Part shown: in pieces, positions 1 to 64,000 of the stretch
Position numbering within the stretch: the first letter of the stretch is position 1
How the letters are laid out: every line of letters begins with the position of its first letter
From: Methylopila sp. M107
GTDB lineage: Bacteria; Pseudomonadota; Alphaproteobacteria; Rhizobiales; Methylopilaceae
Assembly: GCF_000384475.1 (NCBI RefSeq)
Contig: NZ_ARWB01000001.1
Location: 3,289,039 to 3,353,038 of the forward strand
DNA length: 64,000 nucleotides
Direction: 5' to 3'
Translations under genes and position numbers: made by a program
Notes under the pieces: model-generated
Told to the model about the DNA's origin: nothing
The model's input: only the letters and a program-made list of their open reading frames with translations
Database searches by the model: none

Positions 1-1
1 C

Positions 2-223
2 GCTCGCGGCATCACCGCCAACACGGTCGCTCCGGGTCCGATCGCAACGGATTTCGGAGGCGGCGCCGTTCGCGCCGCGGCGGACCATATCGGGAAGGTC
101 ACGGCGCTCGGCCGGGTCGGGTTGCCCGAGGACATCGGTCCCATGATCGCCTCGCTGCTGTCGGAGGACAACCGGTGGGTGAACGCGCAGCGCATCGAAG
201 TGACCGGCGGCATGAACATCTGA
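2..223 (+). CDS. SDR family oxidoreductase, C-terminal fragment (cut by window edge)
   Basis: Open frame from the left edge to TGA at 221-223, giving the last 73 residues of a short-chain dehydrogenase/reductase. The segment N-T-V-A-P-G-P-I-A-T-D is the conserved stretch after the catalytic YxxxK of classical SDRs. The tail ...VTGGMNI matches the usual D/TGG ending of FabG-like enzymes. The catalytic Tyr/Lys and the Rossmann GxxxGxG lie outside the window, so the substrate cannot be inferred. It ends 19 nt before the TetR-type regulator, on the same strand, so the two are probably co-transcribed. Confidence 0.85.
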   Translation, partial: ARGITANTVAPGPIATDFGGGAVRAAADHIGKVTALGRVGLPEDIGPMIASLLSEDNRWVNAQRIEVTGGMNI

Positions 224-242
224 GGACGCCGGACAGCCAGAG

Positions 243-2123
243 ATGCCCGTGACCGCCGCGCCCCAAGACCCGACCGATCCGATGCGCGCGTTCGAGGCCG
301 AGCGCCGCAGGCACCTCATCGAGGCGACGATCGAGACAATTTCGGAAGTCGGTTTCAAGGCGGCGTCGCTGGGCGAGATCGCGCGTCGGGCCGGCGTCTC
401 GCAAGGCCTGTTCGCGCACTATTTTGGCGACAAGGAAGGTCTGCTCGAGGCGACCGTACGTTTCATGGCGTCGCGTCTCGCAAGCGCGCTTGCGGCGCGC
501 TTGCGAGACGCGCGGACTCCGCTCGAACGCGTTCTCGCGGTGCCCGAGACCGCGCTCGCGCGCCAGGAGTTCCACCGTCGCACCAGCGCCGTCTGGCTGG
601 CCTTCTGGGGGCAGATCCTGCACTCGACCGCGATTCGCCGCGTGCAGTCGATCTACCAGAGGCGGATGCGTTCGAACCTTCGCCATGGTCTGCGCGAGCT
701 GATCGCGCCCGAGCGTCTCGACCATGCGGTCGCGTTCATCGCCGCGACCATCGACGGCGTCTGGCTGCAATCGCACGCGACGCCGGACGTGCGCGGCGAC
801 GGAAGCGAGGCGCGCGCCGCCGTCCGGGAGTTGATTAGGACGCTGATCTCGCGGGAGTCGGAACTTCGTAGGCTTGCAGGAGCCGAGCGCGGCGCCCCGG
901 CTTTGCGGCTCCGCTCCTGGGCGCCGGCGGATGACGGCGCGACGGACGCATGGCGCCAGATCGCGCGCGACGAACGTGCGGTCATCCTGCGGCGGGTCGC
1001 CGACCGTCTGCGCGACGAGCGCAGGATCGTCGCGCGGCTCGAAGCGCGCGACACGCTGAGGCCGATCTCCGACATCGAGCGTCATGATCTGCCGCTCGTG
1101 ATCCGACTGTTCGAACGGGCCGCCGAGGCTGCGGCCGCCCCCGTGATGGACCGCGTCGGCCTCGGCTCGGGAGAATTCGGCTTTCTCAGTCGCGAGCCGC
1201 TCAATCGTGTGGTGGTGCGCGCCCGCCGGACGGCGCCGCTGCTCGAAGCGGCGCGGACCGCAGCGCCGGCGCTCGCCGCTGGCGCGACGGCGCTCCTGTG
1301 TTCGTCCGCCCGAAAGGCGCGCGCGCTGCAACGTCTCGCCGAGACGCTGCGCGAGGCGGGGGCGCCGGAGTCCGCTCTGGGCGTCGCCTGCGGTGCGGAC
1401 GCTGAACGCATGATGCTCTCGGCGATCGGGCCGGATTGGTCGCAGGATTCGGCGAAGTCGGCGGTCGTCGTCTTGTATCACGACGACATCCGCACGGTCG
1501 CGAGCGCCTTGCTTCGAGGGCCGAGGCGCTGGGCGCGGGCGCGCTCACTCAGCGAAACGCTGATCTTCGCGGCCGAGCCCATCCGTCACGAGCTCGTGGA
1601 ATGTCTCCGCTCCGAGGCGGCCTCGCTCGCGCTTGGCGACCCCACCGAGTCCGAAACCGAAGTCGGTCCGATGATCGATCGGCCGCATCTGGAGCGGACG
1701 CTCGACTTGCTCCAGCAAGCAACGAGGGAGGGCGCGAAGTTACGGATCGGGGGACGGGCTCTCGAAACCGAAGGTCGTAGCCGCTCGGTTTTTCTCAGGC
1801 CGACGGTTCTCGCCAACTGCAACGAAAACATGGACCTCGCCCGCGCGTCGACCCATGCGCCGATCGTCATGGTGTGCGGCTATGAGGACGAGGCGGAACT
1901 CGTCTGTCGCCTCGGTCGCCTCGGTCGAGATCTGTCGCTTGGGGTCTATGGCCGAGACGCCGATCATGCGGGCCGCCTCGCCCGAGAAGCGCGCGTCGGC
2001 TTCGCTCGGATCAACGACGGCGACTCGCGCTTTTCAGCGCCGCGCGAAGACTGGTCGGAACCGTCGGCCGACCAGTTCGAGACCGTCCGCAGATTGATCG
2101 TTTGCGGCGCGCCGGGCGCCTGA
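243..2123 (+). CDS. BetI/TetR-type regulator fused to a degenerate aldehyde dehydrogenase-like domain
   Basis: A 626-aa protein in two parts. Residues about 15-210 are a TetR-family repressor: an N-terminal helix-turn-helix (GFKAASLGEIARRAGVSQG, then LFAHYFGDKEGLL) and a BetI-like ligand-binding domain. Residues about 235-600 align with the aldehyde dehydrogenase fold: the N-terminal helices (ILRRVADRLRDER), an REPLN segment in place of the usual REPxG, APALAAG, and the late GDPTESETEVGPMID and FLRPTV blocks. The key elements of an active enzyme are missing. The WNFP cofactor segment is replaced, the FTGS loop is deleted, no ELGG glutamate is present, and the GQxC catalytic-Cys segment reads RRWARARS. 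So the second half looks like a pseudoenzyme, perhaps an aldehyde or cofactor sensor (inference). It sits 19 nt after an SDR gene. ATG at 243 is preceded only by a weak ribosome-binding site. Confidence 0.8.
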   Translation: MPVTAAPQDPTDPMRAFEAERRRHLIEATIETISEVGFKAASLGEIARRAGVSQGLFAHYFGDKEGLLEATVRFMASRLASALAARLRDARTPLERVLAVPETALARQEFHRRTSAVWLAFWGQILHSTAIRRVQSIYQRRMRSNLRHGLRELIAPERLDHAVAFIAATIDGVWLQSHATPDVRGDGSEARAAVRELIRTLISRESELRRLAGAERGAPALRLRSWAPADDGATDAWRQIARDERAVILRRVADRLRDERRIVARLEARDTLRPISDIERHDLPLVIRLFERAAEAAAAPVMDRVGLGSGEFGFLSREPLNRVVVRARRTAPLLEAARTAAPALAAGATALLCSSARKARALQRLAETLREAGAPESALGVACGADAERMMLSAIGPDWSQDSAKSAVVVLYHDDIRTVASALLRGPRRWARARSLSETLIFAAEPIRHELVECLRSEAASLALGDPTESETEVGPMIDRPHLERTLDLLQQATREGAKLRIGGRALETEGRSRSVFLRPTVLANCNENMDLARASTHAPIVMVCGYEDEAELVCRLGRLGRDLSLGVYGRDADHAGRLAREARVGFARINDGDSRFSAPREDWSEPSADQFETVRRLIVCGAPGA

Positions 2124-2201
2124 GCCGACGAATTTCAGACGGCCCGTCATAGACCTGTCGCGGTTCCGTCGACGCCAAATCATCTTGAAGTCGTATGTCT
2201 G

Positions 2202-2237
2202 AAAGGAAGCGCGCCCCCGCCATAAGCCGGAGCGCGC
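2202..2237 (-). terminator. Putative terminator of the porin gene
   Basis: GC-rich inverted repeat (2209-2220 with 2226-2237, 5-nt loop, one wobble and one mismatch). Read on the minus strand it is followed by a short pyrimidine run (TTCCTTTC). It lies just beyond the stop codon of the minus-strand porin gene and could also serve the convergent fusion gene. Confidence 0.45.
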
Positions 2238-2250
2238 CACTTCGGCGTCG

Positions 2251-3090
2251 TTACTTCAGCTTGCTGAACGAGGTATCGAAGGAGAGCTTTCCGACCACGG
2301 TGCTGCCGCACCAGTTGCGCTTCAGGGTGTTGACCGCACACTCGCCTTTGCTGAGGTCGGTGTCCATGTAGCGGACGTCGAGCGTCATCGCCTTGTAGTT
2401 CACGCCGCCGCCGACGTTCCAGTAGAGGAAGTCGTGAGCGTCAAAACCATTGTCGGCTTTCTTGATCCACTGTTTGCCGATCTCGCCCGCAATATAAAAT
2501 GCAAGGTTCGGGAAGGCCGAGACCGGAATGTTCACCTTCGGCTGGACGCCTACATAGAACTCGTCAGCGCCGGTGTTAATGAAATCAGGGCTGTATGCAA
2601 AAGATCCCGTGATCGAGCCATATTCGCCAATCGCAAAAGTCGGAAACGCCTTGATCTCCCAGAAATCTGTTTCTTTCTGTCCAGGGAACGTTTTGGTTTC
2701 GTTGGGGTACCAGTAGTACAGGTAGCTGGCGTCCAGGCTGAACGCGCCCCAGCTATGGCGGATCCCTGCGTAGAAATCGACCTCGCCCGACGGATTCGTC
2801 ATGCCGAGCGTCGACGGAAACTTGACGTTCGATCCCCAGACGCCGGCGTAGAGCCAGTCGAAGGCTTGAAGTTCGACATAGCCTTGAACTGCGGGTCGCC
2901 GATTGGTCTGCGTAACGCCGTGAATGCGGTAGTCCGTGACTCCTGCGACGCCGAAGCCGACGTCGAACAAGCTTGGAACGGCGACGGCGGGCGCCGGCTC
3001 CACGACAGCGAGGTCGGCGGCGGAAGCCGTGGTCGCAGCCGACGCCAGAACCCCAGCCGCAACCGAAAATGCAACCCCAATTCGTTTCAT
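2251..3090 (-). CDS. TorF-family putative porin (outer-membrane beta-barrel)
   Basis: 279 aa. The chosen ATG at 3090 starts MKRIGVAFSVAAGVLASAATTASA, a clear Sec signal peptide. The longer frame upstream adds 52 residues that look non-coding. The mature part has alternating aromatic/hydrophobic strands (YLYYWYPNET, GSFAYSPDF, NVGGGVNYKAMTLDVRY) and ends in a lysine after FSKL. The FGVAGVTDYRIHGVTQT opening is typical of the TIGR02001/TorF family of uncharacterised porins. Expected location is the outer membrane; substrate unknown. It is transcribed alone, with a terminator-like hairpin downstream and an AT-rich upstream region that probably carries its promoter. Two cysteines near the C terminus (ECAV and WCGS) could form a disulfide. 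Confidence 0.8.
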   Translation of the reverse strand: MKRIGVAFSVAAGVLASAATTASAADLAVVEPAPAVAVPSLFDVGFGVAGVTDYRIHGVTQTNRRPAVQGYVELQAFDWLYAGVWGSNVKFPSTLGMTNPSGEVDFYAGIRHSWGAFSLDASYLYYWYPNETKTFPGQKETDFWEIKAFPTFAIGEYGSITGSFAYSPDFINTGADEFYVGVQPKVNIPVSAFPNLAFYIAGEIGKQWIKKADNGFDAHDFLYWNVGGGVNYKAMTLDVRYMDTDLSKGECAVNTLKRNWCGSTVVGKLSFDTSFSKLK

Positions 3091-3689
3091 TATCTCAATC
3101 CCCGAGTGAAGACGCAGTCTAATCTGCCGCCGATAAGAATGCGGTGGCGGCCGGGGCGAGCAATTTCGAGATGTATGTCGAAAATCGCCCTCTGAGTACT
3201 GATGGTTTTTTGCAACAATATTGTCGAGAGTACTCTCTCGATCCAATACTCGATCCCGACAATGGTGGCGTTACTCAAGCGAGCTAATTAAGTAGTAATT
3301 TTACAAATTCGAACAATGAGACTCGAAAAACAAATATTAATGATGCAAATAATAGTTCAAATATAGTTCTTATGATCAATAATACGCCACGAAATATTTC
3401 GTGAAATCATCAAAAAGAATATTTATATGTAGTGATTCGCGGCCCTCATTTGAAAAAATCGTGAAATGTGGTCCGGTGACGTAGGCGATTGGCGCCTTAG
3501 CCTAATTGATGGCCATTTGATGGGCGATAGATGAAAGCTTCAACAAAGCGGCGTCTATACATCCTTTGCGCGTGCGGAGCGTCGAGTTAAACGTGGAAAT
3601 GTCGATCCGGCGCGCGATCGCTGTATACGCGTAAGCGTTCGTCGGAGGAGGCGCTCTACCGATAGACAGCGGACGATTCGGTCGGGTCC
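3091..3689. other. AT-rich intergenic region between the porin gene and IS630 copy 1
   Basis: No convincing gene. Positions about 3261-3440 are strikingly AT-rich compared with the rest of the window and hold the promoter side of the minus-strand porin gene. A 16-bp palindrome is at 3388-3403. From about 3440 to the IS end the composition returns towards normal and no coding frame stands out; a frame on the minus strand here is only an extension across the IS. Confidence 0.5.
3388..3403. promoter_or_regulatory. Perfect 16-bp palindrome, candidate operator
   Basis: CACGAAATATTTCGTG is perfectly self-complementary and lies in the AT-rich block about 300 bp upstream of the porin start. Its symmetry and AT-rich centre fit a dimeric regulator site. 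No specific regulator can be assigned. Confidence 0.35.
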
Positions 3690-3782
3690 TAGAGCGTGAT
3701 CGTCGTGTTTTGAATCGGGAAGGGATTCACTTTCTGGCGGATTTCTGATTCCGATTGAGTGTCGGGATTGGAGGATGGCGGA

Positions 3783-4205
3783 ATGGTTCGCGCCTATTCG
3801 CTTGATCTTCGGGAGCGCGCGGTGGCGCGGGTTGCGGCTGGCGAGAGCGTTCGTTCTGTCGCGGCGACGTTTCAGGTGAGCGTGTCGAGCGTCGTGAAAT
3901 GGTCGCAGCGCCACCGGGCGACGGGGAGCGCCGCGGCCAAACCGATGGGCTCGCGTCGTCCGTTGCGGCTCGCAGGCGAGCGGGACTGGATGCTGGCGCG
4001 GCTTGCGGCCGAGCCGCATGTCAGCTTGCGGCGGCTGCAGCGAGAGCTCGCCGAACGCGGCGTCGTTGCGAGTTATGGCGCGGTCTGGAGCCTGGTCCGC
4101 TCTGAGAAGCTGAGCTTCAAAAAAAACCGTTCTGGCGAGCGAACGGGACAGGCCGGACGTCGTGCGCCGCCGACGAAGGTGGCGAAGCCTTCAGAGGCGC
4201 GTTGA
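3783..4205 (+). CDS. IS630-family transposase, orfA (DNA-binding half), copy 1
   Basis: 140 aa from ATG 3783, chosen because GGAGG at 3770-3774 sits 8 nt upstream. [14 protein letters not shown] and the following [22 protein letters not shown] are the N-terminal helix-turn-helix of IS630 transposases. A second HTH-like region with [15 protein letters not shown] follows. The frame passes through a run of eight A residues (4119-4126) and then continues about 26 codons beyond it, ending at 4205. The catalytic half is in the +1 frame (orfB), so an active transposase needs a shift on the A8 run, by ribosomal frameshifting or transcriptional slippage. Confidence 0.9.
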
Positions 4206-4725
4206 CGCCTCCCGTCTCGTCTTCCTCGACGAGACCTGGGCCAAGACCAACATGGCGCCGCTGCGCGGCTGGAGCCCGCGTGGCCAGCGGCTGAACGCCA
4301 AGGTTCCGCACGCGCACTGGAAGACAATGACGTTCCTCGCCGCGCTGCGCTCGGACAGGATCGATGCGCCCTGCGTGTTCGACGGTCCGATCAACGGCGT
4401 CCGCTTCCTCGCCTACGTGACCGAGGTTCTGATCCCGACGCTGAAGCCCGGCGACGTCGTCGTGCTCGACAACCTCGGCAGCCACAAAGGAAAGGCCGTC
4501 CGAGAGGCCATCCGAAACGCTGGAGCCCGGCTCGCCTTCCTGCCGCCCTACAGCCCCGACCTCAACCCGATCGAGCAGGTCTTCGCCAAGCTCAAGCACA
4601 TGCTGCGCAGAGCTCAGGAACGAACGGTCGAAACCACCTGGCGGCGCATCCCGACACTCCTCAACGACTTCTCCGCCGAAGAATGCCGAAACTACATCGT
4701 CAACGCTGGATACGCGTCAATATGA
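4162..4725 (+). CDS. IS630-family transposase, orfB (DDE catalytic half), copy 1
   Basis: As an independent frame it opens at GTG 4162 (187 aa), but the same frame is open back to the A8 slippage run at 4119-4126. There it would give [20 protein letters not shown], the normal internal junction of IS630 transposases. The catalytic triad is visible: LVFLDETW (first D), [10 protein letters not shown] (second D) and [12 protein letters not shown] (E). The frame is therefore most likely translated as an orfA-orfB fusion and not from its own start. It ends 13 bp before the right inverted-repeat end. Confidence 0.9.
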
Positions 4726-4805
4726 GATGATCACGCTCTAGCCCGGTCGTCACGAAGCGCGGCCGAGCGCTGCGGCCATTGTAAGCGCGTGCTGGCCGGC
4801 AGGCG

Positions 4806-6275
4806 CTAGCCGTGCGCGGGCCATCCGTTCGCCAGGCCGCCGAGGCAGACATATTTCAGCTCGGTGAACTCGATGATGCCGTGGCTCGAGCCTTCGCGAG
4901 AATTCCCGCTCTGCTTGATCCCGCCAAAGGGCGCGAGTTCGGTGGAGATCAGGCCGGTGTTGACCCCGACCATGCCGAATTCGAGCCGCTCCATCACCCG
5001 GATGATCCGGGCGTAATCCCGAGCGTAGAAATAGGCGGCAAGCCCGGTTTCAGGGCCGTTTGCGGCTTCGACGGCCTCGTCTTCCGTTTCGAATCGGTAG
5101 ATCGCCGCGAGCGGCCCGAACGTTTCCTCACGCGCAAGTCGCATCAATGCCGTCGCCCCGGTCACAATCGTCGGCTCGTAGAACAGCTCGCCGAGCGGGC
5201 TGCGGCGTCCGCCCAGAACGATCTGCGCGCCGCGTGCGAGCGCGTCGGCCAGATGCTCCTCGACCTTCGCGACCGCCCTTCGCGTGATCAAGGGTCCCTG
5301 GGTCACGCCGGCCGAAAATCCGTCCCCGAGCCTCAGTTCGCCGACGGGCGCTTTCAGCTTTTCGACGAAGGCGTCGTGGACGGAAGTATCGACGAGAAAT
5401 CGATTAGTGCAGACGCACGTTTGGCCCATGTTCCTGAACTTTGAGACCATCGCGCCCTCGACCGCGGCGTCGAGATCCGCGTCGTCGAACACGATGAAGG
5501 GCGCGTTGCCGCCAAGTTCCAACGCGACCTTCTTCACCGTGCCCGCCGACTGGCGCATGAGAATCTTGCCGACATCGGTCGAACCGGTGAAGCCGACGAG
5601 GCGAACCTTCTCGTGAGAGGTCAGCACGCCCCCGATCTCGATCGGATCGCCGGTGATGACGTTCACCGCGCCGGCCGGAAAGCCGGCGCGCCGAGCGAGC
5701 TCGGCGAGCGCGAGCGCCGTCAGCGGGGTTTCGGGCGCGGGCTTCACGACGACTGTGCATCCGGCGGCGAGCGCCGGCGCGATCTTGCGGGTGATCATCG
5801 CGGCCGGGAAATTCCAGGGCGTGATCGCCGCCACGACGCCGATCGGCTGGCGCAACACCATGATGCGCGCGTCGGCGCGGTGCGAGGGCAGGAGTTCGCC
5901 CGCGACTCGCTTCGCTTCTTCCGCGTAGAACTCGACATAGGAGGCGGCGTAGGCGATCTCGCCGAGCGCCTCGAGCAGGGGCTTGCCCTGTTCCGAGGTC
6001 AGGATCGTGGCGAGGTCGATCCTGTTCTCCAGGATCAGATCGCGCCAGGCGCGCAGGACGTCCGAGCGCTCCTGCGCGGTCTTCCCCGCCCAGCCCGGAA
6101 AGGCGGCGCTTGCGGCGTCCACCGCCGCGGTCGCGGCTTCCGCTCCGAGATGTGGGACCCGGCCGATCACCGTTCCGTCGGCCGGGTTCACGACCTCGAA
6201 GCTTGGTTCGCCGACGAACCGGCCGTCGAGGAAGGCTTGCTGCCTGAACAGGGACGGATCCGCGAGAACGCGCAC
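4806..6275 (-). CDS. gabD: NAD(P)-dependent aldehyde dehydrogenase, succinate-semialdehyde dehydrogenase type
   Basis: 489 aa, normal length for GabD. It would oxidise succinate semialdehyde (or a close aldehyde) to the acid in the cytoplasm, feeding the TCA cycle. Visible signatures are TPWNFPAAMITRKIAPALAAG (cofactor segment), VGFTGSTDVGK, LELGGNAPFIVFDDADLD (general-base Glu) and GQTCVCTNRFLV with the nucleophilic Cys. The family match is strong; the exact substrate is inferred. It lies about 280 bp downstream of the copper amine oxidase gene on the same strand, so it may take on the aldehydes made by that enzyme. IS630 copy 1 ends 68 bp past the stop codon. Confidence 0.88.
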   Translation of the reverse strand: MRVLADPSLFRQQAFLDGRFVGEPSFEVVNPADGTVIGRVPHLGAEAATAAVDAASAAFPGWAGKTAQERSDVLRAWRDLILENRIDLATILTSEQGKPLLEALGEIAYAASYVEFYAEEAKRVAGELLPSHRADARIMVLRQPIGVVAAITPWNFPAAMITRKIAPALAAGCTVVVKPAPETPLTALALAELARRAGFPAGAVNVITGDPIEIGGVLTSHEKVRLVGFTGSTDVGKILMRQSAGTVKKVALELGGNAPFIVFDDADLDAAVEGAMVSKFRNMGQTCVCTNRFLVDTSVHDAFVEKLKAPVGELRLGDGFSAGVTQGPLITRRAVAKVEEHLADALARGAQIVLGGRRSPLGELFYEPTIVTGATALMRLAREETFGPLAAIYRFETEDEAVEAANGPETGLAAYFYARDYARIIRVMERLEFGMVGVNTGLISTELAPFGGIKQSGNSREGSSHGIIEFTELKYVCLGGLANGWPAHG

Positions 6276-6508
6276 GTTGCTGCCTCGGCGGCGATCGCAC
6301 GGCAGTCGCGGCTGGCCGCGACCCGACGTTGGATCGACGCTTATGGTCTTGGAGGCTGCGCCGCTGTCCGGACAGTGACCGCCGTCAGATCCGTCTGAGG
6401 CCAGTAACGATCACGACGAAACGGCCGACGCTCCAAAACATGGTGGGTGACCTGACGACAAGCTCACCATTTCAGCAGGAGCGCGACCATACCCCGCCAG
6501 AGGGACAA

Positions 6509-6533
6509 CGGCGCCTGGTCGCCCCTGGCGCCG
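6509..6533 (-). terminator. GC-rich hairpin downstream of the amine oxidase gene
   Basis: CGGCGCC and GGCGCCG form a 7-bp stem, extended by two further pairs after a mismatch, located 22 nt beyond the amine oxidase stop codon. There is no T-run, so termination activity is uncertain. Confidence 0.3.
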
Positions 6534-6555
6534 CACTGCGGTCGAAAGCGCGGTT

Positions 6556-8520
6556 TCATGAGCCGCCGCAGCATCCGCTGGCCGCGCGGGCGTCGACGCT
6601 CTTCGCGTTCGCGCCCGCCGGCAGATCCATCGCGATGTTCGCGCGGAAGAAGCCGCTCGGCTTCAGCATGAAGCCCGCATATTCGACCGGCATGATCGGA
6701 AAGTCCTCAGGCTTGCACACGTGAGTGTGTCCGAAAGAGTGCCAGACGACGAGATCGGCGTTCTCGATCGGCCGGTTCTGCGCGACGTAAGCCGGCAGGC
6801 CGTCGCCGCCGGCGTGCACGTTCGGATAGTCGCCGCTCGCGTATTTCTCCGCCTTGTCGAACGGCGTGACCCAGATGTGGCGCGTCGCGAAGCCGCCCCG
6901 GGCGCGGACCGTCGAGCCCTCCTGAGCGAGCATCACGGGGCTCGGCGTCGCGACGATCTTGTAGCCTGTCGGCTTTCCGACGGTGTTGGCCACGTTGGGA
7001 TTGACGATCTTCCAGTAACGCCCGGTCGCGCCGTCTGCGAGGCCGTTCGACTGGTTTTCGGTCGCGAGCGTGGTGGAGCGCAGATCGAACCTGTTGCCGT
7101 AGGGGTTGTCGGGGCCCATCGGCCGCGGTGCGAACTCGTGCTCGCTGAGACTGTTGCCGCCCCCGTCAATGTCCATGTGCATGCGCACGTTGAAGAAGTG
7201 CTGGTGGGTCGGTCCGCCGAGATTGTCGTCGACCATCCCGCCATAGGGGTAGTCCGCGCCGTCCCCGACCGCGGCCGTCTGGATGATGCCGGTGAGCTTC
7301 GCCTCGAGCTGGATCGTGCCGTCCTGGTAGAGATACCAGTAGAAGCCGTAGTCGTAGTTTCCGACGGTCGCGAAGAACGAGATGACGAGCCGCCTGGAGC
7401 GCCGCGTCTCCGACATTCCGGTGCGGATTTCGTTATGCTTCCAGAGGATGCCGTAATCCTCCTCGTGCATGCAGACGGCGTTCTTCATCACGGTGGTCCG
7501 GCCGCGGTCGTCGGCGATCGGGATGTCGAAATAGCGGATGTGCCCGAGGCAGTCGCAGCCGACCTCGAGCGCATTGGCGAGCCGCCCGAGCCCGTATTCG
7601 CCGGCGTCGAAGGCGCTCTTCCAAAAGTGGTTGGCCGTCGGGTCGGCGTACGGCACCACCATCTCGGTGACGCTCGCGCGGAAGATCACCGGACGGACGC
7701 GATCGCCGTCCCGGATCGACAGCTCGTGCAGAACGAGGCCCTCGCGCGGCGTGAAGCCGACGCGGAACGCCCAATTCTGCCATTCGACCTTCCAGCCGTC
7801 GACCGTGAAGCTCGGTCCTTCGCTCTGCACAAGATCGAGCGGCTTTAAGTCTTTTCGGGGCTCGAAGGCCTCGCGGCCGTAATTGCGCTTCTTGCGGGGG
7901 ATGGGCGGAGCGTCCTCGTCGTCGAACAGGTCGACGACGCGCCTTTCGATGAGGTCGACCACCGCGACCAGCCCTTCGATCGGATGGGCGTAGGCGTTGT
8001 CCCGCAGGTCCTCCCGCCAGTAGCTGACGGCGCGGAGAATGCGCCGTCCGCGCTCGAATTCGAGATCGAAGAAGCCGGACGAAAACGAATCGACTTGAAT
8101 GAGCTCGAGTTCCGCCTCCGTGACGCCTCGGCGCATGACGGCGGCCCGCCAGCCCGGATCGGCCTTCGCGATCGTCTCGCAAAGGAACAGCTCCTCGATC
8201 GTCATCGGCGGCTGGCCGTAGGGCGCCGCGCGGTTCGGCAGCGGCTTGGAAAAAACGACCTCGCCGCGCGCGACGTCGACGATCGTCTCTTCGGCGTCGC
8301 CCGAGAGGTTGTCGAGATGCAGCACGAAGGCGAGCCGCGGCAAGGGCTCGCCGGCGCGCCAGGCGGAGAGCTCGGCCTTGTCCGGTTCCTCGAGACGCAC
8401 GATCGGAAACCGCGCGGTCTCGCCGAGCGACCGGGCCTTCGATACGAGCGCGACGGCGTCGGCGATTTCCTGCGCGCTCAGCGGGTCGAGCGGGTATGCG
8501 TGGGTCACGTTTGCATCCAT
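6556..8520 (-). CDS. tynA: Copper-containing primary-amine oxidase (TPQ cofactor)
   Basis: 654 aa, a normal length for a bacterial copper amine oxidase without the extra N-terminal D1 domain of the E. coli enzyme. It oxidises primary amines to aldehydes with release of ammonia and H2O2. The TPQ precursor Tyr is in VGNYDYGFYW (about residue 388); the copper ligands are in GPTHQHFFN (about 438-440) and in GHTHVCKPEDFP (about 597). The catalytic-base Asp lies in the ADPTANHFWKSAFDAGEYG region. No signal peptide is seen, so it is probably cytoplasmic, as in Arthrobacter-type enzymes. The C terminus (SGCCGGS) has a Cys pair that could bind metal. A small Cys/His protein is encoded 15 bp upstream, and a divergent AraC regulator lies beyond it. 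Confidence 0.92.
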   Translation of the reverse strand: MDANVTHAYPLDPLSAQEIADAVALVSKARSLGETARFPIVRLEEPDKAELSAWRAGEPLPRLAFVLHLDNLSGDAEETIVDVARGEVVFSKPLPNRAAPYGQPPMTIEELFLCETIAKADPGWRAAVMRRGVTEAELELIQVDSFSSGFFDLEFERGRRILRAVSYWREDLRDNAYAHPIEGLVAVVDLIERRVVDLFDDEDAPPIPRKKRNYGREAFEPRKDLKPLDLVQSEGPSFTVDGWKVEWQNWAFRVGFTPREGLVLHELSIRDGDRVRPVIFRASVTEMVVPYADPTANHFWKSAFDAGEYGLGRLANALEVGCDCLGHIRYFDIPIADDRGRTTVMKNAVCMHEEDYGILWKHNEIRTGMSETRRSRRLVISFFATVGNYDYGFYWYLYQDGTIQLEAKLTGIIQTAAVGDGADYPYGGMVDDNLGGPTHQHFFNVRMHMDIDGGGNSLSEHEFAPRPMGPDNPYGNRFDLRSTTLATENQSNGLADGATGRYWKIVNPNVANTVGKPTGYKIVATPSPVMLAQEGSTVRARGGFATRHIWVTPFDKAEKYASGDYPNVHAGGDGLPAYVAQNRPIENADLVVWHSFGHTHVCKPEDFPIMPVEYAGFMLKPSGFFRANIAMDLPAGANAKSVDARAASGCCGGS

Positions 8521-8535
8521 GGCGGCGCCTCCCGA

Positions 8536-8724
8536 CTAAAACGACTGATGCTGCGTGGGGGCGGCGACCGCGCCGCGACAGATTTCAGCTTCGCCAAGCG
8601 CATCGTGGCCATGCAGGCAGAGCGCGCCGCAGACGAGATGCGCCTGGACGACGACGGCGAACGCCAGAACCGCGAAGCCGATTGATACGGCGGCGCGAGA
8701 GCGACGCCCGTCATCTGTCCGCAT
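8536..8724 (-). CDS. Small single-pass membrane protein with Cys/His-rich tail, unrecognised
   Basis: A 62-aa frame starting at ATG 8724 (MRTDDGRRSRAAVS) and ending 15 bp before the amine oxidase start. After a basic N terminus comes a hydrophobic stretch (SIGFAVLAFAVVVQAHLV, residues about 14-31), then CGALCLHGHD and a later Cys. This arrangement suggests an inner-membrane anchor with a Cys-x3-Cys/His-x-His cluster facing one side. The cluster could bind copper, which would suit the neighbouring copper enzyme, but that is inference. The frame is open further upstream in a longer ORF that reads as non-coding. It overlaps nothing else with coding character. Confidence 0.5.
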   Translation of the reverse strand: MRTDDGRRSRAAVSIGFAVLAFAVVVQAHLVCGALCLHGHDALGEAEICRGAVAAPTQHQSF

Positions 8725-8854
8725 CGCTCGCGACATCACCCGCCTCCGCATGGTTCTCGCGAAAAGCCTTGGCGTGCCGGCAGCCGTCGGAGAATTGCGC
8801 GACGCGCCATTTATTCGATAAAATGCGCCAACGCCTTGTCTGGAGCGCAATCGA

Positions 8855-9886
8855 TTGGCGAATGCCTCAAGAAGCGGTTTCGAGCGGGGCGGCGTCGCCT
8901 CCGTCCGCGCCTCGGTGCTCGCGCCGCTTTTGCGCGAGTTGGACGCGCGGAGCGGCAAGACCGACATGTTCCTCGCCGGTCACGGAATGCTCCGCTCCCA
9001 GTTCGCCGACCCTTACGGCCTCGTGCCGATAGCCCGCTACGTGGCGATCTTCGAAGGCGCCGCGGACCTGCTCCAGGATCCGGCGCTCGGCGCGCGGCTC
9101 GGCGAGGCGTTTCGGGCGGACGACATCGGCCCGACCGGCGTGCTGATATCGGCGCTGGCGACCATTCGCCGGGCGTTTGAGTTCCTGTCGGACTATGTCG
9201 CGGCGTTTCAGGGCGCGACCCAGATCGATGTCCTGGAAGAGCCGGATCGGCTCATCTGGCGCTACGCCGTGACGGACCCGAAACTCTGGCCGCGGCGGCA
9301 GGACAGCGAGTTCGCGCTCGCATCCACCTGCGAACTGATCCGGCAGGCGTTCAGCGCGCGATGGCGGCCGATCGAGGTGCGTTTCGAGCACGGCCCCCCG
9401 GCGGACACGGAGACGCTGCGCGCCGTTTTTCGCTGTCCGGTGCTTTTCGGACAACCCGACAATCGGATCGTGATGGACAGGACAGAGGCCGAAAGGCCCT
9501 ACCGCGTCGAGGATCGGAGCCTCGTCGCCGTTCTCGAACGGCATATCCGCGATCTTGCGGCGGAAACCGCGGCGAGCCCGAGCCTTGTCCTGCAGGCGTC
9601 GGCGCTGGTGGCGACGATGGTTGGGCGCGCCGAGGTGTCGCTCGGGTCCGTCGCGGCGGCGCTCGGCGTGTCGACCCGCACGCTGCAGCGGCGGCTCGCG
9701 GAAGACGGCACGTCGCTTCGTGCGCTGGTGCGCGAACGCCGGCGCGAGATCGCGGAGCGAGGGCTCGCGGGCGCGAGGGAGAGCCATGCCCGGATCGCCG
9801 AGACGCTCGGCTACGCCGACGGCACGGTGTTCTGGCGGGCTTACAAGTCGTGGACCGGAGAAGCGCCCTCACGCCGCAGACGTTGA
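8855..9886 (+). CDS. AraC-family transcriptional regulator with N-terminal arabinose-binding-type domain
   Basis: 343 aa if started at TTG 8855. In-frame alternatives are CTG 8840 or a later GTG, and the start is not settled because no ATG is present before GTG 8894. The first 200 residues match the OruR/ArgR-type N-terminal domain (PF12625-like, with GPTGVLISALATIRRAFEFLSDYV). The C terminus has the two AraC helix-turn-helix motifs: VSLGSVAAALGVSTRTLQRRLAEDGTS and HARIAETLGYADGTVFWRAYKSWTG. The gene diverges from the amine oxidase operon with about 130 bp between it and the small membrane protein, so it is the likely amine-responsive activator of that operon (inference). Confidence 0.85.
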   Translation: MANASRSGFERGGVASVRASVLAPLLRELDARSGKTDMFLAGHGMLRSQFADPYGLVPIARYVAIFEGAADLLQDPALGARLGEAFRADDIGPTGVLISALATIRRAFEFLSDYVAAFQGATQIDVLEEPDRLIWRYAVTDPKLWPRRQDSEFALASTCELIRQAFSARWRPIEVRFEHGPPADTETLRAVFRCPVLFGQPDNRIVMDRTEAERPYRVEDRSLVAVLERHIRDLAAETAASPSLVLQASALVATMVGRAEVSLGSVAAALGVSTRTLQRRLAEDGTSLRALVRERRREIAERGLAGARESHARIAETLGYADGTVFWRAYKSWTGEAPSRRRR

Positions 9887-10096
9887 AGCATGGCGGCGGG
9901 AGAGGTGCCCGACGGCGAAGAACCTTCGTCGCTCATGCGAAGAAAACCCGCCCCTTGACCGCGCGTTCGCTTCAGGCGCGCGCCCATTCTGTTCGCCGGG
10001 CGATTATGGCTTGTGCCCCGGCTCTCCGCCCCGCCTGGCCGCCGGATTGCCCAGCTGAAACGGCAGATCCTAGATCTTCTTGGCGCAAGATAAGCT

Positions 10097-10171
10097 TGGC
10101 TGGGGCGGGAGGATTCGAACCTCCGGATGGGGGAATCAAAATCCCCTGCCTTACCACTTGGCTACGCCCCA
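10097..10171 (-). tRNA. tRNA-Gln (anticodon TTG)
   Basis: Read on the minus strand: acceptor TGGGGCG pairs with CGCCCCA, the D arm contains AGCCAAGTGGTAAGGCA, the anticodon loop is TTTTGAT within a GGGGA/TCCCC stem (anticodon TTG), and the T arm is GGAGGTTCGAATCCTCC. The gene encodes G-CCA at its 3' end (10097-10100). Length 75 nt including CCA, as for other bacterial tRNA-Gln. Confidence 0.97.
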
Positions 10172-10198
10172 TCGACCGGCTAGGCCGGCAGAGGCGTT

Positions 10199-10226
10199 GG
10201 ATAGCCGCAGCCGGCGGGGGCCGCAA
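10199..10226 (-). promoter_or_regulatory. Putative sigma-70 promoter of tRNA-Gln
   Basis: On the minus strand TTGCGG (10226-10221) and CTATCC (10204-10199) are 16 bp apart. The -10 box lies about 28 bp upstream of the tRNA 5' end. Consensus match is moderate. Confidence 0.4.
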
Positions 10227-10261
10227 CAGCGGCGGGACGCGAACGCCCGGGAAATGCGCAA

Positions 10262-11176
10262 ATGGCCGATCCGATCGACTTCGACCGTACGATCGACGCC
10301 GCGGCGGGCGCCGTGGTGGAGGTCGCGCCCAACGTCCGGCGCGTGGTCGCGCCAAACCCCTCGCCCTTCACCTTCACAGGAACCGCGACCTATCTGGTCG
10401 GGCGGGGCCGCGTCGCGATCGTCGATCCCGGGCCGGACGACGCCCGCCACCGCGCCGCCGTTCTCGATGCGGTCTCGGGCGAGAGCGTCGAGGCCATCGT
10501 CGTCACGCACACCCATATGGACCACACGGCGGGCGTCCCGGCCATGAAGGAAGCGACCGGCGCGCGGGTGGTCGGCGCCGGGCCCCACCGGGCCTTCCGC
10601 GCGTTGCACGCCGGCGAGACCAACCGGCTCGAAGCGAGCGCCGACCTCGCCTATCGGCCCGACGGCGAGCTCGCCGAGGGCGACGCCGTGACGGGACCGG
10701 GATGGTCGCTCGTCGCAGTCGCGACGCCCGGCCACACCGCGAACCATCTGTGCTTCGCGCTTCCGGAAAGCCGCCTGCTGCTGTCGGGCGACCATGTCAT
10801 GGCGTGGTCGACCTCGATCGTCGCGCCGCCCGACGGCGCGATGGGACCTTACGTCGCCTCGCTCAGAAAGCTGATCGCGCGCGACGAGGACCTCTATCTC
10901 CCTGGCCACGGGCCGGCGCTCCGCAATGCGCGGGTGTTCTCGCGCCATCTGCTCGGCCATCGGCTGATGCGCGAAACCGCGATCCGCGACCGCCTCGCGG
11001 GCGGGCCGCGCACGATCCCCGATCTCGTCGAGGCGCTCTATCGCGGCCTCGATCCGAGACTTGCGGGCGCCGCGGGGCTGTCGGTGTTCGCCCATCTCGA
11101 GGAGCTCTGCGACAGGGGGCTCGCCTTGACCGACGGACCGCCCAGCCTCGACGGCGTGTTCCGCGCCGCCGGCTGA
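10262..11176 (+). CDS. MBL-fold metallo-hydrolase with C-terminal winged-helix domain (LACTB2-like)
   Basis: 304 aa. The zinc-binding motif is HTHMDH at residues 83-88, followed by PGHTANH and SGDHVM (third and fourth metal-ligand regions) and PGHGP. The last 80 residues (RETAIRDRLAGGPRTIPDLVEALY and onwards) match the winged-helix tail of LACTB2-like proteins, a group including ribonuclease-type and beta-lactamase-like hydrolases. Substrate unknown. It stands alone after tRNA-Gln and converges on the DUF1499 gene with a 4-bp gap. Confidence 0.85.
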   Translation: MADPIDFDRTIDAAAGAVVEVAPNVRRVVAPNPSPFTFTGTATYLVGRGRVAIVDPGPDDARHRAAVLDAVSGESVEAIVVTHTHMDHTAGVPAMKEATGARVVGAGPHRAFRALHAGETNRLEASADLAYRPDGELAEGDAVTGPGWSLVAVATPGHTANHLCFALPESRLLLSGDHVMAWSTSIVAPPDGAMGPYVASLRKLIARDEDLYLPGHGPALRNARVFSRHLLGHRLMRETAIRDRLAGGPRTIPDLVEALYRGLDPRLAGAAGLSVFAHLEELCDRGLALTDGPPSLDGVFRAAG

Positions 11177-11180
11177 GCCG

Positions 11181-11981
11181 TCACGGCGCGGCGCTGGCCG
11201 CCGCCGCGAGGTCGGCCAGAAAGCTCTTGATGCGCGCGGCGTTGGAGCCAAAGTCCGACGGCCCGATCCGCGAGGCCGATCGCATGTCGACGCGCGCGCC
11301 GTCGCCGTCCGGCCGCACACGGATCGACACGTCCTCGGCGAGCCCGAGGATCTGTGTGTGCGCGACCGCCTCGACGCGGCCGATGGGCGGCCCGCCGCGC
11401 GGGAACGAGGTCGGCCCGAGCACCCGCCATTTGCGCTCCTCCGCCAGCCCGATCGCGAGGTTCGAAACCTCGTCGGGCGGCAGTTGCAGGAGCAGCGGGC
11501 CGAGGTCGGGATAGCTCGCGCGCTGCGCCGCGGCCTGCGCGGCCGGAATCTCGGCCGCGATCGAAAGGTCGCCCTTGCCGCGGTCGGCGCCCGCGCGCTG
11601 AAAGCGCGGCGGATCGGCGAGGTCGGTCGAGACGTCGGTCAGCATCGCGACGGAAAGCCCGTTCGCGGTCGCGACATAGGCCGGGCCGGCGAGCAGGCCG
11701 AGCGCGACCACGACCGCCACGATCGAGCGGACGCCGCCCTTTCGCCCCGAACGCCAGACCACGACCATGGCGACGACTGCGACGAGGATCGCGAGCGCCG
11801 CGAGGCCGAGGCCCGCGAGGAACGCGCCGAAACCCGCCGAGGCCTCGACCGCGTGGGTGCGGATCAGCACGGCCGCGTAGAGCGTCACGAGCGCGGCGAA
11901 CAGCGACAGCCCGAGCGCGAGGCCCGCGATCCGCGAGGGCTTGGCCTTTTCGAGCCGGGGGAGCGGCGACAGCGGTTTCAT
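11181..11981 (-). CDS. DUF1499 family membrane protein
   Basis: 266 aa. Three hydrophobic segments occupy the first 120 residues (LALGLSLFAALVTLYAAVLI, GAFLAGLGLAALAILVAVVA and SIVAVVVALGLLAG). The soluble C-terminal half has the DUF1499 signature: DVSTDLADPPRF, and VSIRVRPDGDGARVDMRSAS followed by RIGPSDFGSNAARI. Function unknown. Its ATG overlaps the TGA of the M48 peptidase gene (ATGA, 11978-11981), so translation is coupled; it is the last gene of the DUF898-M48-DUF1499 group. Confidence 0.88.
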   Translation of the reverse strand: MKPLSPLPRLEKAKPSRIAGLALGLSLFAALVTLYAAVLIRTHAVEASAGFGAFLAGLGLAALAILVAVVAMVVVWRSGRKGGVRSIVAVVVALGLLAGPAYVATANGLSVAMLTDVSTDLADPPRFQRAGADRGKGDLSIAAEIPAAQAAAQRASYPDLGPLLLQLPPDEVSNLAIGLAEERKWRVLGPTSFPRGGPPIGRVEAVAHTQILGLAEDVSIRVRPDGDGARVDMRSASRIGPSDFGSNAARIKSFLADLAAAASAAP

Positions 11982-13246
11982 TTGGCCTGTCCGCAGATGC
12001 GCTTGAGCGCGAGATAGTCGGCCTGGTCCATGGCGGGCGTGGTCGGGCCGTCGCCCGCGGCCGCGTCGATCACGCGCTGGCGCTCCGCGGTGTCTGGGTG
12101 CGACGACAGCCAGTCCATGATGGAGCCTGCGTCGCGCTCGCCGGCCTTTTTGTCGCCCGTCTTGTCGGGCTTGCCGGCGACGTCCGTCTTCGCCTCTTCG
12201 GGCTGGTCCTTCGGCTTTGCTTCGGTTTTTTCCTGAGGTTTGTCCTTGGCGTCCCCGGAGGCCTCGCCTTCCGCGGACTTGCCGTCCTCCCTGTCTTTCG
12301 CGGTGAGGCGCGTCAGCAGCGTCCCAACCGCCTTGCCGTCGGCGCCGAGCCGCTTCATCAGCTGGACGGCGTAAAGGTCGGCCTGCCGTTCGGCGTCGCG
12401 CGAATAGGAGGCTTCGTTGACCGCCTGCGCCACCGCGATCGCCGCGGCGCCGCCGACGAAATCGCCGATCACGAAGCCGAGCACCAGCGAGGTGCCGCCG
12501 GCCGCAAGGGCGTGGCGCGTGCCGTCGCGATTGGCCACGTGGCCGATCTCGTGCGCCAGAACGCCCGCGACCTCGTCGCCCGAGATCGAATTCTCGATCA
12601 GCCCGTCGAACAGGTAGATCGGGCTGCCCGGCAAGGCGAGCGCGTTCACCATGTCGCTGCGCACAGCATAGATCTTGATCGGGACCGGAAGACCGGCCGC
12701 GTCCGAGAGCTTCTTCGCGAGCCTGTCGAGCGCGTCGCGGCCTGGCTTCTCCTCGCTGCCTTCGCCGCAGGCGAACGACCCGCCGCGCGTCGGCAGGATC
12801 GCCTGCAACTGCGCATGGGCGTTCTCGCCCATCTTCTGGTCGACGCCCCAGGGCAGCATCGGGGTTACGGCCGCCGCGATGCGCGGAATGCCGAAGAAGC
12901 TGAACACGGTGAGCGACACCACCGCGAACACGCTCCAGAACACGACCTTCCGGGTCGTGCCCGCCTCCGTGGCCCGCGATTTTCCGAGCTCGGGAGACCA
13001 GTCCCTGATCTGCCCCGCAAGGCCGGCGTCCCGGATTTCGAGGCGCGCCAGCGGCGGGCCGCCCTCGCGCGTGAGCCGCAGGACGCCGTCGGGCGCGGAG
13101 AGCTCCCGCAGGTCGTCATAGGGCCAGGCGTCGACGCGGGCGCCGTCGGCGCGCAGGATGAACAGCTCGTGCTCGAGCGAGACATGGACGTCCTGCCGCC
13201 GGCTGGTCAGCCCGTCGAAAAACACGGCGGTCCCGGTCGTGGTCAC
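11978..13246 (-). CDS. Membrane-anchored M48-family zinc metalloprotease
   Basis: 422 aa from GTG 13246. After a small N-terminal domain there is one strong membrane segment (KVVFWSVFAVVSLTVFSFFGIP, about residues 95-116). The protease core has GVLAHEIGHVANRDGTRH, i.e. HExxH with the third ligand expected in SRDAERQADLYAV. A charged low-complexity Lys/Glu/Asp insert (about residues 305-370) precedes the conserved SHPDTAERQRVI box. Similar proteins act in envelope quality control (HtpX/BepA/LoiP relatives). It lies downstream of a DUF898 gene and overlaps DUF1499 by 4 bp; the DUF898-M48 pairing recurs in proteobacteria. Confidence 0.9.
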   Translation of the reverse strand: MTTTGTAVFFDGLTSRRQDVHVSLEHELFILRADGARVDAWPYDDLRELSAPDGVLRLTREGGPPLARLEIRDAGLAGQIRDWSPELGKSRATEAGTTRKVVFWSVFAVVSLTVFSFFGIPRIAAAVTPMLPWGVDQKMGENAHAQLQAILPTRGGSFACGEGSEEKPGRDALDRLAKKLSDAAGLPVPIKIYAVRSDMVNALALPGSPIYLFDGLIENSISGDEVAGVLAHEIGHVANRDGTRHALAAGGTSLVLGFVIGDFVGGAAAIAVAQAVNEASYSRDAERQADLYAVQLMKRLGADGKAVGTLLTRLTAKDREDGKSAEGEASGDAKDKPQEKTEAKPKDQPEEAKTDVAGKPDKTGDKKAGERDAGSIMDWLSSHPDTAERQRVIDAAAGDGPTTPAMDQADYLALKRICGQAK

Positions 13247-13420
13247 GGCAGCTTACGCCTCACGTCACGCGGATCGCGCGCCGTCGTCCTCCGGCGCGCA
13301 TCGATCATGTTGTGCCAGAGGCGGCGCCCGGCCGCCATGCCCCAACTCGTCTCACGAACGCTCGTCTCGCCGGACGAAGTTCGACCGCCAAAGCGTCGCC
13401 GGTCCACTGGGACCGCCGTC

Positions 13421-13450
13421 GTCATGCCCGCGCGGCAGCGCGGGTATGAC
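13421..13450. repeat. Palindromic intergenic repeat element
   Basis: GTCATGCCCGCGC (13421-13433) and GCGCGGGTATGAC (13438-13450) are inverted arms matching at 12 of 13 positions plus a wobble, around a 4-nt loop. The arms resemble the outer arms of the larger element at 25994-26082, suggesting one dispersed family. It sits in the 226-bp gap between the M48 and DUF898 genes, the rest of which has no recognisable feature. Confidence 0.6.
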
Positions 13451-13472
13451 GATTCTTTCCGGCCCGATCGCC

Positions 13473-14702
13473 CTAGAAGCCGCCGAAGTCGATCGCGTCC
13501 GCGATGCCCTCGCCAAAGGCGTTCGCCTCGGGCGTCGTGGACTGCGCCGCCATCAGCGCGCCGAGATTGTGGATCTCGCAGCTCTCGAGCGCCTTCCGCC
13601 AGATCGGCCGCACCCCGAAGACCTGCCAGAGCGCGGCGAAGACCAGCCCGATGAGGAAGTAGAGCGCGAAAATGACGACGAACAGGAAGATCGGCGGCTG
13701 GCCGCCGGCCTTGAGGTTTTCGAAGACGCCGCCCGAGAACAGGGCGTAGCCGATCACTCCGCCAATGATCGAAAGCGCGAGCGCGAACAGCAGGACGACG
13801 CCGAAATAGCCGAGATAGACCTTGAAGAACGCGAACGCCCCGAGGTCGCAGGAGGCGGTCGCGGGCCCGATGCTGGAGGCGTTGGCCCACCATTTGTACT
13901 CGATCGCCCAGTACACCGACAGGACGACGGCGAGCACCAGGATCAGCAGAAACGGCACCACGGTGATCAGCCAATGCATCGCGGACAGTCCCGGGGCCGG
14001 GTCGCCGGGTTTCGGAACCACGCTGGCCATCAGCGCGCCGAAAGCGAATATCAGAACGATGGACACGAGCCAGACCGGCAGCGTCTTCCAGAACAGCTGG
14101 CCGCCGGTGCCGCTGAACGCGCCCTGCTGGTCGCCGTACCAGGTGTTGTTCATCTTGTAGCGCTCGAGCGAGGCGCGCATCCAGGGATAGGCGAGCCAGA
14201 GCGTCAAGCTGGTCAGCAGTCCCCACAGGATCGAACGCCAGGCGTAGGCCCAGCCGGACCCCGACTGCTGGAACCGGATGCCGCGCCAGATCGTGCGGGT
14301 GAGCCTGTAGCGCCGCGCGCGGTAGAGCGCGTACTGGGCGAGCACGACCAGCGCGAACAGATAGACGATCTGGACGATCACCGCAGTGACCGGGTCGAAG
14401 TAATACGCGCCGAGGAACAGGACCGCGTAAAACGGAATCAGCACGGCGACGGCGATCAGAAAGCCGATGAACAGCTCGACGCCGCGCCCGGTGTATTCGA
14501 GGAAGTCGCCGTCGACTTCCGAATTGTTCCAAAGAAACCGTCGCACGTTTGTCATGTACCAGAACCGGTAGATGCCAAGCGTCACGATGGTGAGAAACAG
14601 GCCCTTCAGCACCATCGGAAACATCGAGCCGGCCGTGCCATGAAAGACCGGCCGCACGGCCTCGCCGGATCCTGCAGATCCGGTTTCGTTTGCGAGATCC
14701 AC
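13473..14702 (-). CDS. DUF898 (YjgN) family inner-membrane protein
   Basis: 409 aa with about eight to nine hydrophobic segments and the DUF898 hallmarks: FHGTAGSMFP near the start, LGIYRFWYMTNVRRFLWNN, RFQQSGSGWAYAWRS, and repeated TxxRxxxW-type turns. Function unknown; YjgN-type proteins are commonly linked with a membrane M48 protease, as here. It is the first gene of the minus-strand group DUF898-M48-DUF1499, although 226 bp with a palindromic repeat separate it from the M48 gene. Confidence 0.88.
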   Translation of the reverse strand: MDLANETGSAGSGEAVRPVFHGTAGSMFPMVLKGLFLTIVTLGIYRFWYMTNVRRFLWNNSEVDGDFLEYTGRGVELFIGFLIAVAVLIPFYAVLFLGAYYFDPVTAVIVQIVYLFALVVLAQYALYRARRYRLTRTIWRGIRFQQSGSGWAYAWRSILWGLLTSLTLWLAYPWMRASLERYKMNNTWYGDQQGAFSGTGGQLFWKTLPVWLVSIVLIFAFGALMASVVPKPGDPAPGLSAMHWLITVVPFLLILVLAVVLSVYWAIEYKWWANASSIGPATASCDLGAFAFFKVYLGYFGVVLLFALALSIIGGVIGYALFSGGVFENLKAGGQPPIFLFVVIFALYFLIGLVFAALWQVFGVRPIWRKALESCEIHNLGALMAAQSTTPEANAFGEGIADAIDFGGF

Positions 14703-14803
14703 CTGAATCGCCCCCTGCGTAGTCTCCCCGTACCCCGCTTAAATCACGGAACGGCCACAATGGCGATACTGTCGAGCGATAAACTTCATGGTTGCGCGCG
14801 CGG

Positions 14804-16186
14804 TCAGGCGGCGGCGCGCAGTCCCTCCCTGGAGACCCACTCCTCGGTCTTGTCGAGGGCGCGGCCGAGGCGCTCGAACAGCGCGTCGTTCTCGCTTTCC
14901 GTGATCACCAGCGGCGGACAGACCGCGACCGAATCGCCGATTGCGCGCACGATCAGGCCCTCCTGTTCCGCGAAGAAAGCGGCTTTCGCGGCGACGCCTC
15001 GGGTTGGGTCGAAGGCGCGTTTCGAGCGCTTGTCGGCCACGAGTTCGGTCGCGCCCATCAGGCCGATGGCGCGCGCCTCGCCGACCAGCGGGTGATCGGC
15101 GAAGGCTGCGAGCCGCCGCTGGAACTGCGGCATGACGGACCGAACCCGCCCCAGAATATCCTCGCGCTCCATGATCTCGATCGTCTTCAGCGCGACTGCG
15201 GCCGCGACCGGATGGCCGGAGTAAGTGAAGCCGTGGCCGAACACGCCGATCTTGGCGCTCTGCGCGGTCAGCGCGTCGTCGATCCAGTCCGGGATGATGA
15301 CGCCGCCGAGCGGCACATAGGCCGAGGTCAGCGCCTTCGCGATCGAGACGGTGTCGGGCTTGGCGCCGACGACGCTCGAGCCGAACCATTCGCCCAGCCG
15401 GCCGAAGCCGCAGATCACCTCGTCGGCGATCAGCATGACGTCGTGCCTTTCGAGCACGGGCTGGATCGCGGCGAAATAGCCCTCCGGCGGCGCGATCACG
15501 CCGCCCGCGCCCATCACGGGCTCGGCGATGAAGGCCGCGACCGTCTCGGGGCCCTCGGCCTCGATCTGCGCGTCGAGCTCCCGCGCCAGCCGCGCCGAGA
15601 ACTCGGCCTCCGTCTCGCCCTCATGGGCGAAGCGGTAATGGTGCGGGCAGGCGGCGTGGCGCACGCTCGACAGCGGCAGGTCGAAGTCGCGGTGGTTGTT
15701 CGGCAGGCCGGTGAGGCTCGCGCTCGCGATCGTGACGCCGTGATAGGCCTTGTGGCGGCTGATGATCTTTTTCTTGCCGGGCCGGCCGAGCGCGTTGTTG
15801 ACGTACCAGACGAGCTTCATCTGGGTGTCGTTGGCTTCCGAACCGGACGAGCAGAAGAACACCTTCGCGGCCGGCGTCGGGGCCAGTTCCTTCAGCTTCT
15901 CCGCCAGCGCGATCGCCGGATCGTGGCTCTTGCCGGAAAACAGGTGCGCGAAGGGGAGCTTCCGCATCTGCTCGGCGGCCGCCTCGACGAGCTCTTCGCG
16001 GCCATGGCCGAGCGCGTTGCACCACAGCCCCGCCATGCCCTCGATGTAGGGCTTGCCGTCGACGTCGTAGACATGGACGCCCTCGCCGCGCTCGAGGATG
16101 AGCGTGCCGGCCTGCGGCAACGCCGCGAGGTTCGAATAGGGGTGCAGCACGGTCGCGACGTCGCGCGCCTGAAGGTTCGTCAGCAC
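14804..16186 (-). CDS. Class III (omega-type) PLP-dependent aminotransferase
   Basis: 460 aa. Signatures of fold-type I class III aminotransferases: GMAGLWCNALGHG, FFCSSGSEANDTQMKLVWY, HKAYHG (PLP-stacking), AAFIAEPVMGAGGV, LIADEVICGFGRLG (Asp binding the PLP ring nitrogen) and SIAKALTSAYVPLGGV with the Schiff-base Lys. The FxxAHLFSGKSHDPA segment is typical of the omega-amine:pyruvate/aspartate aminotransferase family group that uses putrescine, beta-alanine or similar amines. Exact substrate unknown. It stands alone on the minus strand. Confidence 0.88.
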   Translation of the reverse strand: MLTNLQARDVATVLHPYSNLAALPQAGTLILERGEGVHVYDVDGKPYIEGMAGLWCNALGHGREELVEAAAEQMRKLPFAHLFSGKSHDPAIALAEKLKELAPTPAAKVFFCSSGSEANDTQMKLVWYVNNALGRPGKKKIISRHKAYHGVTIASASLTGLPNNHRDFDLPLSSVRHAACPHHYRFAHEGETEAEFSARLARELDAQIEAEGPETVAAFIAEPVMGAGGVIAPPEGYFAAIQPVLERHDVMLIADEVICGFGRLGEWFGSSVVGAKPDTVSIAKALTSAYVPLGGVIIPDWIDDALTAQSAKIGVFGHGFTYSGHPVAAAVALKTIEIMEREDILGRVRSVMPQFQRRLAAFADHPLVGEARAIGLMGATELVADKRSKRAFDPTRGVAAKAAFFAEQEGLIVRAIGDSVAVCPPLVITESENDALFERLGRALDKTEEWVSREGLRAAA

Positions 16187-16268
16187 GGTTTTCTGGCTCC
16201 TCGCCCGGACTCGAGCGGCGCCTGAGACTTAGCGAAGCGCTGAGCGCGGTGGAAGGGTCGAGGCCTCT

Positions 16269-16304
16269 TGATCCTCCCACGCGCTGAAGCGCAGGGGAGG
16301 ATCA
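16269..16304 (-). terminator. Hairpin downstream of extensin-like gene 1
   Basis: TGATCCTCCC (16269-16278) pairs with GGGAGGATCA (16295-16304), and an inner GCGCT/AGCGC pair extends the stem. It begins 6 nt past the stop codon of the minus-strand extensin gene. No strong T-run follows, so it may equally be a dispersed intergenic repeat. Confidence 0.45.
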
Positions 16305-16310
16305 GGCGCT

Positions 16311-17459
16311 TCACGCCCCGCGCCAGCGGCAGGTCTTCGAGCCCGCGCGGCGGCGCTGCTGGAGGTCCATGTGCAGGTGGTCCTCGTGGTAGCCGTCCGA
16401 TCCCGGTCCGAGGACCGTGCTGAACCGGCTGCATGCGGCAGGCATCAGCACGGCGCGCATCTGCGCCGGCAGGCTCCGCGAATAGACCCCGAAGTCGCGC
16501 CCGTCCGCGAGGCCGAAACCCCGGATGTCGAACGCGTTGGCCTTGCCGTGCTCGGAGAGCTTTGCGCCGCGCACGCGGTTGCGGCCCCGGCAATCGTAGG
16601 AGGCGGCGACGTCGACCTGGTCGATCGTGACGCCGCCGGCGGCTGCCGCGGGCGCGAGGTCGTCGCGAACATAGGCCGTGACCGCGCGGGCCATGCCGCA
16701 GCGGAGCGTCGCGGGCGGCTCGAGTTTCACCAGTCCGCCGTCGCGGCGGCGGATCGCCGTCAGCTCGACCGGCGCGCTTGCGCCGCAGCCGGCCGCGCTG
16801 CCGAAGGCGGGTTTCGTCTCGAACACCGCGAGCCCTTCGCTCGCAAGCGACCTGCACTCGGGATCGGCCGCATGAGCGCCGCGGGGAAGCGGCGAGGCCG
16901 TGGGCGGGGCAGGGGCGGGCGGTTGCGCGGGGTTCGACAGTGGCGCGCGCGGAATAAGCGCGGCGGACCGCTCCGGTTCTGGCGGCGCAGGCGGTTGCGT
17001 GGTCGCAGCGGGCGGCGCGGGACGGATCGGCGGGAGCGGGACGTTCGCGGTCCGGGCCGGAACAGCCGGCGCCGCTGCGGCGTCAGCCGGCGTCCCGGGG
17101 GCAGCGCGATCCGCAGCGACCGGCGGTAGCGGAACGTTCGCCGGCGTGGCGCTCGGGACGCGCGGCGGCGCGGGCGATGCGGCGACCGGCGGCAGGGGAA
17201 CCGTTTGTCTCGGCGCGGCTTCGGAGGCGACGGTCGGCCTGATGGGCGGCAACGGGGCGCCGGGCGTTCGCGCCTCGGGCGGCTCGCGCCGGGGAGGCAG
17301 CGGCGCAGTGGGCGCCTGGGGCCGCACAGGCGCGGAGACGGGCGCGTCGCGCGTCGGGGGCAGCGGGGGAGGGGCCGATTGCGCGAGCGCCCCGACGCTT
17401 GCGAACACGACGGCCGATGCGAGCGCGATCCAGGCGGTGCGTCGGCGATGAAACCCCAT
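16311..17459 (-). CDS. Extensin-family protein (extensin-like C-terminal domain), paralogue 1
   Basis: 382 aa from ATG 17459, chosen because it opens a signal peptide (MGFHRRRTAWIALASAVVFA, then SVGALAQS); the longer frame upstream reads through the neighbouring gene. The middle (residues about 30-200) is a Pro/Ala-rich linker with recurring (V/A)PLPPxRP-like motifs. The C-terminal domain (about 210-380) is PF06904-like: CRGRNRVRGAKLSEHGKANA, FDIRGFGL, VLGPGSDGYHEDHLHMDL. The SEHG...D and HEDHLH residues resemble the metal site of M15-type peptidases, so an envelope-located, perhaps peptidoglycan-related, role is inferred. A paralogue lies 73 bp upstream. Confidence 0.85.
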   Translation of the reverse strand: MGFHRRRTAWIALASAVVFASVGALAQSAPPPLPPTRDAPVSAPVRPQAPTAPLPPRREPPEARTPGAPLPPIRPTVASEAAPRQTVPLPPVAASPAPPRVPSATPANVPLPPVAADRAAPGTPADAAAAPAVPARTANVPLPPIRPAPPAATTQPPAPPEPERSAALIPRAPLSNPAQPPAPAPPTASPLPRGAHAADPECRSLASEGLAVFETKPAFGSAAGCGASAPVELTAIRRRDGGLVKLEPPATLRCGMARAVTAYVRDDLAPAAAAGGVTIDQVDVAASYDCRGRNRVRGAKLSEHGKANAFDIRGFGLADGRDFGVYSRSLPAQMRAVLMPAACSRFSTVLGPGSDGYHEDHLHMDLQQRRRAGSKTCRWRGA

Positions 17460-17532
17460 GTCGGATCTGATAGCCCGGCCGGCGCCCCGCACAAAGCGGA
17501 CTTTTCGCGCGATCAGGATCGAACGATCGCGC

Positions 17533-19038
17533 TCAGGGCGTCTGGGACCGCTTCGGACCGTCCTCGTCGGCGGGCTTGCGGCGCGCGGCGGTTTTCGCGT
17601 CGGGCGCGCCGTCCTCCGCCTTGGCCGCGTCCTCGTCCGTCCCGCCATTCGCCTTCGCGACGTCTGGCTCGTCCCACTGGCAGAGTTTCGACTTCGTGCG
17701 GCGGGGCTGGAGGTCCACATGGAGGTGGTCCTCGTGAAACCCGTCCGAACCCGGGCCGAGAACGGTCGAAAACCGCTCGCAGGCGCCGGCTTTCAGCCTG
17801 TCGGCCATCGGCTTGGGCAGTTCGGGCGCGAACACGCCGATCTCCTTGCCGTCCGCGAAGCCAAAGCCCGAGAGGTCGACCGCGTTGGCGCGGCCGTGCT
17901 CGCTCATCTTTCCCGCCGTCGCGCCGTTGCGGCCGCGGCACTGGAACGAGCCGGCGATCTCGAGACGCGCTAACCCGAGGCCCGAGGCCTCGGCCGCAGG
18001 CGCCACGTCGTCGCGCAGATAGGCGGTGAGTTCGCGCGCCATGGAACAGCGCAGCGTCGCGGCCGGATGGATCTTGATCGGCGTTCCGTCGCGGCGCTTC
18101 ACGGACGTCAGCGACACCAGCGGCCCGCCGCCGCAGACGCCCGGCCCCTCGATCGGAGGAAGCCGCTCGGCTTCGGCGACCCCTTCGCTTGCGAGCGCGC
18201 GGCAGTCGGCGTCGTCGTCATGGGCGACGACGGGAAGCGCGATGGCGGGCGCGCTCGGCCCCGGCGGCGGCTTCGGCGCCTCGGGCTCGAGCGACGCCTG
18301 CCCGCCGCCGGGCCGCTCCGGCGGAAGCGGCACGCGGCCTTCCGGCGCAAGCCCGCCGCCCTCCGGCGCAAGGCCCTGTCCTTCTGGCGCAAGGCCGTCG
18401 CGCGGGGCTGAGGCGCGCTCGGACGGAGAGGCGGGGCGCACCGGCGGCAGCGGAACGTGGCGGTCGGGCGTCTCGTCCTCGGCCTCGTCGAAGCTCTCGG
18501 CGCGTGCGAGCCGCGCAGGCGCGGTCGTCTGGTCGCCCACGCGGGTCGCCGCGAGCAGCGCGATCACCGAAGCCGGCGCCGGGCCCGGACCATCGTCCGC
18601 AATGCGGGGCGCGTCGGCCGGAGCGGGAATTTCGGCCGCGAGCCGCGCCCAACCATCGGCCTCGCGCTCGGTTGTCCCGCGCGGCGCGGCGATCCCGGCC
18701 GGCGCGGCCGCGGGCGGCAGGGCGGCGTCCAACGGGTCGGGCTGCGCCGCGACGGGAGCGGCCGGCGGAGGCGGCGAGCCTTTCCGGGAGGGTTCGCGCC
18801 GTGCGGCGGCCGGCGCCTGGCGCCGGGATTTCTGCGGCTTGGCGGCGCGCCGCCGCGGCTTCGCCTTCTGCCGCTGCTCCCAGGGAAAGCGGAATTGGAC
18901 GGGTTCGACGGGAGGCGCCGCAAGCGCCGCCAGCGGGGTCGGGCGCAGGGCACCCGCGGCGGCCGCGCTCCCGGACAGGAAGCCGGCCGCGAGCAAGGTC
19001 GCCGAAACCGTCGCCGCGAACAGCATGAATCGCTTCAT
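17533..19038 (-). CDS. Extensin-family protein, paralogue 2
   Basis: 501 aa with a signal peptide (MKRFMLFAATVSATLLAAGF, cleavage near SAAAAG). A basic segment (KAKPRRRAAKPQKSRR) and a long Pro/Ala-rich linker follow, including a three-unit GLAPEGx repeat and HVPLPPVRP/RVPLPPERP motifs like those in paralogue 1. The C-terminal extensin-like domain (about 290-470) has FQCRGRNGATAGKMSEHGRA, VDLSGFGFADGKE and VLGPGSDGFHEDHLHVDL. A charged Lys/Asp/Glu tail follows. The two genes are a tandem duplication on the minus strand. The gene diverges from dxs across 144 bp that must hold both promoters. Confidence 0.85.
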   Translation of the reverse strand: MKRFMLFAATVSATLLAAGFLSGSAAAAGALRPTPLAALAAPPVEPVQFRFPWEQRQKAKPRRRAAKPQKSRRQAPAAARREPSRKGSPPPPAAPVAAQPDPLDAALPPAAAPAGIAAPRGTTEREADGWARLAAEIPAPADAPRIADDGPGPAPASVIALLAATRVGDQTTAPARLARAESFDEAEDETPDRHVPLPPVRPASPSERASAPRDGLAPEGQGLAPEGGGLAPEGRVPLPPERPGGGQASLEPEAPKPPPGPSAPAIALPVVAHDDDADCRALASEGVAEAERLPPIEGPGVCGGGPLVSLTSVKRRDGTPIKIHPAATLRCSMARELTAYLRDDVAPAAEASGLGLARLEIAGSFQCRGRNGATAGKMSEHGRANAVDLSGFGFADGKEIGVFAPELPKPMADRLKAGACERFSTVLGPGSDGFHEDHLHVDLQPRRTKSKLCQWDEPDVAKANGGTDEDAAKAEDGAPDAKTAARRKPADEDGPKRSQTP

Positions 19039-19182
19039 GCCATGAGTAGGTTACCTCGCAATCGCCGACGGCAAGGCGACCTTCGGCGCGGGCGCGGTGC
19101 GTCCATAGGCTTGTTTGCGCGCCGCGCGCGCGGCGTGTAACGGTCGACGTTTGTTCTTGATGGCGAAGCGCGCATCCCCGAC

Positions 19183-21099
19183 GTGTCAGTCCCGGCCACC
19201 ACATCGCTGCTCGACCGCGTGTCGTCCCCGGCGGACCTCAAGGGTCTTTCGGACGACGATCTGCGTCGCCTCGCCGACGAACTCCGGCAGGAGACGATCA
19301 GCGCCGTCTCGGTCACGGGCGGGCATCTGGGAGCCGGGCTCGGCGTCGTCGAACTCACGGTCGCGCTGCACCACGTGTTCGACACGCCGAATGACCGCCT
19401 GATCTGGGACGTCGGCCACCAGTGCTATCCGCACAAGATTCTGACCGGCCGGCGCGACCGCATCCGCACGCTGCGCAAGGGGGGCGGGCTCTCCGGCTTC
19501 ACCAAGCGCTCGGAGAGCGACTACGACCCCTTCGGCGCGGGTCATTCCTCGACGTCGATCTCGGCGGGCCTCGGCATGGCGGTGGCGCGCGACCTCAAGG
19601 GCGCGGATAACAACGTCGTGGCGGTGATCGGCGACGGCGCGATGTCGGCCGGCATGGCCTATGAGGCGATGAACAACGCCGGCGCGCTGGGCTCGCGCCT
19701 CATCGTCATCCTCAACGACAACGACATGTCGATCGCCCCGCCGACGGGCGCGATGTCGGCCTATCTCGCGCGGCTCGTCTCGGGCCGCACCTATCTGTCG
19801 CTGCGCGACATCGGCAAGGGGCTCGCAAAACGCCTGCCGAAATTCGTCGAGCGCGGGGCCGCGCGCGCGGAGGAATACGCCCGCGGCTGGGCGATGGGCG
19901 GCACGCTGTTCGAGGAGCTCGGCTTCTACTATGTCGGCCCGATCGACGGCCACAATCTCGAGCATCTGCTCCCCGTTCTGAGGAACGTCCGCGACGCTGA
20001 GTTCGGCCCGATCCTGGTTCATGTCGTGACCAAGAAGGGCAAGGGCTACGCGCCGGCCGAAGAGTCCGACGACAAGTATCATGGCGTCTCGGCCTTCGAC
20101 GTTGTCTCGGGCGCGCAGTCGAAGCCCAAGGCCAACGCCCCAAGCTACACCAAGGTCTTCGCCGAAAGCCTGATCGCGGAAGCGAAGGCGGACGAGCGCG
20201 TGGTCGCCATCACGGCCGCGATGCCCGGTGGCACCGGCCTCGACCTGTTCGGCCAGGCGTTTCCCGATCGCACCTTCGACGTCGGCATCGCAGAGCAGCA
20301 CGCGGTGACCTTCGCGGCTGGGCTCGCGGTCGAGGGCCTGAAGCCGTTCTGCGCGATCTACTCGACCTTCCTGCAGCGCGCCTACGACCAGGTGGTGCAC
20401 GACGTCGCGATCCAGCACCTGCCGGTCCGCTTCGCGCTCGACCGGGCGGGGCTCGTCGGCGCCGACGGCGCGACCCATGCGGGCGCCTACGACCTCGCTT
20501 ATCTCGCCTGCCTGCCCGACTTCATGCTGATGGCGCCGGCCGACGAGGCCGAGCTCGTCCACATGGTCGCGACGGCCGCGGCCTATGACGAGGGGCCATG
20601 CGCCTTCCGCTATCCGCGCGGCGAAGGCGTCGGCGTCGAGCTGCCGGCGCGGGGCGAGGTTTTGCGGATCGGCAAGGGCCGGGTGATCCGCGAGGGAACC
20701 ACCGTCGCGCTGCTGTCGCTCGGGACGCGGCTCGCCGCCGCGTCGGAAGCCGCGGAGGAGCTCGCGCTCAGGGGCGTCTCGACGACGGTCGCGGACGCGC
20801 GCTTCGCGAAGCCGCTCGACCGTGAGCTCATCCTGTCGCTGGCGCGGAGCCACGAGGTGCTGCTGACGGTGGAGGAGGGGTCGTCCGGCGGTTTCGGCGC
20901 TGGCGTGCTGCAGCTTCTCGCAAGCGAGGGCGCGCTCGACCGGGGCCTCAAGATCCGCACGCTCGTCCTGCCCGATCGCTACATCGACCACGACAAGCCG
21001 GAGAAGCAGATCGCGGCCTCAGGCCTCGACGCCGCGGCGATCGCGGCCGCGGCGCTGCAGGCGCTCGGCCGGGAGACGAAGGCGGCGCTGAGGGCCTGA
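19183..21099 (+). CDS. dxs: 1-deoxy-D-xylulose-5-phosphate synthase
   Basis: 638 aa from GTG 19183. First enzyme of the MEP isoprenoid pathway: pyruvate plus glyceraldehyde 3-phosphate to DXP, thiamine diphosphate- and Mg-dependent, cytoplasmic homodimer. Signatures: [51 protein letters not shown], the TPP/Mg motif [45 protein letters not shown], and the transketolase C-terminal domain. Length and order match the family fully. Diverges from the second extensin gene. Confidence 0.97.
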
Positions 21100-21109
21100 G
21101 TTTTGGGCC

Positions 21110-21134
21110 GCGCCGCCTTGCCGATCGGCGGCGC
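21110..21134 (+). terminator. Hairpin downstream of dxs
   Basis: GCGCCGCC (21110-21117) and GGCGGCGC (21127-21134) form a perfect 8-bp stem 11 nt past the dxs stop codon. Only ATTGAT follows, not a T-run. Confidence 0.35.
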
Positions 21135-21188
21135 ATTGATGCAACCTGACGGCGAGGCGATCCAGCCGCATCTCGACGGGGCATCGAC

Positions 21189-21797
21189 ATGACACTGAGA
21201 CCGGCCGCTATCGTGTTTTGCGCGGCGCTTCTCATCCATTGCTCCGCCGCGTCCGCGGATCAGGTCGGCGCCGCGGTGGTCGACGGACGGATCGTCATCC
21301 TGAACTCGGACAACACATGGGCCTACGCCGACGCGCAAAAGCAGAGCGCGGCCGGCTGCGATCGCTTCCCGGGCGTGGAGCTCTGCGTCAAGGACTTGGG
21401 CTGGGCGTCGGTCGACAAGGTCGGCGCCTTCCAGGCGCTCTACCGTGTCGGCAGCCAGTACTATTTCGGACTGGTGCGCGAGCCTTACGGCGCAAAGGCC
21501 GGCGTGACGCTCCAGGCGCTGCGTAGCGCCATCGTGCAGAACGCGGCGCTGGCGGCGAAGACGACCGTGGACAAGGTTCCGGTTCTGGAAGTCTCGACCG
21601 AGGTGGCTGGGATCCCGCAGGCCGAGGCCGTCACCTATACGGTCCAAATGTCCGGACTGCCGCTCATCTATCGGAACATCTTCAGGGTGAAGGACGACGA
21701 GAGCATGCAGATCGTGTTCTGGAGCGTCGGCACGACCATATCGCCGGAGTTCAAGGCGAAGATCGACGACACGGTCGCCAAGATCAAAATCGACTGA
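21189..21797 (+). CDS. Secreted protein of unknown function
   Basis: 202 aa with a signal peptide (MTLRPAAIVFCAALLIHCSA, cleavage near ASA-DQ; the Cys does not sit in a good lipobox). The mature start VVDGRIVILNSDNTWAYAD is the short 'DGR-V-L-DNTW' strand pair found in several periplasmic proteins. Two Cys (CDRF, LCVKD) are 11 residues apart and probably form a disulfide. No catalytic motif recognised. It is 89 bp downstream of dxs but unlikely to be functionally linked, and converges on the minus-strand gene pair below. Confidence 0.7.
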   Translation: MTLRPAAIVFCAALLIHCSAASADQVGAAVVDGRIVILNSDNTWAYADAQKQSAAGCDRFPGVELCVKDLGWASVDKVGAFQALYRVGSQYYFGLVREPYGAKAGVTLQALRSAIVQNAALAAKTTVDKVPVLEVSTEVAGIPQAEAVTYTVQMSGLPLIYRNIFRVKDDESMQIVFWSVGTTISPEFKAKIDDTVAKIKID

Positions 21798-21853
21798 CCG
21801 CTGCGTCGAACCGAACTTGGGGAATCCGGGACCGAGATGTTGGCGCCCGGAAT

Positions 21854-22411
21854 TCAGCGCGGCGGCGTGACGTCTTTCGCGAGCTCTTCGAACTCGCGGC
21901 GGAGAATGCCGAAGCGAACCTTCGGTCCCTCGCAGACGAGCGAGGCGCCGCCCTTCGGCGTCTCCCAGAGGATCGTGAGCGAGCGCCGCTTCTGGCCGGG
22001 ATAACCCACGAGGTCGCCGCGGCGATCCGAGACGATCGCGATCGCGGACAGCCCCTCGGATCGGCTAGGGTTGAACGGCGCGGCGGAGACGAACGCTCGT
22101 CCCTTGGCCGCGGGACCGGCGCGCCATTTCGCGGCGACCTGTTTCACGCCCGCTCCCTCGGCGCCTCGCGCGGTCTCGTCCGGCGCGAATGTTGCCGTGC
22201 AGAACACGCCCTCGTCTCCGGCGCGCTTGAGCGTGACGCCTCGGCCATCCGCCGGTTGCGCCGGCGTCTGGAGAAAGTTCGGCGGCACCTTCACCTCGAA
22301 GCCGCTCGCGTCGTCGCGGAAGTCGCCGCGCGGGCCGCCGGCCGCGAAAGCGAGCGGACCGGCGGCTCCGAGCGCGACCGCGACGGCAAGTCCGAAGCTC
22401 AGACGTCGCAT
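21854..22411 (-). CDS. Secreted protein of unknown function, tandem paralogue B (Cys form)
   Basis: 185 aa from ATG 22411, chosen because it opens MRRLSFGLAVAVALGAAGPL, a signal peptide ending FAAG. Mature Cys are in GVFCTATF and SLVCEGPK, suggesting a disulfide. The C terminus (TPKGGASLVCEGPK, then REFEELAKDVTPPR) aligns with the read-through end of the upstream gene (TPKGRTAVV-stop-VGEK, DAVVRGVTPPK). The two are diverged tandem paralogues with a 26-bp gap, likely one operon. Function unknown. Confidence 0.75.
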   Translation of the reverse strand: MRRLSFGLAVAVALGAAGPLAFAAGGPRGDFRDDASGFEVKVPPNFLQTPAQPADGRGVTLKRAGDEGVFCTATFAPDETARGAEGAGVKQVAAKWRAGPAAKGRAFVSAAPFNPSRSEGLSAIAIVSDRRGDLVGYPGQKRRSLTILWETPKGGASLVCEGPKVRFGILRREFEELAKDVTPPR

Positions 22412-22437
22412 GAAACGCCTCTCGAACGCGCCGCCGC

Positions 22438-22515
22438 TCACTTCGGCGGCGTCACGCCGCGCACGACGGCGTCGAACTCGCCCTTGCGCCGCGAAAAGCT
22501 CGCCTTCTCGCCGAC
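22438..22515 (-). other. Read-through extension of paralogue A after an in-frame TGA
   Basis: Directly after the TGA at 22516-22518 the frame continues for 25 codons to a second TGA at 22438-22440. The peptide, VGEKASFSRRKGEF then DAVVRGVTPPK, is clearly homologous to the C terminus of paralogue B (EGPKVRFGILRREF then EELAKDVTPPR). The TGA sits exactly where paralogue B has Cys. So this is the lost or read-through end of the gene, not a random open frame. Confidence 0.8.
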
Positions 22516-22998
22516 TCAGACGACCGCCGTGCGGCCCTTCGGCGTCTGCAGCATGACGAGCGACGCGCGGACCGCCGCGGCGCGCGCCGGAATGCCGGGG
22601 CGCTGCTTGATGTCTGCGACGATCTCGAGCCCCGCGACGTCGCCATACTGCACGGTCCGCGTCGCGCGCGGCGTGAAGAACACGCCGAGGATCGCGCGGG
22701 CGAGCTCGTGATATTCCTTCTGTCGCATCAGCAGGTTGACGCCGGCTTGCGTCAGCGCCTTGTTGGCGTCGCTCTTGGTGAATCCGACCTGGCAGCCCGT
22801 GTCGCGGTCCTCCGGGCGCTTGACCGAGACGAGCACCGAGTAAGATCCGCGGGGCGGGATCTTGGCCGCCGCGTAGCCCTGCGGCGGCGCGACCTTCAAC
22901 CCGCTGAACCAGTCCGAATAGGCCTGCGCGGAAGCAGGCGCGGCGGAGAGAAGCAACGCCGAGCAGAGCGCGGCGATACGGAAAGACGACGGTCGCAT
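22516..22998 (-). CDS. Secreted protein of unknown function, tandem paralogue A, ending at TGA in a Cys position
   Basis: 160 aa from ATG 22998 (MRPSSFRIAALCSALLLSAA, signal peptide ending ASAQA); the longer upstream frame adds 13 residues without a better start. The body has GCQVGFTKSD with a Cys matching GVFCTATF of paralogue B. Translation would stop after TPKGRTAVV at TGA 22516-22518, 25 codons short of the family end. Either this is a recent nonsense change that removes one half of a probable disulfide, or the TGA is recoded (selenocysteine or read-through). The TGA is followed within 5 nt by an 8-bp hairpin (one G-U) with a 5-nt loop. A plain nonsense mutation remains the simplest reading. 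Confidence 0.65.
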   Translation of the reverse strand: MRPSSFRIAALCSALLLSAAPASAQAYSDWFSGLKVAPPQGYAAAKIPPRGSYSVLVSVKRPEDRDTGCQVGFTKSDANKALTQAGVNLLMRQKEYHELARAILGVFFTPRATRTVQYGDVAGLEIVADIKQRPGIPARAAAVRASLVMLQTPKGRTAVV

Positions 22999-23119
22999 GC
23001 TTTCACACCAATAGGCCGCGCATGATCGGGCGATCATTCCGCCCGTCAGGCGAAGCCAACCGGTTTCGCGCCGTCCGGTCCAGTAAAATTCCCGCTCCGC
23101 GCCGCCCGAGATGGTCCCG

Positions 23120-24298
23120 CTACACGGCGAGCCGGTGCGCGTCGAAGGCCGAGGCGGAGTGGGCGGTCATCGCCGGGTCGAAGTTGCGGAACGCGCCGCG
23201 CCCGGCGGACTTCGCCGCATAGAGCGCGAGGTCGGCGCGCGCGGACCACGCGGCCGCCGGTCCGCCGTCGGAAAGCGCGACGCCCGCCGAGGCGCCGATC
23301 TCCAACAGGAAGTCGCCGCGCGAGACCGGAACGCGCAACGCCTCGACGATGCGGCGCATGCGCCGGTTGATCTCGCTCCGGCTCAATCCGCGGTCGAACA
23401 GCACGGCGAACTCGTCGCCGCCGGTGCGCGCGACGAGCGTCGCGCCGCGGGCCGCCGCCGCAAGGCGTCGCGCGACCTCCTTCAGGCATTCGTCGCCCGT
23501 CAGGTGCCCGAACGTGTCGTTGACCTGCTTGAAGCCGTCGAGATCGATCAGCGCAAGCGCCGCGTCACGGTCGGCCGAAAGCGTCGCAAGCGTGTCCTCG
23601 AACAGCCGCCGGTTGGCGAGCCCGGTCAGCGCGTCCTGTTCGGCGAGCCGGCGGGCGGACTGGATTTCCGCGCGCTCCTCGGTCACGTCCTGCTTGACGC
23701 CGTAGAGCCGGACGGCTTGTCCCCGCTCGAGCTCGGCGACGCCGTTCAGCCGGATCCAGCGCCGTTCGCCCTTCGCGGTCTCGATCTCGGAGTCGATCCG
23801 GAACGCGCCGCCATTGGCCAAGGCTCCGGAGCGCGCCTCATCGAGCGCGACACGCGAGGCCGCCATGTAGCAGCCGAGCGTGTCCTCGCGGTGCAGCCGG
23901 GTTCCGGGGCCGAAGCCGAACAGGTCGTAGACCTCTCGCGACCATTCCAGCCGTTCGTCGCTCAGCCGGCATTCCCAGAGGCCGGCGCCGGCCGCAGCCA
24001 GGACCCGCCGCGTCTGCGCCCGTTCGCGCGCCAGCCGGCGGATCGCGCGCGCCTGCGCCTCGAGATCGACGCGCAGGGTGTCTCGGCTGCTGGCGAGGGC
24101 GTCGACGGACCGGCCATGGCGGATCGCGAGCGCCGCCCGTTCGGCGAGATCGGCGACCGCGCGCGCCTGCTCGGCCGAGAGCGGCGCGTCGAAGGCTCGC
24201 CGAAGCGACGCAATGACATGGCCGAGAGCGTCGTCGTCACGGTCCGCGCCGTGCGCCGGTCTGTCGCCGCACATTGCGGCCGGGGTCTCATGCGACAT
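23120..24298 (-). CDS. PAS-GGDEF diguanylate cyclase
   Basis: 392 aa, soluble, no membrane segment or signal peptide. The N-terminal 90 residues are helical; a PAS fold follows (GLWECRLSDERLEWSREVYDLFGF, ... WIRLNGVAELERGQAVRLYGVKQDVTEE), then the GGDEF domain (DALTGLANRRLFEDTLA, DLDGFKQVNDTFGH, VARTGGDEFAVLFDRG). The active-site GGDEF is intact, so it should make cyclic di-GMP from GTP. The RxxD inhibitory I-site five residues upstream is not present (RGAT), so product inhibition by that route is not expected. No EAL domain. Stands alone on the minus strand. Confidence 0.92.
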   Translation of the reverse strand: MSHETPAAMCGDRPAHGADRDDDALGHVIASLRRAFDAPLSAEQARAVADLAERAALAIRHGRSVDALASSRDTLRVDLEAQARAIRRLARERAQTRRVLAAAGAGLWECRLSDERLEWSREVYDLFGFGPGTRLHREDTLGCYMAASRVALDEARSGALANGGAFRIDSEIETAKGERRWIRLNGVAELERGQAVRLYGVKQDVTEERAEIQSARRLAEQDALTGLANRRLFEDTLATLSADRDAALALIDLDGFKQVNDTFGHLTGDECLKEVARRLAAAARGATLVARTGGDEFAVLFDRGLSRSEINRRMRRIVEALRVPVSRGDFLLEIGASAGVALSDGGPAAAWSARADLALYAAKSAGRGAFRNFDPAMTAHSASAFDAHRLAV

Positions 24299-24485
24299 GC
24301 GGATGCGAATCGGTCCACGCCTCGTAGTCGAGACGATAGCAGCGTCAGCTTACGATTTCGTTCACGAAATCAATATGTTGGGGCAGGTGGAAGAAGGGTA
24401 TCGGGAGGTGGCGGACCGCCTCAGCCGGGAACCGGACGCCGCGCGCGAGACTTGGAACCAGAGCGATCATCCGCGAGCCGAGTTC

Positions 24486-24522
24486 GCGCTTCACCTCTCT
24501 CCGGCGGGGAGAGGTGAAGCGC
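24486..24522. repeat. Perfect 14-bp inverted repeat (intergenic element)
   Basis: GCGCTTCACCTCTC (24486-24499) and GAGAGGTGAAGCGC (24509-24522) are perfectly complementary around a 9-nt loop. It lies between the diguanylate cyclase and meaB, 29 bp past the meaB stop. The CACCTCTCC...GGAGAGGTG pattern is familiar from alphaproteobacterial intergenic regions. It could also act as a terminator for meaB, though no T-run follows. Confidence 0.65.
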
Positions 24523-24551
24523 GGCGTCCTGCATCGATCACCGCCGCGCGT

Positions 24552-25553
24552 TCAAAATCCCAGCACCTTCGCGATCTCGTCCGCCGCGACCGTGGGCGCG
24601 AGGTCGCCCTTCGCGACGTCGGCCTCCAGCGCCGGCAGGCGCTCCGCGAGCTTTGGATCCTCGCTCAGCCGCTCCCGGAACCTCGCCTCGACCATGTCCC
24701 ACATCCAGCGCACCTGCTGCTTGGCGCGACGGGCCGAGAACTCGCCGGATCGTTCGCGCGCGGCGCGGCAGGCCTCGACGCGCGACCACAGCGTGTCGAG
24801 GCGCAGGTCCGCGCGGCCGGAGATCGTCAGAACCTCCGGCGTCCATGCGCCCGAATCCGCATTGAGGATGCGCAGCGCCGCCTTGTAGTCGGCGGCGGCG
24901 TCGTTGGCGCGCCGCGCGCCGTCGCCGTCGGCCTTGTTGACCGCGATGATGTCGGCGATTTCCAGAACGCCCTTCTTGATGCCCTGCAGTTCGTCGCCGG
25001 CGCCCGGCAGCATCAGGACGAGGAACACGTCCGTCATGTCCGCGACCGTGATCTCGGACTGCCCGATGCCGACCGTCTCGACCAGGATCACGTCGAAGCC
25101 CGCGGCCTCGACCAGCAGCATGGTCTCGCGCGTCTTGGCCGCGACGCCGCCGAGCGTGCCCGCGGACGGCGAGGGGCGGATATAGGCGTTGCGGTCATGC
25201 GCGAGCCGCGCCATCCGAGTCTTGTCGCCGAGGATCGACCCGCCGGTGCGCTTCGACGACGGGTCGACCGCCAGCACCGCGACCTTGCGGCCCTCCGCCG
25301 TTAGCCGGCTTCCGAGCGCGTCGATCGTGGTCGACTTGCCGACGCCCGGCACGCCCGTGACGCCGACCCGGATCGCCTTGCCGGTCAGCTCCAGCAACTC
25401 CTGCACGAGCGCCCGCGCGGTCGCCCGGTGGTCGGCGCGGCGCGACTCCGCGAAGGTGATGGCGCGCGCGAGCGCGGCCCGCTCGCCCGAACGGATGCGC
25501 TCTGCGAGCGCGGCGACGTCGATCGTCTTCAGGGCGGCCGGGGCGTGCGTCAC
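24552..25553 (-). CDS. meaB: Methylmalonyl-CoA mutase-associated GTPase MeaB
   Basis: 333 aa, normal for the MeaB/ArgK G3E GTPases that gate cobalamin loading and protect methylmalonyl-CoA mutase. Walker A GVPGVGKSTTID, switch region VDPSSKRTGGSILGDKTRM, the conserved RPSPSAGTLGGVA, VETVGIGQSE (Walker B/switch) and the base-recognition NKADGD are all present. The mutase genes scpA/mutA lie 850 bp away on the same strand beyond csbD and a small ORF, which supports this assignment over other G3E members. Confidence 0.95.
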   Translation of the reverse strand: MTHAPAALKTIDVAALAERIRSGERAALARAITFAESRRADHRATARALVQELLELTGKAIRVGVTGVPGVGKSTTIDALGSRLTAEGRKVAVLAVDPSSKRTGGSILGDKTRMARLAHDRNAYIRPSPSAGTLGGVAAKTRETMLLVEAAGFDVILVETVGIGQSEITVADMTDVFLVLMLPGAGDELQGIKKGVLEIADIIAVNKADGDGARRANDAAADYKAALRILNADSGAWTPEVLTISGRADLRLDTLWSRVEACRAARERSGEFSARRAKQQVRWMWDMVEARFRERLSEDPKLAERLPALEADVAKGDLAPTVAADEIAKVLGF

Positions 25554-25748
25554 GCGGCGCGGCCTTTCTGTTGGAAAATGAACTCTTCTTGCAAGGTCAT
25601 GGACGCTTCGTCTCGCGAGATCCGCTGTTGCTAGGAATTAAGCCTTACGACGAATTATTTTGAGCGCCTCCCCGAACTGTCATCCGCCGTTCAGCGTTCT
25701 CGTGCCATAGTGTTGCAGATTGTTTCAGACGGCTCTTGGGAGGACGTC

Positions 25749-25946
25749 ATGAACGCGGATCGGTTCGAAGGTTTCTACCGCCAGTTGAAGGGCAAGCTGC
25801 TCCAGGCATGGGGCCGCATGACCGGCGATCGCGACATGATCCTTCGCGGCAAGGCGACGACGTTTTCGGGCGCCGCGCAGGCGAGCTTCGGCCGCGCGAT
25901 GGGCGCGGGCCGGCTGCTCGGCTTCCGCCGCCGGCTGGGCGTGTGA
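25749..25946 (+). CDS. CsbD-family stress-response protein
   Basis: 65 aa from ATG 25749, selected because GGGAGG (25738-25743) lies 5 nt upstream. MNADRFEGFYRQLKGKLLQAWGRMTGD is the CsbD signature (KGxxxQxxGKLxxxWGxLTGD type), broken here for length: MNADRFEGFY, RQLKGKLLQAWG, RMTGD. The C terminus is basic (LLGFRRRLGV). CsbD proteins are small stress-induced proteins of unclear biochemical role. Divergent from meaB. Confidence 0.8.
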   Translation: MNADRFEGFYRQLKGKLLQAWGRMTGDRDMILRGKATTFSGAAQASFGRAMGAGRLLGFRRRLGV

Positions 25947-25993
25947 AACTGCACTGCTGAGGCATCCGCGCCGCGTCGATGCATAGGCTCCCT

Positions 25994-26082
25994 CATGCCG
26001 GCGGCAGCCGGGTATCTACGACTTCCTGAAGTCATAGAGCTCCACGTCCAAGTCGTGGATACCCGAGACAAGCTCGGGCATG
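25994..26082. repeat. Large composite palindromic repeat (89 bp)
   Basis: Outer arms CATGCC (25994-25999) and GGCATG (26077-26082), inner arms GGGTATCTACGACTT (26010-26024) and AAGTCGTGGATACCC (26050-26064; 14 of 15 match), plus local hairpins GACTTC/GAAGTC (26020-26033) and CCCGAG/CTCGGG (26062-26078). The unit ACCCGAGACAAGCTCGGGCA resembles a family of dispersed intergenic elements in Rhizobiales. It lies between convergent csbD and the scpA-coupled ORF, where it may end transcription from both sides. The remaining bases of the gap show nothing. Confidence 0.7.
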
Positions 26083-26172
26083 ACGGGCGGTGCGACCTCA
26101 GCGAGATCACGCGATCCCGATTTTCCGACCCCGATCGGCGTTTCCGATCGTGCCTCCAAGGCGCAACCCCGC

Positions 26173-26406
26173 TCACGTCGCCGGCGGGTTGAGCAGCATC
26201 TCGTGCGCCCGGCGGCGATAGTCGTCCTTTACCGGCTCGCTCGCGACCTCGAGCCCCTCGGTCGGCCGGCCGGCCTGTTCAAACAGCTTCGTGTCCCACA
26301 GCACGCCCGGCGGGTTCTCCGAACGGAACAGCTGCTTGGCGAAGGCCTCGACGATCTCCGCGCTCGGCTCCTCGGGCGTCTCCGCCGCGGCGTCGACCTC
26401 GCTCAT
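26173..26406 (-). CDS. Small acidic protein translationally coupled to scpA, unrecognised
   Basis: 77 aa. ATG at 26406 overlaps the scpA stop (ATGA, 26403-26406), so it is the third cistron of mutA-scpA-orf. Sequence begins [20 protein letters not shown]; acidic N terminus, then [27 protein letters not shown] broken by [14 protein letters not shown]. No Cys, no signal peptide, no membrane segment. The tight coupling suggests a role with the mutase (assembly, stability or substrate channelling), but this is inference. The longer frame on this strand that runs into scpA is a shadow. Confidence 0.7.
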
Positions 26407-28556
26407 TCGGCCGCCTGCGCGGGCGCGTAGCCATATTTCTGGTTGAGCATGCCGACCAGCTCCTTGGCGGCGTTCGCCACCACCGTGCCGGGCGGGAAGA
26501 TGAGGCTCGCGCCCGCATCCTTCAGCGCCGGATAGTCGACCGGCGGGATGACGCCGCCAACCACGATCATGATCTCGTCGCCGCCCTCCGCCTTCAGCGC
26601 GTCGCGCAGCGCCGGCACCAGCGTCAGGTGGCCGGCCGTCATGGTCGAGATGCCGACGACATGGACGTCGTTCTCGATCGCCTGCCGGGCGCACTCTTCC
26701 GGGGTCGCGAACAGCGGGCCGATGTCGACGTCGAAGCCGAGATCCGCGAAGGCCGAGGCGATGATCTTCTGGCCGCGGTCGTGGCCGTCCTGACCGACCT
26801 TGGCGACCAGAATGCGAGGCCGCCGTCCGTCGGCGCGCTCGAAGTCCTCGACCATCTTCTGCACTTCGGCGATCTGGCCCATGGCCTTGCCCTCGCGCTT
26901 GTAGACGCCGGAGATCGACTTGATCTCGGCGCGGTGGCGATCGAACACCTTTTCGATCGCCGTGGTGATCTCGCCCACCGTCGCCATGGCGCGGCCGGCC
27001 TCGATCGAGAGCGCGAGCAGGTTGCCGTCGCCGCGCGCGCCGTCCTCCAGCGCCTTTAGCGCGGCGTCGACCTTTGACTGGTCGCGCTCTTCGCGCAGGC
27101 GCTTCAGCTTCGCCTCCTGCGCGGCGCGCACCTCGGCGTTCTTGATCTGGCGAACGTCGAGCGTTTCGTTTTTCAGGACCTTGTAGGCGTTGACGCCGAC
27201 CACGACCTGCTCGCCGCTATCGATCCGCGCCTGCGTGGTGGCGGCGGCCTCCTCGATGCGCAGCTTCGGCACGCCGGCCTCGATCGCCTTGGCCATGCCG
27301 CCGAGCCGGTCGATCTCGGCGATGTGCTCCAGCGCCTTTTTCGCAAGGTCGTGAGTCAGCTTCTCGACATAGGCCGAGCCGCCCCACGGATCGATGAACT
27401 TGGTGGTGCCGCTCTCCATCTGCAGCACGAGCTGGGTGTTGCGGGCGATGCGGGCCGAGAAGTCCGTCGGCAGCGCCAGAGCCTCGTCGAACGAGTTGGT
27501 GTGGAGCGACTGGGTGCCCCCTTGCGTCGCCGCGATGGCTTCCAGCGTCGTGCGCACCACGTTGTTGTAGACGTCCTGCGCGGTCAGCGACCAGCCGGAC
27601 GTCTGCGAGTGCGTGCGCAGCGGCAGCGACTTCGGGTTCTTGGCGCCGAGGTCGGTCATGAGCTTCGTCCAGATCAGGCGCGCGGCCCGCATCTTGGCGA
27701 CTTCCATGAACACGTTCATGCCGATCGCCCAGAAGAACGACAGGCGCGGCGCGAACTTGTCGATGTCGAGGCCCGCCTCCATGCCGGCCCGCACATATTC
27801 CGCGCCGTCGGCCAGCGTATAGGCGAGCTCGAGGTCGGCCGTCGCTCCGGCCTCCTGCATGTGGTAGCCGGAGATCGAGATCGAGTTGAACTTCGGCATA
27901 TGCTGGGAGGTGTGCGCGAAGATGTCCGACACGATCCGCATCGAGGGCCGCGGCGGATAGATGTAGGTGTTGCGGACCATGAACTCCTTCAGAATGTCGT
28001 TCTGAATGGTCCCCGCCAGCTTCTCCTGCGGCACGCCCTGTTCTTCGCCCGCCACTATGAAGAGAGCCAGAACCGGCAGCACCGCGCCGTTCATCGTCAT
28101 CGAGACGGTCATCTTCTCGAGCGGGATGCCGTCGAACAAGGTGCGCATGTCGTAGATCGAGTCGATCGCGACGCCCGCCATGCCGACGTCGCCGGCGACG
28201 CGCGGATGGTCGCTGTCGTAGCCGCGATGAGTCGCGAGATCGAACGCCACCGACACGCCGGTCTGCCCCGCGGCGAGGTTCGCGCGATAGAAGGCGTTGG
28301 AGTCCTCCGCCGTCGAGAAGCCGGCATATTGCCGGATCGTCCAGGGCTGGGAGGCGTACATCGAGGGGTAGGGCCCGCGGATGAATGGCGCGAGGCCGGG
28401 CCAGGTGTCGAGGCCCTTCAGGCCTTCGAGGTCGCTCTCTCCATAAACCGGTTTGACCGGAATGCCCTCGGGCGTGGTCCACGGCTCGGCGCTCGCGTCC
28501 GGCGTCGCCGGGGTCGGCCGTTTCCAGTCGATCTTGGTGAAATCGGGCAGGCTCAT
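26403..28556 (-). CDS. scpA: Methylmalonyl-CoA mutase, large (cobalamin-binding) subunit
   Basis: 717 aa, the size of MutB/ScpA. It interconverts (R)-methylmalonyl-CoA and succinyl-CoA using adenosylcobalamin, in propionate and branched-chain degradation or the ethylmalonyl-CoA pathway. The substrate TIM-barrel has [20 protein letters not shown] and [19 protein letters not shown]. The C-terminal B12 domain has the base-off motif [13 protein letters not shown] (DxHxxG) then [17 protein letters not shown] and [15 protein letters not shown]. Starts by ATGA overlap with mutA (28553-28556). Confidence 0.97.
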
Positions 28557-30403
28557 GCCGCGCCTCCATTGCCGGTCGAGGCGGCGTTCAGGATTTCGAG
28601 CGCGTCGTCGCCGGCCGCGACGAAGCGGGACACCCCGGCAGCCTCGAGTTCCGCCACGCCGTCCTTCGGGCGGCCCGCGAGCCAGACAGTCGCGCCGGCG
28701 CCCTTCAGCGCCTTGGCGAGCGCGGCTCCCTCTTCAGCATAGTCCGCATCCGCCCCCGTGACGACGGCGATCGACGCGGCGGAAGACTGAAACGCCTTCG
28801 CGGCCGCCGCCGCGTCGCCGCCGATCGGGCCGTCGACGACGCCGAGGCCGCCGGCCTCCAGCAGGTTGCGCATGAAGCCGGCGCGGGCGGCATGGCGCGC
28901 GATCGGTCCGGCGAGCGCGAGGAACACGGCGGGTTTCGGGCTCTTCGCCTCGTTTGCGGCGCGCAGGGCCTCGAACGGTTCCGCGACGCGGCGCGGGGTC
29001 AACGGCTCGACCGAGAGATCGCCGCCGGTCGGGGCCGGCGGCGGCGGCGCCTCCGCGACGCTCGCGGCCGGAACCTCGTCGGCCTTCGGGAACTGGCTGA
29101 CGCCGACGACCGCGGTCTTGCGGGTCGCGACGTCGCGGTCGCGCGCGTCACGGGCCTTGGCGACCAGCTTCTGCCAGTCGCCCGACTTGACGGCGGCGAG
29201 CTTGCCCCCGAGCCCTTCGATCTCCTGGAACAGCGCCCAGGCGCGCGTCGCGAGCGCGTCGGTCAGGTCCTCGATCGCGCCGGCGCCGGCCGAAGGGTCG
29301 GCGACCCGATAGGCGTTGGTCTCCTCCAGCACGATGCCTTGCGTGTTGCGCGCGATGCGCCGCGCATCCGCGCCCGCGACCCCGAACGCCGCGGTGAAGG
29401 GCAGGGTCACGACGGAATCCGCGCCGCCGACGCCGGCCGCGAAGGCCGCGATGGTCGAGCGCACGATGTTGGTCTGCGCGTCGTTGCGCGTCATCATCCG
29501 GCGCGAGGTCTCGGCGTGGATGTGGACCGGCTTGTCGGCGAGCCCGAGTTCGCGGCGCAGCGCAGCCCAGAGGAGGCGCGCGGCGCGCAGCTTCGCGATG
29601 CCGGCGAACTGGTTGGCGTCGACCGAGAAGGCGAGCGCGGTGGAGTCGACGACGGTCTCGGCGCCGGCGTCCGGGAACAGCCGGACGAACTCGACGGCGG
29701 TCGCGAGCGCGCCGGCGAGCTCCAGCGCCTCGCTGGCGCCTGCCTCATGGGCGAGCCGCTGGTCGCTGACCAGCAAGGGCGACGTGAAGCCGCGGCCTTT
29801 GAGGTCGGTCAGCGCGCCTTGCGTTTCGGCTGCGATCTCGTCCCAGCTCTTCGGCGCGCCGCCGGCCGTCAGCAGGTCGCGGATCGGGTCGAGGCCGAAC
29901 AGCACGGCGACCTCGCAAGCCTTCAGCCCGCGCGCTTCGACCAGCGCGGCGATTGCGGCCGCGGCGGCCGGGCCCTCGAAGGGCGCGGCGTCGATATGAA
30001 GAGGGGCGAGGTCGAGCAGCACGCCGTCGAGCGCGCTCTCCAGCGCGCCGAGCGGCAGGCCCGGCCCGCCGGCCCCGGCCGCGATGGTGAGCGACAGGCC
30101 CGAGGCGCCGTTGTTCAGGTCTTCGAGCGCCTGCGCATTCGCCGTCGCGGCGTCCGCCTCGTCGATCCGCGTCATCGCGGTCCAGCGCGCGCCTGCGGCC
30201 CGTCCGGCGATCGGCTGAGCCGCGCGGCGCATCCTGATGGCGTCGAACGCGACGCCGTCGAGCAGCTTGCCGCGGATGATCGGATCGAGCGGCCTGCCCT
30301 TGAGCGCGGCCTCGGCCGCCTGGCGCCACTGCGCCTCGGTCGAGGGGAACTCGGCCGCGAAATCGGTCGTGAATGCGCCCGCGGGCGCTTCTATGTCGGT
30401 CAT
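28553..30403 (-). CDS. mutA: Methylmalonyl-CoA mutase, small subunit
   Basis: 616 aa from ATG 30403 ([11 protein letters not shown]), chosen over an upstream GTG-type extension rich in Arg that looks non-coding. It matches the MutA subunit, which has lost the B12-binding motif. The N-terminal barrel is recognisable ([46 protein letters not shown] in part, [19 protein letters not shown]). The C-terminal Rossmann-like domain has no DxHxxG. Heterodimer with ScpA in the cytoplasm; first gene of the operon mutA-scpA-orf. Confidence 0.93.
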
Positions 30404-30727
30404 CGGCGTCTCTGCTGCAATGCGGCGCGACCCTGCCACATGGGGCGCCCCACGCCATCTTCGACGTTCGACTGAAATTCGCCCCCGCCGCACGAGCGCG
30501 CTTGTCCGTCTCCGGAACGGGTAGACCGCGCCGATGGCCTCGGAAGGGGGGCGACCTGGCGGTCACACGCAGATTCGGTGGGCGCGTAAGTAGTTTTCCA
30601 GATTGCCGAAACACGGCTGTAAATTCAAAACCGCCGGGCGTCATGCAAGCGGGACTGCGGGCGCACGGCCCGTGACTTCGCGCCATCCGGGACGGCGACC
30701 TCCAAGAGGCGCGTCCAGGAGTGCGAC
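30404..30727. other. Divergent intergenic region upstream of mutA
   Basis: 324 bp between mutA (minus) and a secreted-protein gene (plus). Both promoters must lie here. I see no cobalamin-riboswitch-like core, no tRNA-like structure and no convincing small gene. Confidence 0.4.
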
Positions 30728-31576
30728 ATGGCCGTCGGGCGCATCATCATCCTTCTCGCGACGTTGACGGCGCTTGCGTCGGTTCATGCGGCATGGGCAG
30801 CCGAGAGCTATCCCCCCGCGATCGCCAAGCTCGTCGACGCGGACGTGAAATCGTGCCCTGCGGGCCGACAGGCCGGCCGCGTGCAGGACGGTTACGTCAC
30901 CGCGGCCGATTTCAACGGCGACGGCGTCGACGACTACGTCTTCGACAACAACAGATCCAACTGCTTCGACGTGATCCTGAACTGCGGCAGCGCAGGCTGC
31001 CCCGCGAGCGCGATGATCTCGTCCGGGAAGGCGTTCAAGACGGTCGAGATCGGCCACATCCAGGGATGGGCGATCGTCCAGCAGGACGGCCGGGCCGGCC
31101 TGCGGCTGGGCGTGCACGGGTCGTCATGCGACCGGCCCGGCGCCACCAACTGCTCGCGCGTTCTGTTCTGGAACGGATCGGGCTTCGTCGGCGGGCCGGC
31201 CAAGACAGGAGGCGCCGCAAAGGTCGCGCCCAACGCCCGAGGGGCCCAGCCCGACAATGTCAGACCCTATGGCGAATGGGTCGCGCTGGACATGAACGGA
31301 AAATGCCCTGACGGGGGCCAGGGCATCGTGATCGAGCCGTCAAGGATCGTGGTCGACTACGGCGGCGACGTGACGACCTTCAAGCCCACGGCGCTGACGG
31401 GGTGCAAGGGCGACGTCTGCGTGTTCTCGCAGCCCGGTCTGCAGTGGACCGTGACGCGGCGCGGACCCGACCGGATCCTGTTCGAGGGGCCGCACAACCG
31501 GAAGGTCTCCGACCGCAGCGAGGCGCAGCGCCACCGCTCGGCGCCTGGGTGTTCGAGGATCGTGAGGGCGCAGTGA
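30728..31576 (+). CDS. Secreted Cys-rich protein with one EF-hand-like calcium loop, unrecognised
   Basis: 282 aa with a signal peptide (MAVGRIIILLATLTALASVH, cleavage near AWA-AE). DFNGDGVDDYVFD (about residue 60) is an EF-hand or FG-GAP-type DxNxDG calcium loop. Nine or more Cys in the mature part (CPAG, CFDV, LNCGSAGC, SCDRPGATNC, KCPDGG, TGCKGDVC, PGCSR) imply a disulfide-stabilised periplasmic or extracellular protein. The last 30 residues (KVSDRSEAQRHRSAPGC) are basic and less protein-like; a frame change near 31500 is possible but unproven. Converges on the autotransporter-barrel gene. Confidence 0.65.
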   Translation: MAVGRIIILLATLTALASVHAAWAAESYPPAIAKLVDADVKSCPAGRQAGRVQDGYVTAADFNGDGVDDYVFDNNRSNCFDVILNCGSAGCPASAMISSGKAFKTVEIGHIQGWAIVQQDGRAGLRLGVHGSSCDRPGATNCSRVLFWNGSGFVGGPAKTGGAAKVAPNARGAQPDNVRPYGEWVALDMNGKCPDGGQGIVIEPSRIVVDYGGDVTTFKPTALTGCKGDVCVFSQPGLQWTVTRRGPDRILFEGPHNRKVSDRSEAQRHRSAPGCSRIVRAQ

Positions 31577-31591
31577 GCCCGTCGCGTCGTC

Positions 31592-32581
31592 TCAGAACGC
31601 GACGCCGAGCCTCGCGCGGCCGGTCTTGGTCGTCACGCCGTCGCGGCGGCCATAGTCGTAGTCGACCTTGAAGGAGACGCCCTGCGCGACCGTCGTGCCG
31701 AGCCCGAGGCCGCCCACCAGCCCGCGGCCCGTCGGCGTTCCGAGATTGCGCGTCGCGACCGTGGTTCCGGCGGTCCGGGCCTTCAGGACCGAGGCCGAAT
31801 AGGCCACGACCTCGTCGGCGCCGACGAAGCCCGAGACGTCGACCGAATGGCTGGGATCGAGCCGGATGCGCCGCGCGCCGGAGAGCCTCAGCGTCGCGGT
31901 CGCGGCGCCGGCCTGGCGGTCGGCGAAGCTCGCGGCGGCCGCGCCCGTCTCGCGATAGCGGCCGAGCGCGTGGCCCGTGGCGGTGAGCGCGATCGTCGGC
32001 GAGACCTTGACGCCGGCGATCTCGGCCGAGCCGCCGATCTGCCCGCCGGCGCGCATCGCATAGCCGGTCGCGGCCGCGCGGGCCGCGCCGCGCGTCATCT
32101 CGTCGAAGCGGAACGTGGAGGCGCCGACCAGCGTCTTGACGAAGACGTTGTCGCCGTCGAACCGCGCATAGACGTCGGCGTGGCTTGCGATCACGCGGGC
32201 CGAAAGATCCGCGGAGCCGACGCCGCCGATCGAGGCCGCGGCGGACGCGCCGGCGACGAAGCCGGGCCGAAACTCGTGGTCGCCGCCGATCCGCATCTGG
32301 GTGGCGTCGCCGCTCCAGCCGAGCCTGCCGGAGCGGTCCGACTGGCCGAGGCCGATCGCGCCCGATTCCCAGTAGGCGGTCGTGCCAGGAGCGGGCCTCG
32401 GCTGCGCCGTGTGCGACGCGTCGAGCCGAGCGTAGACCGCGTCGGCCTCCGCCTGGCTCAGGAACAACCCGCTTTCGATCAGCGACTGGGTGGACCGGAA
32501 ATCGTCGGCCCGAACCGGGGCGGCGAAAGCGATTCCGATCACGCCGAGCGCGAGCCCGGCGCGTCTGATGGTGGTCGACAT
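31592..32581 (-). CDS. Outer-membrane autotransporter-type beta-barrel without passenger
   Basis: 329 aa. Signal peptide MSTTIRRAGLALGVIGIAFA ending PVRA. Residues about 65-329 form an autotransporter-like barrel: amphipathic strands every 12-15 residues (FVAGASAAASIG, ADVYARFDGDNVFVKTLVGAS, KVSPTIALTATGHALGRYRE), and the last strand ARLGVAF ends in Phe, the Bam-recognition residue. The 40 residues between signal and barrel are too short for a passenger. So it is probably a free-standing outer-membrane channel or adhesin-related barrel. A perfect hairpin lies in its leader. Confidence 0.72.
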   Translation of the reverse strand: MSTTIRRAGLALGVIGIAFAAPVRADDFRSTQSLIESGLFLSQAEADAVYARLDASHTAQPRPAPGTTAYWESGAIGLGQSDRSGRLGWSGDATQMRIGGDHEFRPGFVAGASAAASIGGVGSADLSARVIASHADVYARFDGDNVFVKTLVGASTFRFDEMTRGAARAAATGYAMRAGGQIGGSAEIAGVKVSPTIALTATGHALGRYRETGAAAASFADRQAGAATATLRLSGARRIRLDPSHSVDVSGFVGADEVVAYSASVLKARTAGTTVATRNLGTPTGRGLVGGLGLGTTVAQGVSFKVDYDYGRRDGVTTKTGRARLGVAF

Positions 32582-32609
32582 CGCTCTCGACCCTTTTCTT
32601 CAGTGTCGT

Positions 32610-32635
32610 CAGACGGCGCCCGCACGCGCCGTCTG
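32610..32635 (-). promoter_or_regulatory. 10-bp perfect hairpin in the leader of the autotransporter-barrel gene
   Basis: CAGACGGCGC (32610-32619) and GCGCCGTCTG (32626-32635) are perfect arms with a 6-nt loop, 29 nt upstream of the ATG. It may be a leader attenuator or mRNA-stabilising hairpin. A terminator for something upstream is unlikely because no plus-strand gene ends here. Confidence 0.4.
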
Positions 32636-32854
32636 TTGCGTTGCAGTATGAACGTCTATTCAGAAAAGGCGACCCGTCCGGTTCACGAGCGCGTGAAAAA
32701 AGGCATCACGATACTGCGGGTGTGGCCCAAAGGACTCCGTACGGATTAACGATTGATCAACCACTTAGGCGGAGCCGTGGCGCGTTTCGGGCGCAGGCTG
32801 GAACGGCGCCCAGAAGGCGATCAGATGGTCGTCGATTGTGCAGCGCACAACACC

Positions 32855-34234
32855 TCAGGCGGCCAGCGCAGCGAGGATCCGGATCCATGAGCGCGTCCCG
32901 CGCCGGAAACTTTCGAGGTCGTATTTCTCGTTCGGCGAATGGATGCGGTCGTCGTCGAGCGCAAATCCCACGAGCAGCGTGTCGAGCCCGAGCGTCCGCT
33001 TGAAGTCGCCGACCACGGGAATCGAGCCGCCGAGCCCGATCGTCACCGGCTCGACGCCCCATTCGTCGGCGAGGGCTTCGCGGGTCCTGGCCAACGCCGG
33101 GCTGTCGACTGGCACCTGAATGGCGCGCGAGCCCTTGTGGCCGGAGAACTCGACCGCGCAGTCGGCAGGCAGGCCTTGGCGCACATAGGCGCGGAACGCC
33201 TGCCGGATCGCCGCCGGGTCCTGGTCGCCGACGAGGCGGAACGAGACCTTGGCGTGGGCCTCGGCCGCGATGACGGTCTTGGCGCCGGGGCCCGTATAGC
33301 CGCCCCACATGCCGTTGACGTCGCAGGTCGGGCGCGACTGGACCTGCTCGATGATCATGCGGTCCTGCTCGCCCGCGGGCAGCGAGAGGCCGACGGGCGC
33401 CAGGAACGCTTCGGCGTCGAGCCCGAGGCCGCGCCATTGTTCGCGGACGTCCTCGGGCGTCTCGGGCACGCCGTCGTAGAAGCCGGGGAGCGTCACCCGG
33501 CCGGTCTTGTCGTGGAGCCCCGCGACGATCTCCGACAGCACGTGGAGCGGGTTGCGCGCGGCGCCGCCATACATGCCGGAATGCAGGTCCCGGTTCGCGG
33601 CCCGGATCGTGATCTCCTCATAGATCAGGCCGCGCAGCGCCGAGGTGATGGCGGGCTTGCCCGGCCCCCACATGGTGGTGTCGCAGACGAGCGCCGTGTC
33701 GGCGGCGAGGTCGTCCTTCGCCTCCTCGAGGAAGGCCGGCAGGTTGGTCGAGCCGCACTCCTCCTCGCCCTCGATCATCAGCGTGACGCCGACCGGCAGC
33801 GCGCCGGTCGCCGCTTTCCAGGCGCGGCAGGCCTCCACGAAGGTCATGACCTGGCCCTTGTCGTCGCTGGACCCGCGGCCGACGATGATCTTTTTGCCCC
33901 CGACCGTGACGATCTTCGGCTCAAACGGCGGCGTCTCCCACTTCTCCAGCGGATCGACCGGCTGCACGTCGTAATGCCCGTAGAACAGGACATGGGTCGC
34001 GCCGGGCTTCTGGAGCTTGGCGAGCACCACCGGATGGCCCGGCGTCTCGCGCAAGGAGGTCTCGAAGCCAAGCGCGGCGAGGTCGCGCTTCAGCCAGTCG
34101 GCGGCCTCGCGGCAGCCGTGGCGATAAGCCGGATCGGTCGAGATCGACGGGATCTTCAGGAGCGCGAACAGCCGTTCGAGGCTGTCCTCGAGCCCGTCGT
34201 CGGCGGCTTGAAGGGCGCGTTCGAGGTCGGACAT
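32855..34234 (-). CDS. M20-family dipeptidase / metallo-carboxypeptidase
   Basis: 459 aa. ArgE/DapE/ACY1-like M20 zinc peptidase: FYGHYDVQPVD (first metal His plus Asp), GRGSSDDKG (bridging Asp), MIEGEEECGSTN (catalytic Glu-Glu), then VCDTTMWGP and the late His in DDDRIHSPNEKYDL. The bacterial dimerisation domain is present between them (GLIYEEITIRAANRDLHSGMYGGA). It hydrolyses small peptides in the cytoplasm. It stands alone, followed in reverse by vapBC upstream (30 bp). Confidence 0.9.
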   Translation of the reverse strand: MSDLERALQAADDGLEDSLERLFALLKIPSISTDPAYRHGCREAADWLKRDLAALGFETSLRETPGHPVVLAKLQKPGATHVLFYGHYDVQPVDPLEKWETPPFEPKIVTVGGKKIIVGRGSSDDKGQVMTFVEACRAWKAATGALPVGVTLMIEGEEECGSTNLPAFLEEAKDDLAADTALVCDTTMWGPGKPAITSALRGLIYEEITIRAANRDLHSGMYGGAARNPLHVLSEIVAGLHDKTGRVTLPGFYDGVPETPEDVREQWRGLGLDAEAFLAPVGLSLPAGEQDRMIIEQVQSRPTCDVNGMWGGYTGPGAKTVIAAEAHAKVSFRLVGDQDPAAIRQAFRAYVRQGLPADCAVEFSGHKGSRAIQVPVDSPALARTREALADEWGVEPVTIGLGGSIPVVGDFKRTLGLDTLLVGFALDDDRIHSPNEKYDLESFRRGTRSWIRILAALAA

Positions 34235-34265
34235 GAGCGTCCTCCGTCGCTTGGTCGGAAAGGAA

Positions 34266-34661
34266 TCAGACGAGGTCGGTATGGACGAAATCGTCGCCCT
34301 TGTAGAGCAGGGGGACGTTGTGCGCCTTGGCGCAGGCGTAGGCGAAACAGTCGCCGAGGTTGAGGCGGGCGGGGTGGCCTGTGCCCTTGCCGAATTGCGC
34401 CATAGCGACGAGCGCTAAGCGACCGATCTCGGGGGTGATGGAGATCTCTTCGATGCCTACCGCCCGCAGATATTCCGAGATCTCATGGCTTGCATCCATG
34501 AGCGCCGATCGCATCTTTCGGGAAACGGCGAGTGCGGCTTCGAAGGCCGCCATGGGCGACGTGATTGGGTCCGTCCGCGCTGCGAAGATCGATGTCTCCA
34601 GCCGCTCGGCGTCCGGTTCGCCGGTCAGGATCGCGACAATAGCCGACGCGTCCACGAACAC
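34266..34661 (-). CDS. vapC: Type II toxin VapC (PIN-domain ribonuclease)
   Basis: 131 aa from GTG 34661, chosen because it gives the normal PIN start MFVDASAIVAIL 7 nt after the vapB stop. A longer frame upstream runs inside vapB. Acidic active-site residues: VDAS (D4), AAFEAAL (E), NLGDCFAYACAK (D) and YKGDDF (D). VapC toxins cut tRNA or rRNA and are neutralised by VapB. The Zn-free Rv0624-like subfamily pairs with the PSK-type VapB found next to it. Confidence 0.9.
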   Translation of the reverse strand: MFVDASAIVAILTGEPDAERLETSIFAARTDPITSPMAAFEAALAVSRKMRSALMDASHEISEYLRAVGIEEISITPEIGRLALVAMAQFGKGTGHPARLNLGDCFAYACAKAHNVPLLYKGDDFVHTDLV

Positions 34662-34668
34662 CCTGTCG

Positions 34669-34917
34669 TCACTCTTCGTACAAGGCGTCGAAAAATGCCT
34701 TGTCGATGACGACGCTCGGGTCGTTCGGGAGTTTGGCCAACCGCTCTCTGATCGCGCGCGCCCTTGCCTTGCGTTCCTCGACCGACGTGTCGCGCGCCGC
34801 GTTCCTAAGCGCGAGATCGCAGGCGTCGCGGATTGTCTGGGTGATCGAGGTTCCTCTGGCGGCCGCCAGTTGACGGACAACTCTGTCAGTCTCGGGATCT
34901 CTGACGTGAAAAGCCAT
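34669..34917 (-). CDS. vapB: Type II antitoxin VapB (PSK-type)
   Basis: 82 aa, starting ATG 34917. The N-terminal ribbon-helix-helix-like part is AFHVRDPETDRVVRQLAAARG, here in pieces: AFHVRDPETDRVV then RQLAAARGTSITQTIRDACD. The C terminus (RAIRERLAKLPNDPSVVIDKAFFDALYEE in part, ending FFDALYEE) is the toxin-wrapping segment. First gene of the vapBC operon and probably the repressor of its own promoter in the 34918-34967 gap. Confidence 0.9.
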   Translation of the reverse strand: MAFHVRDPETDRVVRQLAAARGTSITQTIRDACDLALRNAARDTSVEERKARARAIRERLAKLPNDPSVVIDKAFFDALYEE

Positions 34918-34967
34918 CGTCTACACTCCAGCGCCTTCCATCTAGATAGCCTTTTCGCCGCCGCCCT

Positions 34968-36539
34968 TCAACGCTTCATCAGGCTCCCCAGCACCCCGCG
35001 CACCACCGCGCGGCCGACGGAGCTCCCGACCGATCCCGCGACCGATTTCCCGATCGAGGCCGCGACGTCGCCGGCGGTGCGCTGGACGATGGTGCGGGTC
35101 ACCTCCCGCGCGACGCGCTGCCCGGGGTTGAGGGTGCCCTTCCGGGCGGAGCCGCCTCCGCCGCCGCCGAAGATCGTCTTGAAGAACCCGCCGAACACGC
35201 CCTCGTCGGCGGCGTCCGCCTCGACCACCGCCTTGTCCTCGGCCTTCTTGACCAGCAGCTCGTAGCCCGACTCGCGGTCGATGGTCTCGTCGTAATGGCC
35301 CGCGACCGGCGAGTTCTGGATGATCGCCTTGCGCTCGTCCGCCGTCAGCGGCCCGATGCGGCCGGCGGGCGGGCGGATCAGCGTGCGCTGGACGACCGAC
35401 GGCACGCCCTTGCCTTCGAGGGTGGAAACCAGCGCCTCGCCGACCGCAAGCTCGGTGATGACCTGCGCGGTGTTCAGCTTCGGGTTCGGCCGGAACGTCT
35501 CGGCCGCCGCCCGCACCGCCTTCTGCTCGCGCGGCGTATAGGCCCGAAGCGCGTGCTGCACGCGGTTGCCGAGCTGGCCCGCGACCGTCTCGGGCACGTC
35601 GAGGGGATTCTGCGTGACGAAATACACGCCGACGCCCTTGGAGCGGATCAGCCGCACCACCTGCTCGACTTTGTCGAGCAGCACCTTCGGCGCCTCGTCG
35701 AACAGGAGGTGCGCCTCGTCGAAGAAGAACACCAGCTTCGGCTTGTCCGGATCGCCGACCTCGGGCAGCTCCTCGAACAGCTCCGACAGCAGCCACAGCA
35801 GGAAGGTCGCGTAGAGCCTCGGGCTCGACATCAGCTTTTCGGCCGCGAGGATGTTGATCACGCCGCGGCCGTCGCGGGTGGTGCGGATGAGGTCGGCGAG
35901 CGCGAGCGCGGGCTCGCCGAAGAACTTGTCGCCGCCCTGGTTCTCCAGCACCAGAAGCTGGCGCTGCACCGCGCCGACCGTCGCCTTCGCCACATTGCCG
36001 TACTGGGTGGTCAGCTCGGCGGCGTTTTCCGCGACATATGTCAGCAGCGCCTGGAGGTCCTTGAGGTCGAGCAGCAGCAGGCCCTGCGTGTCGGCGACGC
36101 GGAACACGATGTTCAGCACGCCTTCCTGCGTGTCGTTCAGGTTCATCAGCCGCGCCAGCAGCAGCGGACCCATTTCCGAAACGGTGGCGCGGATCGGGTG
36201 GCCCTGCGCGCCGAACATGTCCCAGAACACCACCGGGAACTTGTCGTTGACGTAAGGGTCGAGCTCGACCTCATCGGCGCGCTTGACCAGGAAATCCTTC
36301 GGCTCGCCCTTGGCCGCGACGCCCGACAGGTCGCCCTTGATGTCGGCCGCGAACACCGAGACGCCGGCGTCCGAAAAGGCTTCCGCCAGCACCTGCAGCG
36401 TGACGGTCTTGCCCGTGCCGGTCGCGCCGGTGACGAGGCCGTGGCGGTTGGCGAGCCTGAGGTCGAGATACTCTCCCTTAACCTTCGCGCCCTTGGCGTC
36501 GAAGCTCGTTCCGATGAAAAGCTTGCCGTCCTCGAGCAT
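34968..36539 (-). CDS. HerA-like helicase / DUF853 ATPase
   Basis: 523 aa from ATG 36539 (MLEDGKLFIGTSF), the normal start of the family; the upstream extension is Arg-rich. Walker A GATGTGKTVTLQVLAEAF, Walker B KLVFFFDEAHLLFD, and the downstream sensor region YFVTQNPLDVPETVAGQLGNR (split: YFVTQNPLDVPE, TVAGQLGNR). Gly-rich linker GGGGGGS near residue 475 and an amphipathic C-terminal tail. DUF853/YjgR-type proteins are HerA/FtsK-superfamily P-loop ATPases of unknown cellular role; this one has no NurA neighbour. Its C-terminal Gly/Ser/Val helices resemble a membrane-interaction segment. Confidence 0.9.
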   Translation of the reverse strand: MLEDGKLFIGTSFDAKGAKVKGEYLDLRLANRHGLVTGATGTGKTVTLQVLAEAFSDAGVSVFAADIKGDLSGVAAKGEPKDFLVKRADEVELDPYVNDKFPVVFWDMFGAQGHPIRATVSEMGPLLLARLMNLNDTQEGVLNIVFRVADTQGLLLLDLKDLQALLTYVAENAAELTTQYGNVAKATVGAVQRQLLVLENQGGDKFFGEPALALADLIRTTRDGRGVINILAAEKLMSSPRLYATFLLWLLSELFEELPEVGDPDKPKLVFFFDEAHLLFDEAPKVLLDKVEQVVRLIRSKGVGVYFVTQNPLDVPETVAGQLGNRVQHALRAYTPREQKAVRAAAETFRPNPKLNTAQVITELAVGEALVSTLEGKGVPSVVQRTLIRPPAGRIGPLTADERKAIIQNSPVAGHYDETIDRESGYELLVKKAEDKAVVEADAADEGVFGGFFKTIFGGGGGGSARKGTLNPGQRVAREVTRTIVQRTAGDVAASIGKSVAGSVGSSVGRAVVRGVLGSLMKR

Positions 36540-36708
36540 CTCGAAGTCCCTGGGAATCCGCGCCGACGGTCCGGCGCGCCAGACCCTGCCGCGCCGCGCT
36601 TCCGGACACAAGCGGCGCGGGAGCGTTCCAACGACAGCTTGTCATCGCGGTCGGGGGACCTACTATCCGCCCCGCATAACAACAACAGGGATAGGGGCAG
36701 GGACGTCG

Positions 36709-37074
36709 ATGGAGGAACTCGTCGCTCGGCTGTCGTCGGCCGCCGGACTGGACCACGCCAAGGCCGAGACGGCCGTGAAGACCATCCTGGCCTTCCTCGA
36801 CAAGGAGGCGCCGGCCGACGCCGTGAAGCAGCTCGTCGACGCCATGCCGGGCGCCGAACCCGTGCTCGAGCAGGGCCGCAGGGAGCAGGACGGCGCGGGA
36901 TACGCCGGCTTCGGCGCGATGGCGGCCTATCACGCGCTGACCGCTGCGGGGCTTTCGGGCGGCGAGGTCCAGATCGTGACCAAGGAGCTGCTCGCCTTCT
37001 CGCGCGAGGCGATCGGGGAGGAGACGACAGGCCGCATCGTCGGGTCGGTTCCAGGGCTGGAAGCTTTCGTCTAG
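36709..37074 (+). CDS. DUF2267-like small helical protein
   Basis: 121 aa from ATG 36709, with an AGGGGCAGGG purine-rich tract upstream; the longer upstream frame is non-coding. Two similar helical halves: MEELVARLSSAAGLDHAKAE then TAVKTILAFLDKEAP, and HALTAAGLSGGEVQIVTKEL then LAFSREAIGEETTGRIVGSV. The pattern (A-LDxxxAxxAVxxxLxFL..., LxDAMPGAEPV) fits the DUF2267/DUF2780-type domain. Function unknown. It diverges from the HerA-like gene. Confidence 0.65.
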   Translation: MEELVARLSSAAGLDHAKAETAVKTILAFLDKEAPADAVKQLVDAMPGAEPVLEQGRREQDGAGYAGFGAMAAYHALTAAGLSGGEVQIVTKELLAFSREAIGEETTGRIVGSVPGLEAFV

Positions 37075-37153
37075 AGGTTGTTTCTGATCGGCGGCGCACA
37101 CGCCAGGCGATGTCTACCCCCCAGTCGCATGTCGCGTTTCACCGCCCCGCGTA

Positions 37154-37194
37154 TCCCGGGGCTCGTTCGAAATCTGCGTTCGAACGCCGGGAGG
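37154..37194 (+). promoter_or_regulatory. Hairpin that sequesters the ribosome-binding site of the DUF4332 gene
   Basis: Inner arms CGTTCGAA (37164-37171) and TTCGAACG (37179-37186) are perfect with a 7-nt loop. Outer arms TCCCGG (37154-37159) and CCGGGA (37187-37192) are perfect with a 4-nt bulge on one side. The right outer arm overlaps the Shine-Dalgarno GGGAGG (37189-37194), which lies 6 nt before TTG 37201. Folding would hide the ribosome-binding site, so this could be a translational switch. Confidence 0.5.
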
Positions 37195-37200
37195 CGGCGC

Positions 37201-37599
37201 TTGTCCTATCCGATCGCGAGCGTTTGCCCGTCATGTGAGGCCAGCTTCAAGGCCGCGGGCGTCCGCACGACGGCGACGCTGCTGCAGCGCGCCAAGGACC
37301 CGAAAGGCCGCAAGCTGCTCGCGGCCGAAACCGGGCTCGCCGGCCCGGACATTCTCAGGGCCGCCAACCGGGCCGACCTGATGCGGCTTCGCGGGGTGGG
37401 CGAGGACTATGCGCGGCTGCTCGAAGCCGCCGGCGTCGACACCGTCAAGGCGCTGCGCAACCGCAACCCCGGAAACCTCGCCAAGGCGATCGCGCAGGTG
37501 AACGGCGGCGACCGCAAGGTCCAGCCGCCGCCGTCCGAGCGCATGGTCGCCAAGTGGATCCTTCAGGCGAAGACCATCCCGCCGGTGATGACCTACTGA
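37201..37599 (+). CDS. DUF4332 helix-hairpin-helix-type protein
   Basis: 132 aa from TTG 37201, decided by the strong GGGAGG 6 nt upstream and because the family begins MSYPI. The longer frame from 37078 has an Arg-rich lead that looks non-coding. Two HhH-like units: SFKAAGVRTTATLLQRAKDP, and LMRLRGVGEDYARLLEAAGV followed by DTVKALRNRNPGNLAKAI. Such tandem pseudo-HhH domains bind DNA or proteins non-specifically; specific function unknown. Single cysteines in CPSC near the start could bind a metal. It follows the DUF2267 gene by 126 bp. Confidence 0.75.
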   Translation: MSYPIASVCPSCEASFKAAGVRTTATLLQRAKDPKGRKLLAAETGLAGPDILRAANRADLMRLRGVGEDYARLLEAAGVDTVKALRNRNPGNLAKAIAQVNGGDRKVQPPPSERMVAKWILQAKTIPPVMTY

Positions 37600-37650
37600 C
37601 CTGACGGGCGCCGCGAACGGGCTTTGCGAGCGCCGGCCCGGTCCTCCTGC

Positions 37651-37678
37651 GCTGCGGCGCGGCGGCCTGCGCCGCAGC
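37651..37678 (+). terminator. 10-bp perfect hairpin after the DUF4332 gene
   Basis: GCTGCGGCGC (37651-37660) and GCGCCGCAGC (37669-37678), 8-nt loop, about 50 bp past the stop codon. No T-run follows. The remaining gap up to 37928 contains an AT-rich stretch (about 37798-37842) likely to hold the promoter of the SBP56 homologue. Confidence 0.4.
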
Positions 37679-37928
37679 CGTCAAAGGCGGCTGCAACGTT
37701 CTTCCACATGGCCAAAGCCACATCCCTGAACCTCCTTCCGATGGCGTCGCGACGCGCCACGAGGCCGCGGCCGCGCCGAAAACGGCCGCCTCATCCGAAT
37801 TGATGATCACATTATATTGAATCTATAGAATTACTGATGTAACCGGAGTGAGGGCGCGGCCCGATACCACCGCCACGCAGGCGGGGGCGTCGGCCGCTCC
37901 GGAAGGCAACCCAATCCTCTGGAAGGGA

Positions 37929-39245
37929 ATGACCGTGCTCGTTGAAAACTGGATGAAACCGCTCGCCGCCGCAGCGGCCGCAGCCGCGGCGCTGACATTG
38001 TCGCAACCCGCGCAGGCGGAAGACACGCTCTATGTCTGGGCAGGCGACAAGGCCCACAAGGCGGCGGACTTCTTCGCCGTGGTCGATTTCGACAAGGGCT
38101 CGCCGACCTACGGCAAGATCCTCAGCTACGCGCCGCTGCCGAAGAGCCTGCCGAGCGCGATCGTGACCAGCAACGGATCCATCGGCAACGAGCCGCACCA
38201 TGTCGGCATCTCGGCCGACAAGAAGACCCTGGCGGGCGGCGGGCTGCTCAGCGTGCTGCGCGTCCAGAACTCGAACTTCTTCTGGGACATTTCGAACCCG
38301 CGCGCGCCAAAATTCCTCAAGGCGAACACTTTGCCGGTCGTGGCCTCGATCGCGGACGCCTATGTGCCGAAGAAGGAGGGCGGCTTCTTCACGACCTTCA
38401 TGGGCGGCGCCGGGGGCGCTGCGCCGGGCCGCGTCGTCGAATATGACGCGAACAACAATGTGAAGGGCCTCTGGCCGCTCGTGCCGCCGCTCGACGGCTT
38501 CAACCCGCACGGCATCGCCATCGACGAGGAGCGCAATCTCCTGCTGACGAGCGACTTCGTCTGCCCGCTGCAGACGCTCAACCTCGTACCGGGCGTCGCG
38601 AACGGGCACGTCCACGCCCGCGGCAGCGTCCGCGTCTGGGATCTGTCCCGCCGCAAGATCACGAAGACGATCCCCGTGGGCGACCCGAACCATGCGGCCG
38701 GCACGATCGACCTGCAGCTCGTCCCGAAGGACCCGAAGCTCCGCGCCTTCACGGCCGGCGTGTTCGACGAAAAGCTCTACCTCATCGAGCCGGGCGCCGG
38801 CACGGCGCAGCCGGTGTTCGACCTCAGCACGTTCAAGCTGCCGGGCGCGCCGGAAGTCTGGCCGCACCTGATCGCGATCGACAAGACCGGCAAGCGCCTC
38901 GCTCTGACGCTCAACTACAAGGGCCTCGACGGCAAAGTGGTCTGGTTCAACATCGAGGACCCGGAACACCCGAAGGTCATCAACGTCGTGGACCTCGGCC
39001 AGAACTCCGGCCCGCACTACATCATCTTCAGCCCGACCGAAGACAGGCTGATCGTCTCGGACTACTTCCTGGTGCAGGACCTGTTCCCGAGCGGCGTCGT
39101 GCAGGTCGAGGGCGACCACAAGGTCCACGTGCTCGACATCGTGAAGGATCGCCTGGTCAAGGATCCGAAGTTCAAGCTGGACTTCAGCCGAGACGTCGCG
39201 AGCGGCCCGGCCCGCCCGCACGGGCTGGGCGTGGTCTCCCGCTAA
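37929..39245 (+). CDS. Exported SBP56-family protein (selenium-binding protein / methanethiol oxidase homologue)
   Basis: 438 aa if started at ATG 37929; GTG 37935 or ATG 37953 are also possible, and the earlier frame start at 37848 has no support. A signal peptide follows (MKPLAAAAAAAAALTLSQPA, cleavage QA-ED). The body is a beta-propeller aligning with SBP56: FFWDISNPRAPKF, GRVVEYDANNNVKGLWP, GSVRVWDLSRRKITKT, VVWFNIEDPEHPKVINVVDL, IFSPTEDRLIVSDYFLVQD, KLDFSRDVASGPARPHGLG. In Hyphomicrobium the homologue MtoX is a periplasmic copper methanethiol oxidase, so a sulfur-C1 role is possible. His-rich spots (EPHHVG, NPHGIA, WPHLIA) could bind metal. Followed by a strong terminator. Confidence 0.8.
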   Translation: MTVLVENWMKPLAAAAAAAAALTLSQPAQAEDTLYVWAGDKAHKAADFFAVVDFDKGSPTYGKILSYAPLPKSLPSAIVTSNGSIGNEPHHVGISADKKTLAGGGLLSVLRVQNSNFFWDISNPRAPKFLKANTLPVVASIADAYVPKKEGGFFTTFMGGAGGAAPGRVVEYDANNNVKGLWPLVPPLDGFNPHGIAIDEERNLLLTSDFVCPLQTLNLVPGVANGHVHARGSVRVWDLSRRKITKTIPVGDPNHAAGTIDLQLVPKDPKLRAFTAGVFDEKLYLIEPGAGTAQPVFDLSTFKLPGAPEVWPHLIAIDKTGKRLALTLNYKGLDGKVVWFNIEDPEHPKVINVVDLGQNSGPHYIIFSPTEDRLIVSDYFLVQDLFPSGVVQVEGDHKVHVLDIVKDRLVKDPKFKLDFSRDVASGPARPHGLGVVSR

Positions 39246-39252
39246 AGCGAGG

Positions 39253-39293
39253 CCGCGGGGTGAGGCGCGCGCAAGCGTTGCTTCGCCCCGCGG
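39253..39293 (+). terminator. Strong hairpin after the SBP56 homologue
   Basis: CCGCGGGGTGAGGC (39253-39266) pairs with GCTTCGCCCCGCGG (39280-39293) over 14 bp with two G-U wobbles, 8 bp past the stop codon. The downstream sequence is GTTATGT, a weak T-run. Most likely a real terminator. Confidence 0.65.
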
Positions 39294-39294
39294 G

Positions 39295-39527
39295 TTATGT
39301 GGCGAGCAGTGGCGCGAGCTTGGGCAAGTCGAGGGGCCTTCGGTCAGTTCAACGACGTCAGTCGCATCGCCGCGCGATAAGACAACGCGGTTGCGGAAGA
39401 CAACTACGTGGTCGCCCAGGGCAACGGGACTGATCTCGGCTCGTTTCTCTTTGAAGCGCAGAAGGCTGCAACGCTTTGTGGTCAGGAACTGCGATGAGAC
39501 ATCTTTCGCGAACCCGGGTTCGAGAGG
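39295..39527 (-). pseudogene. Decayed coding remnant downstream of the SF1 helicase
   Basis: On the minus strand, in the same frame as the helicase, the sequence after its stop reads PLSTATDHSSALF, TGA (39528-39530), then PLEPGFAKDVSSQF, LTTKRCSLLRFKEKRAEISP, VALGDHVVVFRNRVVLSRGD, ATDVVELTEGP. A one-base shift there yields LDLPKLAPLLAT and TAA at 39295-39297. Residue pattern and moderate GC3 look like coding sequence, and no start codon precedes it. So it may be the broken end of a neighbouring gene, or of an extended helicase, cut by two stops and a frameshift. Family not recognised. Confidence 0.3.
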
Positions 39528-39585
39528 TCAGAACAAAGCACTGGAATGATCCGTAGCTGTACTCAATGGCTAGAGCGTGATCATC

Positions 39586-40149
39586 TCATATTGACGCGTA
39601 TCCAGCGTTGACGATGTAGTTTCGGCATTCTTCGGCGGAGAAGTCGTTGAGGAGTGTCGGGATGCGCCGCCAGGTGGTTTCGACCGTTCGTTCCTGAGCT
39701 CTGCGCAGCATGTGCTTGAGCTTGGCGAAGACCTGCTCGATCGGGTTGAGGTCGGGGCTGTAGGGCGGCAGGAAGGCGAGCCGGGCTCCAGCGTTTCGGA
39801 TGGCCTCTCGGACGGCCTTTCCTTTGTGGCTGCCGAGGTTGTCGAGCACGACGACGTCGCCGGGCTTCAGCGTCGGGATCAGAACCTCGGTCACGTAGGC
39901 GAGGAAGCGGACGCCGTTGATCGGACCGTCGAACACGCAGGGCGCATCGATCCTGTCCGAGCGCAGCGCGGCGAGGAACGTCATTGTCTTCCAGTGCGCG
40001 TGCGGAACCTTGGCGTTCAGCCGCTGGCCACGCGGGCTCCAGCCGCGCAGCGGCGCCATGTTGGTCTTGGCCCAGGTCTCGTCGAGGAAGACGAGACGGG
40101 AGGCGTCAACGCGCCTCTGAAGGCTTCGCCACCTTCGTCGGCGGCGCAC
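39586..40149 (-). CDS. IS630-family transposase, orfB (DDE catalytic half), copy 2
   Basis: 187-aa frame with the same DETW, DNLGSHK and DLNPIEQVF catalytic motifs as copy 1. It is open back to the A8 run at 40185-40192 and is expected to be made as a fusion with orfA by a +1-type shift. The predicted protein is identical to copy 1. Confidence 0.9.
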
Positions 40150-40528
40150 GACGTCCGGCCTGTCCCGTTCGCTCGCCAGAACGGTTTTTTTTGAAGCTCA
40201 GCTTCTCAGAGCGGACCAGGCTCCAGACCGCGCCATAACTCGCAACGACGCCGCGTTCGGCGAGCTCTCGCTGCAGCCGCCGCAAGCTGACATGCGGCTC
40301 GGCCGCAAGCCGCGCCAGCATCCAGTCCCGCTCGCCTGCGAGCCGCAACGGACGACGCGAGCCCATCGGTTTGGCCGCGGCGCTCCCCGTCGCCCGGTGG
40401 CGCTGCGACCATTTCACGACGCTCGACACGCTCACCTGAAACGTCGCCGCGACAGAACGAACGCTCTCGCCAGCCGCAACCCGCGCCACCGCGCGCTCCC
40501 GAAGATCAAGCGAATAGGCGCGAACCAT
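40106..40528 (-). CDS. IS630-family transposase, orfA (DNA-binding half), copy 2
   Basis: 140 aa from ATG 40528, identical to orfA of copy 1 with the same GGAGG ribosome-binding site upstream. Helix-turn-helix DNA-binding half; the frame passes the A8 run and then runs on for about 26 codons. Confidence 0.9.
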
Positions 40529-40618
40529 TCCGCCATCCTCCAATCCCGACACTCAATCGGAATCAGAAATCCGCCAGAAAGTGAATCCCTTCCCGATTCA
40601 AAACACGACGATCACGCT

Positions 40619-43600
40619 CTAGGGCGAGCCAACCTTCGATGCCAAAGCTCTGAAATGGCCTACTTCCGCCCATGACGAACGTGCTCCCACAACGTAGAGG
40701 TTCTCCTTCGCTCGCGTTGCGGCGACGTTGAGCAGGTTCACCGAGCCTCCCGCCCACTGCCTGGCGCCATTTTGGGTGGGCAGCGCCGCGCCGAGCACGA
40801 AAATCACCGAGTCAGCTTCGCGCCCCTGCACGGTATGGACCGTGCCCACGCGGTCGCGCGTCCAATCTCGTGGCTTGTCGGTCCAGCGACTGAGAACGTC
40901 GCTGGTCCCGATCCGCTCCCGCAGTCGCTGCGCAACGATTCGGAACGGCGAGATGATGTAGAGGTCAGGTTTAGGGACGCCGGCCTCCCCCAGCCGCCTG
41001 AGGAGCTCGATAACGGCTTGTCCCTCAGCCTCGCTCCATTTGTCCTCTGTCTTAGCTGGCCTGACGTCGATCCAGTGCGAAGACCCCAGAACATCTCGGA
41101 TCGCCGACTGCCGAGCAGCTGTCGCCTTCACCATCATCGCGCCATAGGCGATCTCGTTGGAGATCGCGAACATCGGATCGGCGCACCGTCGATGCACGAG
41201 GAGAGGCAGTCCAACCCTGATGTCTTCGCCGCCCCGTCTGTAGGTGGTTCCGCGGCTGCTCGTAGCGTCCGCGACGGTCTGAACAGAACCCTCGGGCGCG
41301 TTCCATTTGTCGGGATTGACCTTGAAGTCCTCACAGATCGTCTCGGCGAGCTGCGTCGGCAGGCTCGTCACGGGCTGAACCTGAAGGGGGTCGCCTACCA
41401 TCACCGCGCGTTTGGTGCGCATCAACGCGCCAACGACCGCCTGAGGAACGGCTTGTCCCGCTTCATCAACCAGTAGCCAGCCCAACGCGCCAGGCGGCAG
41501 AAATCCGATCATCCGCTCGATCGACGCGAAGGTCGTGGAGATAACGGGCACGACCATGAATAGCGTCGACCACAGCCCCGGCATCACCGGCGTCATTCTC
41601 GGGGACCAAGCGTTGCGACCGAAGAAGGTTTTGAAAAGAGCGTCGAGATTGTTGCGAATTGGTTTTGCGGCCGCGGCGATGAAGGCCCGGTGCACACGCA
41701 ACGCGCATTCGAACACCACATCACGCTGGTTGTGCGCTACGGCGTCATACCAAGGCGGCGTCTTGTTCCTGTCGGCATGAGAACGTTCAAAGAATGCAGG
41801 ATCGATTGACCGCGCGCCGCATCGAGTTTGCAGAACGGCGGAGTGCTGCTTCAACTTCTCAAAAGCAGCCTGGGCCTCGTGGTGTTTTGCGACCGCAGCC
41901 GCCTGGCTCTCGAATGCCTTTGCCCGCTTGTCCGACGCCGCTGACAGAATTGCGGCGGCGTCGCGATGATTGTGGCTCGACTGCGCCTCGACCCTTTCAA
42001 GTTGAGCCCGTCGCTCGCTCCACGCTCGTGCGGAGGCTCCCCCGAAGAGGCGTGAGATCATGTTCGGAGCTGTCCGCTCGTGGTCGGCATATTGACGGCG
42101 AGCCTGTTCCTTGGCCAATCTCGCCGCAGCTTCAGCAGTCTCGGCATCGCTGACGGATTGTTCGGCCGATCTGACGGCCTGCTCTGCTGTGAGCCTGCCC
42201 CGATCTAAGTCTCGTAAGGACTCAGCCTTCGCGGCAACCGAGCCGCTTTCCGACCGCGCAGCCTCGAGGAGCTGCCGGTAAGCGCGGGCGTCGGCGAGCG
42301 CGTTATTGAAAGCTCTCTGAGCTGAGCGCCATTCCTTCAACGCCTGCTCGTGTGAGATCGGCGGGCGTTCTTTTTCGACAACCTCAGGCTTTCGCCGCCG
42401 CAGCACCTTCTGAGTTTTGGGGTCGACTTCTTCGACGAATTGCGGCTGGCCGGCAGCTTCGCTCAGATAGGCGCGAAGCCCGCGATCCGCGTCATCCCAA
42501 AACCCCTTCTTGAACTTGAACCGATTGGACGAGTTGCCGAGCACCGCGGCGATCAGGCCCCAGGTCTGCTCGCCCTCGGCTAGGTTGTCAGAGATCGTCT
42601 TGAAGTAGCGGAGGTTCGGCGCGTCGTCGGCGATCGCGCCCAGCATCGGCAGTTCCCGGCTGACGTTCTCGACAGCCTTATTGTTGGATGACGCAACCAG
42701 CATCTCGAAGCCGAGAAGACGGTCGTAAGGTTTGTAGATATGGGTGAACCCCGCCCCCGAACGTCGTTTCTCGCCAGTGAAGACAAACGCGTCCTTGGGA
42801 TCGCCGAAGCTGCACATTGCCTCTGCACGGCCGACCACCAGCGCCGCGACGAGATCCCTCAGCAAGGTTGTCTTGCCAGTGCCGGGCGGGCCGTTCACCG
42901 GTGTGATCGAGGTGTCGGCGCTGTTCGACGTTGCAAGATTGACTGCAGCCTGCTGAAGGAGAACGAGCGGATGGCGGTCCTTGGCCGTCCAACGCCCAAG
43001 CGGCATGCGCTTAGGCTCAAGCGCATCCGCCAGCGCCTCGTTATCCTGAAGCAAGTCGGTCCAGTCCCGCGGTTGCTCCAAGCCGAGATAGCGGGCGAGA
43101 TTGTGATGGCGTTTTTCGGCCACGACTGAGCGAGCGGCGGCTAGGTCAGAAAGATAGAAGCTGCCAAGGAGTGGCGGATCCGGCGGTTCAGTCGCCTTCC
43201 AGTAGTGGTAGTGGCGCAAAGCAAAACCAGGCGCATCGACCATCTTTGCCGGCAGCTCGAGCTGTTCAACGAGAAACGCAAACGCGGCGTCGATCGCTGC
43301 CGCATCGAGTGGCGCCGCGGCGCCTTTGGCGTCTGTCTTCCGGATATGTCGGTCGACCGCTTCGACAAGTCGGGGCTCGATCGCAGGCCAATCCCCCAGG
43401 CTCTTTAACTGCCGGCGGAGCGCCAGTGGCAGACCCCACGCAAAGCTCGAAATCGCTACGGCGTTCTCCGGGATCGGGCGACCGTTCTTGTCGATTGTGA
43501 TGGTCGCGATGCCGGCGAAGCCGCGCTCCGGTTTCCGGTCAACATCATCATCGACAAACACGTTGAGCAGCGCTGTCGTCGCCTCCTCCATCCGGATCGC

Positions 43601-44194
43601 GCCCAGCACTACATGGTAGAAGAGCTGCGTGCTCGGCCGAGCCTTCTCGCCGCCATTTTCCCAAGGCAGGAACAGCTGATCGGCAAAGCGTGCGATCCGC
43701 CGGTCGTCGCCTTCGACGAGGTCGGCGGGCTTGAAAAATGTAAATGGCGATAGGACCTCCAAAGCGGTCCATGCCGACAGAATGTCCGCGGGCCGATCGA
43801 TATAGTCCTCCGTCGGCCGTCGTGGCGCCCGAACGACCGAATCGTAAACCGGTCGAACCAACACCTCGGGTTCAGCGGCGTCGTGCCCACTGCTCTGATC
43901 GGCCGTCGCGGTCTCTGACGCGGCGCGCCCCGCCGAGCCTGCGACTTTCGTCTCGGGCTTCCCTATCGGCTCAGAGGCCTCGGCTGCGGGAGCTTCGTGG
44001 CCCGAGCCCCTTGCCGGTTCAGCAGCCAAAGAGTCGAGGGCCTCAAGCACCTTAGTCTTGAGACGCAGCGCTCGATCGACCGAGCGGAACTCGAGTTCAT
44101 GAATCAACTCGGTAAGCGCCGCCCGGTCCTCCCGAGATCGCTCGTACAGAGCCTCTAGGTCCACAATGCGCGATTGAAAAAGAGGCCGGTTCAT
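40619..44194 (-). CDS. Superfamily 1 helicase/ATPase (UPF1/Dna2-like) with coiled-coil insertion
   Basis: 1191 aa from ATG 44194. Walker A in PVNGPPGTGKTTLLRDLVAA (about residue 433). Walker B WLLVDEAGQAVPQAVVGAL (about 908) and then MVGDPLQVQPV. Motifs V/VI near the end: VGTVHTVQGREADSVIFVLG and NLLNVAATRAKENLYVVGAR. Between Walker A and B, residues about 600-790 are a long Ala/Glu/Arg coiled coil (e.g. RSAEQSVSDAETAEAAARLA). The first 400 residues, with a charged Glu/Ala linker, match no known domain by eye. DNA2/NAM7-like helicases of this type occur in RNA or DNA processing and in phage-defence loci. GC3 is lower than in neighbours, suggesting acquired DNA. Its TAG stop overlaps the IS630 target duplication. 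Confidence 0.85.
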   Translation of the reverse strand: MNRPLFQSRIVDLEALYERSREDRAALTELIHELEFRSVDRALRLKTKVLEALDSLAAEPARGSGHEAPAAEASEPIGKPETKVAGSAGRAASETATADQSSGHDAAEPEVLVRPVYDSVVRAPRRPTEDYIDRPADILSAWTALEVLSPFTFFKPADLVEGDDRRIARFADQLFLPWENGGEKARPSTQLFYHVVLGAIRMEEATTALLNVFVDDDVDRKPERGFAGIATITIDKNGRPIPENAVAISSFAWGLPLALRRQLKSLGDWPAIEPRLVEAVDRHIRKTDAKGAAAPLDAAAIDAAFAFLVEQLELPAKMVDAPGFALRHYHYWKATEPPDPPLLGSFYLSDLAAARSVVAEKRHHNLARYLGLEQPRDWTDLLQDNEALADALEPKRMPLGRWTAKDRHPLVLLQQAAVNLATSNSADTSITPVNGPPGTGKTTLLRDLVAALVVGRAEAMCSFGDPKDAFVFTGEKRRSGAGFTHIYKPYDRLLGFEMLVASSNNKAVENVSRELPMLGAIADDAPNLRYFKTISDNLAEGEQTWGLIAAVLGNSSNRFKFKKGFWDDADRGLRAYLSEAAGQPQFVEEVDPKTQKVLRRRKPEVVEKERPPISHEQALKEWRSAQRAFNNALADARAYRQLLEAARSESGSVAAKAESLRDLDRGRLTAEQAVRSAEQSVSDAETAEAAARLAKEQARRQYADHERTAPNMISRLFGGASARAWSERRAQLERVEAQSSHNHRDAAAILSAASDKRAKAFESQAAAVAKHHEAQAAFEKLKQHSAVLQTRCGARSIDPAFFERSHADRNKTPPWYDAVAHNQRDVVFECALRVHRAFIAAAAKPIRNNLDALFKTFFGRNAWSPRMTPVMPGLWSTLFMVVPVISTTFASIERMIGFLPPGALGWLLVDEAGQAVPQAVVGALMRTKRAVMVGDPLQVQPVTSLPTQLAETICEDFKVNPDKWNAPEGSVQTVADATSSRGTTYRRGGEDIRVGLPLLVHRRCADPMFAISNEIAYGAMMVKATAARQSAIRDVLGSSHWIDVRPAKTEDKWSEAEGQAVIELLRRLGEAGVPKPDLYIISPFRIVAQRLRERIGTSDVLSRWTDKPRDWTRDRVGTVHTVQGREADSVIFVLGAALPTQNGARQWAGGSVNLLNVAATRAKENLYVVGARSSWAEVGHFRALASKVGSP

Positions 44195-44588
44195 AACGCC
44201 AATGCGGCTAGAGGCTCTGCGAATCTATGACCTCGATTTGGCTGTCTTGCTGGCGCTGAGGCAAGCCTTGCCAGTCGACCAGCGAAGATGTTGGTCAACA
44301 GCCAAGGTGCTAACGCGTCGGCCGGTGTTCCGAACCGACAGAAATGCGCGCCGATGTCGCGGAGGCCCGGGCCATGCACGGCATCTGGATGCCAAGCTTT
44401 CTTTGGTTCCAGGACTGGGTAGCTGGACGAGCCTGGACTGGATCGACTTTTTGCCACTGCGCAACCAAGAGTAAATGCCAGATCTCTCGCCTAAAGCGAA
44501 ATTCCGCAACGTCAGCTTTGGTTCAGCAGCGCCCCCATCCCCCGGTTCGCATCGACTGCCGCGCGGCGATGAGCGATAAGCCTTCGCC
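44195..44588. other. Intergenic region between the helicase and folP
   Basis: 394 bp without a convincing gene. Several frames are open but none has coding-type residue use or a ribosome-binding site. The base composition is lower in GC than folP, consistent with it being the left flank of the acquired helicase segment. No tRNA, integrase or direct repeats that would define an attachment site were seen. Confidence 0.45.
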
Positions 44589-45422
44589 ATGTCCGCTCAA
44601 ACCTCCGCCCGCTTCGCCGCCGCCCATCTGTTCGACCGCGCAGGCGGGCCGCGCATCATGGGGATTTTGAACGTCACGCCGGATTCCTTCTCCGACGGGG
44701 GGCGATTCCAGGCGGTCGAGACCGCGGTCGCGCATGCGCTCGCCATGGCGGCGGAGGGCGCGGACGTGATCGACGTCGGGGGCGAGTCGACGCGGCCGGG
44801 GCACACCCCCGTCGAGGCCGACGAAGAGATCCGCCGCGTGGTCCCCGCCATCGAGGCGCTGACGCGGGCGACCAAAATTCCGATCTCGATCGACACCATG
44901 AAGGCGCGCGTCGCCGAGGCCGCGCTTGAGGCCGGCGCCAGCATCGTCAACGACGTCTGGGGGCTGCAGCGCGACCCCGACATCGCGCGCGTCGCGGCCG
45001 AGCACGGCGCGCCGGTCTGCGTGATGCATCACCGCACGGAGGTCGACGAAAACCTCGACGTCGTCGAGGACATGAAGCGGTTTCTGGGGCGCTCGATCGA
45101 GATCGCGCAGAAGGCGGGGATTCCCGACCACGCGATCGCGCTCGATCCGGGGGTCGGCTTCGGCAAGACGGTTTCGCAGAACCTGACCGCGATCCGCCGG
45201 GTCGACGCGCTCGCCGCCATGGGGTTCCCGGTGCTGCTCGGGACCTCGCGGAAATCGCTGATCGGGCACATTCTGGACCGGGCGCCGGAAGAGCGGGTGT
45301 TCGGGACGGTCGCGACCTCGGTGACCGGCTGGGCGGCCGGGGCCGTGATGTTCCGCGTGCACGACATCCGCGCCAATCGCGACGCGCTGCTGGTCGCGCA
45401 GGCGGTGCTTTCGGCGCCGTGA
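44589..45422 (+). CDS. folP: Dihydropteroate synthase
   Basis: 277 aa, normal length. It condenses p-aminobenzoate with dihydropterin pyrophosphate in folate synthesis (sulfonamide target). Both DHPS signatures are present: IMGILNVTPDSFSDGG (pterin-binding loop 1) and DVIDVGGESTRPGHTPV (loop 2). Also ISIDTMKARVAEAAL, INDVWGLQRDP (here IVNDVWGLQRDP), and the late DPGVGFGKT and LGTSRKSLIG. No folK/folB neighbour is seen in this window. Confidence 0.96.
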   Translation: MSAQTSARFAAAHLFDRAGGPRIMGILNVTPDSFSDGGRFQAVETAVAHALAMAAEGADVIDVGGESTRPGHTPVEADEEIRRVVPAIEALTRATKIPISIDTMKARVAEAALEAGASIVNDVWGLQRDPDIARVAAEHGAPVCVMHHRTEVDENLDVVEDMKRFLGRSIEIAQKAGIPDHAIALDPGVGFGKTVSQNLTAIRRVDALAAMGFPVLLGTSRKSLIGHILDRAPEERVFGTVATSVTGWAAGAVMFRVHDIRANRDALLVAQAVLSAP

Positions 45423-45609
45423 TTTCGGTATGGCCGGTCCGGCCCGGCCGGGCGGCCCGTGGGCCATGGCCGAAACGGTCGAGACTGTAGGCGATTTGGG
45501 CGGCCATGCGGCCGGCGTGCGGCCGGCCCGGCCGCATGGCTGGCCATAAAGCCGGCCATGTGCCGGCCGCCGCGCCTGGCAAGAATTGGCCGGGCGCGGC
45601 GGAGCCGGA
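45423..45609. repeat. GGCC-rich low-complexity spacer
   Basis: 187 bp between folP and sodB with about 15 GGCC tetranucleotides, many in a CGGCCATG or GCCGGCC context (e.g. 45500-45518). It can fold in many ways, and no coding frame is apparent. A second cluster of GGCC/GGCCAT is at 62487-62539. It may act as a terminator-like barrier between the convergent folP and sodB, or reflect a methylase-site cluster. Confidence 0.5.
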
Positions 45610-46206
45610 TTACTTGGCTTCGTTGTAGAGCTTTTCGACGTATTCCCAGTTGATCAGGTTGTCGACGAAAGCCTTCAGATAGTCCGGGCGCTTGTTGCGG
45701 TAGTCGATGTAGTAGGAGTGCTCCCAGACGTCGACGCCGAGCAGGGGAACGCCGCCATGCACGAGCGGGTTTTCGCCGTTCGGGGTCTTGGTGACTTCGA
45801 GCTTGCCGCCCTTCAGCGCGAGCCAGGCCCAGCCGGAGCCGAACTGACCCTTGCCGGCTTCGATCAGGTCTTCCTTGAACTTGTCGACGCCGCCGAGGTC
45901 TTCCTTGATCTTGGCCTCGAGCGCGCCCGGAATGGAGCCGCCGCCATTCGGCTTCAGCCAGTTCCAGAAATGCAGGTGGTTGTAGTGCTGGCTGGCGTTG
46001 TTGAAGAGCGCCTGGTTCTTGCCGTGGGACTGCTTGACCACCTCCTCGAGCGACTTGCCTTCGAGGCCGGAGCCATCGATCAGCTTGTTGGCGGTCTCGA
46101 CATAGGTGTTGTGGTGCTTATCGTGGTGGAACTCCAAGGTTTCCTTGGACATGTAGGGCTGAAGCGCGTCATAGGCGTAAGGAAGTTCGGGGAGCGTGAA
46201 GGCCAT
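45610..46206 (-). CDS. sodB: Superoxide dismutase (Fe/Mn type)
   Basis: 198 aa from ATG 46206 (MAFTLPELPYAYDAL), selected for its AAGGAGA ribosome-binding site; the upstream frame adds 11 residues. Fe/Mn ligands are visible: LEFHHDKHHNTYV (first His), SQHYNHLHFWNWL (second His) and GVDVWEHSYYIDYRNKRPDY (Asp and last His, given in pieces: VDVWEH, YYIDYRNKRPDY). Disproportionates superoxide in the cytoplasm. Metal choice cannot be fixed by eye, though GGGSIPG and the QHYNHLHFW context fit the Fe-type proteobacterial SodB. Transcribed alone. Confidence 0.95.
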   Translation of the reverse strand: MAFTLPELPYAYDALQPYMSKETLEFHHDKHHNTYVETANKLIDGSGLEGKSLEEVVKQSHGKNQALFNNASQHYNHLHFWNWLKPNGGGSIPGALEAKIKEDLGGVDKFKEDLIEAGKGQFGSGWAWLALKGGKLEVTKTPNGENPLVHGGVPLLGVDVWEHSYYIDYRNKRPDYLKAFVDNLINWEYVEKLYNEAK

Positions 46207-46286
46207 TGAAAATCTCCTTGGAAAATCAGCGAACGCCATCCGTCCCGCCGCGCGGTCCCGATCGGCGACGGGCGGGTTCGCCGCGC

Positions 46287-46315
46287 TACATAGGTTGGAC
46301 GCCCATGGCCGGCAA
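46287..46315 (-). promoter_or_regulatory. Putative sigma-70 promoter of sodB
   Basis: On the minus strand TTGCCG (46315-46310) and TATGTA (46292-46287) with 17 bp between them, about 80 bp upstream of the sodB start. Confidence 0.45.
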
Positions 46316-46420
46316 CGTGTCGGCGCCGAGGTCGGGCGTCCAGAGCGGTCCTTTACCCGGCGCTAACCACGGCGCGACGACAAGATATTATTTGTTCAGG
46401 CGACGAGGTCTCCGCGCGTG

Positions 46421-48169
46421 ATGGCGATCGTTCTCTACGCGCTCGGCGCGGCCCTGCTGGCCTGGGGCGGCTATCTGATGCTCGCCGGCGAAAGCTACGC
46501 CGCGATCGACATCGCCGCGAGCCTCGCGGGCTGGGGCGCGTTCACGGTCGGGCTCGGCGCGCTGGTGGCGGCCCTCGACAGGCTGACGCGGACCGTCGCG
46601 CGCACCCGCGTCGGGGAGGCGGGGGGGCAGTCCCGCAAGGGCGGCGGCCGCAACGCCGGACCGGCCAAGACCAGCCGCAAGCCCGAAGAACCGGTCGTGC
46701 CGGTCTTCGTGCCGGCGAGCGACAGGCCGGCGCATTTCGAGCCGACGCCGCCTGAGCCTACGGCGAAGCCGGCGCCAGCGCCGGTCGCGCCCCTGGCCAA
46801 AACCGCGGCCGAGCCGAAGCCGGACATCCGGGCGAAAGCGGACGAGCCGGCCGCAAAGGTCGAGCGTCGCGGGTTCGGCATAAGTCTCCGCCGTCCGGAA
46901 CCGAAGAAACCCGAACCCAAAGCCGCCGCGCCGACGGCGAAGCCGGCGCCGGTTCCGGTAGCCGTCGCCCCCGATAAGCGTTCCGTGCAGAAGCCGGCTG
47001 TCGCTTCGCCTGAAAATGCGGAGGTCGCGAAGCCCGCCGAACCGAGCGCCACGGCGCCGGCCGAGAAGGCCAAGAATACCGGTGAGGCCGCCTCTCTTGG
47101 AACTGCGATCGGAGCGACGGCCGAGCCGGCGCCCGAAATCGCGACGCCGGCGGGGAAGATTGAAACCGCGGCCGACGCCAAGCCTGACAAGGACGCCGAC
47201 ACACTGATCATGCCGGTCCGGAAGCTGGCCGACGCCCCCTCGGCCGCCCTAGCGGGCGAGGCCGAACCGAGCGAGACGAAGGCCGATCAAGACGCGCCCG
47301 GGAGCGCCGCAGAGGTCGTCGCCGAGCCTGCGCCGGCCGCTCCGGAGTCTTCGAGCGCCGAGACTTCGCCTTCGAGCGAACAGCGAGAAAACGCCGCGCC
47401 GGTGGCGGAGCCGGTCCCCGAAAAACTCCCGGAAGCGCCCGTGGCCGAGACAGCCGCCCAGGAGCCGGCGGCTCCTGAACCGGCGGCTCCGGAGACGAAG
47501 GCGCCCGAGCCGAAGGTGCCCGAATGGCTGGCGCGCGCGCGGGCGAGGCGGCAGGCGCGCATTCAGGACGACGGCGGCGCAGCCTCGGAAGTCTCTGAGC
47601 CCCGTTTCGTGAGCGCCGCCACGCCAGTGCAAGACGCTCCCGCCGAAACGCCGCCGCCCGAGGAGTCGGCCCCGGTCGAGAACGCTGCGCCCGAACCTGA
47701 CGCTCCGGCGCCCGAGGCTGACGCCCCAGTGTCCGGACCGGAGGCCGCGGCGTTCGAACCTGAGACTGCGCCCGAGCCCGTCGAGGCCGAAGCGCCCGCG
47801 CCGGAAGACGACGCGCCCCCGGCCGAGGCGGACGCGCGCCAGCTCGTCAGCGAGGGCGAGCACAACGGGGTCGTCTACCGCTTCTACGACGACGGCTCCG
47901 TCGAGGCGGCGTCGGAGCATGGCGTGAGGCGCTTCGCCTCGGTCGAGGATCTTCGGCAGGCCGTCTTGAGCGCGCGCGGGCCGGACTATCAGGAACCCGA
48001 AGCCGTCCCCGAACCCGAAGCCGTCCCGGCCGCGCCCGACGCCGAACCCGCCGAGCAGCTGCCGGAGCCCGATCCGCTCGACGCGGCGCTCGCCGAGCTC
48101 GAGGGCGGCGCGGCGGCGCCGGAGGTCAGGCTCGACCCGGACGACAGGCGCGGCGACCGGCGGCGCTGA
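46421..48169 (+). CDS. Membrane protein with long Pro/Ala/Glu-rich region, unrecognised
   Basis: 582 aa from ATG 46421 (GTG 46418 is in frame too). Two hydrophobic segments near the N terminus: MAIVLYALGAALLAWGGYLM and the next (IDIAASLAGWGAFTVGLGALVAAL, from about residue 28). Residues about 70-470 are a low-complexity Pro/Ala/Glu linker. Near the C terminus a compact domain reads GEHNGVVYRFYDDGSVEAA then SEHGVRRFASVEDLRQAV, a strand-turn-strand-helix pattern. An acidic Pro-rich tail ends it. An inner-membrane-tethered protein that reaches across or along the cell is inferred. Divergent from sodB; converges on oligopeptidase B. Confidence 0.65.
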   Translation: MAIVLYALGAALLAWGGYLMLAGESYAAIDIAASLAGWGAFTVGLGALVAALDRLTRTVARTRVGEAGGQSRKGGGRNAGPAKTSRKPEEPVVPVFVPASDRPAHFEPTPPEPTAKPAPAPVAPLAKTAAEPKPDIRAKADEPAAKVERRGFGISLRRPEPKKPEPKAAAPTAKPAPVPVAVAPDKRSVQKPAVASPENAEVAKPAEPSATAPAEKAKNTGEAASLGTAIGATAEPAPEIATPAGKIETAADAKPDKDADTLIMPVRKLADAPSAALAGEAEPSETKADQDAPGSAAEVVAEPAPAAPESSSAETSPSSEQRENAAPVAEPVPEKLPEAPVAETAAQEPAAPEPAAPETKAPEPKVPEWLARARARRQARIQDDGGAASEVSEPRFVSAATPVQDAPAETPPPEESAPVENAAPEPDAPAPEADAPVSGPEAAAFEPETAPEPVEAEAPAPEDDAPPAEADARQLVSEGEHNGVVYRFYDDGSVEAASEHGVRRFASVEDLRQAVLSARGPDYQEPEAVPEPEAVPAAPDAEPAEQLPEPDPLDAALAELEGGAAAPEVRLDPDDRRGDRRR

Positions 48170-48176
48170 GCCGCGC

Positions 48177-50324
48177 TCAGGCCGCGTCGGCGCGACCGAC
48201 CGCCCGCAACGCGAACGCATAGGCGATCGCGACCTCCTCCAGGCGATCGAACCGGCCGGACGCGCCGCCATGGCCCGCGTCCATGTTGGTCCGCAGCGCG
48301 ATCGGACTGTCCGACGTCGTCGCCTCCCGCAGGCGGGCGATCCACTTCGCGGGCTCCCAATAGGTGACGCGGGGATCGGTCAGTCCTGCAAGCGCCAGGA
48401 TCGCGGGGTAGGGGCGCGGCGCGACGTTGTCGACCGGGCTGTAGCCAAGGATGCGCTCGAACGCCTCCTCGTCGCGGATGGGGTCGCCCCATTCGGGCCA
48501 TTCCGGTGGCGTCAGCGGCAGCGTGTCGTCCAGCATCGTGGTCAGCACGTCGACGAACGGCACCTCGGCCAGGATCGCGGCGAACAGGTCCGGGCGGAGG
48601 TTTGCGACCGCGCCCATCAGCATGCCGCCGGCCGAGCCGCCATGCGCGACGATGCGGCCCGCGCTGGCGTAGCCGGTCGCGCAGAGATGTTCGGCGACGG
48701 TGATGAAGTCGGTGAATGTGTTCGTCTTGTTGGCGAGCTTGCCGTCGAGATACCAGCCCCAGCCCTTCTCGGTTCCGCCGCGGATGTGCGCGATGGCGTA
48801 GACGAAGCCGCGGTCGACCAGCGACAGCCTTCCGCCCGAGAAGCTCGCCGGGATCGAGATGCCATAGGCCCCGTAGCCATAGAGCAGGCAGGGAGAGGAG
48901 CCGTCGGGCGTCACGTCGGCGCGGTGCACGAGGGTGACGGGGACGAGCGCGCCGTCGGCGGCCGGCGCCAGCTGGCGGCGGACCACGTAGCGCTCGGGGT
49001 CATGTCCCGAGGGGATTTCCTGCCGCTTCCTCAGACGGCGCTCATGCGTCGCCATGTCGTAGTCCCAGGTCTCGGTCGGGGTCGCGGGCGACGAATAGAA
49101 GAAGCGGACGATGTCGGCGTCGAACTCGCGGCCGGCGTCGAAGCCGAGCGAAAACGCTTCCTCAGCGAAGGTGATCTCGTGCTCGGCCCCGTCGGCGAGC
49201 CTGCGCAGCACCATGCGGGGCTGCGCGTCGACGCGTTCGAGCCGCACGAGATGGCGCGCCGTGACGGCGTGGTCGAGCAGGTAGACGCCGGGTCGATGGT
49301 CGACGACCGTGCGCGCGCCGCCGGCCGGATGGTCGGCGTCGACTTCGATCAGCTTGAAGTCGATCGCGTCCTCATTGGTGCGGACGATCAGCGAGGACCG
49401 GCCGTCGAAGGCCGGATGATGGTCCACCTCGTACTGGACGCCCGCCTTCCGCCGAAACACCAGCCGCGGGGCGGCGTCCGGGGTCGCCCTGTCGATGAGG
49501 TGGGATTCGCTCGTGTCGTGGTCCGCGACGCTGATCACGAGATACTTGCCGGATCGGGTCTCGTCGACCCTGACGAACCAGCCGGGCTCCGGCTCGCGGT
49601 AGACGAGGACATCCTGCGAGGCGTCCGTCCCGAGGCTGTGCCGATAGACTTCGAGGGCGCGGTGGTCCTGGTCGATCCGCGAATACCAGAAGCTCTCCCC
49701 GTCCGCCGCCCACACGGCCGACCCCGCGGTGTCGGGCACGCGATCGGCGATGTCCTCGCCGGTCGAGAGATCCCGCACCCGCATCGCATAGTATTCGGAG
49801 CCGGCGTCGTCCGCGCTCCAGGCGAGTAGCGTGTGGTCCGGAGAGGGCGCCCATCCGCCGAGCTTGAAATAGGCGAGGGCGCCCGCAAGCGCGTCGCCGT
49901 CGAGCAATATCTGCTCCGAAGCGTCCGAGCCGTCGGCGGGCCGTCGGACGACCAGAGGATGCTGACCGCCCGCCCGGTGGCGCACGGCGTATTCAAACGG
50001 GCCGTCCCGCGTCGGCACGCTCGAATCGTCTTCCTTGATGCGGCCGCGCATCTCGGCGACCAGCTGCGTCTTCAAGTCGTCGAGAGGTTCGAGGAGATGC
50101 GCCGCATAGGCGTTCTCCGCCTCGAGATAGGCCCGGATGTCGGCCGGCAGCGCCTCGGGTCGGCGAATCGCTTCCCGCCAGTTTTCCGCCTTCAACCAGG
50201 AATACGGATCGGAGATCGTCCGCCCGTGAAACTGAACGGCGTGCGGCCGTTTTTCAGCCGCCGGCGGGCGCACGGAAGACGACGACAGAGGCTCGGAGTC
50301 TGGCGCGGCGGAGCGAAGCGGCAT
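48177..50324 (-). CDS. ptrB: Oligopeptidase B (S9A family serine peptidase)
   Basis: 715 aa, with an N-terminal beta-propeller and a C-terminal alpha/beta-hydrolase domain. Catalytic Ser in AHGGSAGGMLMGAV, Asp in GLTDPRVTYWEPAKW, His in AGHGGASGRF. Other family blocks: DPYSWLKAENW near the start, LLYGYGAYG, AHIRGGTEKGWGWYLDGKLA (in part) and NTFTDFITVAEHL. Cleaves short peptides after Lys/Arg in the cytoplasm. Start at ATG 50324 gives about 15 extra residues before the conserved start, which may be a longer N terminus or a late true start. Confidence 0.93.
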   Translation of the reverse strand: MPLRSAAPDSEPLSSSSVRPPAAEKRPHAVQFHGRTISDPYSWLKAENWREAIRRPEALPADIRAYLEAENAYAAHLLEPLDDLKTQLVAEMRGRIKEDDSSVPTRDGPFEYAVRHRAGGQHPLVVRRPADGSDASEQILLDGDALAGALAYFKLGGWAPSPDHTLLAWSADDAGSEYYAMRVRDLSTGEDIADRVPDTAGSAVWAADGESFWYSRIDQDHRALEVYRHSLGTDASQDVLVYREPEPGWFVRVDETRSGKYLVISVADHDTSESHLIDRATPDAAPRLVFRRKAGVQYEVDHHPAFDGRSSLIVRTNEDAIDFKLIEVDADHPAGGARTVVDHRPGVYLLDHAVTARHLVRLERVDAQPRMVLRRLADGAEHEITFAEEAFSLGFDAGREFDADIVRFFYSSPATPTETWDYDMATHERRLRKRQEIPSGHDPERYVVRRQLAPAADGALVPVTLVHRADVTPDGSSPCLLYGYGAYGISIPASFSGGRLSLVDRGFVYAIAHIRGGTEKGWGWYLDGKLANKTNTFTDFITVAEHLCATGYASAGRIVAHGGSAGGMLMGAVANLRPDLFAAILAEVPFVDVLTTMLDDTLPLTPPEWPEWGDPIRDEEAFERILGYSPVDNVAPRPYPAILALAGLTDPRVTYWEPAKWIARLREATTSDSPIALRTNMDAGHGGASGRFDRLEEVAIAYAFALRAVGRADAA

Positions 50325-50719
50325 CGAACGATGACTTTCAAAAAACTGTTGGTTCTTCTAGGCGACCCGGGCGGTCGACGGACGATCGGTAGACCTCCGG
50401 CGCCCGCCGGGCAACCGCCGAAGCTCGCAACCGGCCGATTGAAGCTGCGCTGAACGCGCAACGTTTGCGCTCACTCGACTCTGGAGCGATAGATGACGCA
50501 GTCTTTACGGCCTATTGCACAAGAAAAGCAGTTCAAAAGGCCGATAAGAACTTGCACGACAGTCGAGCCTCGTCTATCTACCGAGCAGTCATGTTGCCGA
50601 CGAATCGTCAGCCTCCGTAATCGTAGCGAGCTGTCGGTATACGTAGATGACAGCCCCAAGAGGGTGTTGCGTTCTATAGCGATCCAACCACCCCTAATTC
50701 ATGCACGGAATCAGATTTC
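50325..50719. other. Upstream region of mucR
   Basis: 395 bp holding the promoters of ptrB (minus) and mucR (plus). The last 60 bp before mucR is less GC-rich (for example TTCTATAGCGATCC). MucR proteins repress their own genes by binding AT-rich stretches, so such sites are expected here. No gene seen. Confidence 0.4.
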
Positions 50720-51139
50720 ATGAGCGATACCGCCCCCTCGTCCAACTACATCGAGCTCGCGGCCGACATTGTATCGGCCTATGTCAGCAACAACTCGGTC
50801 GCCGCGGCGGATCTGCCTTCGCTGATCAATGAAGTGCATGGCGCCCTGAGCCGCGTCTCCACCGGCGTCGTCGAGACGGTCGCCGAGGCCCCCAAGCCGG
50901 CGGTGCCGCTGAAGAAGTCGGTTACGTCCGACTACATCATCTGCCTCGAGGACGGGAAGAAGTTTAAGTCGCTCAAGCGCCACCTGCGCACGCAGTACAA
51001 CATGTCGCCCGAGGAATATCGCGAAAAGTGGGGTCTTGCGCCCGACTATCCGATGGTTGCGCCGAACTATGCGGCCGCCCGGTCCGAGCTCGCCAAGAAA
51101 ATGGGCCTCGGCCAGCAGCGCGGCAAGCGCGGCCGCTGA
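50720..51139 (+). CDS. mucR: MucR/Ros-family zinc-finger transcriptional regulator
   Basis: 139 aa. The N-terminal oligomerisation region ([20 protein letters not shown]) and the Ros/MucR DNA-binding core: [20 protein letters not shown] then [20 protein letters not shown]. The first Cys of the Ros zinc finger is kept, but the second ligand position is Asp (CLED where Ros has CxxC). This matches the Mesorhizobium Ml-type proteins that keep the Ros fold with altered or no zinc coordination. A global H-NS-like silencer of exopolysaccharide, motility and cell-cycle genes in Rhizobiales. Followed by a strong terminator. Confidence 0.95.
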
Positions 51140-51179
51140 GGCCAGTCGCGCCCCTCTGCGGTTTCCCGCAAAGGTTTTC

Positions 51180-51218
51180 AGACGCCGTCCGGTCCTCCGG
51201 GCGGCGTCTTTGTTTTTC
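51180..51218 (+). terminator. Rho-independent terminator of mucR
   Basis: AGACGCCGTCCGG (51180-51192) pairs with CCGGGCGGCGTCT (51197-51209; one wobble) around TCCT, followed by TTTGTTTTT. The clearest intrinsic terminator in the window. Confidence 0.92.
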
Positions 51219-51227
51219 GGCTCAAAG

Positions 51228-51581
51228 CTAGATCTCCCGCCGGCGGCCAGCCTCTTCCGCCGCCAGCGCCTGCGTCAGGGCCAGGTGGCGATTGAGGTCG
51301 TAGGTCCAGTGCCCCGCCGCGCCGCGGCTGCGTTCCGCGCGGAGCGCGCGCTGGAGCTTCGCGCGGATCATCTCATCGAGATCGGGACCCGCGTTCTCCA
51401 GGTCCCGCGCGTCGAACGCGATAAGCCGCGGCAACGTCCGGCGGCGGTCGTAACAGGCGCGGCCCCCCGCGATCGCCGCCGCCGCGCCGTCATCGGCTGC
51501 GGCGCGCCACCCGCGGATTGCTCGCCTCGCCTGAGCGGCTTCTGCGGATCCAACCCCCAGATCGTCGTTTGCTCGCGTCAT
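51228..51581 (-). CDS. Small protein of unknown function
   Basis: 117 aa from ATG 51581 (MTRANDDLGVGS). Ala/Arg-rich, no signal peptide or membrane segment. Conserved-looking parts are YDRRRTLPRLIAFDARDLEN and GHWTYDLNRHLALTQALAAE. Not recognised. It diverges from the DUF6456 gene, with 108 bp between them. Confidence 0.6.
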   Translation of the reverse strand: MTRANDDLGVGSAEAAQARRAIRGWRAAADDGAAAAIAGGRACYDRRRTLPRLIAFDARDLENAGPDLDEMIRAKLQRALRAERSRGAAGHWTYDLNRHLALTQALAAEEAGRRREI

Positions 51582-51689
51582 GACCGGTCTCCTCTTCCCC
51601 ACCCGCAAAGCATGGGAGAACTAAAGCCCGTAGACAAGATAAAAATCCTAAAATAGGATCGTAGGCGGATATCGAGAAGGAGCCGTCGC

Positions 51690-52481
51690 ATGGCCAGTAT
51701 CTCCGCCACGAAGCGAAAGACGAGCGACCGGAAGCCGAAGCGCATGTCGTCGAAGACGCAGTCTCTGGCTCGTCTTGCTGCGGCGGGAGCGCGCGGGCTG
51801 GCCGACGATCAGCAGGGCGCGAACTGGATGCTCGAGAATGATCTGGCCGAGCGACGCGACGGACGCCTCGTCGCCACAGACGCCGGTCGCGCGCGGGCGA
51901 TCAGGGAGGCGGGCGGTCCGGAGCCTTTCCTCGCCCAACACAGGGAGCTTGGCCGCCGCGTGCTGGCGACCGGAGCCGGTCGCGAGAGCCTGCTGGTCGA
52001 TCTCGACGAAAGTCCGCTCGCCTGGCTCGCGCGGCGCAAGAACAGGGATGGACGGCCCCTGTTGTCCGCCGTCGAGGTTACGGCCGGCGAAAGGCTGAGG
52101 GCCGACTTCTACCGCGGCCAGATGAGCCCGCGCGTCACCGCGAACTGGGAGGCGTCGGTGTCGCGCGGCAGGCGCGGCGGCGGCGGCTCGGTCGCGGAAA
52201 TGACGGAGGCGGCGCTCGCGGCGCGGATGCGGGTGTCGCGGGCGCTCGACGCCGTCGGGCCGGAGCTCTCCGGGGCGCTGATCGACGTGTGCTGCTTCCT
52301 GAAGGGCGTCGCCGACGTCGAGCGCGAGCGCGGTTGGCCCGCGCGCGGCGCGAAGCTCGTGCTCGGCCTCGCGCTGACGCGGCTCGCTCGCCATTACGGC
52401 TTGATGGCGGAAGGGACGGGCGGCGGGCGGATTGTCGTCTGGGGCGCGCCGGACAGCCGTCCGACGATCGACGGCGTCTAA
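51690..52481 (+). CDS. DUF6456 domain protein
   Basis: 263 aa. A basic N terminus and a winged-helix-like first half (MSSKTQSLARLAAAGARGLA). The C-terminal 150 residues are the DUF6456 block: ESPLAWLARRKNRDGRPLLS, AGERLRADFYRGQMSPRVTA, MTEAALAARMRVSRALDAVG, LIDVCCFLKGVADVERERGW. Found across Alphaproteobacteria; the function is unknown, although the first part suggests DNA binding. Converges on sufE with a 6-bp gap. Confidence 0.88.
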   Translation: MASISATKRKTSDRKPKRMSSKTQSLARLAAAGARGLADDQQGANWMLENDLAERRDGRLVATDAGRARAIREAGGPEPFLAQHRELGRRVLATGAGRESLLVDLDESPLAWLARRKNRDGRPLLSAVEVTAGERLRADFYRGQMSPRVTANWEASVSRGRRGGGGSVAEMTEAALAARMRVSRALDAVGPELSGALIDVCCFLKGVADVERERGWPARGAKLVLGLALTRLARHYGLMAEGTGGGRIVVWGAPDSRPTIDGV

Positions 52482-52487
52482 AGCCGT

Positions 52488-52925
52488 TCAGGCGCTTGCG
52501 GGCGCGCCCTCGGCCCCGACGATGGAGGCCGCCTCGCGCTTGATCCGCTCGACCATGGACCGCAGCCCGTTGGAGCGCTGCGGCGTCAGGTGCTCGCGGA
52601 GCTTTATGCGGTCGAACGTCTCGCCGGCGTCGATGGCGAGGACCTCGCGCGCCTTGCGGCCGGAATAGAGCGCGATCGTTACGGCGACGAGGCCCTTGAC
52701 CAGATGGGCGTCGCTGTCGCCGCGAAACGTCATCACCTGATCGGGGCCGGGGCCCACGCTCGTCTGGAGCCAGACCTGGCTCGCGCAGCCCTGGACCTTG
52801 TTGGCCGCGGTGTGGGCCTCCTCGGGCAGCGGCTCGAGCTCCCGGCCGAGCTCGATGAGGAAGCGGATGCGCTCCTCCCAGTCGTCGATGAATTCGAAGC
52901 CGTCGATGATCTCGTCGATTGTCAT
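52488..52925 (-). CDS. sufE: SufE-family Fe-S assembly sulfur acceptor
   Basis: 145 aa from ATG 52925 (MTIDEIIDGFEFIDDWEERI). The catalytic Cys is in KVQGCASQVWL, which takes persulfide from SufS for Fe-S cluster assembly on SufBCD. Family blocks GELEPLPE-like (LGRELEPLPEEAHTAANKVQ), ALYSGRKAREVLAID and LTPQRSNGLRSMVERIK are present. No suf cluster in this window, so this is a stand-alone copy, common in Rhizobiales. Confidence 0.94.
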   Translation of the reverse strand: MTIDEIIDGFEFIDDWEERIRFLIELGRELEPLPEEAHTAANKVQGCASQVWLQTSVGPGPDQVMTFRGDSDAHLVKGLVAVTIALYSGRKAREVLAIDAGETFDRIKLREHLTPQRSNGLRSMVERIKREAASIVGAEGAPASA

Positions 52926-53098
52926 GATCTGTCCCGCGCGCACTCGGAGTTAGTGCGCCCGCGGCCGCCGCGCAAAGAAAAATGCGCCGCGCCTGCGCCG
53001 ACCCGAGGGCGCGGCGGAAGCTGCGGCGCAAGGTTCCGACGGAGGCAGGACCGTCGGGGTGACGTACGGTCCGCGCGCGGCGCGGACCGGATGGGAGG

Positions 53099-53530
53099 TC
53101 AGGTGGCGGGGCCGCGCCAGGCCGGCTTGCGGTCGGACGGGCTCAGCGTCTGGCGCCCGGCGGAGGCCGGCATGACCTGACCGGCGGATTTGTCGGCCGA
53201 CTTGGCCGCCGCGCCTGTCTTCAGATCGATGGCGGCGGTCGGCGCGTCCTTCGCGCCGGCCGCGAAGTAGCCAGTGAGGGCGGTGGCGCCCTCGCGGGCC
53301 CGTTCGCCCACGATCTTGAGCGCCTGGCCTCCGACCGTGCAGGCTTCCGGCTGGCGGGAGCAGAAGCCGCCGACGTCCGAGACGGTGGCGCCCGCCGCGG
53401 CCATGGCCGACAGCGCGTCGATCGACGCGCGGTCCTTCGAGGACGGGCCTCCGCTCTTGCCGTCGCCGCCGAACGGCAGGACCAGCAGCAGCAACGAGAC
53501 CCAGAATGCGGTGCGGATGAGGAAAAACAT
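53099..53530 (-). CDS. DUF5330 family membrane-anchored protein
   Basis: 143 aa. A single N-terminal hydrophobic anchor (MFFLIRTAFWVSLLLLVLPF), then the DUF5330 block TVSDVGGFCSRQPEACTVGG with two Cys seven apart. The C-terminal half is Ala/Lys-rich and poorly conserved. Function unknown; largely restricted to Rhizobiales. It diverges from the sensor kinase gene across a 257-bp region with phased repeats. Confidence 0.8.
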   Translation of the reverse strand: MFFLIRTAFWVSLLLLVLPFGGDGKSGGPSSKDRASIDALSAMAAAGATVSDVGGFCSRQPEACTVGGQALKIVGERAREGATALTGYFAAGAKDAPTAAIDLKTGAAAKSADKSAGQVMPASAGRQTLSPSDRKPAWRGPAT

Positions 53531-53672
53531 CGGTCTGCTCGCCTGTCTGTCGCCGGCCTCCGCGCTCGTTCTTCGGGCGGCGCGGTGAGCCGATGACAGG
53601 ACGCTAGCAGAGCCGGCCTAATTCCCGGTCACGGCGGGCGGCGTAATTTGAACGCTCCGGTTCACCTTTCGA

Positions 53673-53702
53673 AAAGCTTTCGGAAAGTTTTTGGAAAGCT
53701 TT
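53673..53702. promoter_or_regulatory. Three AAAGCTTT-like boxes with 11-bp spacing
   Basis: AAAGCTTT at 53673-53680, a degenerate AAAGTTTT-like copy at about 53684-53692, and AAAGCTTT at 53695-53702, so the starts are exactly 11 bp apart. They lie between divergent DUF5330 and the sensor kinase gene. Same-face spacing of one helical turn suggests cooperative binding by a regulator, or a bent A/T tract. Confidence 0.45.
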
Positions 53703-53787
53703 AGCGATCGATCGCCAATGCGCGACGTCGCGAATTCGTTAGGCTGAATCCTTCGTTTTTTAGCTTTCGTTTAAGCCGCTGCTGACA

Positions 53788-55629
53788 GTGTGTGCGGGCT
53801 CGGAAGCGTCGCGTCGCAACTGCGGACGCCGCCGGGCGCGGCGCGAAACGCGCCGATGTCGGAGTGTTGGCGCGTTGCTTCAGATCGCAGGTTTCCAAGC
53901 GCTCGCGGAGCACGTCGCCCAGAGGGTTCATCCCCTCGCGGCGCACGACCCCGCGCTCGCCTTGCGTCATCGCGACGTCATCCTCACCCATCTCGCGGTC
54001 GGCGCCCTGCCGTTCGCGGGGCTTCCGGCGCTGCTCGCCTTCGGCGCGGCGCCGTCGGGCCTCGGGATCGCTGCCTTCGCCTGGGCGACCGCGCCGATCG
54101 TGGTCGCGCTCGGCCTGTCGCAGACCGGCGCGCTCGACCGGGCGCTCGCCGGACTGTCGTTCGCCTTCATCGTCATGGTCGCGGTCGCGGCGGCGCTGAC
54201 CGGCGGTCTCGCCTCGCCCGCGCTCGCGCTGTTCCTGCTGCCGGTCGTCGAGGCCGGCCTGACGGGCTCGCGGCCGGCGCTCAAATCCTCCGTCGCCGCG
54301 ATCCTCGCCGCGATCGGCGGCCTTGTCTGGCTGACCGCGACGGGGCTGCCCGCGGTCGCGTTCGAGCCGGCCTTCGCGATCGTCTGCGGCGTCGCCTCCT
54401 CGACCTATGCGGTCGCGCTCGCCTTGCGGGCGGTCGCCGCCAGCGCCGCCGTGGAGCGCGCCGGCCAGCCGAGCGACGAGCGGTTCGAGCTGTTCGCAGG
54501 CTCGGTCGGCGATCTCGTCACCCGGCATGCGGGAAACGGCGCCGCGACCTTCGTCTCGCCCGCCGCCTTCGACCTGATCGGCGCGTGGCCGCGCGAGCTG
54601 ATGGGGGAGGGGCTGTTCCAGCGCGTCCACATCGCCGACCGGCCGGCCTTCCTGCAGGCGCTCGCCTGCGCGGGCGACGGCCAGGACACCAAGGTCGTGG
54701 AGCTCAGGCTGCGCCGCGACGATGCGTCGGGGCGGCCTTCCTTCGTGTGGGTCGAGATGGCGGCGCGCCGCGTCCGCGCCCACGAGGCCGACGCCGTCTC
54801 GACGCAGGCGAGCCCCGTGGTCGCGATGTTCCGCGACGTAGGCGCCCGCAAGGCGAACGAGGAGGTGCTGGTCGCGGCCCGCGAGGAGGCCGAGCGCGCG
54901 AGCCTCGCCAAGACCCGCTTCCTCGCGCATATGAGCCACGAGCTGCGCACCCCGCTCAACGCCATCATCGGCTTCTCGGAAGCCCTGTCGGACGACGCGC
55001 TGATGCGCCCGACGCCGGAACGGCGCGCCGAATATGCGGCGCTGATCCGCGGCTCCGGCGAGCATCTGCTCGAGATCGTCAACTCGATCCTTGACACCGC
55101 GCGGATCGAGAGCGGCGCCTTCGCGGTCGCGACCGAGCGCTGCGCGCTTCGGCCGATCGTCGAGACCTGCGTCAGCCTCGTCGCGCTGAAGGCGCAGGCC
55201 GGCGGGGTCCGGCTCACGGTCGACGAGGCGCCGGGCACGCCCGAGGTCGACGCCGACCCCCGCGCCATGACGCAGATCGCGCTCAATCTGGTCGCGAACG
55301 CGGTCAAGTTCACTCCGCGGGGCGGCCAGGTCACGGTCTCGCTCGGCAGCCTGCGCGGCGGCGTGTCGCTCAGCGTGCGCGACACCGGTTGCGGCATCGC
55401 GCCGGAAAACATCGCGCGGCTCGGCGAGGCGTTCTTCCGCGCCGAGGACGGCGTGGTGCGCGAGGGCACGGGGCTCGGCCTGTCGGTCGTGCGCGGCCTC
55501 GTCGCGCTGCATGGCGGCGAACTCGAAGTCGACAGCGCCCTCGGGCGCGGCACCACCGTGACGGTTCTTCTGCCGCCGGCGAAAACCGTGATCAACACCA
55601 TCGAAGAGAAGGCGAGACGTCGTGCCTAA
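53788..55629 (+). CDS. Membrane PAS sensor histidine kinase (PleC/DivJ/PdhS-like)
   Basis: 613 aa from GTG 53788; TTG 53875 is an alternative since the first 29 residues are Arg-rich and GGAG lies 10 nt before that TTG. Five to six membrane segments (about residues 65-220, e.g. AGLPALLAFGAAPSGLGIAA). A PAS-like region is at about 230-360. H-box FLAHMSHELRTPLNAIIGFS (phospho-His about residue 387), N-box QIALNLVANAVKFTPRG, G1 RDTGCGIAP, G2 GTGLGLSVVRGLVALHGG. The H-box is of the PleC/DivJ/PdhS type that acts on the DivK/CtrA cell-cycle circuit; which member is not settled. Overlaps the next gene by 8 bp. Confidence 0.88.
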   Translation: MCAGSEASRRNCGRRRARRETRRCRSVGALLQIAGFQALAEHVAQRVHPLAAHDPALALRHRDVILTHLAVGALPFAGLPALLAFGAAPSGLGIAAFAWATAPIVVALGLSQTGALDRALAGLSFAFIVMVAVAAALTGGLASPALALFLLPVVEAGLTGSRPALKSSVAAILAAIGGLVWLTATGLPAVAFEPAFAIVCGVASSTYAVALALRAVAASAAVERAGQPSDERFELFAGSVGDLVTRHAGNGAATFVSPAAFDLIGAWPRELMGEGLFQRVHIADRPAFLQALACAGDGQDTKVVELRLRRDDASGRPSFVWVEMAARRVRAHEADAVSTQASPVVAMFRDVGARKANEEVLVAAREEAERASLAKTRFLAHMSHELRTPLNAIIGFSEALSDDALMRPTPERRAEYAALIRGSGEHLLEIVNSILDTARIESGAFAVATERCALRPIVETCVSLVALKAQAGGVRLTVDEAPGTPEVDADPRAMTQIALNLVANAVKFTPRGGQVTVSLGSLRGGVSLSVRDTGCGIAPENIARLGEAFFRAEDGVVREGTGLGLSVVRGLVALHGGELEVDSALGRGTTVTVLLPPAKTVINTIEEKARRRA

Positions 55630-56332
55630 GGCCATCACGAACCGTCATCCCCTCGAAGACGAGGCCTTGGGTCCGCTCGGCTCGATCCTCGCTCTGGTCG
55701 CGCGGCGGCCGCTCGACATGCTCGCCGGCGCGCTCGCCGCCGCGTGCACGGTCATGATCTTCGTCAACGCGCTGGTGATCCAGCAGGGACGTCCCGCCGT
55801 CGAGACGCCGCGCGCCGCCCCGCACGCCGCGCAGACCGCCCCCGCCCAGCAGAAGAGCGAGGCGCCGAAGCGCAGCGATCTCGTCGCGCAGGTGCAGACC
55901 GCTCTGGCCGAACGCGACCTCTATGAGGGCGTCGTCGACGGCCTGCCGGGCTCCGCCACGGTCGCTGCGATCCGCGCCTTTGAGCAGTCGCAGGGCATGA
56001 CGCCGACGGGCGAGGCCAGCGACCGGATCCTTGCGGCGCTCCTCACGGCGCCGATGCGCCGCAGCGAGGCCGCGCGTCCTGCGAAGCAGCCGACGGCGCC
56101 CGCGCCGCTCGCCACCGGCTCGACGGGGCCCGTCAATCCCAAGCTGATGGCGGCGCAGCGCGCGCTCGCCAAGATCGGCTACGGCCCGGTCTCGATCGAC
56201 GGAAAGCTCGGCGTCGAGACGCGCAACGCCATCCGAAACTTCGAGCGCGACCGCGGAATCCCCGAGACTGGCGAACTGACGCCCGCCGTGCTGCGCTCCC
56301 TGCAGGCGGTGACGGGCGCGCCGCTGCAGTGA
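55622..56332 (+). CDS. Membrane protein with two peptidoglycan-binding domains
   Basis: 236 aa from GTG 55622, overlapping the kinase stop by 8 bp, so translation is coupled. One membrane segment (LDMLAGALAAACTVMIFVNA, about residues 31-50), then a Pro/Ala linker. Two PG_binding_1 (PF01471-like) repeats follow: VQTALAERDLYEGVVDGLPG then ATVAAIRAFEQSQGM, and AQRALAKIGYGPVSIDGKLG then VETRNAIRNFERDRGI. Likely tethered in the inner membrane and gripping peptidoglycan. The coupling with a cell-cycle-type kinase suggests a joint envelope or division role (inference). Confidence 0.85.
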   Translation: MPKAITNRHPLEDEALGPLGSILALVARRPLDMLAGALAAACTVMIFVNALVIQQGRPAVETPRAAPHAAQTAPAQQKSEAPKRSDLVAQVQTALAERDLYEGVVDGLPGSATVAAIRAFEQSQGMTPTGEASDRILAALLTAPMRRSEAARPAKQPTAPAPLATGSTGPVNPKLMAAQRALAKIGYGPVSIDGKLGVETRNAIRNFERDRGIPETGELTPAVLRSLQAVTGAPLQ

Positions 56333-56348
56333 CGGCGCGGTCGAACCA

Positions 56349-56687
56349 TTGAGCGCGCGCGTCACGTCGGACTTCTGGGTCTCGGCCTATGTCCGGCGCT
56401 GCGCCCTCGAGGGCGCCTATGCGCTGATCCGCAAGCGCGGCTCCCGCGAGGCCGGCGCCATCTTCATCGTGGTCGACCGGCTGGACCGGACCAACGACCT
56501 CTATGGCCCAGCGCCGCAAAGCGAAGCCGACGACGATCTGAACGGGCGGAACTTCGAGCGCGTCGCCGAAGGCCTCGACGGGCTGGCGATCGAGGAGAAG
56601 CTGGCGCGCGAGGCGCGGTTCGACCCCGACCTCTGGATCGTCGTGGTCGAAGACCGGACGGGCGACGCCCACTTCACGACGGACTGA
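56349..56687 (+). CDS. DUF1491 family protein
   Basis: 112 aa from TTG 56349 (MSARVTSDFWVSAYVRRC). Conserved DUF1491 blocks: SAYVRRCALEGAYALIRKRG, GAIFIVVDRLDRTNDLYGPA, FDPDLWIVVVEDR. Cytoplasmic, function unknown; found in Rhizobiales downstream of the sensor kinase and PG-binding genes, as here. The 16-bp gap after the PG-binding gene suggests one operon. Confidence 0.88.
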   Translation: MSARVTSDFWVSAYVRRCALEGAYALIRKRGSREAGAIFIVVDRLDRTNDLYGPAPQSEADDDLNGRNFERVAEGLDGLAIEEKLAREARFDPDLWIVVVEDRTGDAHFTTD

Positions 56688-56694
56688 ACAGTCC

Positions 56695-57831
56695 TCAGCC
56701 GCGACGGCGGGCGGCCTCCTGCCGGTCGCGGTCCACGGCGCGGCGTCCGGAAGCGGCCGCCGTGCGCGCGGCGCCGGCGCGATCGGGCGTCGTGAGCGGC
56801 TCGAAGGCGGGCTCGTGGCGGGGCGCTGCGGCGCGGATCGGCATTCCGGCGAGCGCGAAGACCAGTTCGGCGGCCGCGGCGCGCGGGGTGGCCTCGGCGA
56901 TCTCGACGAGGCCGAAGAAGCGCACAACGGATTGCGCGATCTCGGGCTGGGCGATCAGCAGCGCGCGCACGATCATCTCGTCCGAGACGCCTGCCGCCCG
57001 CAGCATCATCACGAAAGGCTCGCCGCTCGCCTCGGTCGCGAGCCGCGCCGCTTCGTCGGGCTTCAGCGCGAGCGCGTCGGCCAGCGCCTCGGCGATCGCC
57101 TCGGCCTGTCCCGGGCCGGCGTCGAGCGTCGCCAGCATCTCCGACAGCGCCTCGGCGTTGCGGACGGTGCGGGCGGCGGTGGAAAGCCTTGGCGGCCGGG
57201 CGGCGAGCGCTTCGCGGATCGCCGCGCGCCGGTCGGGTCCCGCCTGACGGTAGAGCGGCGCGAGCGCCGCGGCGTCGATGTCGTCGCGCCGCAGCAGGAC
57301 GGCCGCGAGCGCCGGCGCGCCGACGGCGCGTTCGACAAGGCTCTGGAGCGGGCCGTCGCGCAGGGCGGCGGCCGGGTTGGCCGCGAGCGTCTCCAGCACG
57401 AGGTCGTCCTGATGATGCGCCAGCATGCGCGCCAGCTCGTCGTCGATGTCCGCGCGGGACGCCACGGCGGCCGCGTCCAGCGGGCCGCCCTCCAGCGCAA
57501 CGGCGAGGAGCTTCACCCGCGGCGCGTCGGCGAAATAAGCGAGGATCGGAGTCGACACCGGCTCGACGTCCGCGATCAGCCTGTCGATCAGCTTGCGCGG
57601 AGCGCGCGGATCGTTGGCGAGCTTGCGGGCGACCGCGGCGCGGGATTCGACGTCGACCACGTCGAGCAGCTGGCCGGCGAGCTCCTCGTAGCGCCCGACC
57701 TCCTGGGCCGTGTGCTCGGGCTTCTGCACGAACAGGTCGGTGAGCACCCTCACCAGTATGGGGCGCGTGTCGACGCCGTCCTGCCGGTTCAGCCGTTCGA
57801 GCGTCTCGACGGGAAAGATATCTGCGGTCAT
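56695..57831 (-). CDS. DUF2336 (HEAT-like repeat) protein
   Basis: 378 aa from ATG 57831 (MTADIFPVETLERL); the longer frame has 20 unlikely residues upstream. All-helical repeats: VARKLANDPRAPRKLIDRLI, LVLETLAANPAAALRDGPLQ, and many AxxLAxxxxAP... units, typical of DUF2336. Helical-repeat scaffold proteins of unknown function conserved in Alphaproteobacteria, where relatives appear in flagellar or cell-cycle contexts. Arg-rich tail at the C terminus. A CtrA-like box lies 63 bp upstream of the start. Converges on DUF1491. Confidence 0.85.
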   Translation of the reverse strand: MTADIFPVETLERLNRQDGVDTRPILVRVLTDLFVQKPEHTAQEVGRYEELAGQLLDVVDVESRAAVARKLANDPRAPRKLIDRLIADVEPVSTPILAYFADAPRVKLLAVALEGGPLDAAAVASRADIDDELARMLAHHQDDLVLETLAANPAAALRDGPLQSLVERAVGAPALAAVLLRRDDIDAAALAPLYRQAGPDRRAAIREALAARPPRLSTAARTVRNAEALSEMLATLDAGPGQAEAIAEALADALALKPDEAARLATEASGEPFVMMLRAAGVSDEMIVRALLIAQPEIAQSVVRFFGLVEIAEATPRAAAAELVFALAGMPIRAAAPRHEPAFEPLTTPDRAGAARTAAASGRRAVDRDRQEAARRRG

Positions 57832-57893
57832 TGCGGGGCCCCGAAGCCGGGCGCATTCGCCCGAAGCGTCGAGGAACTCTCGGCCCCGCATGG

Positions 57894-57908
57894 TTAGCGA
57901 ACTGTTAA
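57894..57908. promoter_or_regulatory. CtrA-like box TTAG-N7-TTAA
   Basis: TTAG (57894-57897), seven bases, TTAA (57905-57908): one mismatch to the TTAA-N7-TTAA CtrA consensus. It is located 63 bp upstream of the DUF2336 start. By chance such a site is not rare, so this is only suggestive. Confidence 0.3.
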
Positions 57909-58128
57909 ACCCCGCGCGCCGCCGTCCGTTTGGGTCGCCCGAGCGCGCTCAAGGCTTTGCCGATCTGTTGCACGCCGGACACGACCGGCGCCGACGCGTG
58001 GTTGGCGTGGCGCCGGTTACCACTCGTTAACCAATTCGGGCCCTCAATTGGCGTCAGACACGGCCCGCAGTCGGGCAAGAACCGGCCGGGCCATTTGAAC
58101 CCACGCCCCACCTTCGGGGGAGGATCTC

Positions 58129-58317
58129 ATGGGCCTCGTGCTCGCTTTCGATACCGCGCCCCGGCCGGCCGCCCGCCCGCCGCTGAAGCGCGTCCAGTCC
58201 GCCAAGAGCGCCGACATCCTGTTCTTCACAGGCGTCCGCTACGAACGGGACCGCCCGCGCGACGCCGCGCAGTCGGGTCCGATCGTCAACCATTCAGAAC
58301 CGACCCAGGGCTCATGA
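58129..58317 (+). CDS. Small conserved protein (ILFFTGVRYER motif)
   Basis: 62 aa from ATG 58129, with a strong GGGGGAGGA tract 5 nt upstream. Its ILFFTGVRYERDRP motif is one I associate with a small conserved hypothetical in Rhizobiales. Basic, no membrane segment or signal peptide. It overlaps the next gene by ATGA (58314-58317), so translation is coupled. Function unknown. Confidence 0.75.
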   Translation: MGLVLAFDTAPRPAARPPLKRVQSAKSADILFFTGVRYERDRPRDAAQSGPIVNHSEPTQGS

Positions 58318-59090
58318 CGCCTCCGGCCGCTCCGGCGGCGTTCGCGCCGTCGGCGACGGCCGGAAGGTTCACGAGACTGGCGGGGGCGTTCTGCCTTGCG
58401 GGCGCCATGGCGGCCTGCTCGCAGACCGGCGACTTCGGCCGGAAGAACCCGAACGTCGTCAACGACTCCGTCCTGCCGGCCGTCGGGACCGCTCTCGCCT
58501 ATACGCGCGCCGAACCGGTCTCGCCCTTCCGCGGGACCGACAACGAAGAGACCATGCGCGACCGCGCCTGGGCCGTGGTGATGCCGCCGCTCGAAGCGCA
58601 GCTGCGCGGCCGCATCCTGGCCGAGCTCATGCGGACCCGCGTCCTTCCGACCGGCGCCATCCGGCTCGAGAAGGAGAACTACGTCCAGACCCTGCTTTCG
58701 GTTGACTACCGGTCGAGCGCGGCGCGCTACGACCAACTGCTCGACAACGTGGTCGAAGACACCGCCCGGATCGAACCGTTCTTCGCAAGCGCGCACCGGG
58801 TCGACGTCGACGACCGGGCGCGCCGCCGGACGCTCGACCGCGCCCCCGAAGTCACGCCGGACGAACGCGCCGCCGCGCTCGCGCGGATCGAGGAGAACGG
58901 CGTCATGATCGCCTGGACCCGCGCGTCGTTCGAGGATCGCCTGATCGCCTATCGCTACGCGCTCGACCGGCTGATGATCGAGACGCCGGACCCGAAGGCC
59001 GACGAGGTCGCGGCCGCGATCGCAGCCTTCGAGATGGTGCTGAGGAGCCTCAGACCGCTCGGGCCCCAGCGCGGCGTCTTCAAGAGCTGA
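58314..59090 (+). CDS. Putative lipoprotein of unknown function
   Basis: 258 aa from ATG 58314, coupled to the small protein by ATGA. N-terminal export signal (LAGAFCLAGAMAACSQTGDF) with Cys after AMAA, a loose lipobox, so a lipoprotein is likely. The rest is helical and charged; motifs include AWAVVMPPLEAQLRGRILAE and DQLLDNVVEDTARIEPFFAS. No catalytic signature. Stop overlaps the end of the DUF1254 gene by 11 bp (tail to tail). Confidence 0.7.
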   Translation: MTPPAAPAAFAPSATAGRFTRLAGAFCLAGAMAACSQTGDFGRKNPNVVNDSVLPAVGTALAYTRAEPVSPFRGTDNEETMRDRAWAVVMPPLEAQLRGRILAELMRTRVLPTGAIRLEKENYVQTLLSVDYRSSAARYDQLLDNVVEDTARIEPFFASAHRVDVDDRARRRTLDRAPEVTPDERAAALARIEENGVMIAWTRASFEDRLIAYRYALDRLMIETPDPKADEVAAAIAAFEMVLRSLRPLGPQRGVFKS

Positions 59091-59646
59091 TCTTCGGGGC
59101 CGGGCCGCAGCGCGCCTTGCCGGCGACGTCGCGCATGCTCTGGCGGGCGCTCTCCCCGTTGACGAACAGCCGGACCAGCGCGAACCCTTCCCTCGTCGGC
59201 GAGACGATCCGGAGCTGCGGCGCGGCGTCGGGCGCCGCGGCCTCCGCCTCGGCCGCCGCCTCCTGCTCGGAGGAGAAGATCTTGACCTCGACCGCGCCTT
59301 CCCGCGCCGCCTTGTCCGTCAGCAGGTAGAAAGGCTGCCCGAAGCGGGTGTGGATCGCCAACGCGCCGTAGGTCGTGGGCAGTTCGGCGCGCATGACCAC
59401 CGGTCCGCCCGACAGGTCGTAGCGGCACGCCGCCGTGACGAAGGCCGGGTCGCGGAACGGCAGCATGTCGGCGGAAGCGTCCTCGTCGGGAAGCGCGGCG
59501 AACCGGCCCTCGGCGCCGAGCCCCGCGAGACGCTCATAGGGGCCGGCCGTCGCGACCCGCGGCACGCCGAGCAGCGAGCCGATATGGACGAGCCCGGCGA
59601 TCACGACGCTGAGCGCCAGCACATAGGCCGCGCGCATCACCCACAT
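59080..59646 (-). CDS. DUF1254 domain protein
   Basis: 188 aa from ATG 59646 (MWVMRAAYVLALSVVIAGLV); ATG 59637 is another in-frame choice that overlaps the DUF1214 stop as TGATG. One N-terminal membrane anchor, then a periplasmic domain with MLPFRDPAFVTAACRYDLSG and PFYLLTDKAA. DUF1254 and DUF1214 usually occur together in larger, catalytically uncharacterised proteins; here they are two separate short genes. Last of the PBP-DUF1214-DUF1254 group. Confidence 0.75.
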   Translation of the reverse strand: MWVMRAAYVLALSVVIAGLVHIGSLLGVPRVATAGPYERLAGLGAEGRFAALPDEDASADMLPFRDPAFVTAACRYDLSGGPVVMRAELPTTYGALAIHTRFGQPFYLLTDKAAREGAVEVKIFSSEQEAAAEAEAAAPDAAPQLRIVSPTREGFALVRLFVNGESARQSMRDVAGKARCGPAPKISS

Positions 59647-60215
59647 GCGCGCCTCCTGATGCTGAGCAGGCCGGTCGGATTTGCGCGCTCGAGCGGCGTG
59701 CCGAGCGTCGTGTCGTAGAGCGAGAGGCGCAGCACGAAGCTCCCGTCGCCTTCGATCGCCAGCCAGTTGCCGGGCCGGGCGCGGCGCGACAGCGTGACGG
59801 TGAGCGGCGCGCCGGTTCGCCGGACAGCGGCGGCGCTCGTCAGCGAGACGTCGGAGCGGGCGGTGGCGAGGCGCGAGCCGTTGGGGCGGAAGGCGGTCAG
59901 CGTCCACAGTCGGACGGGCGGCAGCTCGCCGGCAAGTTCGTAGTCGCAGGCCGCGTCGAGCGGCCGGCCGGCGTCGTCATGCGTCGCCGTGAAGGCGAGG
60001 CCGTCGCCATAGGTCAGCGGCGCTTCGCCCGAGCGGGCCGTCGCCGCGATCTCGTACGGATCGGCGCCGAGCGTCCCGATATCGGGCTCAGCCTTCCAGA
60101 CGCCGATGTGGAGACCGCTCGCCGGAAGGCCGTTCGCGACCGTCCACCATGTCGCGCCGAGACCGAGCACGGCCGCAAGTGCGAGCGCCGTCAGCGCGCA
60201 GAGGACGAGCCGCAC
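59637..60215 (-). CDS. DUF1214 domain protein
   Basis: 192 aa from GTG 60215, 5 bp after the PBP stop. N-terminal anchor MRLVLCALTALALAAVLGLG, then DUF1214 blocks: IGVWKAEPDIGTLGADPYEI, WTLTAFRPNGSRLATARSDV, and the GNWLAIEGDGSFVLRLSLYD then GLLSIRR ending. Likely periplasmic. Overlaps DUF1254 by about 10 bp, so both are probably translated together. Function unknown. Confidence 0.8.
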   Translation of the reverse strand: MRLVLCALTALALAAVLGLGATWWTVANGLPASGLHIGVWKAEPDIGTLGADPYEIAATARSGEAPLTYGDGLAFTATHDDAGRPLDAACDYELAGELPPVRLWTLTAFRPNGSRLATARSDVSLTSAAAVRRTGAPLTVTLSRRARPGNWLAIEGDGSFVLRLSLYDTTLGTPLERANPTGLLSIRRRACG

Positions 60216-60220
60216 GACGT

Positions 60221-62359
60221 CTATCGCGCCAGCGCGCCGGGCGCGTCGAGCGAGGCGCGCTTCGGCTTCGCCGCCGCATCCGCGTCGGACACGATGTCGG
60301 TGAGGATCCTGGCCGCGCCTTCCGTCAGGTTGCGCGACCGCGCGCCGCCGGCGTCGCCTTCCGCCTGGGCCTGCGCGGTCCCCGCGGCGCTCGGCGGCGG
60401 CGGCAGGCCGATAAGCGGCCGCGGCGTCACACCCTGATGGGCGAAGCCCATGATCTCCTTCCAGGTCATGGCCGGCAGCGAGCCGCCGGTCATCTCGTTG
60501 GTCGCGGTGAAATCGTCATTGCCGAACCATATGCCGCCGACCAGCTGACTCGTGAAGCCGACAAACCAGCCGTCGCGATAGGATTGCGACGTGCCCGTCT
60601 TGCCGAGCACCTGCCAGCCGTCGAGCCGCGCCCGCCCGCCGGTGCCGGCCTCCGTGACCGCGAGCATGATCTTGTCCATGTCCGAAACGACGTTGGCCCC
60701 GAGGATCTGGGCGGCCGGCTTCATGTCGCGGTCCTGCCGCCAGAGCGTGTCGCCCTTGGCGTCGGTGACCTCGACGGCGGCGTGGGGCTCAGACTTCCGC
60801 CCGCCATTCGCGATCGTGGCGTAGGCGGCGGTGTGGTCCATCACCGAAATCTCCTCCACGCCGAGCGCGAAGGCGCGGCCGACGTCGAGCTTCGAGCGGA
60901 TGCCCATGGCGTGCGCGAGCTGGATGATCGGCTTCTGCCCGACCGCGAGCGCGAGCCGCACCGGGATGGTGTTGATGGAGCGCGCATAGGCGTTCGTCAG
61001 CTGCACCTTGCCGGCGTATTTGCGCCCGTAATTGCGCGGGCACCAGTTGCCGATGCAGACCGCGGCGTCCGTCACCACGGAGGCCGGCGTGTACTTTCCG
61101 GACGCGAAGGCGGCCGCGTACACATAGGTCTTGAACGAGGAGCCCGGCTGCCGATAGGCGTCGACCGCGCGGTTGAACTGGCTGACGCCGTAGTCGCGCC
61201 CGCCGACCATCGCGCGCACCGCGCCGCCCGGCTCCATGATGACGGCCGCCGCCTGGTCGACGTCGTACTGCTCGCCATACTGCCTCAGCATCTGCTCGAC
61301 CGAGGCTTCCGCATGGCGTTGCACCGCGGGGTCGAGCGCGGTCCGGACCACCAGCACCCGCTGCCCGCCGAACGCGCCCGCTTTCGCCATCTGGCGGATC
61401 TCGCCGAACGCCCAGTCCAGATAATAGTCCGGGCTCGTCACCTGCGTGACAGGCTTCGGGGTCGCGGGCGAGAACCGCGCCACCTGCACCTGGCCCTCGG
61501 TCATCATCCCGCTGTCGACGAGGTTGTCCAGCACCACCGAGGCCCGCGCGCGCGCCGCCGCCAGGTTGATGTGCGGCGCATATTTGGTCGGCGCCTTGAA
61601 CAGCCCCGCCAGCATCGCGCTTTCAGCGAGGGTCACTTCTCGTGCAGATTTCCCGAAGTAGAATTGGGCGGCCGCGTCCACTCCGAACGCGCCGCCGCCC
61701 ATATAGGCCCGGTCGAGATAGAGCTTTAAGATCTCGTCCTTGGTCAGGTGATGTTCGAGCCAGAGCGAAAGGAAGGCTTCGTTGATCTTTCTTTCCAGCG
61801 TTCTCTCGTTCGAGAGAAAAATATTCTTGGCGAGCTGCTGCGAAATCGAAGATCCGCCCTGCCGCACCCCCTGATGCCGCGCGTTCTGCACAACGGCGCG
61901 CAAGGTTCCCATCACGTCGATGCCGAAATGGGTGTAGAATCGACGGTCCTCGGTCGCGAGCGCCGCCATCACGAGGTGCGGCGGATATTCGGCGAGCGGG
62001 ATGCCGTCGTTCTGCATCACGCCGCGCTTGCCGATCTCGGCCCCGTGGCGGTCCAGGAACGTCACCGACATGTCGCCGCGGTTCAGCCAGTCGTCGGTGG
62101 TCTCGCGGAACGCCGGCTGCGCGAGCGCGAGGATCACGACCGACGCCGCGACCCCGAGCGTCGCCGCCTCGCCCAGCCCCTCGGCCAGCCACCGCCGCCA
62201 ACCCCTTGCGCGGAAACGATCAAACGCCCCGCAGACGCCGTCCCATTTGCGCGTCGCGCCCGGCAGCAGGCTCGCCACGGCGTCGTCGATCCATGCGTCG
62301 GCGGCGAGCATCCGCCGCTTCAGCGCGGCCCGCTTCCTGCCGGTGAACCAGTCGCCCAA
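60221..62359 (-). CDS. Class A penicillin-binding protein (PBP1A family, transglycosylase/transpeptidase)
   Basis: 712 aa. Membrane anchor around residues 60-85 (ATLGVAASVVILALAQPAF). GT51 domain: ATEDRRFYTHFGIDVMG (catalytic Glu) and RQGGSSISQQLAKNIFLS, then LDRAYMGGGAFGVDAAAQFY. Transpeptidase domain: active-site Ser in QPGSSFKTYV (SxxK, about residue 405), SIN of the SxN motif in YARSINTIPV (about 458), and LGKTGTSQSYRDGWFVGF (KTG, about 590). Bifunctional peptidoglycan synthase. First gene of PBP-DUF1214-DUF1254 on the minus strand. Paired 13-bp inverted arms lie 128 bp or more upstream. Confidence 0.93.
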   Translation of the reverse strand: MGDWFTGRKRAALKRRMLAADAWIDDAVASLLPGATRKWDGVCGAFDRFRARGWRRWLAEGLGEAATLGVAASVVILALAQPAFRETTDDWLNRGDMSVTFLDRHGAEIGKRGVMQNDGIPLAEYPPHLVMAALATEDRRFYTHFGIDVMGTLRAVVQNARHQGVRQGGSSISQQLAKNIFLSNERTLERKINEAFLSLWLEHHLTKDEILKLYLDRAYMGGGAFGVDAAAQFYFGKSAREVTLAESAMLAGLFKAPTKYAPHINLAAARARASVVLDNLVDSGMMTEGQVQVARFSPATPKPVTQVTSPDYYLDWAFGEIRQMAKAGAFGGQRVLVVRTALDPAVQRHAEASVEQMLRQYGEQYDVDQAAAVIMEPGGAVRAMVGGRDYGVSQFNRAVDAYRQPGSSFKTYVYAAAFASGKYTPASVVTDAAVCIGNWCPRNYGRKYAGKVQLTNAYARSINTIPVRLALAVGQKPIIQLAHAMGIRSKLDVGRAFALGVEEISVMDHTAAYATIANGGRKSEPHAAVEVTDAKGDTLWRQDRDMKPAAQILGANVVSDMDKIMLAVTEAGTGGRARLDGWQVLGKTGTSQSYRDGWFVGFTSQLVGGIWFGNDDFTATNEMTGGSLPAMTWKEIMGFAHQGVTPRPLIGLPPPPSAAGTAQAQAEGDAGGARSRNLTEGAARILTDIVSDADAAAKPKRASLDAPGALAR

Positions 62360-62486
62360 CCGAACGCTCCCAAGTTCTGCGGCCGCCGCCCGCCGACGCG
62401 GGCCTTCCCGCGAAAATCCCGGAACGACGCGCCGTCCGAAACGACTTGACCCTTTCGGCCCGCGCGCGCAAGAGCCGTGCCGGACG

Positions 62487-62539
62487 GGATATGGCCCATA
62501 TGGCCCGGTGGCCGCACCGCCCGGCCATGGGCCATATCC
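62487..62539. promoter_or_regulatory. 13-bp perfect inverted repeat with GGCC boxes between the PBP and YcgN genes
   Basis: GGATATGGCCCAT (62487-62499) and ATGGGCCATATCC (62527-62539) are perfect arms separated by 27 bp that contain two more GGCC boxes. The divergent genes start 128 bp (PBP) and 49 bp (YcgN) away. It could be an operator pair or a cruciform. Confidence 0.45.
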
Positions 62540-62587
62540 ACCCCAAGCGCGCGACGCCCCGAAACCTCAGGACCTCAGGCCCTCGAA

Positions 62588-63160
62588 ATGCAGCGAAAGC
62601 CGGGCCGAACCGCCGCAGAGGAGCCCACCCGGCCCGTGCGGCCCGTCGACCGGCCGGCGGCCGCGCAGGCCGGCCAACCGGCGGAGCCGTTCTGGCGCAC
62701 CAAGACGCTGCGCGAGATGACCGCGGCCGAATGGGAGAGCCTCTGCGACGGCTGCGGCCGCTGCTGCCTGCTGAAGCTGCAGGACGAGGACACCGACCGC
62801 ATCGCCTACACCGACGTCGCCTGCCGCCTGCTCGACTGCGACAGCTGCCGCTGCTCGAACTATCCCGAGCGGGCGAAACACGTCCCCGACTGCGTCCAGC
62901 TGACGCCCGCGGTGGTGGAGGAGATCGGCTGGCTCCCAAAAACCTGCGGCTACCGCCTCATCCGCGACGGCGAGGATCTGCGCTGGTGGCACCCGCTGGT
63001 GTCAGGCTCTGCGGAGACCGTCCACGAAGCCGGCGTCTCGGTTCGGGACAGGGTGTTCTGTTCCGAGACCGAGATCGCCGAGGAGGATTTGGAGGACCGG
63101 ATGGTGAGCTGGCCGGCGAAGGGGGCGGGCGGGGCTGCAAAGAAATATGAAAAAATATAA
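62588..63160 (+). CDS. YcgN-family cysteine-cluster protein (UPF0260)
   Basis: 190 aa from ATG 62588 ([16 protein letters not shown]); the longer frame from 62477 crosses the inverted repeat. The Cys cluster is characteristic: [20 protein letters not shown], then [17 protein letters not shown], and DCVQLTP with PKTCGYRLI. Such proteins bind a metal or Fe-S centre (YkgJ/YcgN family), with no known reaction. Followed by an AT-rich stretch. Ends AAKKYEKI. Confidence 0.88.
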
Positions 63161-63268
63161 ATCAATCTGCAGTAATCCACTATATAATTTCAATTTTACA
63201 AATACGAATATTTCGCACCAATAATAATAATAAATATTTGCTAATTTAGATAAATGAGTTTGAACTTA
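63161..63268. other. AT-rich intergenic segment at the boundary to the right-edge gene
   Basis: A sharp drop in GC after 63150 (AAAATATAAATC, ATAATAATAATAAATATT). It marks the border between the high-GC core and an AT-rich acquired-looking gene. No gene seen. Confidence 0.5.
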
Positions 63269-64000
63269 TTATTCACCCCAATCTCTATTAAGCGGGCCTC
63301 GCGTATCTAAGTGTACGAATACGCTTGAAATCCCAATTCCCCCTTTGAAACGTCCCTCAGATCGGATCGATCTTAAAATATTGCCCCATTGAGCAGGCGT
63401 TCCTTTGTTTTTTACTTTAAAATCTACAGCGTAGAAGAGCATATGCGCACTGTCGGGCGATGAGCCAAGAGCTTTATTGTATGCAGAGCTTCGAAATGCC
63501 GAAATTATCTCGATTTCATTAATGTCATAAATATCCATAAATTGATCTAAGACTAAAGCGGTTTGCTTTATATTGGGCCATAGCTCGCGAGGCGGGAGGC
63601 TATTTAATTGAAAGCCTGTGCTCGTTGCGTCGCTGTTAGCCTTTCCAAGGAATAGCAGCTCTGCAGAGCTTAGATGCTTTAAATTCAGGTCTGCAAGAGA
63701 TGCTCGAAACGCTTCCAGATAATCAGCAGTTAACACGCGGGGACCCTCCTTGATGGCGGAGAGAAGAGCGTCTTCCTGAGATCTAAACGTCTTTTGTTCT
63801 TGCGCGAGATTGGATTCGCGCTTTAGCAGGAATGGAAACCCGACTATAGAAGACGCAAAGCTAACGCATATTATCAAAATAATTAAAATAATTGGGTAAG
63901 ATGACGGGTCTTTAACTGAAATAATCCGCCATTTTCTTCGTGCGCCTTTATCTAGTAGTGATACAATAGTCGGTAGTGATCTGGCCGAAATTGTATTGTT
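63269..64000 (-). CDS. Membrane-anchored M15-type peptidase-like protein (partial, runs off right edge)
   Basis: The frame is open from 64000 down to a stop at 63269, so the start lies beyond the window; TTG 63877 is not needed. A hydrophobic segment (YPIILIILIICVSFASSIVG) precedes a helical linker. The C-terminal domain (about the last 100 residues) is of the Peptidase_M15_3/VanY-like type: SAFRSSAYNKALGSSPDSAH, YAVDFKVK, FVHLDTRGP. The zinc ligands would be the His in DSAHMLF, the Asp in YAVDF and the His in FVHLDTR. It probably trims or binds peptidoglycan stems. Codon use is AT-rich, unlike the neighbours, so it was probably acquired. Confidence 0.7.
   Translation of the reverse strand, partial: NNTISARSLPTIVSLLDKGARRKWRIISVKDPSSYPIILIILIICVSFASSIVGFPFLLKRESNLAQEQKTFRSQEDALLSAIKEGPRVLTADYLEAFRASLADLNLKHLSSAELLFLGKANSDATSTGFQLNSLPPRELWPNIKQTALVLDQFMDIYDINEIEIISAFRSSAYNKALGSSPDSAHMLFYAVDFKVKNKGTPAQWGNILRSIRSEGRFKGGIGISSVFVHLDTRGPLNRDWGE

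What the first reader, a model, noticed from the sequence alone, without database searches (positions are those of the whole stretch)
243..2123. BetI-type TetR regulator fused to a catalytically dead aldehyde dehydrogenase fold
Seen: an HTH/BetI ligand-binding half (about residues 15-210) followed in the same frame by about 365 residues that align with ALDH, but without the GQxC nucleophile, the ELGG general base or the FTGS cofactor loop. In betIBA operons the repressor and the dehydrogenase are separate genes. A fused pseudo-ALDH could act as a built-in aldehyde or cofactor sensor. An SDR gene is directly upstream. I know of no described regulator with this layout.
Basis: partly seen in the sequence, partly recalled or inferred. 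Interest (0 to 1): 0.78.

Follow-up and report, generated by a model that had tools for sequence, protein, structure and literature searches.

The report
Choline repressor carrying a dead enzyme
A bacterial choline-type gene repressor carries, as its second half, an aldehyde dehydrogenase that has lost every catalytic residue but still keeps its fold; relatives show each stage from two neighbouring genes, to a working repressor-enzyme fusion, to a dead one, and in this genome the protein has even outlived the choline genes it once controlled.

Summary
Window 243-2123 encodes one 626-residue protein: a BetI-type TetR repressor (residues 17-206) fused to a complete but catalytically dead aldehyde dehydrogenase (ALDH) fold (about 225-616). 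It is not a frameshift or chimera. At least 14 orthologues in Methylopila, Chelatococcus, Hyphomicrobium, Methylobacterium and Methylorubrum share the fusion and the losses. Wider searches give the origin. In other Hyphomicrobiales the same fusion carries an intact betaine-aldehyde dehydrogenase (BetB) and is the genome's only BetB. In other Alphaproteobacteria betI and betB are neighbouring genes, often in frame. The dead family descends from active fusions. All dead-clade genomes checked except the window's also have a separate BetB of another lineage. The dead half evolves 2-5 times faster than the repressor half but under purifying selection (omega 0.2-0.45). Nearly every relative has two BetI-type boxes upstream. 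The window genome lacks BetA, BetB, ChoX and every good copy of the box, yet keeps the gene open. Best reading: a repressor whose fused enzyme was decommissioned and kept as a folded, probably assembly or stability, module; here it is an orphan. No description of BetI-BetB fusions was found in the papers searched.

The parts
243..2123 (+). BetI / dead-ALDH fusion gene, 626 aa (stop included)
   Evidence: ORF; Pfam and NCBIfam; orthologues
315..452 (+). TetR_N helix-turn-helix (residues 25-70)
   Evidence: Pfam PF00440
519..848 (+). BetI-type C-terminal domain TetR_C_6 (residues 93-202)
   Evidence: Pfam PF13977
879..941 (+). disordered linker (residues 213-233, pLDDT under 50)
   Evidence: model
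945..2087 (+). dead ALDH fold (residues about 235-615)
   Evidence: Pfam PF00171; structure
1227..1232 (+). lost WN motif: Arg329-Thr330 where BetB has Trp-Asn
   Evidence: alignment; W329R unique to the window protein
1443..1445 (+). lost general base: Gln401 at the ELGG Glu position
   Evidence: alignment
1545..1547 (+). lost nucleophile: Ser435 at the catalytic Cys position
   Evidence: alignment
1..222 (+). 3' end of SDR gene, last of a six-gene catabolic operon (FAA hydrolase, CMD, flavin reductase, SnoaL, NAD(P)H-binding, SDR) that ends at the fusion
   Evidence: L016 annotation
2251..3090 (-). TorF-family porin gene; conserved 3' neighbour of the fusion
   Evidence: 68/65/51% identical to the porin beside the fusion in Methylopila/Chelatococcus loci

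Best explanation
This is a BetI repressor with a decommissioned BetB fused to it. Shown by sequence: tandem betI-betB became one reading frame; in most Hyphomicrobiales fusions found here the enzyme half is intact and is the cell's only BetB; in the lineage of Methylopila, Hyphomicrobium and Methylobacterium a separate BetB of a different lineage lies in the choXWV-betB-betA operon (or elsewhere in the genome), and the fused ALDH lost its catalytic and NAD-binding residues but kept an open frame and an ALDH fold. Inferred: the N half binds two BetI-type boxes between the divergent fusion and choX promoters and is released by choline. Inferred and less sure: the dead half is kept mainly as a folded assembly or stability module of the repressor (ALDHs form dimers and tetramers). 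In the window genome the choline genes and the boxes are gone; the fusion sits at the end of an unrelated catabolic operon, most likely as an orphan TetR regulator with a new or drifting target.
For: Conserved fusion and losses in 15 proteins. Active fusions, 13 genomes, all motifs intact, each the only BetB-grade gene of its genome at 58-63% identity, next best 46% or less. In-frame tandem betI-stop-betB in other Alphaproteobacteria. BetI-half tree: all fusions in one clade (100/99), dead clade 100/100 inside it; ALDH-half tree: dead halves one clade (99), separate BetBs of the same genomes in another lineage. Omega of dead ALDH halves 0.20-0.45 against 0.05-0.28 for their BetI halves, both halves about equal in active fusions; 5-24 stops expected if neutral, none seen. 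BetI-type boxes upstream. Bet gene order. BetA, BetB, ChoX absent from G000; porin junction conserved. Window branch not longer than its sister path in either half.
Against: No experiment. The ALDH half evolves faster and was discarded in Hansschlegelia and Roseiarcus relatives, so it is dispensable there. Boxes and repression are inferred from motif and position only. Omega for window pairs rests on dS near 1.
Confidence: 0.6

Rival explanations
1. Passenger in decay: the dead ALDH half has no role of its own; it only has to fold well enough not to harm the repressor, and is being lost lineage by lineage.
For: Faster evolution of the ALDH half; complete loss in Hansschlegelia and Roseiarcus inside the dead clade, with about 31 ALDH-derived residues left in H. 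plantiphila; a second decay in genus g80, where choline-oxidation genes are gone and only choXWV remains.
Against: Frames stay open across genera at 30-50% identity with omega 0.2-0.45; premature stops after BetI would be easy and harmless, yet most lineages keep about 400 residues.
Confidence: 0.35
2. Aldehyde or cofactor sensor: the dead half binds betaine aldehyde, choline or NAD(H) and passes the signal to the BetI half.
For: Family keeps the Trp of the WN motif (14 of 15) and two other active-site positions, F401 and P403; fold kept.
Against: All NAD-binding motif residues tested are lost; the window protein itself lost the Trp; BetI already senses choline in characterised members that have no ALDH half (PMC12442346).
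Confidence: 0.15
3. The ALDH half still catalyses something with different residues.
For: Ser at the Cys position in the window protein.
Against: Ala or Phe at that position in most orthologues, no general base, no cofactor motif.
Confidence: 0.02
4. Assembly or frameshift artefact.
For: None found.
Against: At least 14 orthologues in separately sequenced genomes, single open frame in each.
Confidence: 0.005

Closest known systems
BetI, choline-responsive TetR repressor of bet genes (TIGR03384, PRK00767; two alphaproteobacterial BetIs in PMC12442346)
   Same: Whole N half; in orthologues the same genomic place beside choXWV, betB, betA and palindromic boxes between divergent promoters
   Different: About 400 extra residues of dead ALDH; in the window genome no bet genes and no box
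BetB, betaine-aldehyde dehydrogenase (TIGR01804, PRK13252)
   Same: Fold and ancestry of the C half
   Different: Cys, Glu, Asn, Lys and GxTxxG all lost; fused to BetI; N-terminal about 45 residues missing
Fused BetI-BetB annotated only as betB, e.g. Komagataeibacter saccharivorans WP_243705386.1
   Same: Same fusion order, followed by betA
   Different: Full-length enzyme half, annotated as the dehydrogenase; not characterised
Trifunctional PutA (PMC5293562)
   Same: Autogenous repressor fused to an ALDH that belongs to the regulated pathway
   Different: RHH DNA-binding domain, flavin-dependent PRODH domain, enzyme active
BzdR, regulator with a shikimate-kinase-derived effector domain (PMC3602430)
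   Same: DNA-binding domain joined to a former enzyme that lost its activity
   Different: Different folds; BzdR's former enzyme domain binds the effector, which is not shown here

Membership tests
BetI | TetR helix-turn-helix and TetR_C_6 domain | tested here: met
   Pfam PF00440 and PF13977 above cut-off
BetI | Score above the curated cut-off of the BetI models | tested here: inconclusive
   NF001978: 164 bits, cut-off 118, passed; TIGR03384: 179 bits, cut-off 201, missed
BetI | Place beside choline genes | tested here: not met
   Met in Methylopila and Methylobacterium orthologues; not in the window genome, which lacks BetA, BetB and ChoX
BetI | Palindromic box in its own upstream region | tested here: not met
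   Present in nearly all relatives, absent near the window gene; no site with 0 or 1 mismatch in G000
BetI | Choline as effector | not testable with these tools
   Needs a binding assay
BetB / ALDH enzyme | ALDH fold | tested here: met
   Z about 30, rmsd about 3 A; Pfam Aldedh
BetB / ALDH enzyme | Catalytic Cys and general-base Glu | tested here: not met
   Ser435 and Gln401
BetB / ALDH enzyme | NAD-binding Lys/Glu and GxTxxG | tested here: not met
   CSSA and deletion
PutA | RHH and PRODH domains | tested here: not met
   Pfam finds only TetR and Aldedh domains above cut-off

The most novel reading that the evidence does not exclude
The dead ALDH half is a working regulatory module, for example an assembly domain that lets two BetI dimers hold the paired boxes of the divergent promoters, or a ligand sensor; a documented path from gene pair to bifunctional enzyme-repressor to pseudoenzyme regulator.
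Probability: 0.3. Interest if true: 0.78.

Novelty: new variant of a known kind. Interest (0 to 1): 0.62.

Why it matters
Regulators are thought to arise when enzymes gain DNA-binding parts and lose catalysis, but series of living intermediates are rare. Here one family shows neighbouring genes, in-frame neighbours, an apparently active repressor-enzyme fusion (a PutA-like arrangement for choline, annotated merely as betB where an annotation was seen), partly decayed fusions within one genus, fully dead fusions, and secondary loss of the dead half. It lets the question 'what is a fused dead enzyme kept for?' be tested in cultivable methylotrophs.

Tried and rejected
Frameshift or chimera: rejected by orthologues. 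An ALDH gene of the same genome as origin of the C half: the window genome's own ALDHs are only 22-29% identical to it and group elsewhere. IclR-type palindrome upstream of the FAA-hydrolase gene considered as the new operator: its GAAC/GTTC spacing differs from the BetI-type box and it faces a divergent IclR gene, so it was set aside. Two-mismatch boxes in G000: 16 against 11 for the reversed control, i.e. background. Helical phasing of the two boxes: weak (unique spacings p about 0.03-0.06, peak nearer 11 than 10.5), left as inconclusive. Single shared decay of the dead clade and the g80 genus: AU p = 0.06, not rejected, so two independent decays are likely but not proven. Literature for BetI-BetB fusions: nothing found; the passages of PMC7824335 and PMC4744692 that were read mention no such fusion. 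The library holds only openly licensed papers.

Full report
WHAT IS THERE. Window 243-2123 is a single open frame of 626 residues. Residues 17-206 match BetI (TIGR03384 E=8.6e-53 and PRK00767 E=2.7e-48 on residues 1-220; Pfam TetR_N and TetR_C_6). Residues 235-593 match Aldedh (E=3e-50), best of all betaine-aldehyde dehydrogenase. The upstream SDR gene ends 20 bases before the ATG.

THE ENZYME HALF IS DEAD BUT FOLDED. Against 4 BetBs and 13 intact fusions the catalytic Cys is Ser435, the ELGG Glu is Gln401, the WN pair is Arg-Thr, KPSE is CSSA and the GxTxxG stretch is deleted. In 15 dead family members, 25 invariant columns of catalytic or cofactor motifs are kept in 2.3 of 15 on average, other invariant columns in 5.8 of 15; only Trp of WN (14/15, lost in the window protein alone), a Phe and a Pro are kept. 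Predicted alone, the half gives pLDDT 85 and pTM 0.85 and matches solved ALDHs at Z about 30, rmsd about 3 A over about 380 residues.

IT IS CONSERVED. The same fusion with the same losses occurs in Methylopila, Chelatococcus sambhunathii, Hyphomicrobium facile, several Methylobacterium and Methylorubrum species and an uncultured Rhizobiales bacterium, 38-59% identical over full length. Methylobacterium members keep more of the ALDH N-terminus.

WHERE IT CAME FROM. Searching 397 genomes of the order gave 22 open fusions: 6 dead ones in the window's genus, 13 fusions with all catalytic motifs intact in other families, and 3 partly decayed ones in one genus (g80) that also holds 2 of the intact ones. 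In the wider class, further intact-length fusions and in-frame betI-stop-betB tandems appear. A named example with an intact-length fusion, Komagataeibacter saccharivorans, is annotated as betB only and is followed by betA. The BetI-half tree puts all fusions in one clade (100/99) and the dead ones in a 100/100 clade inside it; BetI-only genes of Hansschlegelia and Roseiarcus fall inside the dead clade, and a tree that keeps the dead fusions apart from them is rejected (AU p=0.003), so these lost the ALDH half secondarily. H. plantiphila still has about 31 ALDH-derived residues (0 of 500 shuffles as good against five of six relatives). Whether g80 decayed independently is likely but not proven (AU p=0.06). 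In the ALDH-half tree the dead halves form one clade with long branches, beside decayed and active fused BetBs; the separate BetBs of the same genomes belong to another lineage. Long branches make the exact place in that tree unsure.

GENE CONTENT EXPLAINS THE DECAY. In all 13 active-fusion genomes the fusion is the only BetB-grade gene; in the examples fetched the order is choXWV, divergent, fusion, betA. In dead-clade loci of Methylopila, Chelatococcus and most Methylobacterium the divergent operon is choXWV-betB-betA with its own BetB; Hyphomicrobium facile has a BetB elsewhere. In g80 decayed genomes choXWV stays while a close betA and BetB are missing. The window genome has no BetA and no ChoX at the thresholds used and no BetB above 41% identity. 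Its fusion ends an operon of FAA hydrolase, carboxymuconolactone-decarboxylase-like, flavin reductase, SnoaL, NAD(P)H-binding and SDR genes, yet the TorF-porin gene on its 3' side is the same neighbour as in Methylopila and Chelatococcus (68, 65, 51% identical). So the gene stayed and its choline side was replaced.

SELECTION. Between close relatives the dead ALDH half shows omega 0.20-0.45, its BetI half 0.05-0.28; in active fusions both halves are alike. If neutral, 5 to 24 stop codons would be expected at these divergences, and none is seen. The window branch is about as long as its sister path in both trees, which argues against sudden decay after loss of the choline genes. Its BetI half departs at only 4 family-invariant positions, mostly conservative.

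OPERATOR. TTGAAYGNNCRTTCAA or a near match occurs twice upstream of nearly every dead and active fusion, one copy towards each divergent promoter; none lies near the window gene or the Hyphomicrobium one, and G000 has no site with 0 or 1 mismatch. Spacing hints at helical phasing but weakly.

HOW IT PROBABLY WORKS. Shown: fusion, loss of catalytic residues, predicted fold, ancestry, gene content, boxes. Inferred from the BetI family (choline as effector, PMC12442346): repression of choXWV-bet and of itself in the relatives. Inferred and less sure: the dead half serves assembly or stability. The passenger reading is nearly as likely; the sensor reading less so. In the window genome the target is unknown.

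KNOWN OR NEW. PutA (PMC5293562) is a repressor fused to an active pathway ALDH; BzdR (PMC3602430) is a regulator with a former enzyme as effector domain. A BetI-BetB fusion, active or dead, was not found in the papers searched. I file it as a new variant of a known kind: an enzyme-derived domain kept in a transcription factor.

Noticed in passing
window 3759-4205 (+) and 4162-4725 (+): IS630-type transposase split over two overlapping frames (HTH part, then DDE_3 part), just 3' of the porin gene; looks like a frameshifted insertion-sequence gene.
   Followed up: partly
window 4806-6275 (-): Intact aldehyde dehydrogenase with ELGG and GQTC motifs, 2.7 kb from the dead ALDH half.
   Followed up: partly
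L125:2006 (G000:C1:3232505): Perfect palindrome TGGAACGATCGTTCCA, two mismatches from the BetI-type box, about 100 bases upstream of a permease-like gene; possible drifted target, but such sites are at background frequency.
   Followed up: partly
L016, about 6500-6560, upstream of the FAA hydrolase gene: Palindrome CGAACATTGATGTTCG between divergent IclR and FAA-hydrolase genes, probably the IclR operator.
   Followed up: no
L052-L061, L064-L066, L076, L078, L079: Fused BetI-BetB with intact or full-length enzyme half in many Alphaproteobacteria; the one annotated case seen (L076) is named only betB, so betI may be wrongly scored absent there.
   Followed up: partly
L075 (G216): betI and betB overlap in different frames although BetI falls in the fusion clade; possibly a fusion that split again.
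   Followed up: no
upstream regions of fusions, e.g. L018, L022, L053: Two BetI-type boxes 90-234 bases apart, spacing weakly periodic near 11 bases; possible looping.
   Followed up: partly

Follow-up and report, generated by a model that had tools for sequence, protein, structure and literature searches.

An in-frame TGA at a conserved cysteine site in a putative exported protein of Methylopila sp. M107 is probably a nonsense mutation rather than a selenocysteine codon

An in-frame TGA that takes the place of a conserved Cys codon raises the question of whether it encodes selenocysteine (Sec) or simply ends the protein. The question is posed by gene A, found in the 64,000-nucleotide stretch of the Methylopila sp. 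M107 genome analysed here (the window). The initial annotation of this DNA offered both selenocysteine and a one-base nonsense mutation as readings. Of the two, mutation is favoured by the results below and selenocysteine is unlikely, though the machinery for selenocysteine insertion is present in the genome. The TGA of gene A is probably a recent nonsense mutation which truncates the protein.

The interrupted frame of gene A and its homologues

The features of the locus are collected in Table 1. The peptide encoded after the TGA, VGEKASFSRRKGEFDAVVRGVTPPK (25 codons), matches the C termini of all relatives, confirming the homologous continuation of the frame that had been noted at the outset. 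The TGA had also been placed opposite the Cys of the neighbouring paralogue, gene B, and the same alignment column was found to hold Cys in gene B and in every other homologue. The alignment with Cys and the homologous tail are more than chance. Third codon positions in the tail are G or C in 24 of the 25 codons. The description of genes A and B as a tandem pair was upheld, gene B being a real, though remote, paralogue with 25% identity to gene A over 165 amino acids and an E value of 6.7e-14 in the family profile search.

Table 1. Coordinates of gene A, its parts and its neighbours in the window.
Feature	Position	Strand	Remarks
Gene A, whole frame	22998-22438	minus	ATG 22998 to second TGA 22440-22438
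Gene A, open part	22516..22998	minus	160 codons + TGA; signal-peptide-like N terminus, then PsbP-like domain up to last strand
In-frame TGA	22518-22516	minus	at conserved Cys161 site
Gene A, tail	22441..22515	minus	25 codons; rest of last strand and C-terminal helix; homologous to C termini of all family members
Second stop, TGA	22438..22440	minus	usual end of family
Hairpin of the initial annotation	22491..22511 (arms 22511-22504, 22498-22491)	minus	8 bp, one G-U pair, 5-nt loop GCGAG from 12 nt after TGA
Gene B	21854-22411	minus	remote tandem paralogue of gene A; both conserved Cys kept
GGDEF-type gene	23120..24298	minus	upstream of gene A; named from visible motif; also next to the gene A counterpart in G009 and G011

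The change from TGC to TGA is one base step. A single-base change can create a stop in gene A by 53 routes, three of them at Cys codons and one at Cys161. Given one nonsense mutation, a stop on exactly Cys161 is a coincidence of ∼2% (∼6% for any Cys). This carries little weight because cases of just such a kind were what the first reading of the DNA sought.

The orthologue comparison proposed initially, in which Cys codons (TGC or TGT) would mean mutation and several TGA codons would support recoding, was carried out and favours mutation. All 27 of the other homologous sites read encode Cys (25 TGC, 2 TGT) and none has a TGA, which is confined to gene A. Of the 27 sites, 15 are from the genus, including a paralogue at 145.7 kb in the organism's own genome, and 10 belong to other genomes of the order; the last two are gene B and a Pseudoroseomonas locus. 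Positional counterparts of gene A adjoin the same GGDEF gene in two genomes of the genus, G009 and G011 (56–57% identity), and both have TGC. The family is present in all 13 genus genomes, compared at one per species and with M107 included; 61 genomes were searched and the 13 that matched were those 13. Across the order, 23 of the 397 genomes searched matched, and an internal stop was found in only one of 27 profile matches, that of gene A. A class-wide sample of 385 genomes gave a family match in the M107 genome only, a search of plasmids gave no match, and a scan of contigs gave no same-species record and one distant locus only, that of Pseudoroseomonas.

In the Sargasso Sea selenoproteome study (PMC1088965), the step from candidate to new selenoprotein family requires TGA at the site in one or more other homologues, and single-sequence cases are classed as candidates only, owing to possible sequence error. 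For gene A such a further homologue was absent from the 27 sites.

Selenocysteine machinery and the hairpin after the TGA

The absence of selA, selB, selC and selD had been named as an observation that would refute selenocysteine. All four genes were found in the genome, which is one contig of 4,453,493 bases and 100% complete. The selA (1082522) and selB (1084743) genes adjoin, selD is at 2106726 and the selC gene for tRNA-Sec (67.1 bits, anticodon TCA) is at 2600992-2601085. A formate dehydrogenase (FDH) alpha subunit with one in-frame TGA is encoded at 1076528-1079575. The full set of selA, selB, selC and selD together with the TGA-bearing FDH gene indicates that the organism can insert selenocysteine. 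This capability, and the position of the TGA exactly on an invariant Cys with conserved flanks and tail, are in favour of gene A being a very young selenoprotein, that is, a periplasmic protein of PsbP fold in which Cys161 would have given way to Sec, paired with Cys69 in a selenenylsulfide and served by an atypical SECIS element. If this were true, the birth of a selenoprotein from a Cys protein by a single-base change would have been caught as a snapshot.

The FDH genes serve as a positive control. All 13 FDH loci of the group have a TGA that is followed at a distance of 19 nt by a GUC loop, and the element in M107 itself matches Rfam RF01989 at 82.7 bits (gathering 63). The stem beside the GUC loop displays a compensatory swap, GCGA-GTC-TCGC against GCCA-GTC-TGGC, which leaves the amino acids unchanged and is good natural evidence for the FDH hairpin. 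In one genome, G008, both FDH alpha copies (2031881-2034929 and 5192592-5195379) are split in two frames, which may be due to frameshift errors or to real breaks. Gene A is like the FDH alpha selenoprotein in that the Sec machinery is present and a TGA stands where homologues have Cys. However, its TGA occurs in one genome only and no SECIS match accompanies it. SECIS elements of different genes have little in common beyond the loop.

The initial annotation also described an 8-bp hairpin 5 nt after the TGA. The hairpin exists but its stem begins after 4 nt. Among 2000 synonymous re-codings of the tail, 316 had a stem of at least 8 bp within 32 nt, and so had 132 of 2729 codon positions in six neighbouring genes. 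For the 45 nt that follow the TGA, 392 of 1000 re-codings reached an equal or lower fold energy. The hairpin is ordinary for its sequence and not beyond chance. At 12 nt from the TGA, its loop falls short of the range of the bacterial SECIS model given in the Fig. 2 legend of PMC13188914, where the apical loop is 16–37 nt after the UGA and has G in its first two positions, and it lacks the GUC loop common to the 13 FDH elements. A search of the whole window with Rfam at gathering thresholds gave one tRNA and nothing else, and a permissive threshold around the TGA of gene A gave four chance-level matches, none of them to a SECIS element. Given the re-coding controls, the lack of an Rfam match and the unlikeness to the FDH elements, the hairpin cannot serve as evidence of a SECIS element.

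Weaker hairpins with an early loop G can be drawn at 16–37 nt, for example one with loop AGUUCGA at 37 nt within the overall MFE fold. In 5/16 Cys homologues a similar hairpin is present (36 nt, loop GAGTTCGA), which counts against selenocysteine. A strict SECIS scan, in which the hairpin alone had to reach ≤ -7.5 kcal/mol, passed none of the hairpins of gene A, 2/16 Cys-homologue sites and 152/892 sampled coding positions. The same scan missed 13/13 true FDH elements, so it is non-discriminating and gives no evidence against selenocysteine. According to the review PMC13188914, some true bacterial SECIS elements depart from the consensus model. With such departures, the weaker hairpins and the failure of the strict scan, structure alone cannot decide against selenocysteine.

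Predicted fold, conserved cysteines and age of the stop

The N terminus of gene A resembles a signal peptide and the product is predicted to be exported. An AlphaFold2 model made from the family alignment had a mean pLDDT of 89.6 and a pTM of 0.82. Foldseek placed PsbP and PsbP-like proteins first (cyanobacterial PsbP 2lnj, E 5.0e-7, TM 0.57–0.61), and the 22 PDB matches at E ≤ 0.001 were mostly PsbP or PsbP-like. Further matches were to the envelope proteins LpqN and DcrB and to human Mog1. The predicted fold of the family is PsbP/Mog1-like, as in PsbP, Mog1, DcrB and LpqN-like proteins, but the sequence identity is 12% and there is no family sequence match. Sequence searches of Pfam, NCBIfam and the PDB gave no match over threshold, the sole Pfam match being DUF6950 at E 0.0028, below its cut-off. 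No redox enzyme was observed among the best fold matches, which argues against selenocysteine. Both Cys69 and Cys161 are present in 27/27 relatives and no other Cys is conserved; from this pattern the two probably form a structural disulfide. The stop of gene A lies in the predicted last strand (155–164) and removes the helix 165–180 (pLDDT about 96).

Decay of gene A, in the form of further lesions or a relaxed tail, was looked for and not found. The gene keeps 24/28 near-invariant columns in the body and 8/9 in the tail. Its mean identity to 13 genus homologues is 0.35 in the body and 0.58 in the tail, the same pattern as in the intact Pseudoroseomonas homologue (0.40 and 0.61), and in the intact counterparts of G011 and G009 the tail is less conserved (0.49 and 0.46). 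With its tail undecayed, gene A has either a young stop, a wrong base or a tail that is still translated.

In a tree made from 17 rows of the family alignment, 6/10 order-level homologues and gene B, the end branch of gene A measures 0.89 changes per column, the median being 0.19. Gene A joins the G009 and G011 copies at 87/91 only and may be their strict orthologue or merely their positional counterpart. The position of gene B in the tree is meaningless because of long branches. Neighbouring genes are well kept: the large one at 26.4-28.6 kb (26403-28556), which we take to be methylmalonyl-CoA mutase, at 91% and the next gene at 86%. The long branch of gene A despite such neighbours indicates a fast-evolving gene, possibly one under weak selection.

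Explanations of the TGA and the surroundings of gene A

If the TGA is a nonsense mutation, the ancestral gene A would have encoded an exported protein of PsbP/Mog1 fold, about 186 residues long, with Cys69 and Cys161 in a probable disulfide. The Cys161 codon would recently have become TGA, a real stop, in this lineage. Translation would then end with residue 160, partway through the last beta strand, with the C-terminal helix and half of the probable disulfide lost, and owing to these losses the truncated product would probably be unstable or inactive. We infer the disulfide, the loss of function and, from the undecayed tail, that the mutation is young. The evidence for a mutation consists of the Cys codons at 27/27 sites, the TGC of the positional counterparts, the ordinary hairpin unlike a SECIS element, the long branch and the fold without a redox enzyme match. 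Against it stand the ability of the organism to use selenocysteine, the conserved tail with its G or C third codon positions, the lack of a second lesion and the small chance of hitting exactly the Cys161 site. Set against its intact homologues, gene A has the premature stop by which a pseudogene is recognised. It is like a nonsense pseudogene of a multi-copy family in having one stop, a frame which is otherwise intact, and intact copies in relatives and in its own genome. It differs in that the stop falls on a conserved Cys and that the genome decodes UGA as Sec elsewhere.

The alternative which survives best, though unlikely, is an intact gene A whose TGA stems from a base-call or assembly error. 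The single occurrence in one assembly and the undecayed tail without a second lesion would be expected of an error, and possible error is the reason for which single-sequence cases stay candidates in PMC1088965. The assembly, however, is a single complete contig of 4.45 Mb, and no other internal stop was found in the neighbours at 22.4-29.9 kb that could be compared with G009 and G011 in their own frames. Substitution errors are also less common than indels in such assemblies, which counts against an error here.

It is very unlikely that the 160 residues still encoded form a stable variant that functions, the tail being a relic. The end comes only 26 residues early, and the role of the family may be left to gene B and the 145.7-kb paralogue, but the stop within strand 155–164 costs the protein helix 165–180 and one of two Cys residues invariant in 27/27 relatives. 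Least probable of all is that Cys161 has been replaced by selenocysteine, given the lack of TGA at the other 27 sites and of any SECIS match at gene A beside the 82.7 bits of the organism's own FDH element. A TGA in place of Cys, a homologous tail, a hairpin and full Sec machinery are thus together insufficient for a selenoprotein call, which does not stand up to homologues and codon-aware controls.

The intact copy at 145733-146296 is close in the tree to the G009 and G011 counterparts, unlike gene A, and is likely to be the main family member of the genome. In G009 and G011 the next gene after the counterpart of gene A, read by eye at the end of the stretch, appears to be a dxs-like gene. 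In the window, gene B and a plus-strand gene of 202 amino acids (21189-21797) sit between gene A and the gene at 19183-21099, presumably dxs. Being present in the window and apparently not at this place in G009 and G011, these two genes look like a lineage-specific insertion, or else they were lost in the relatives.
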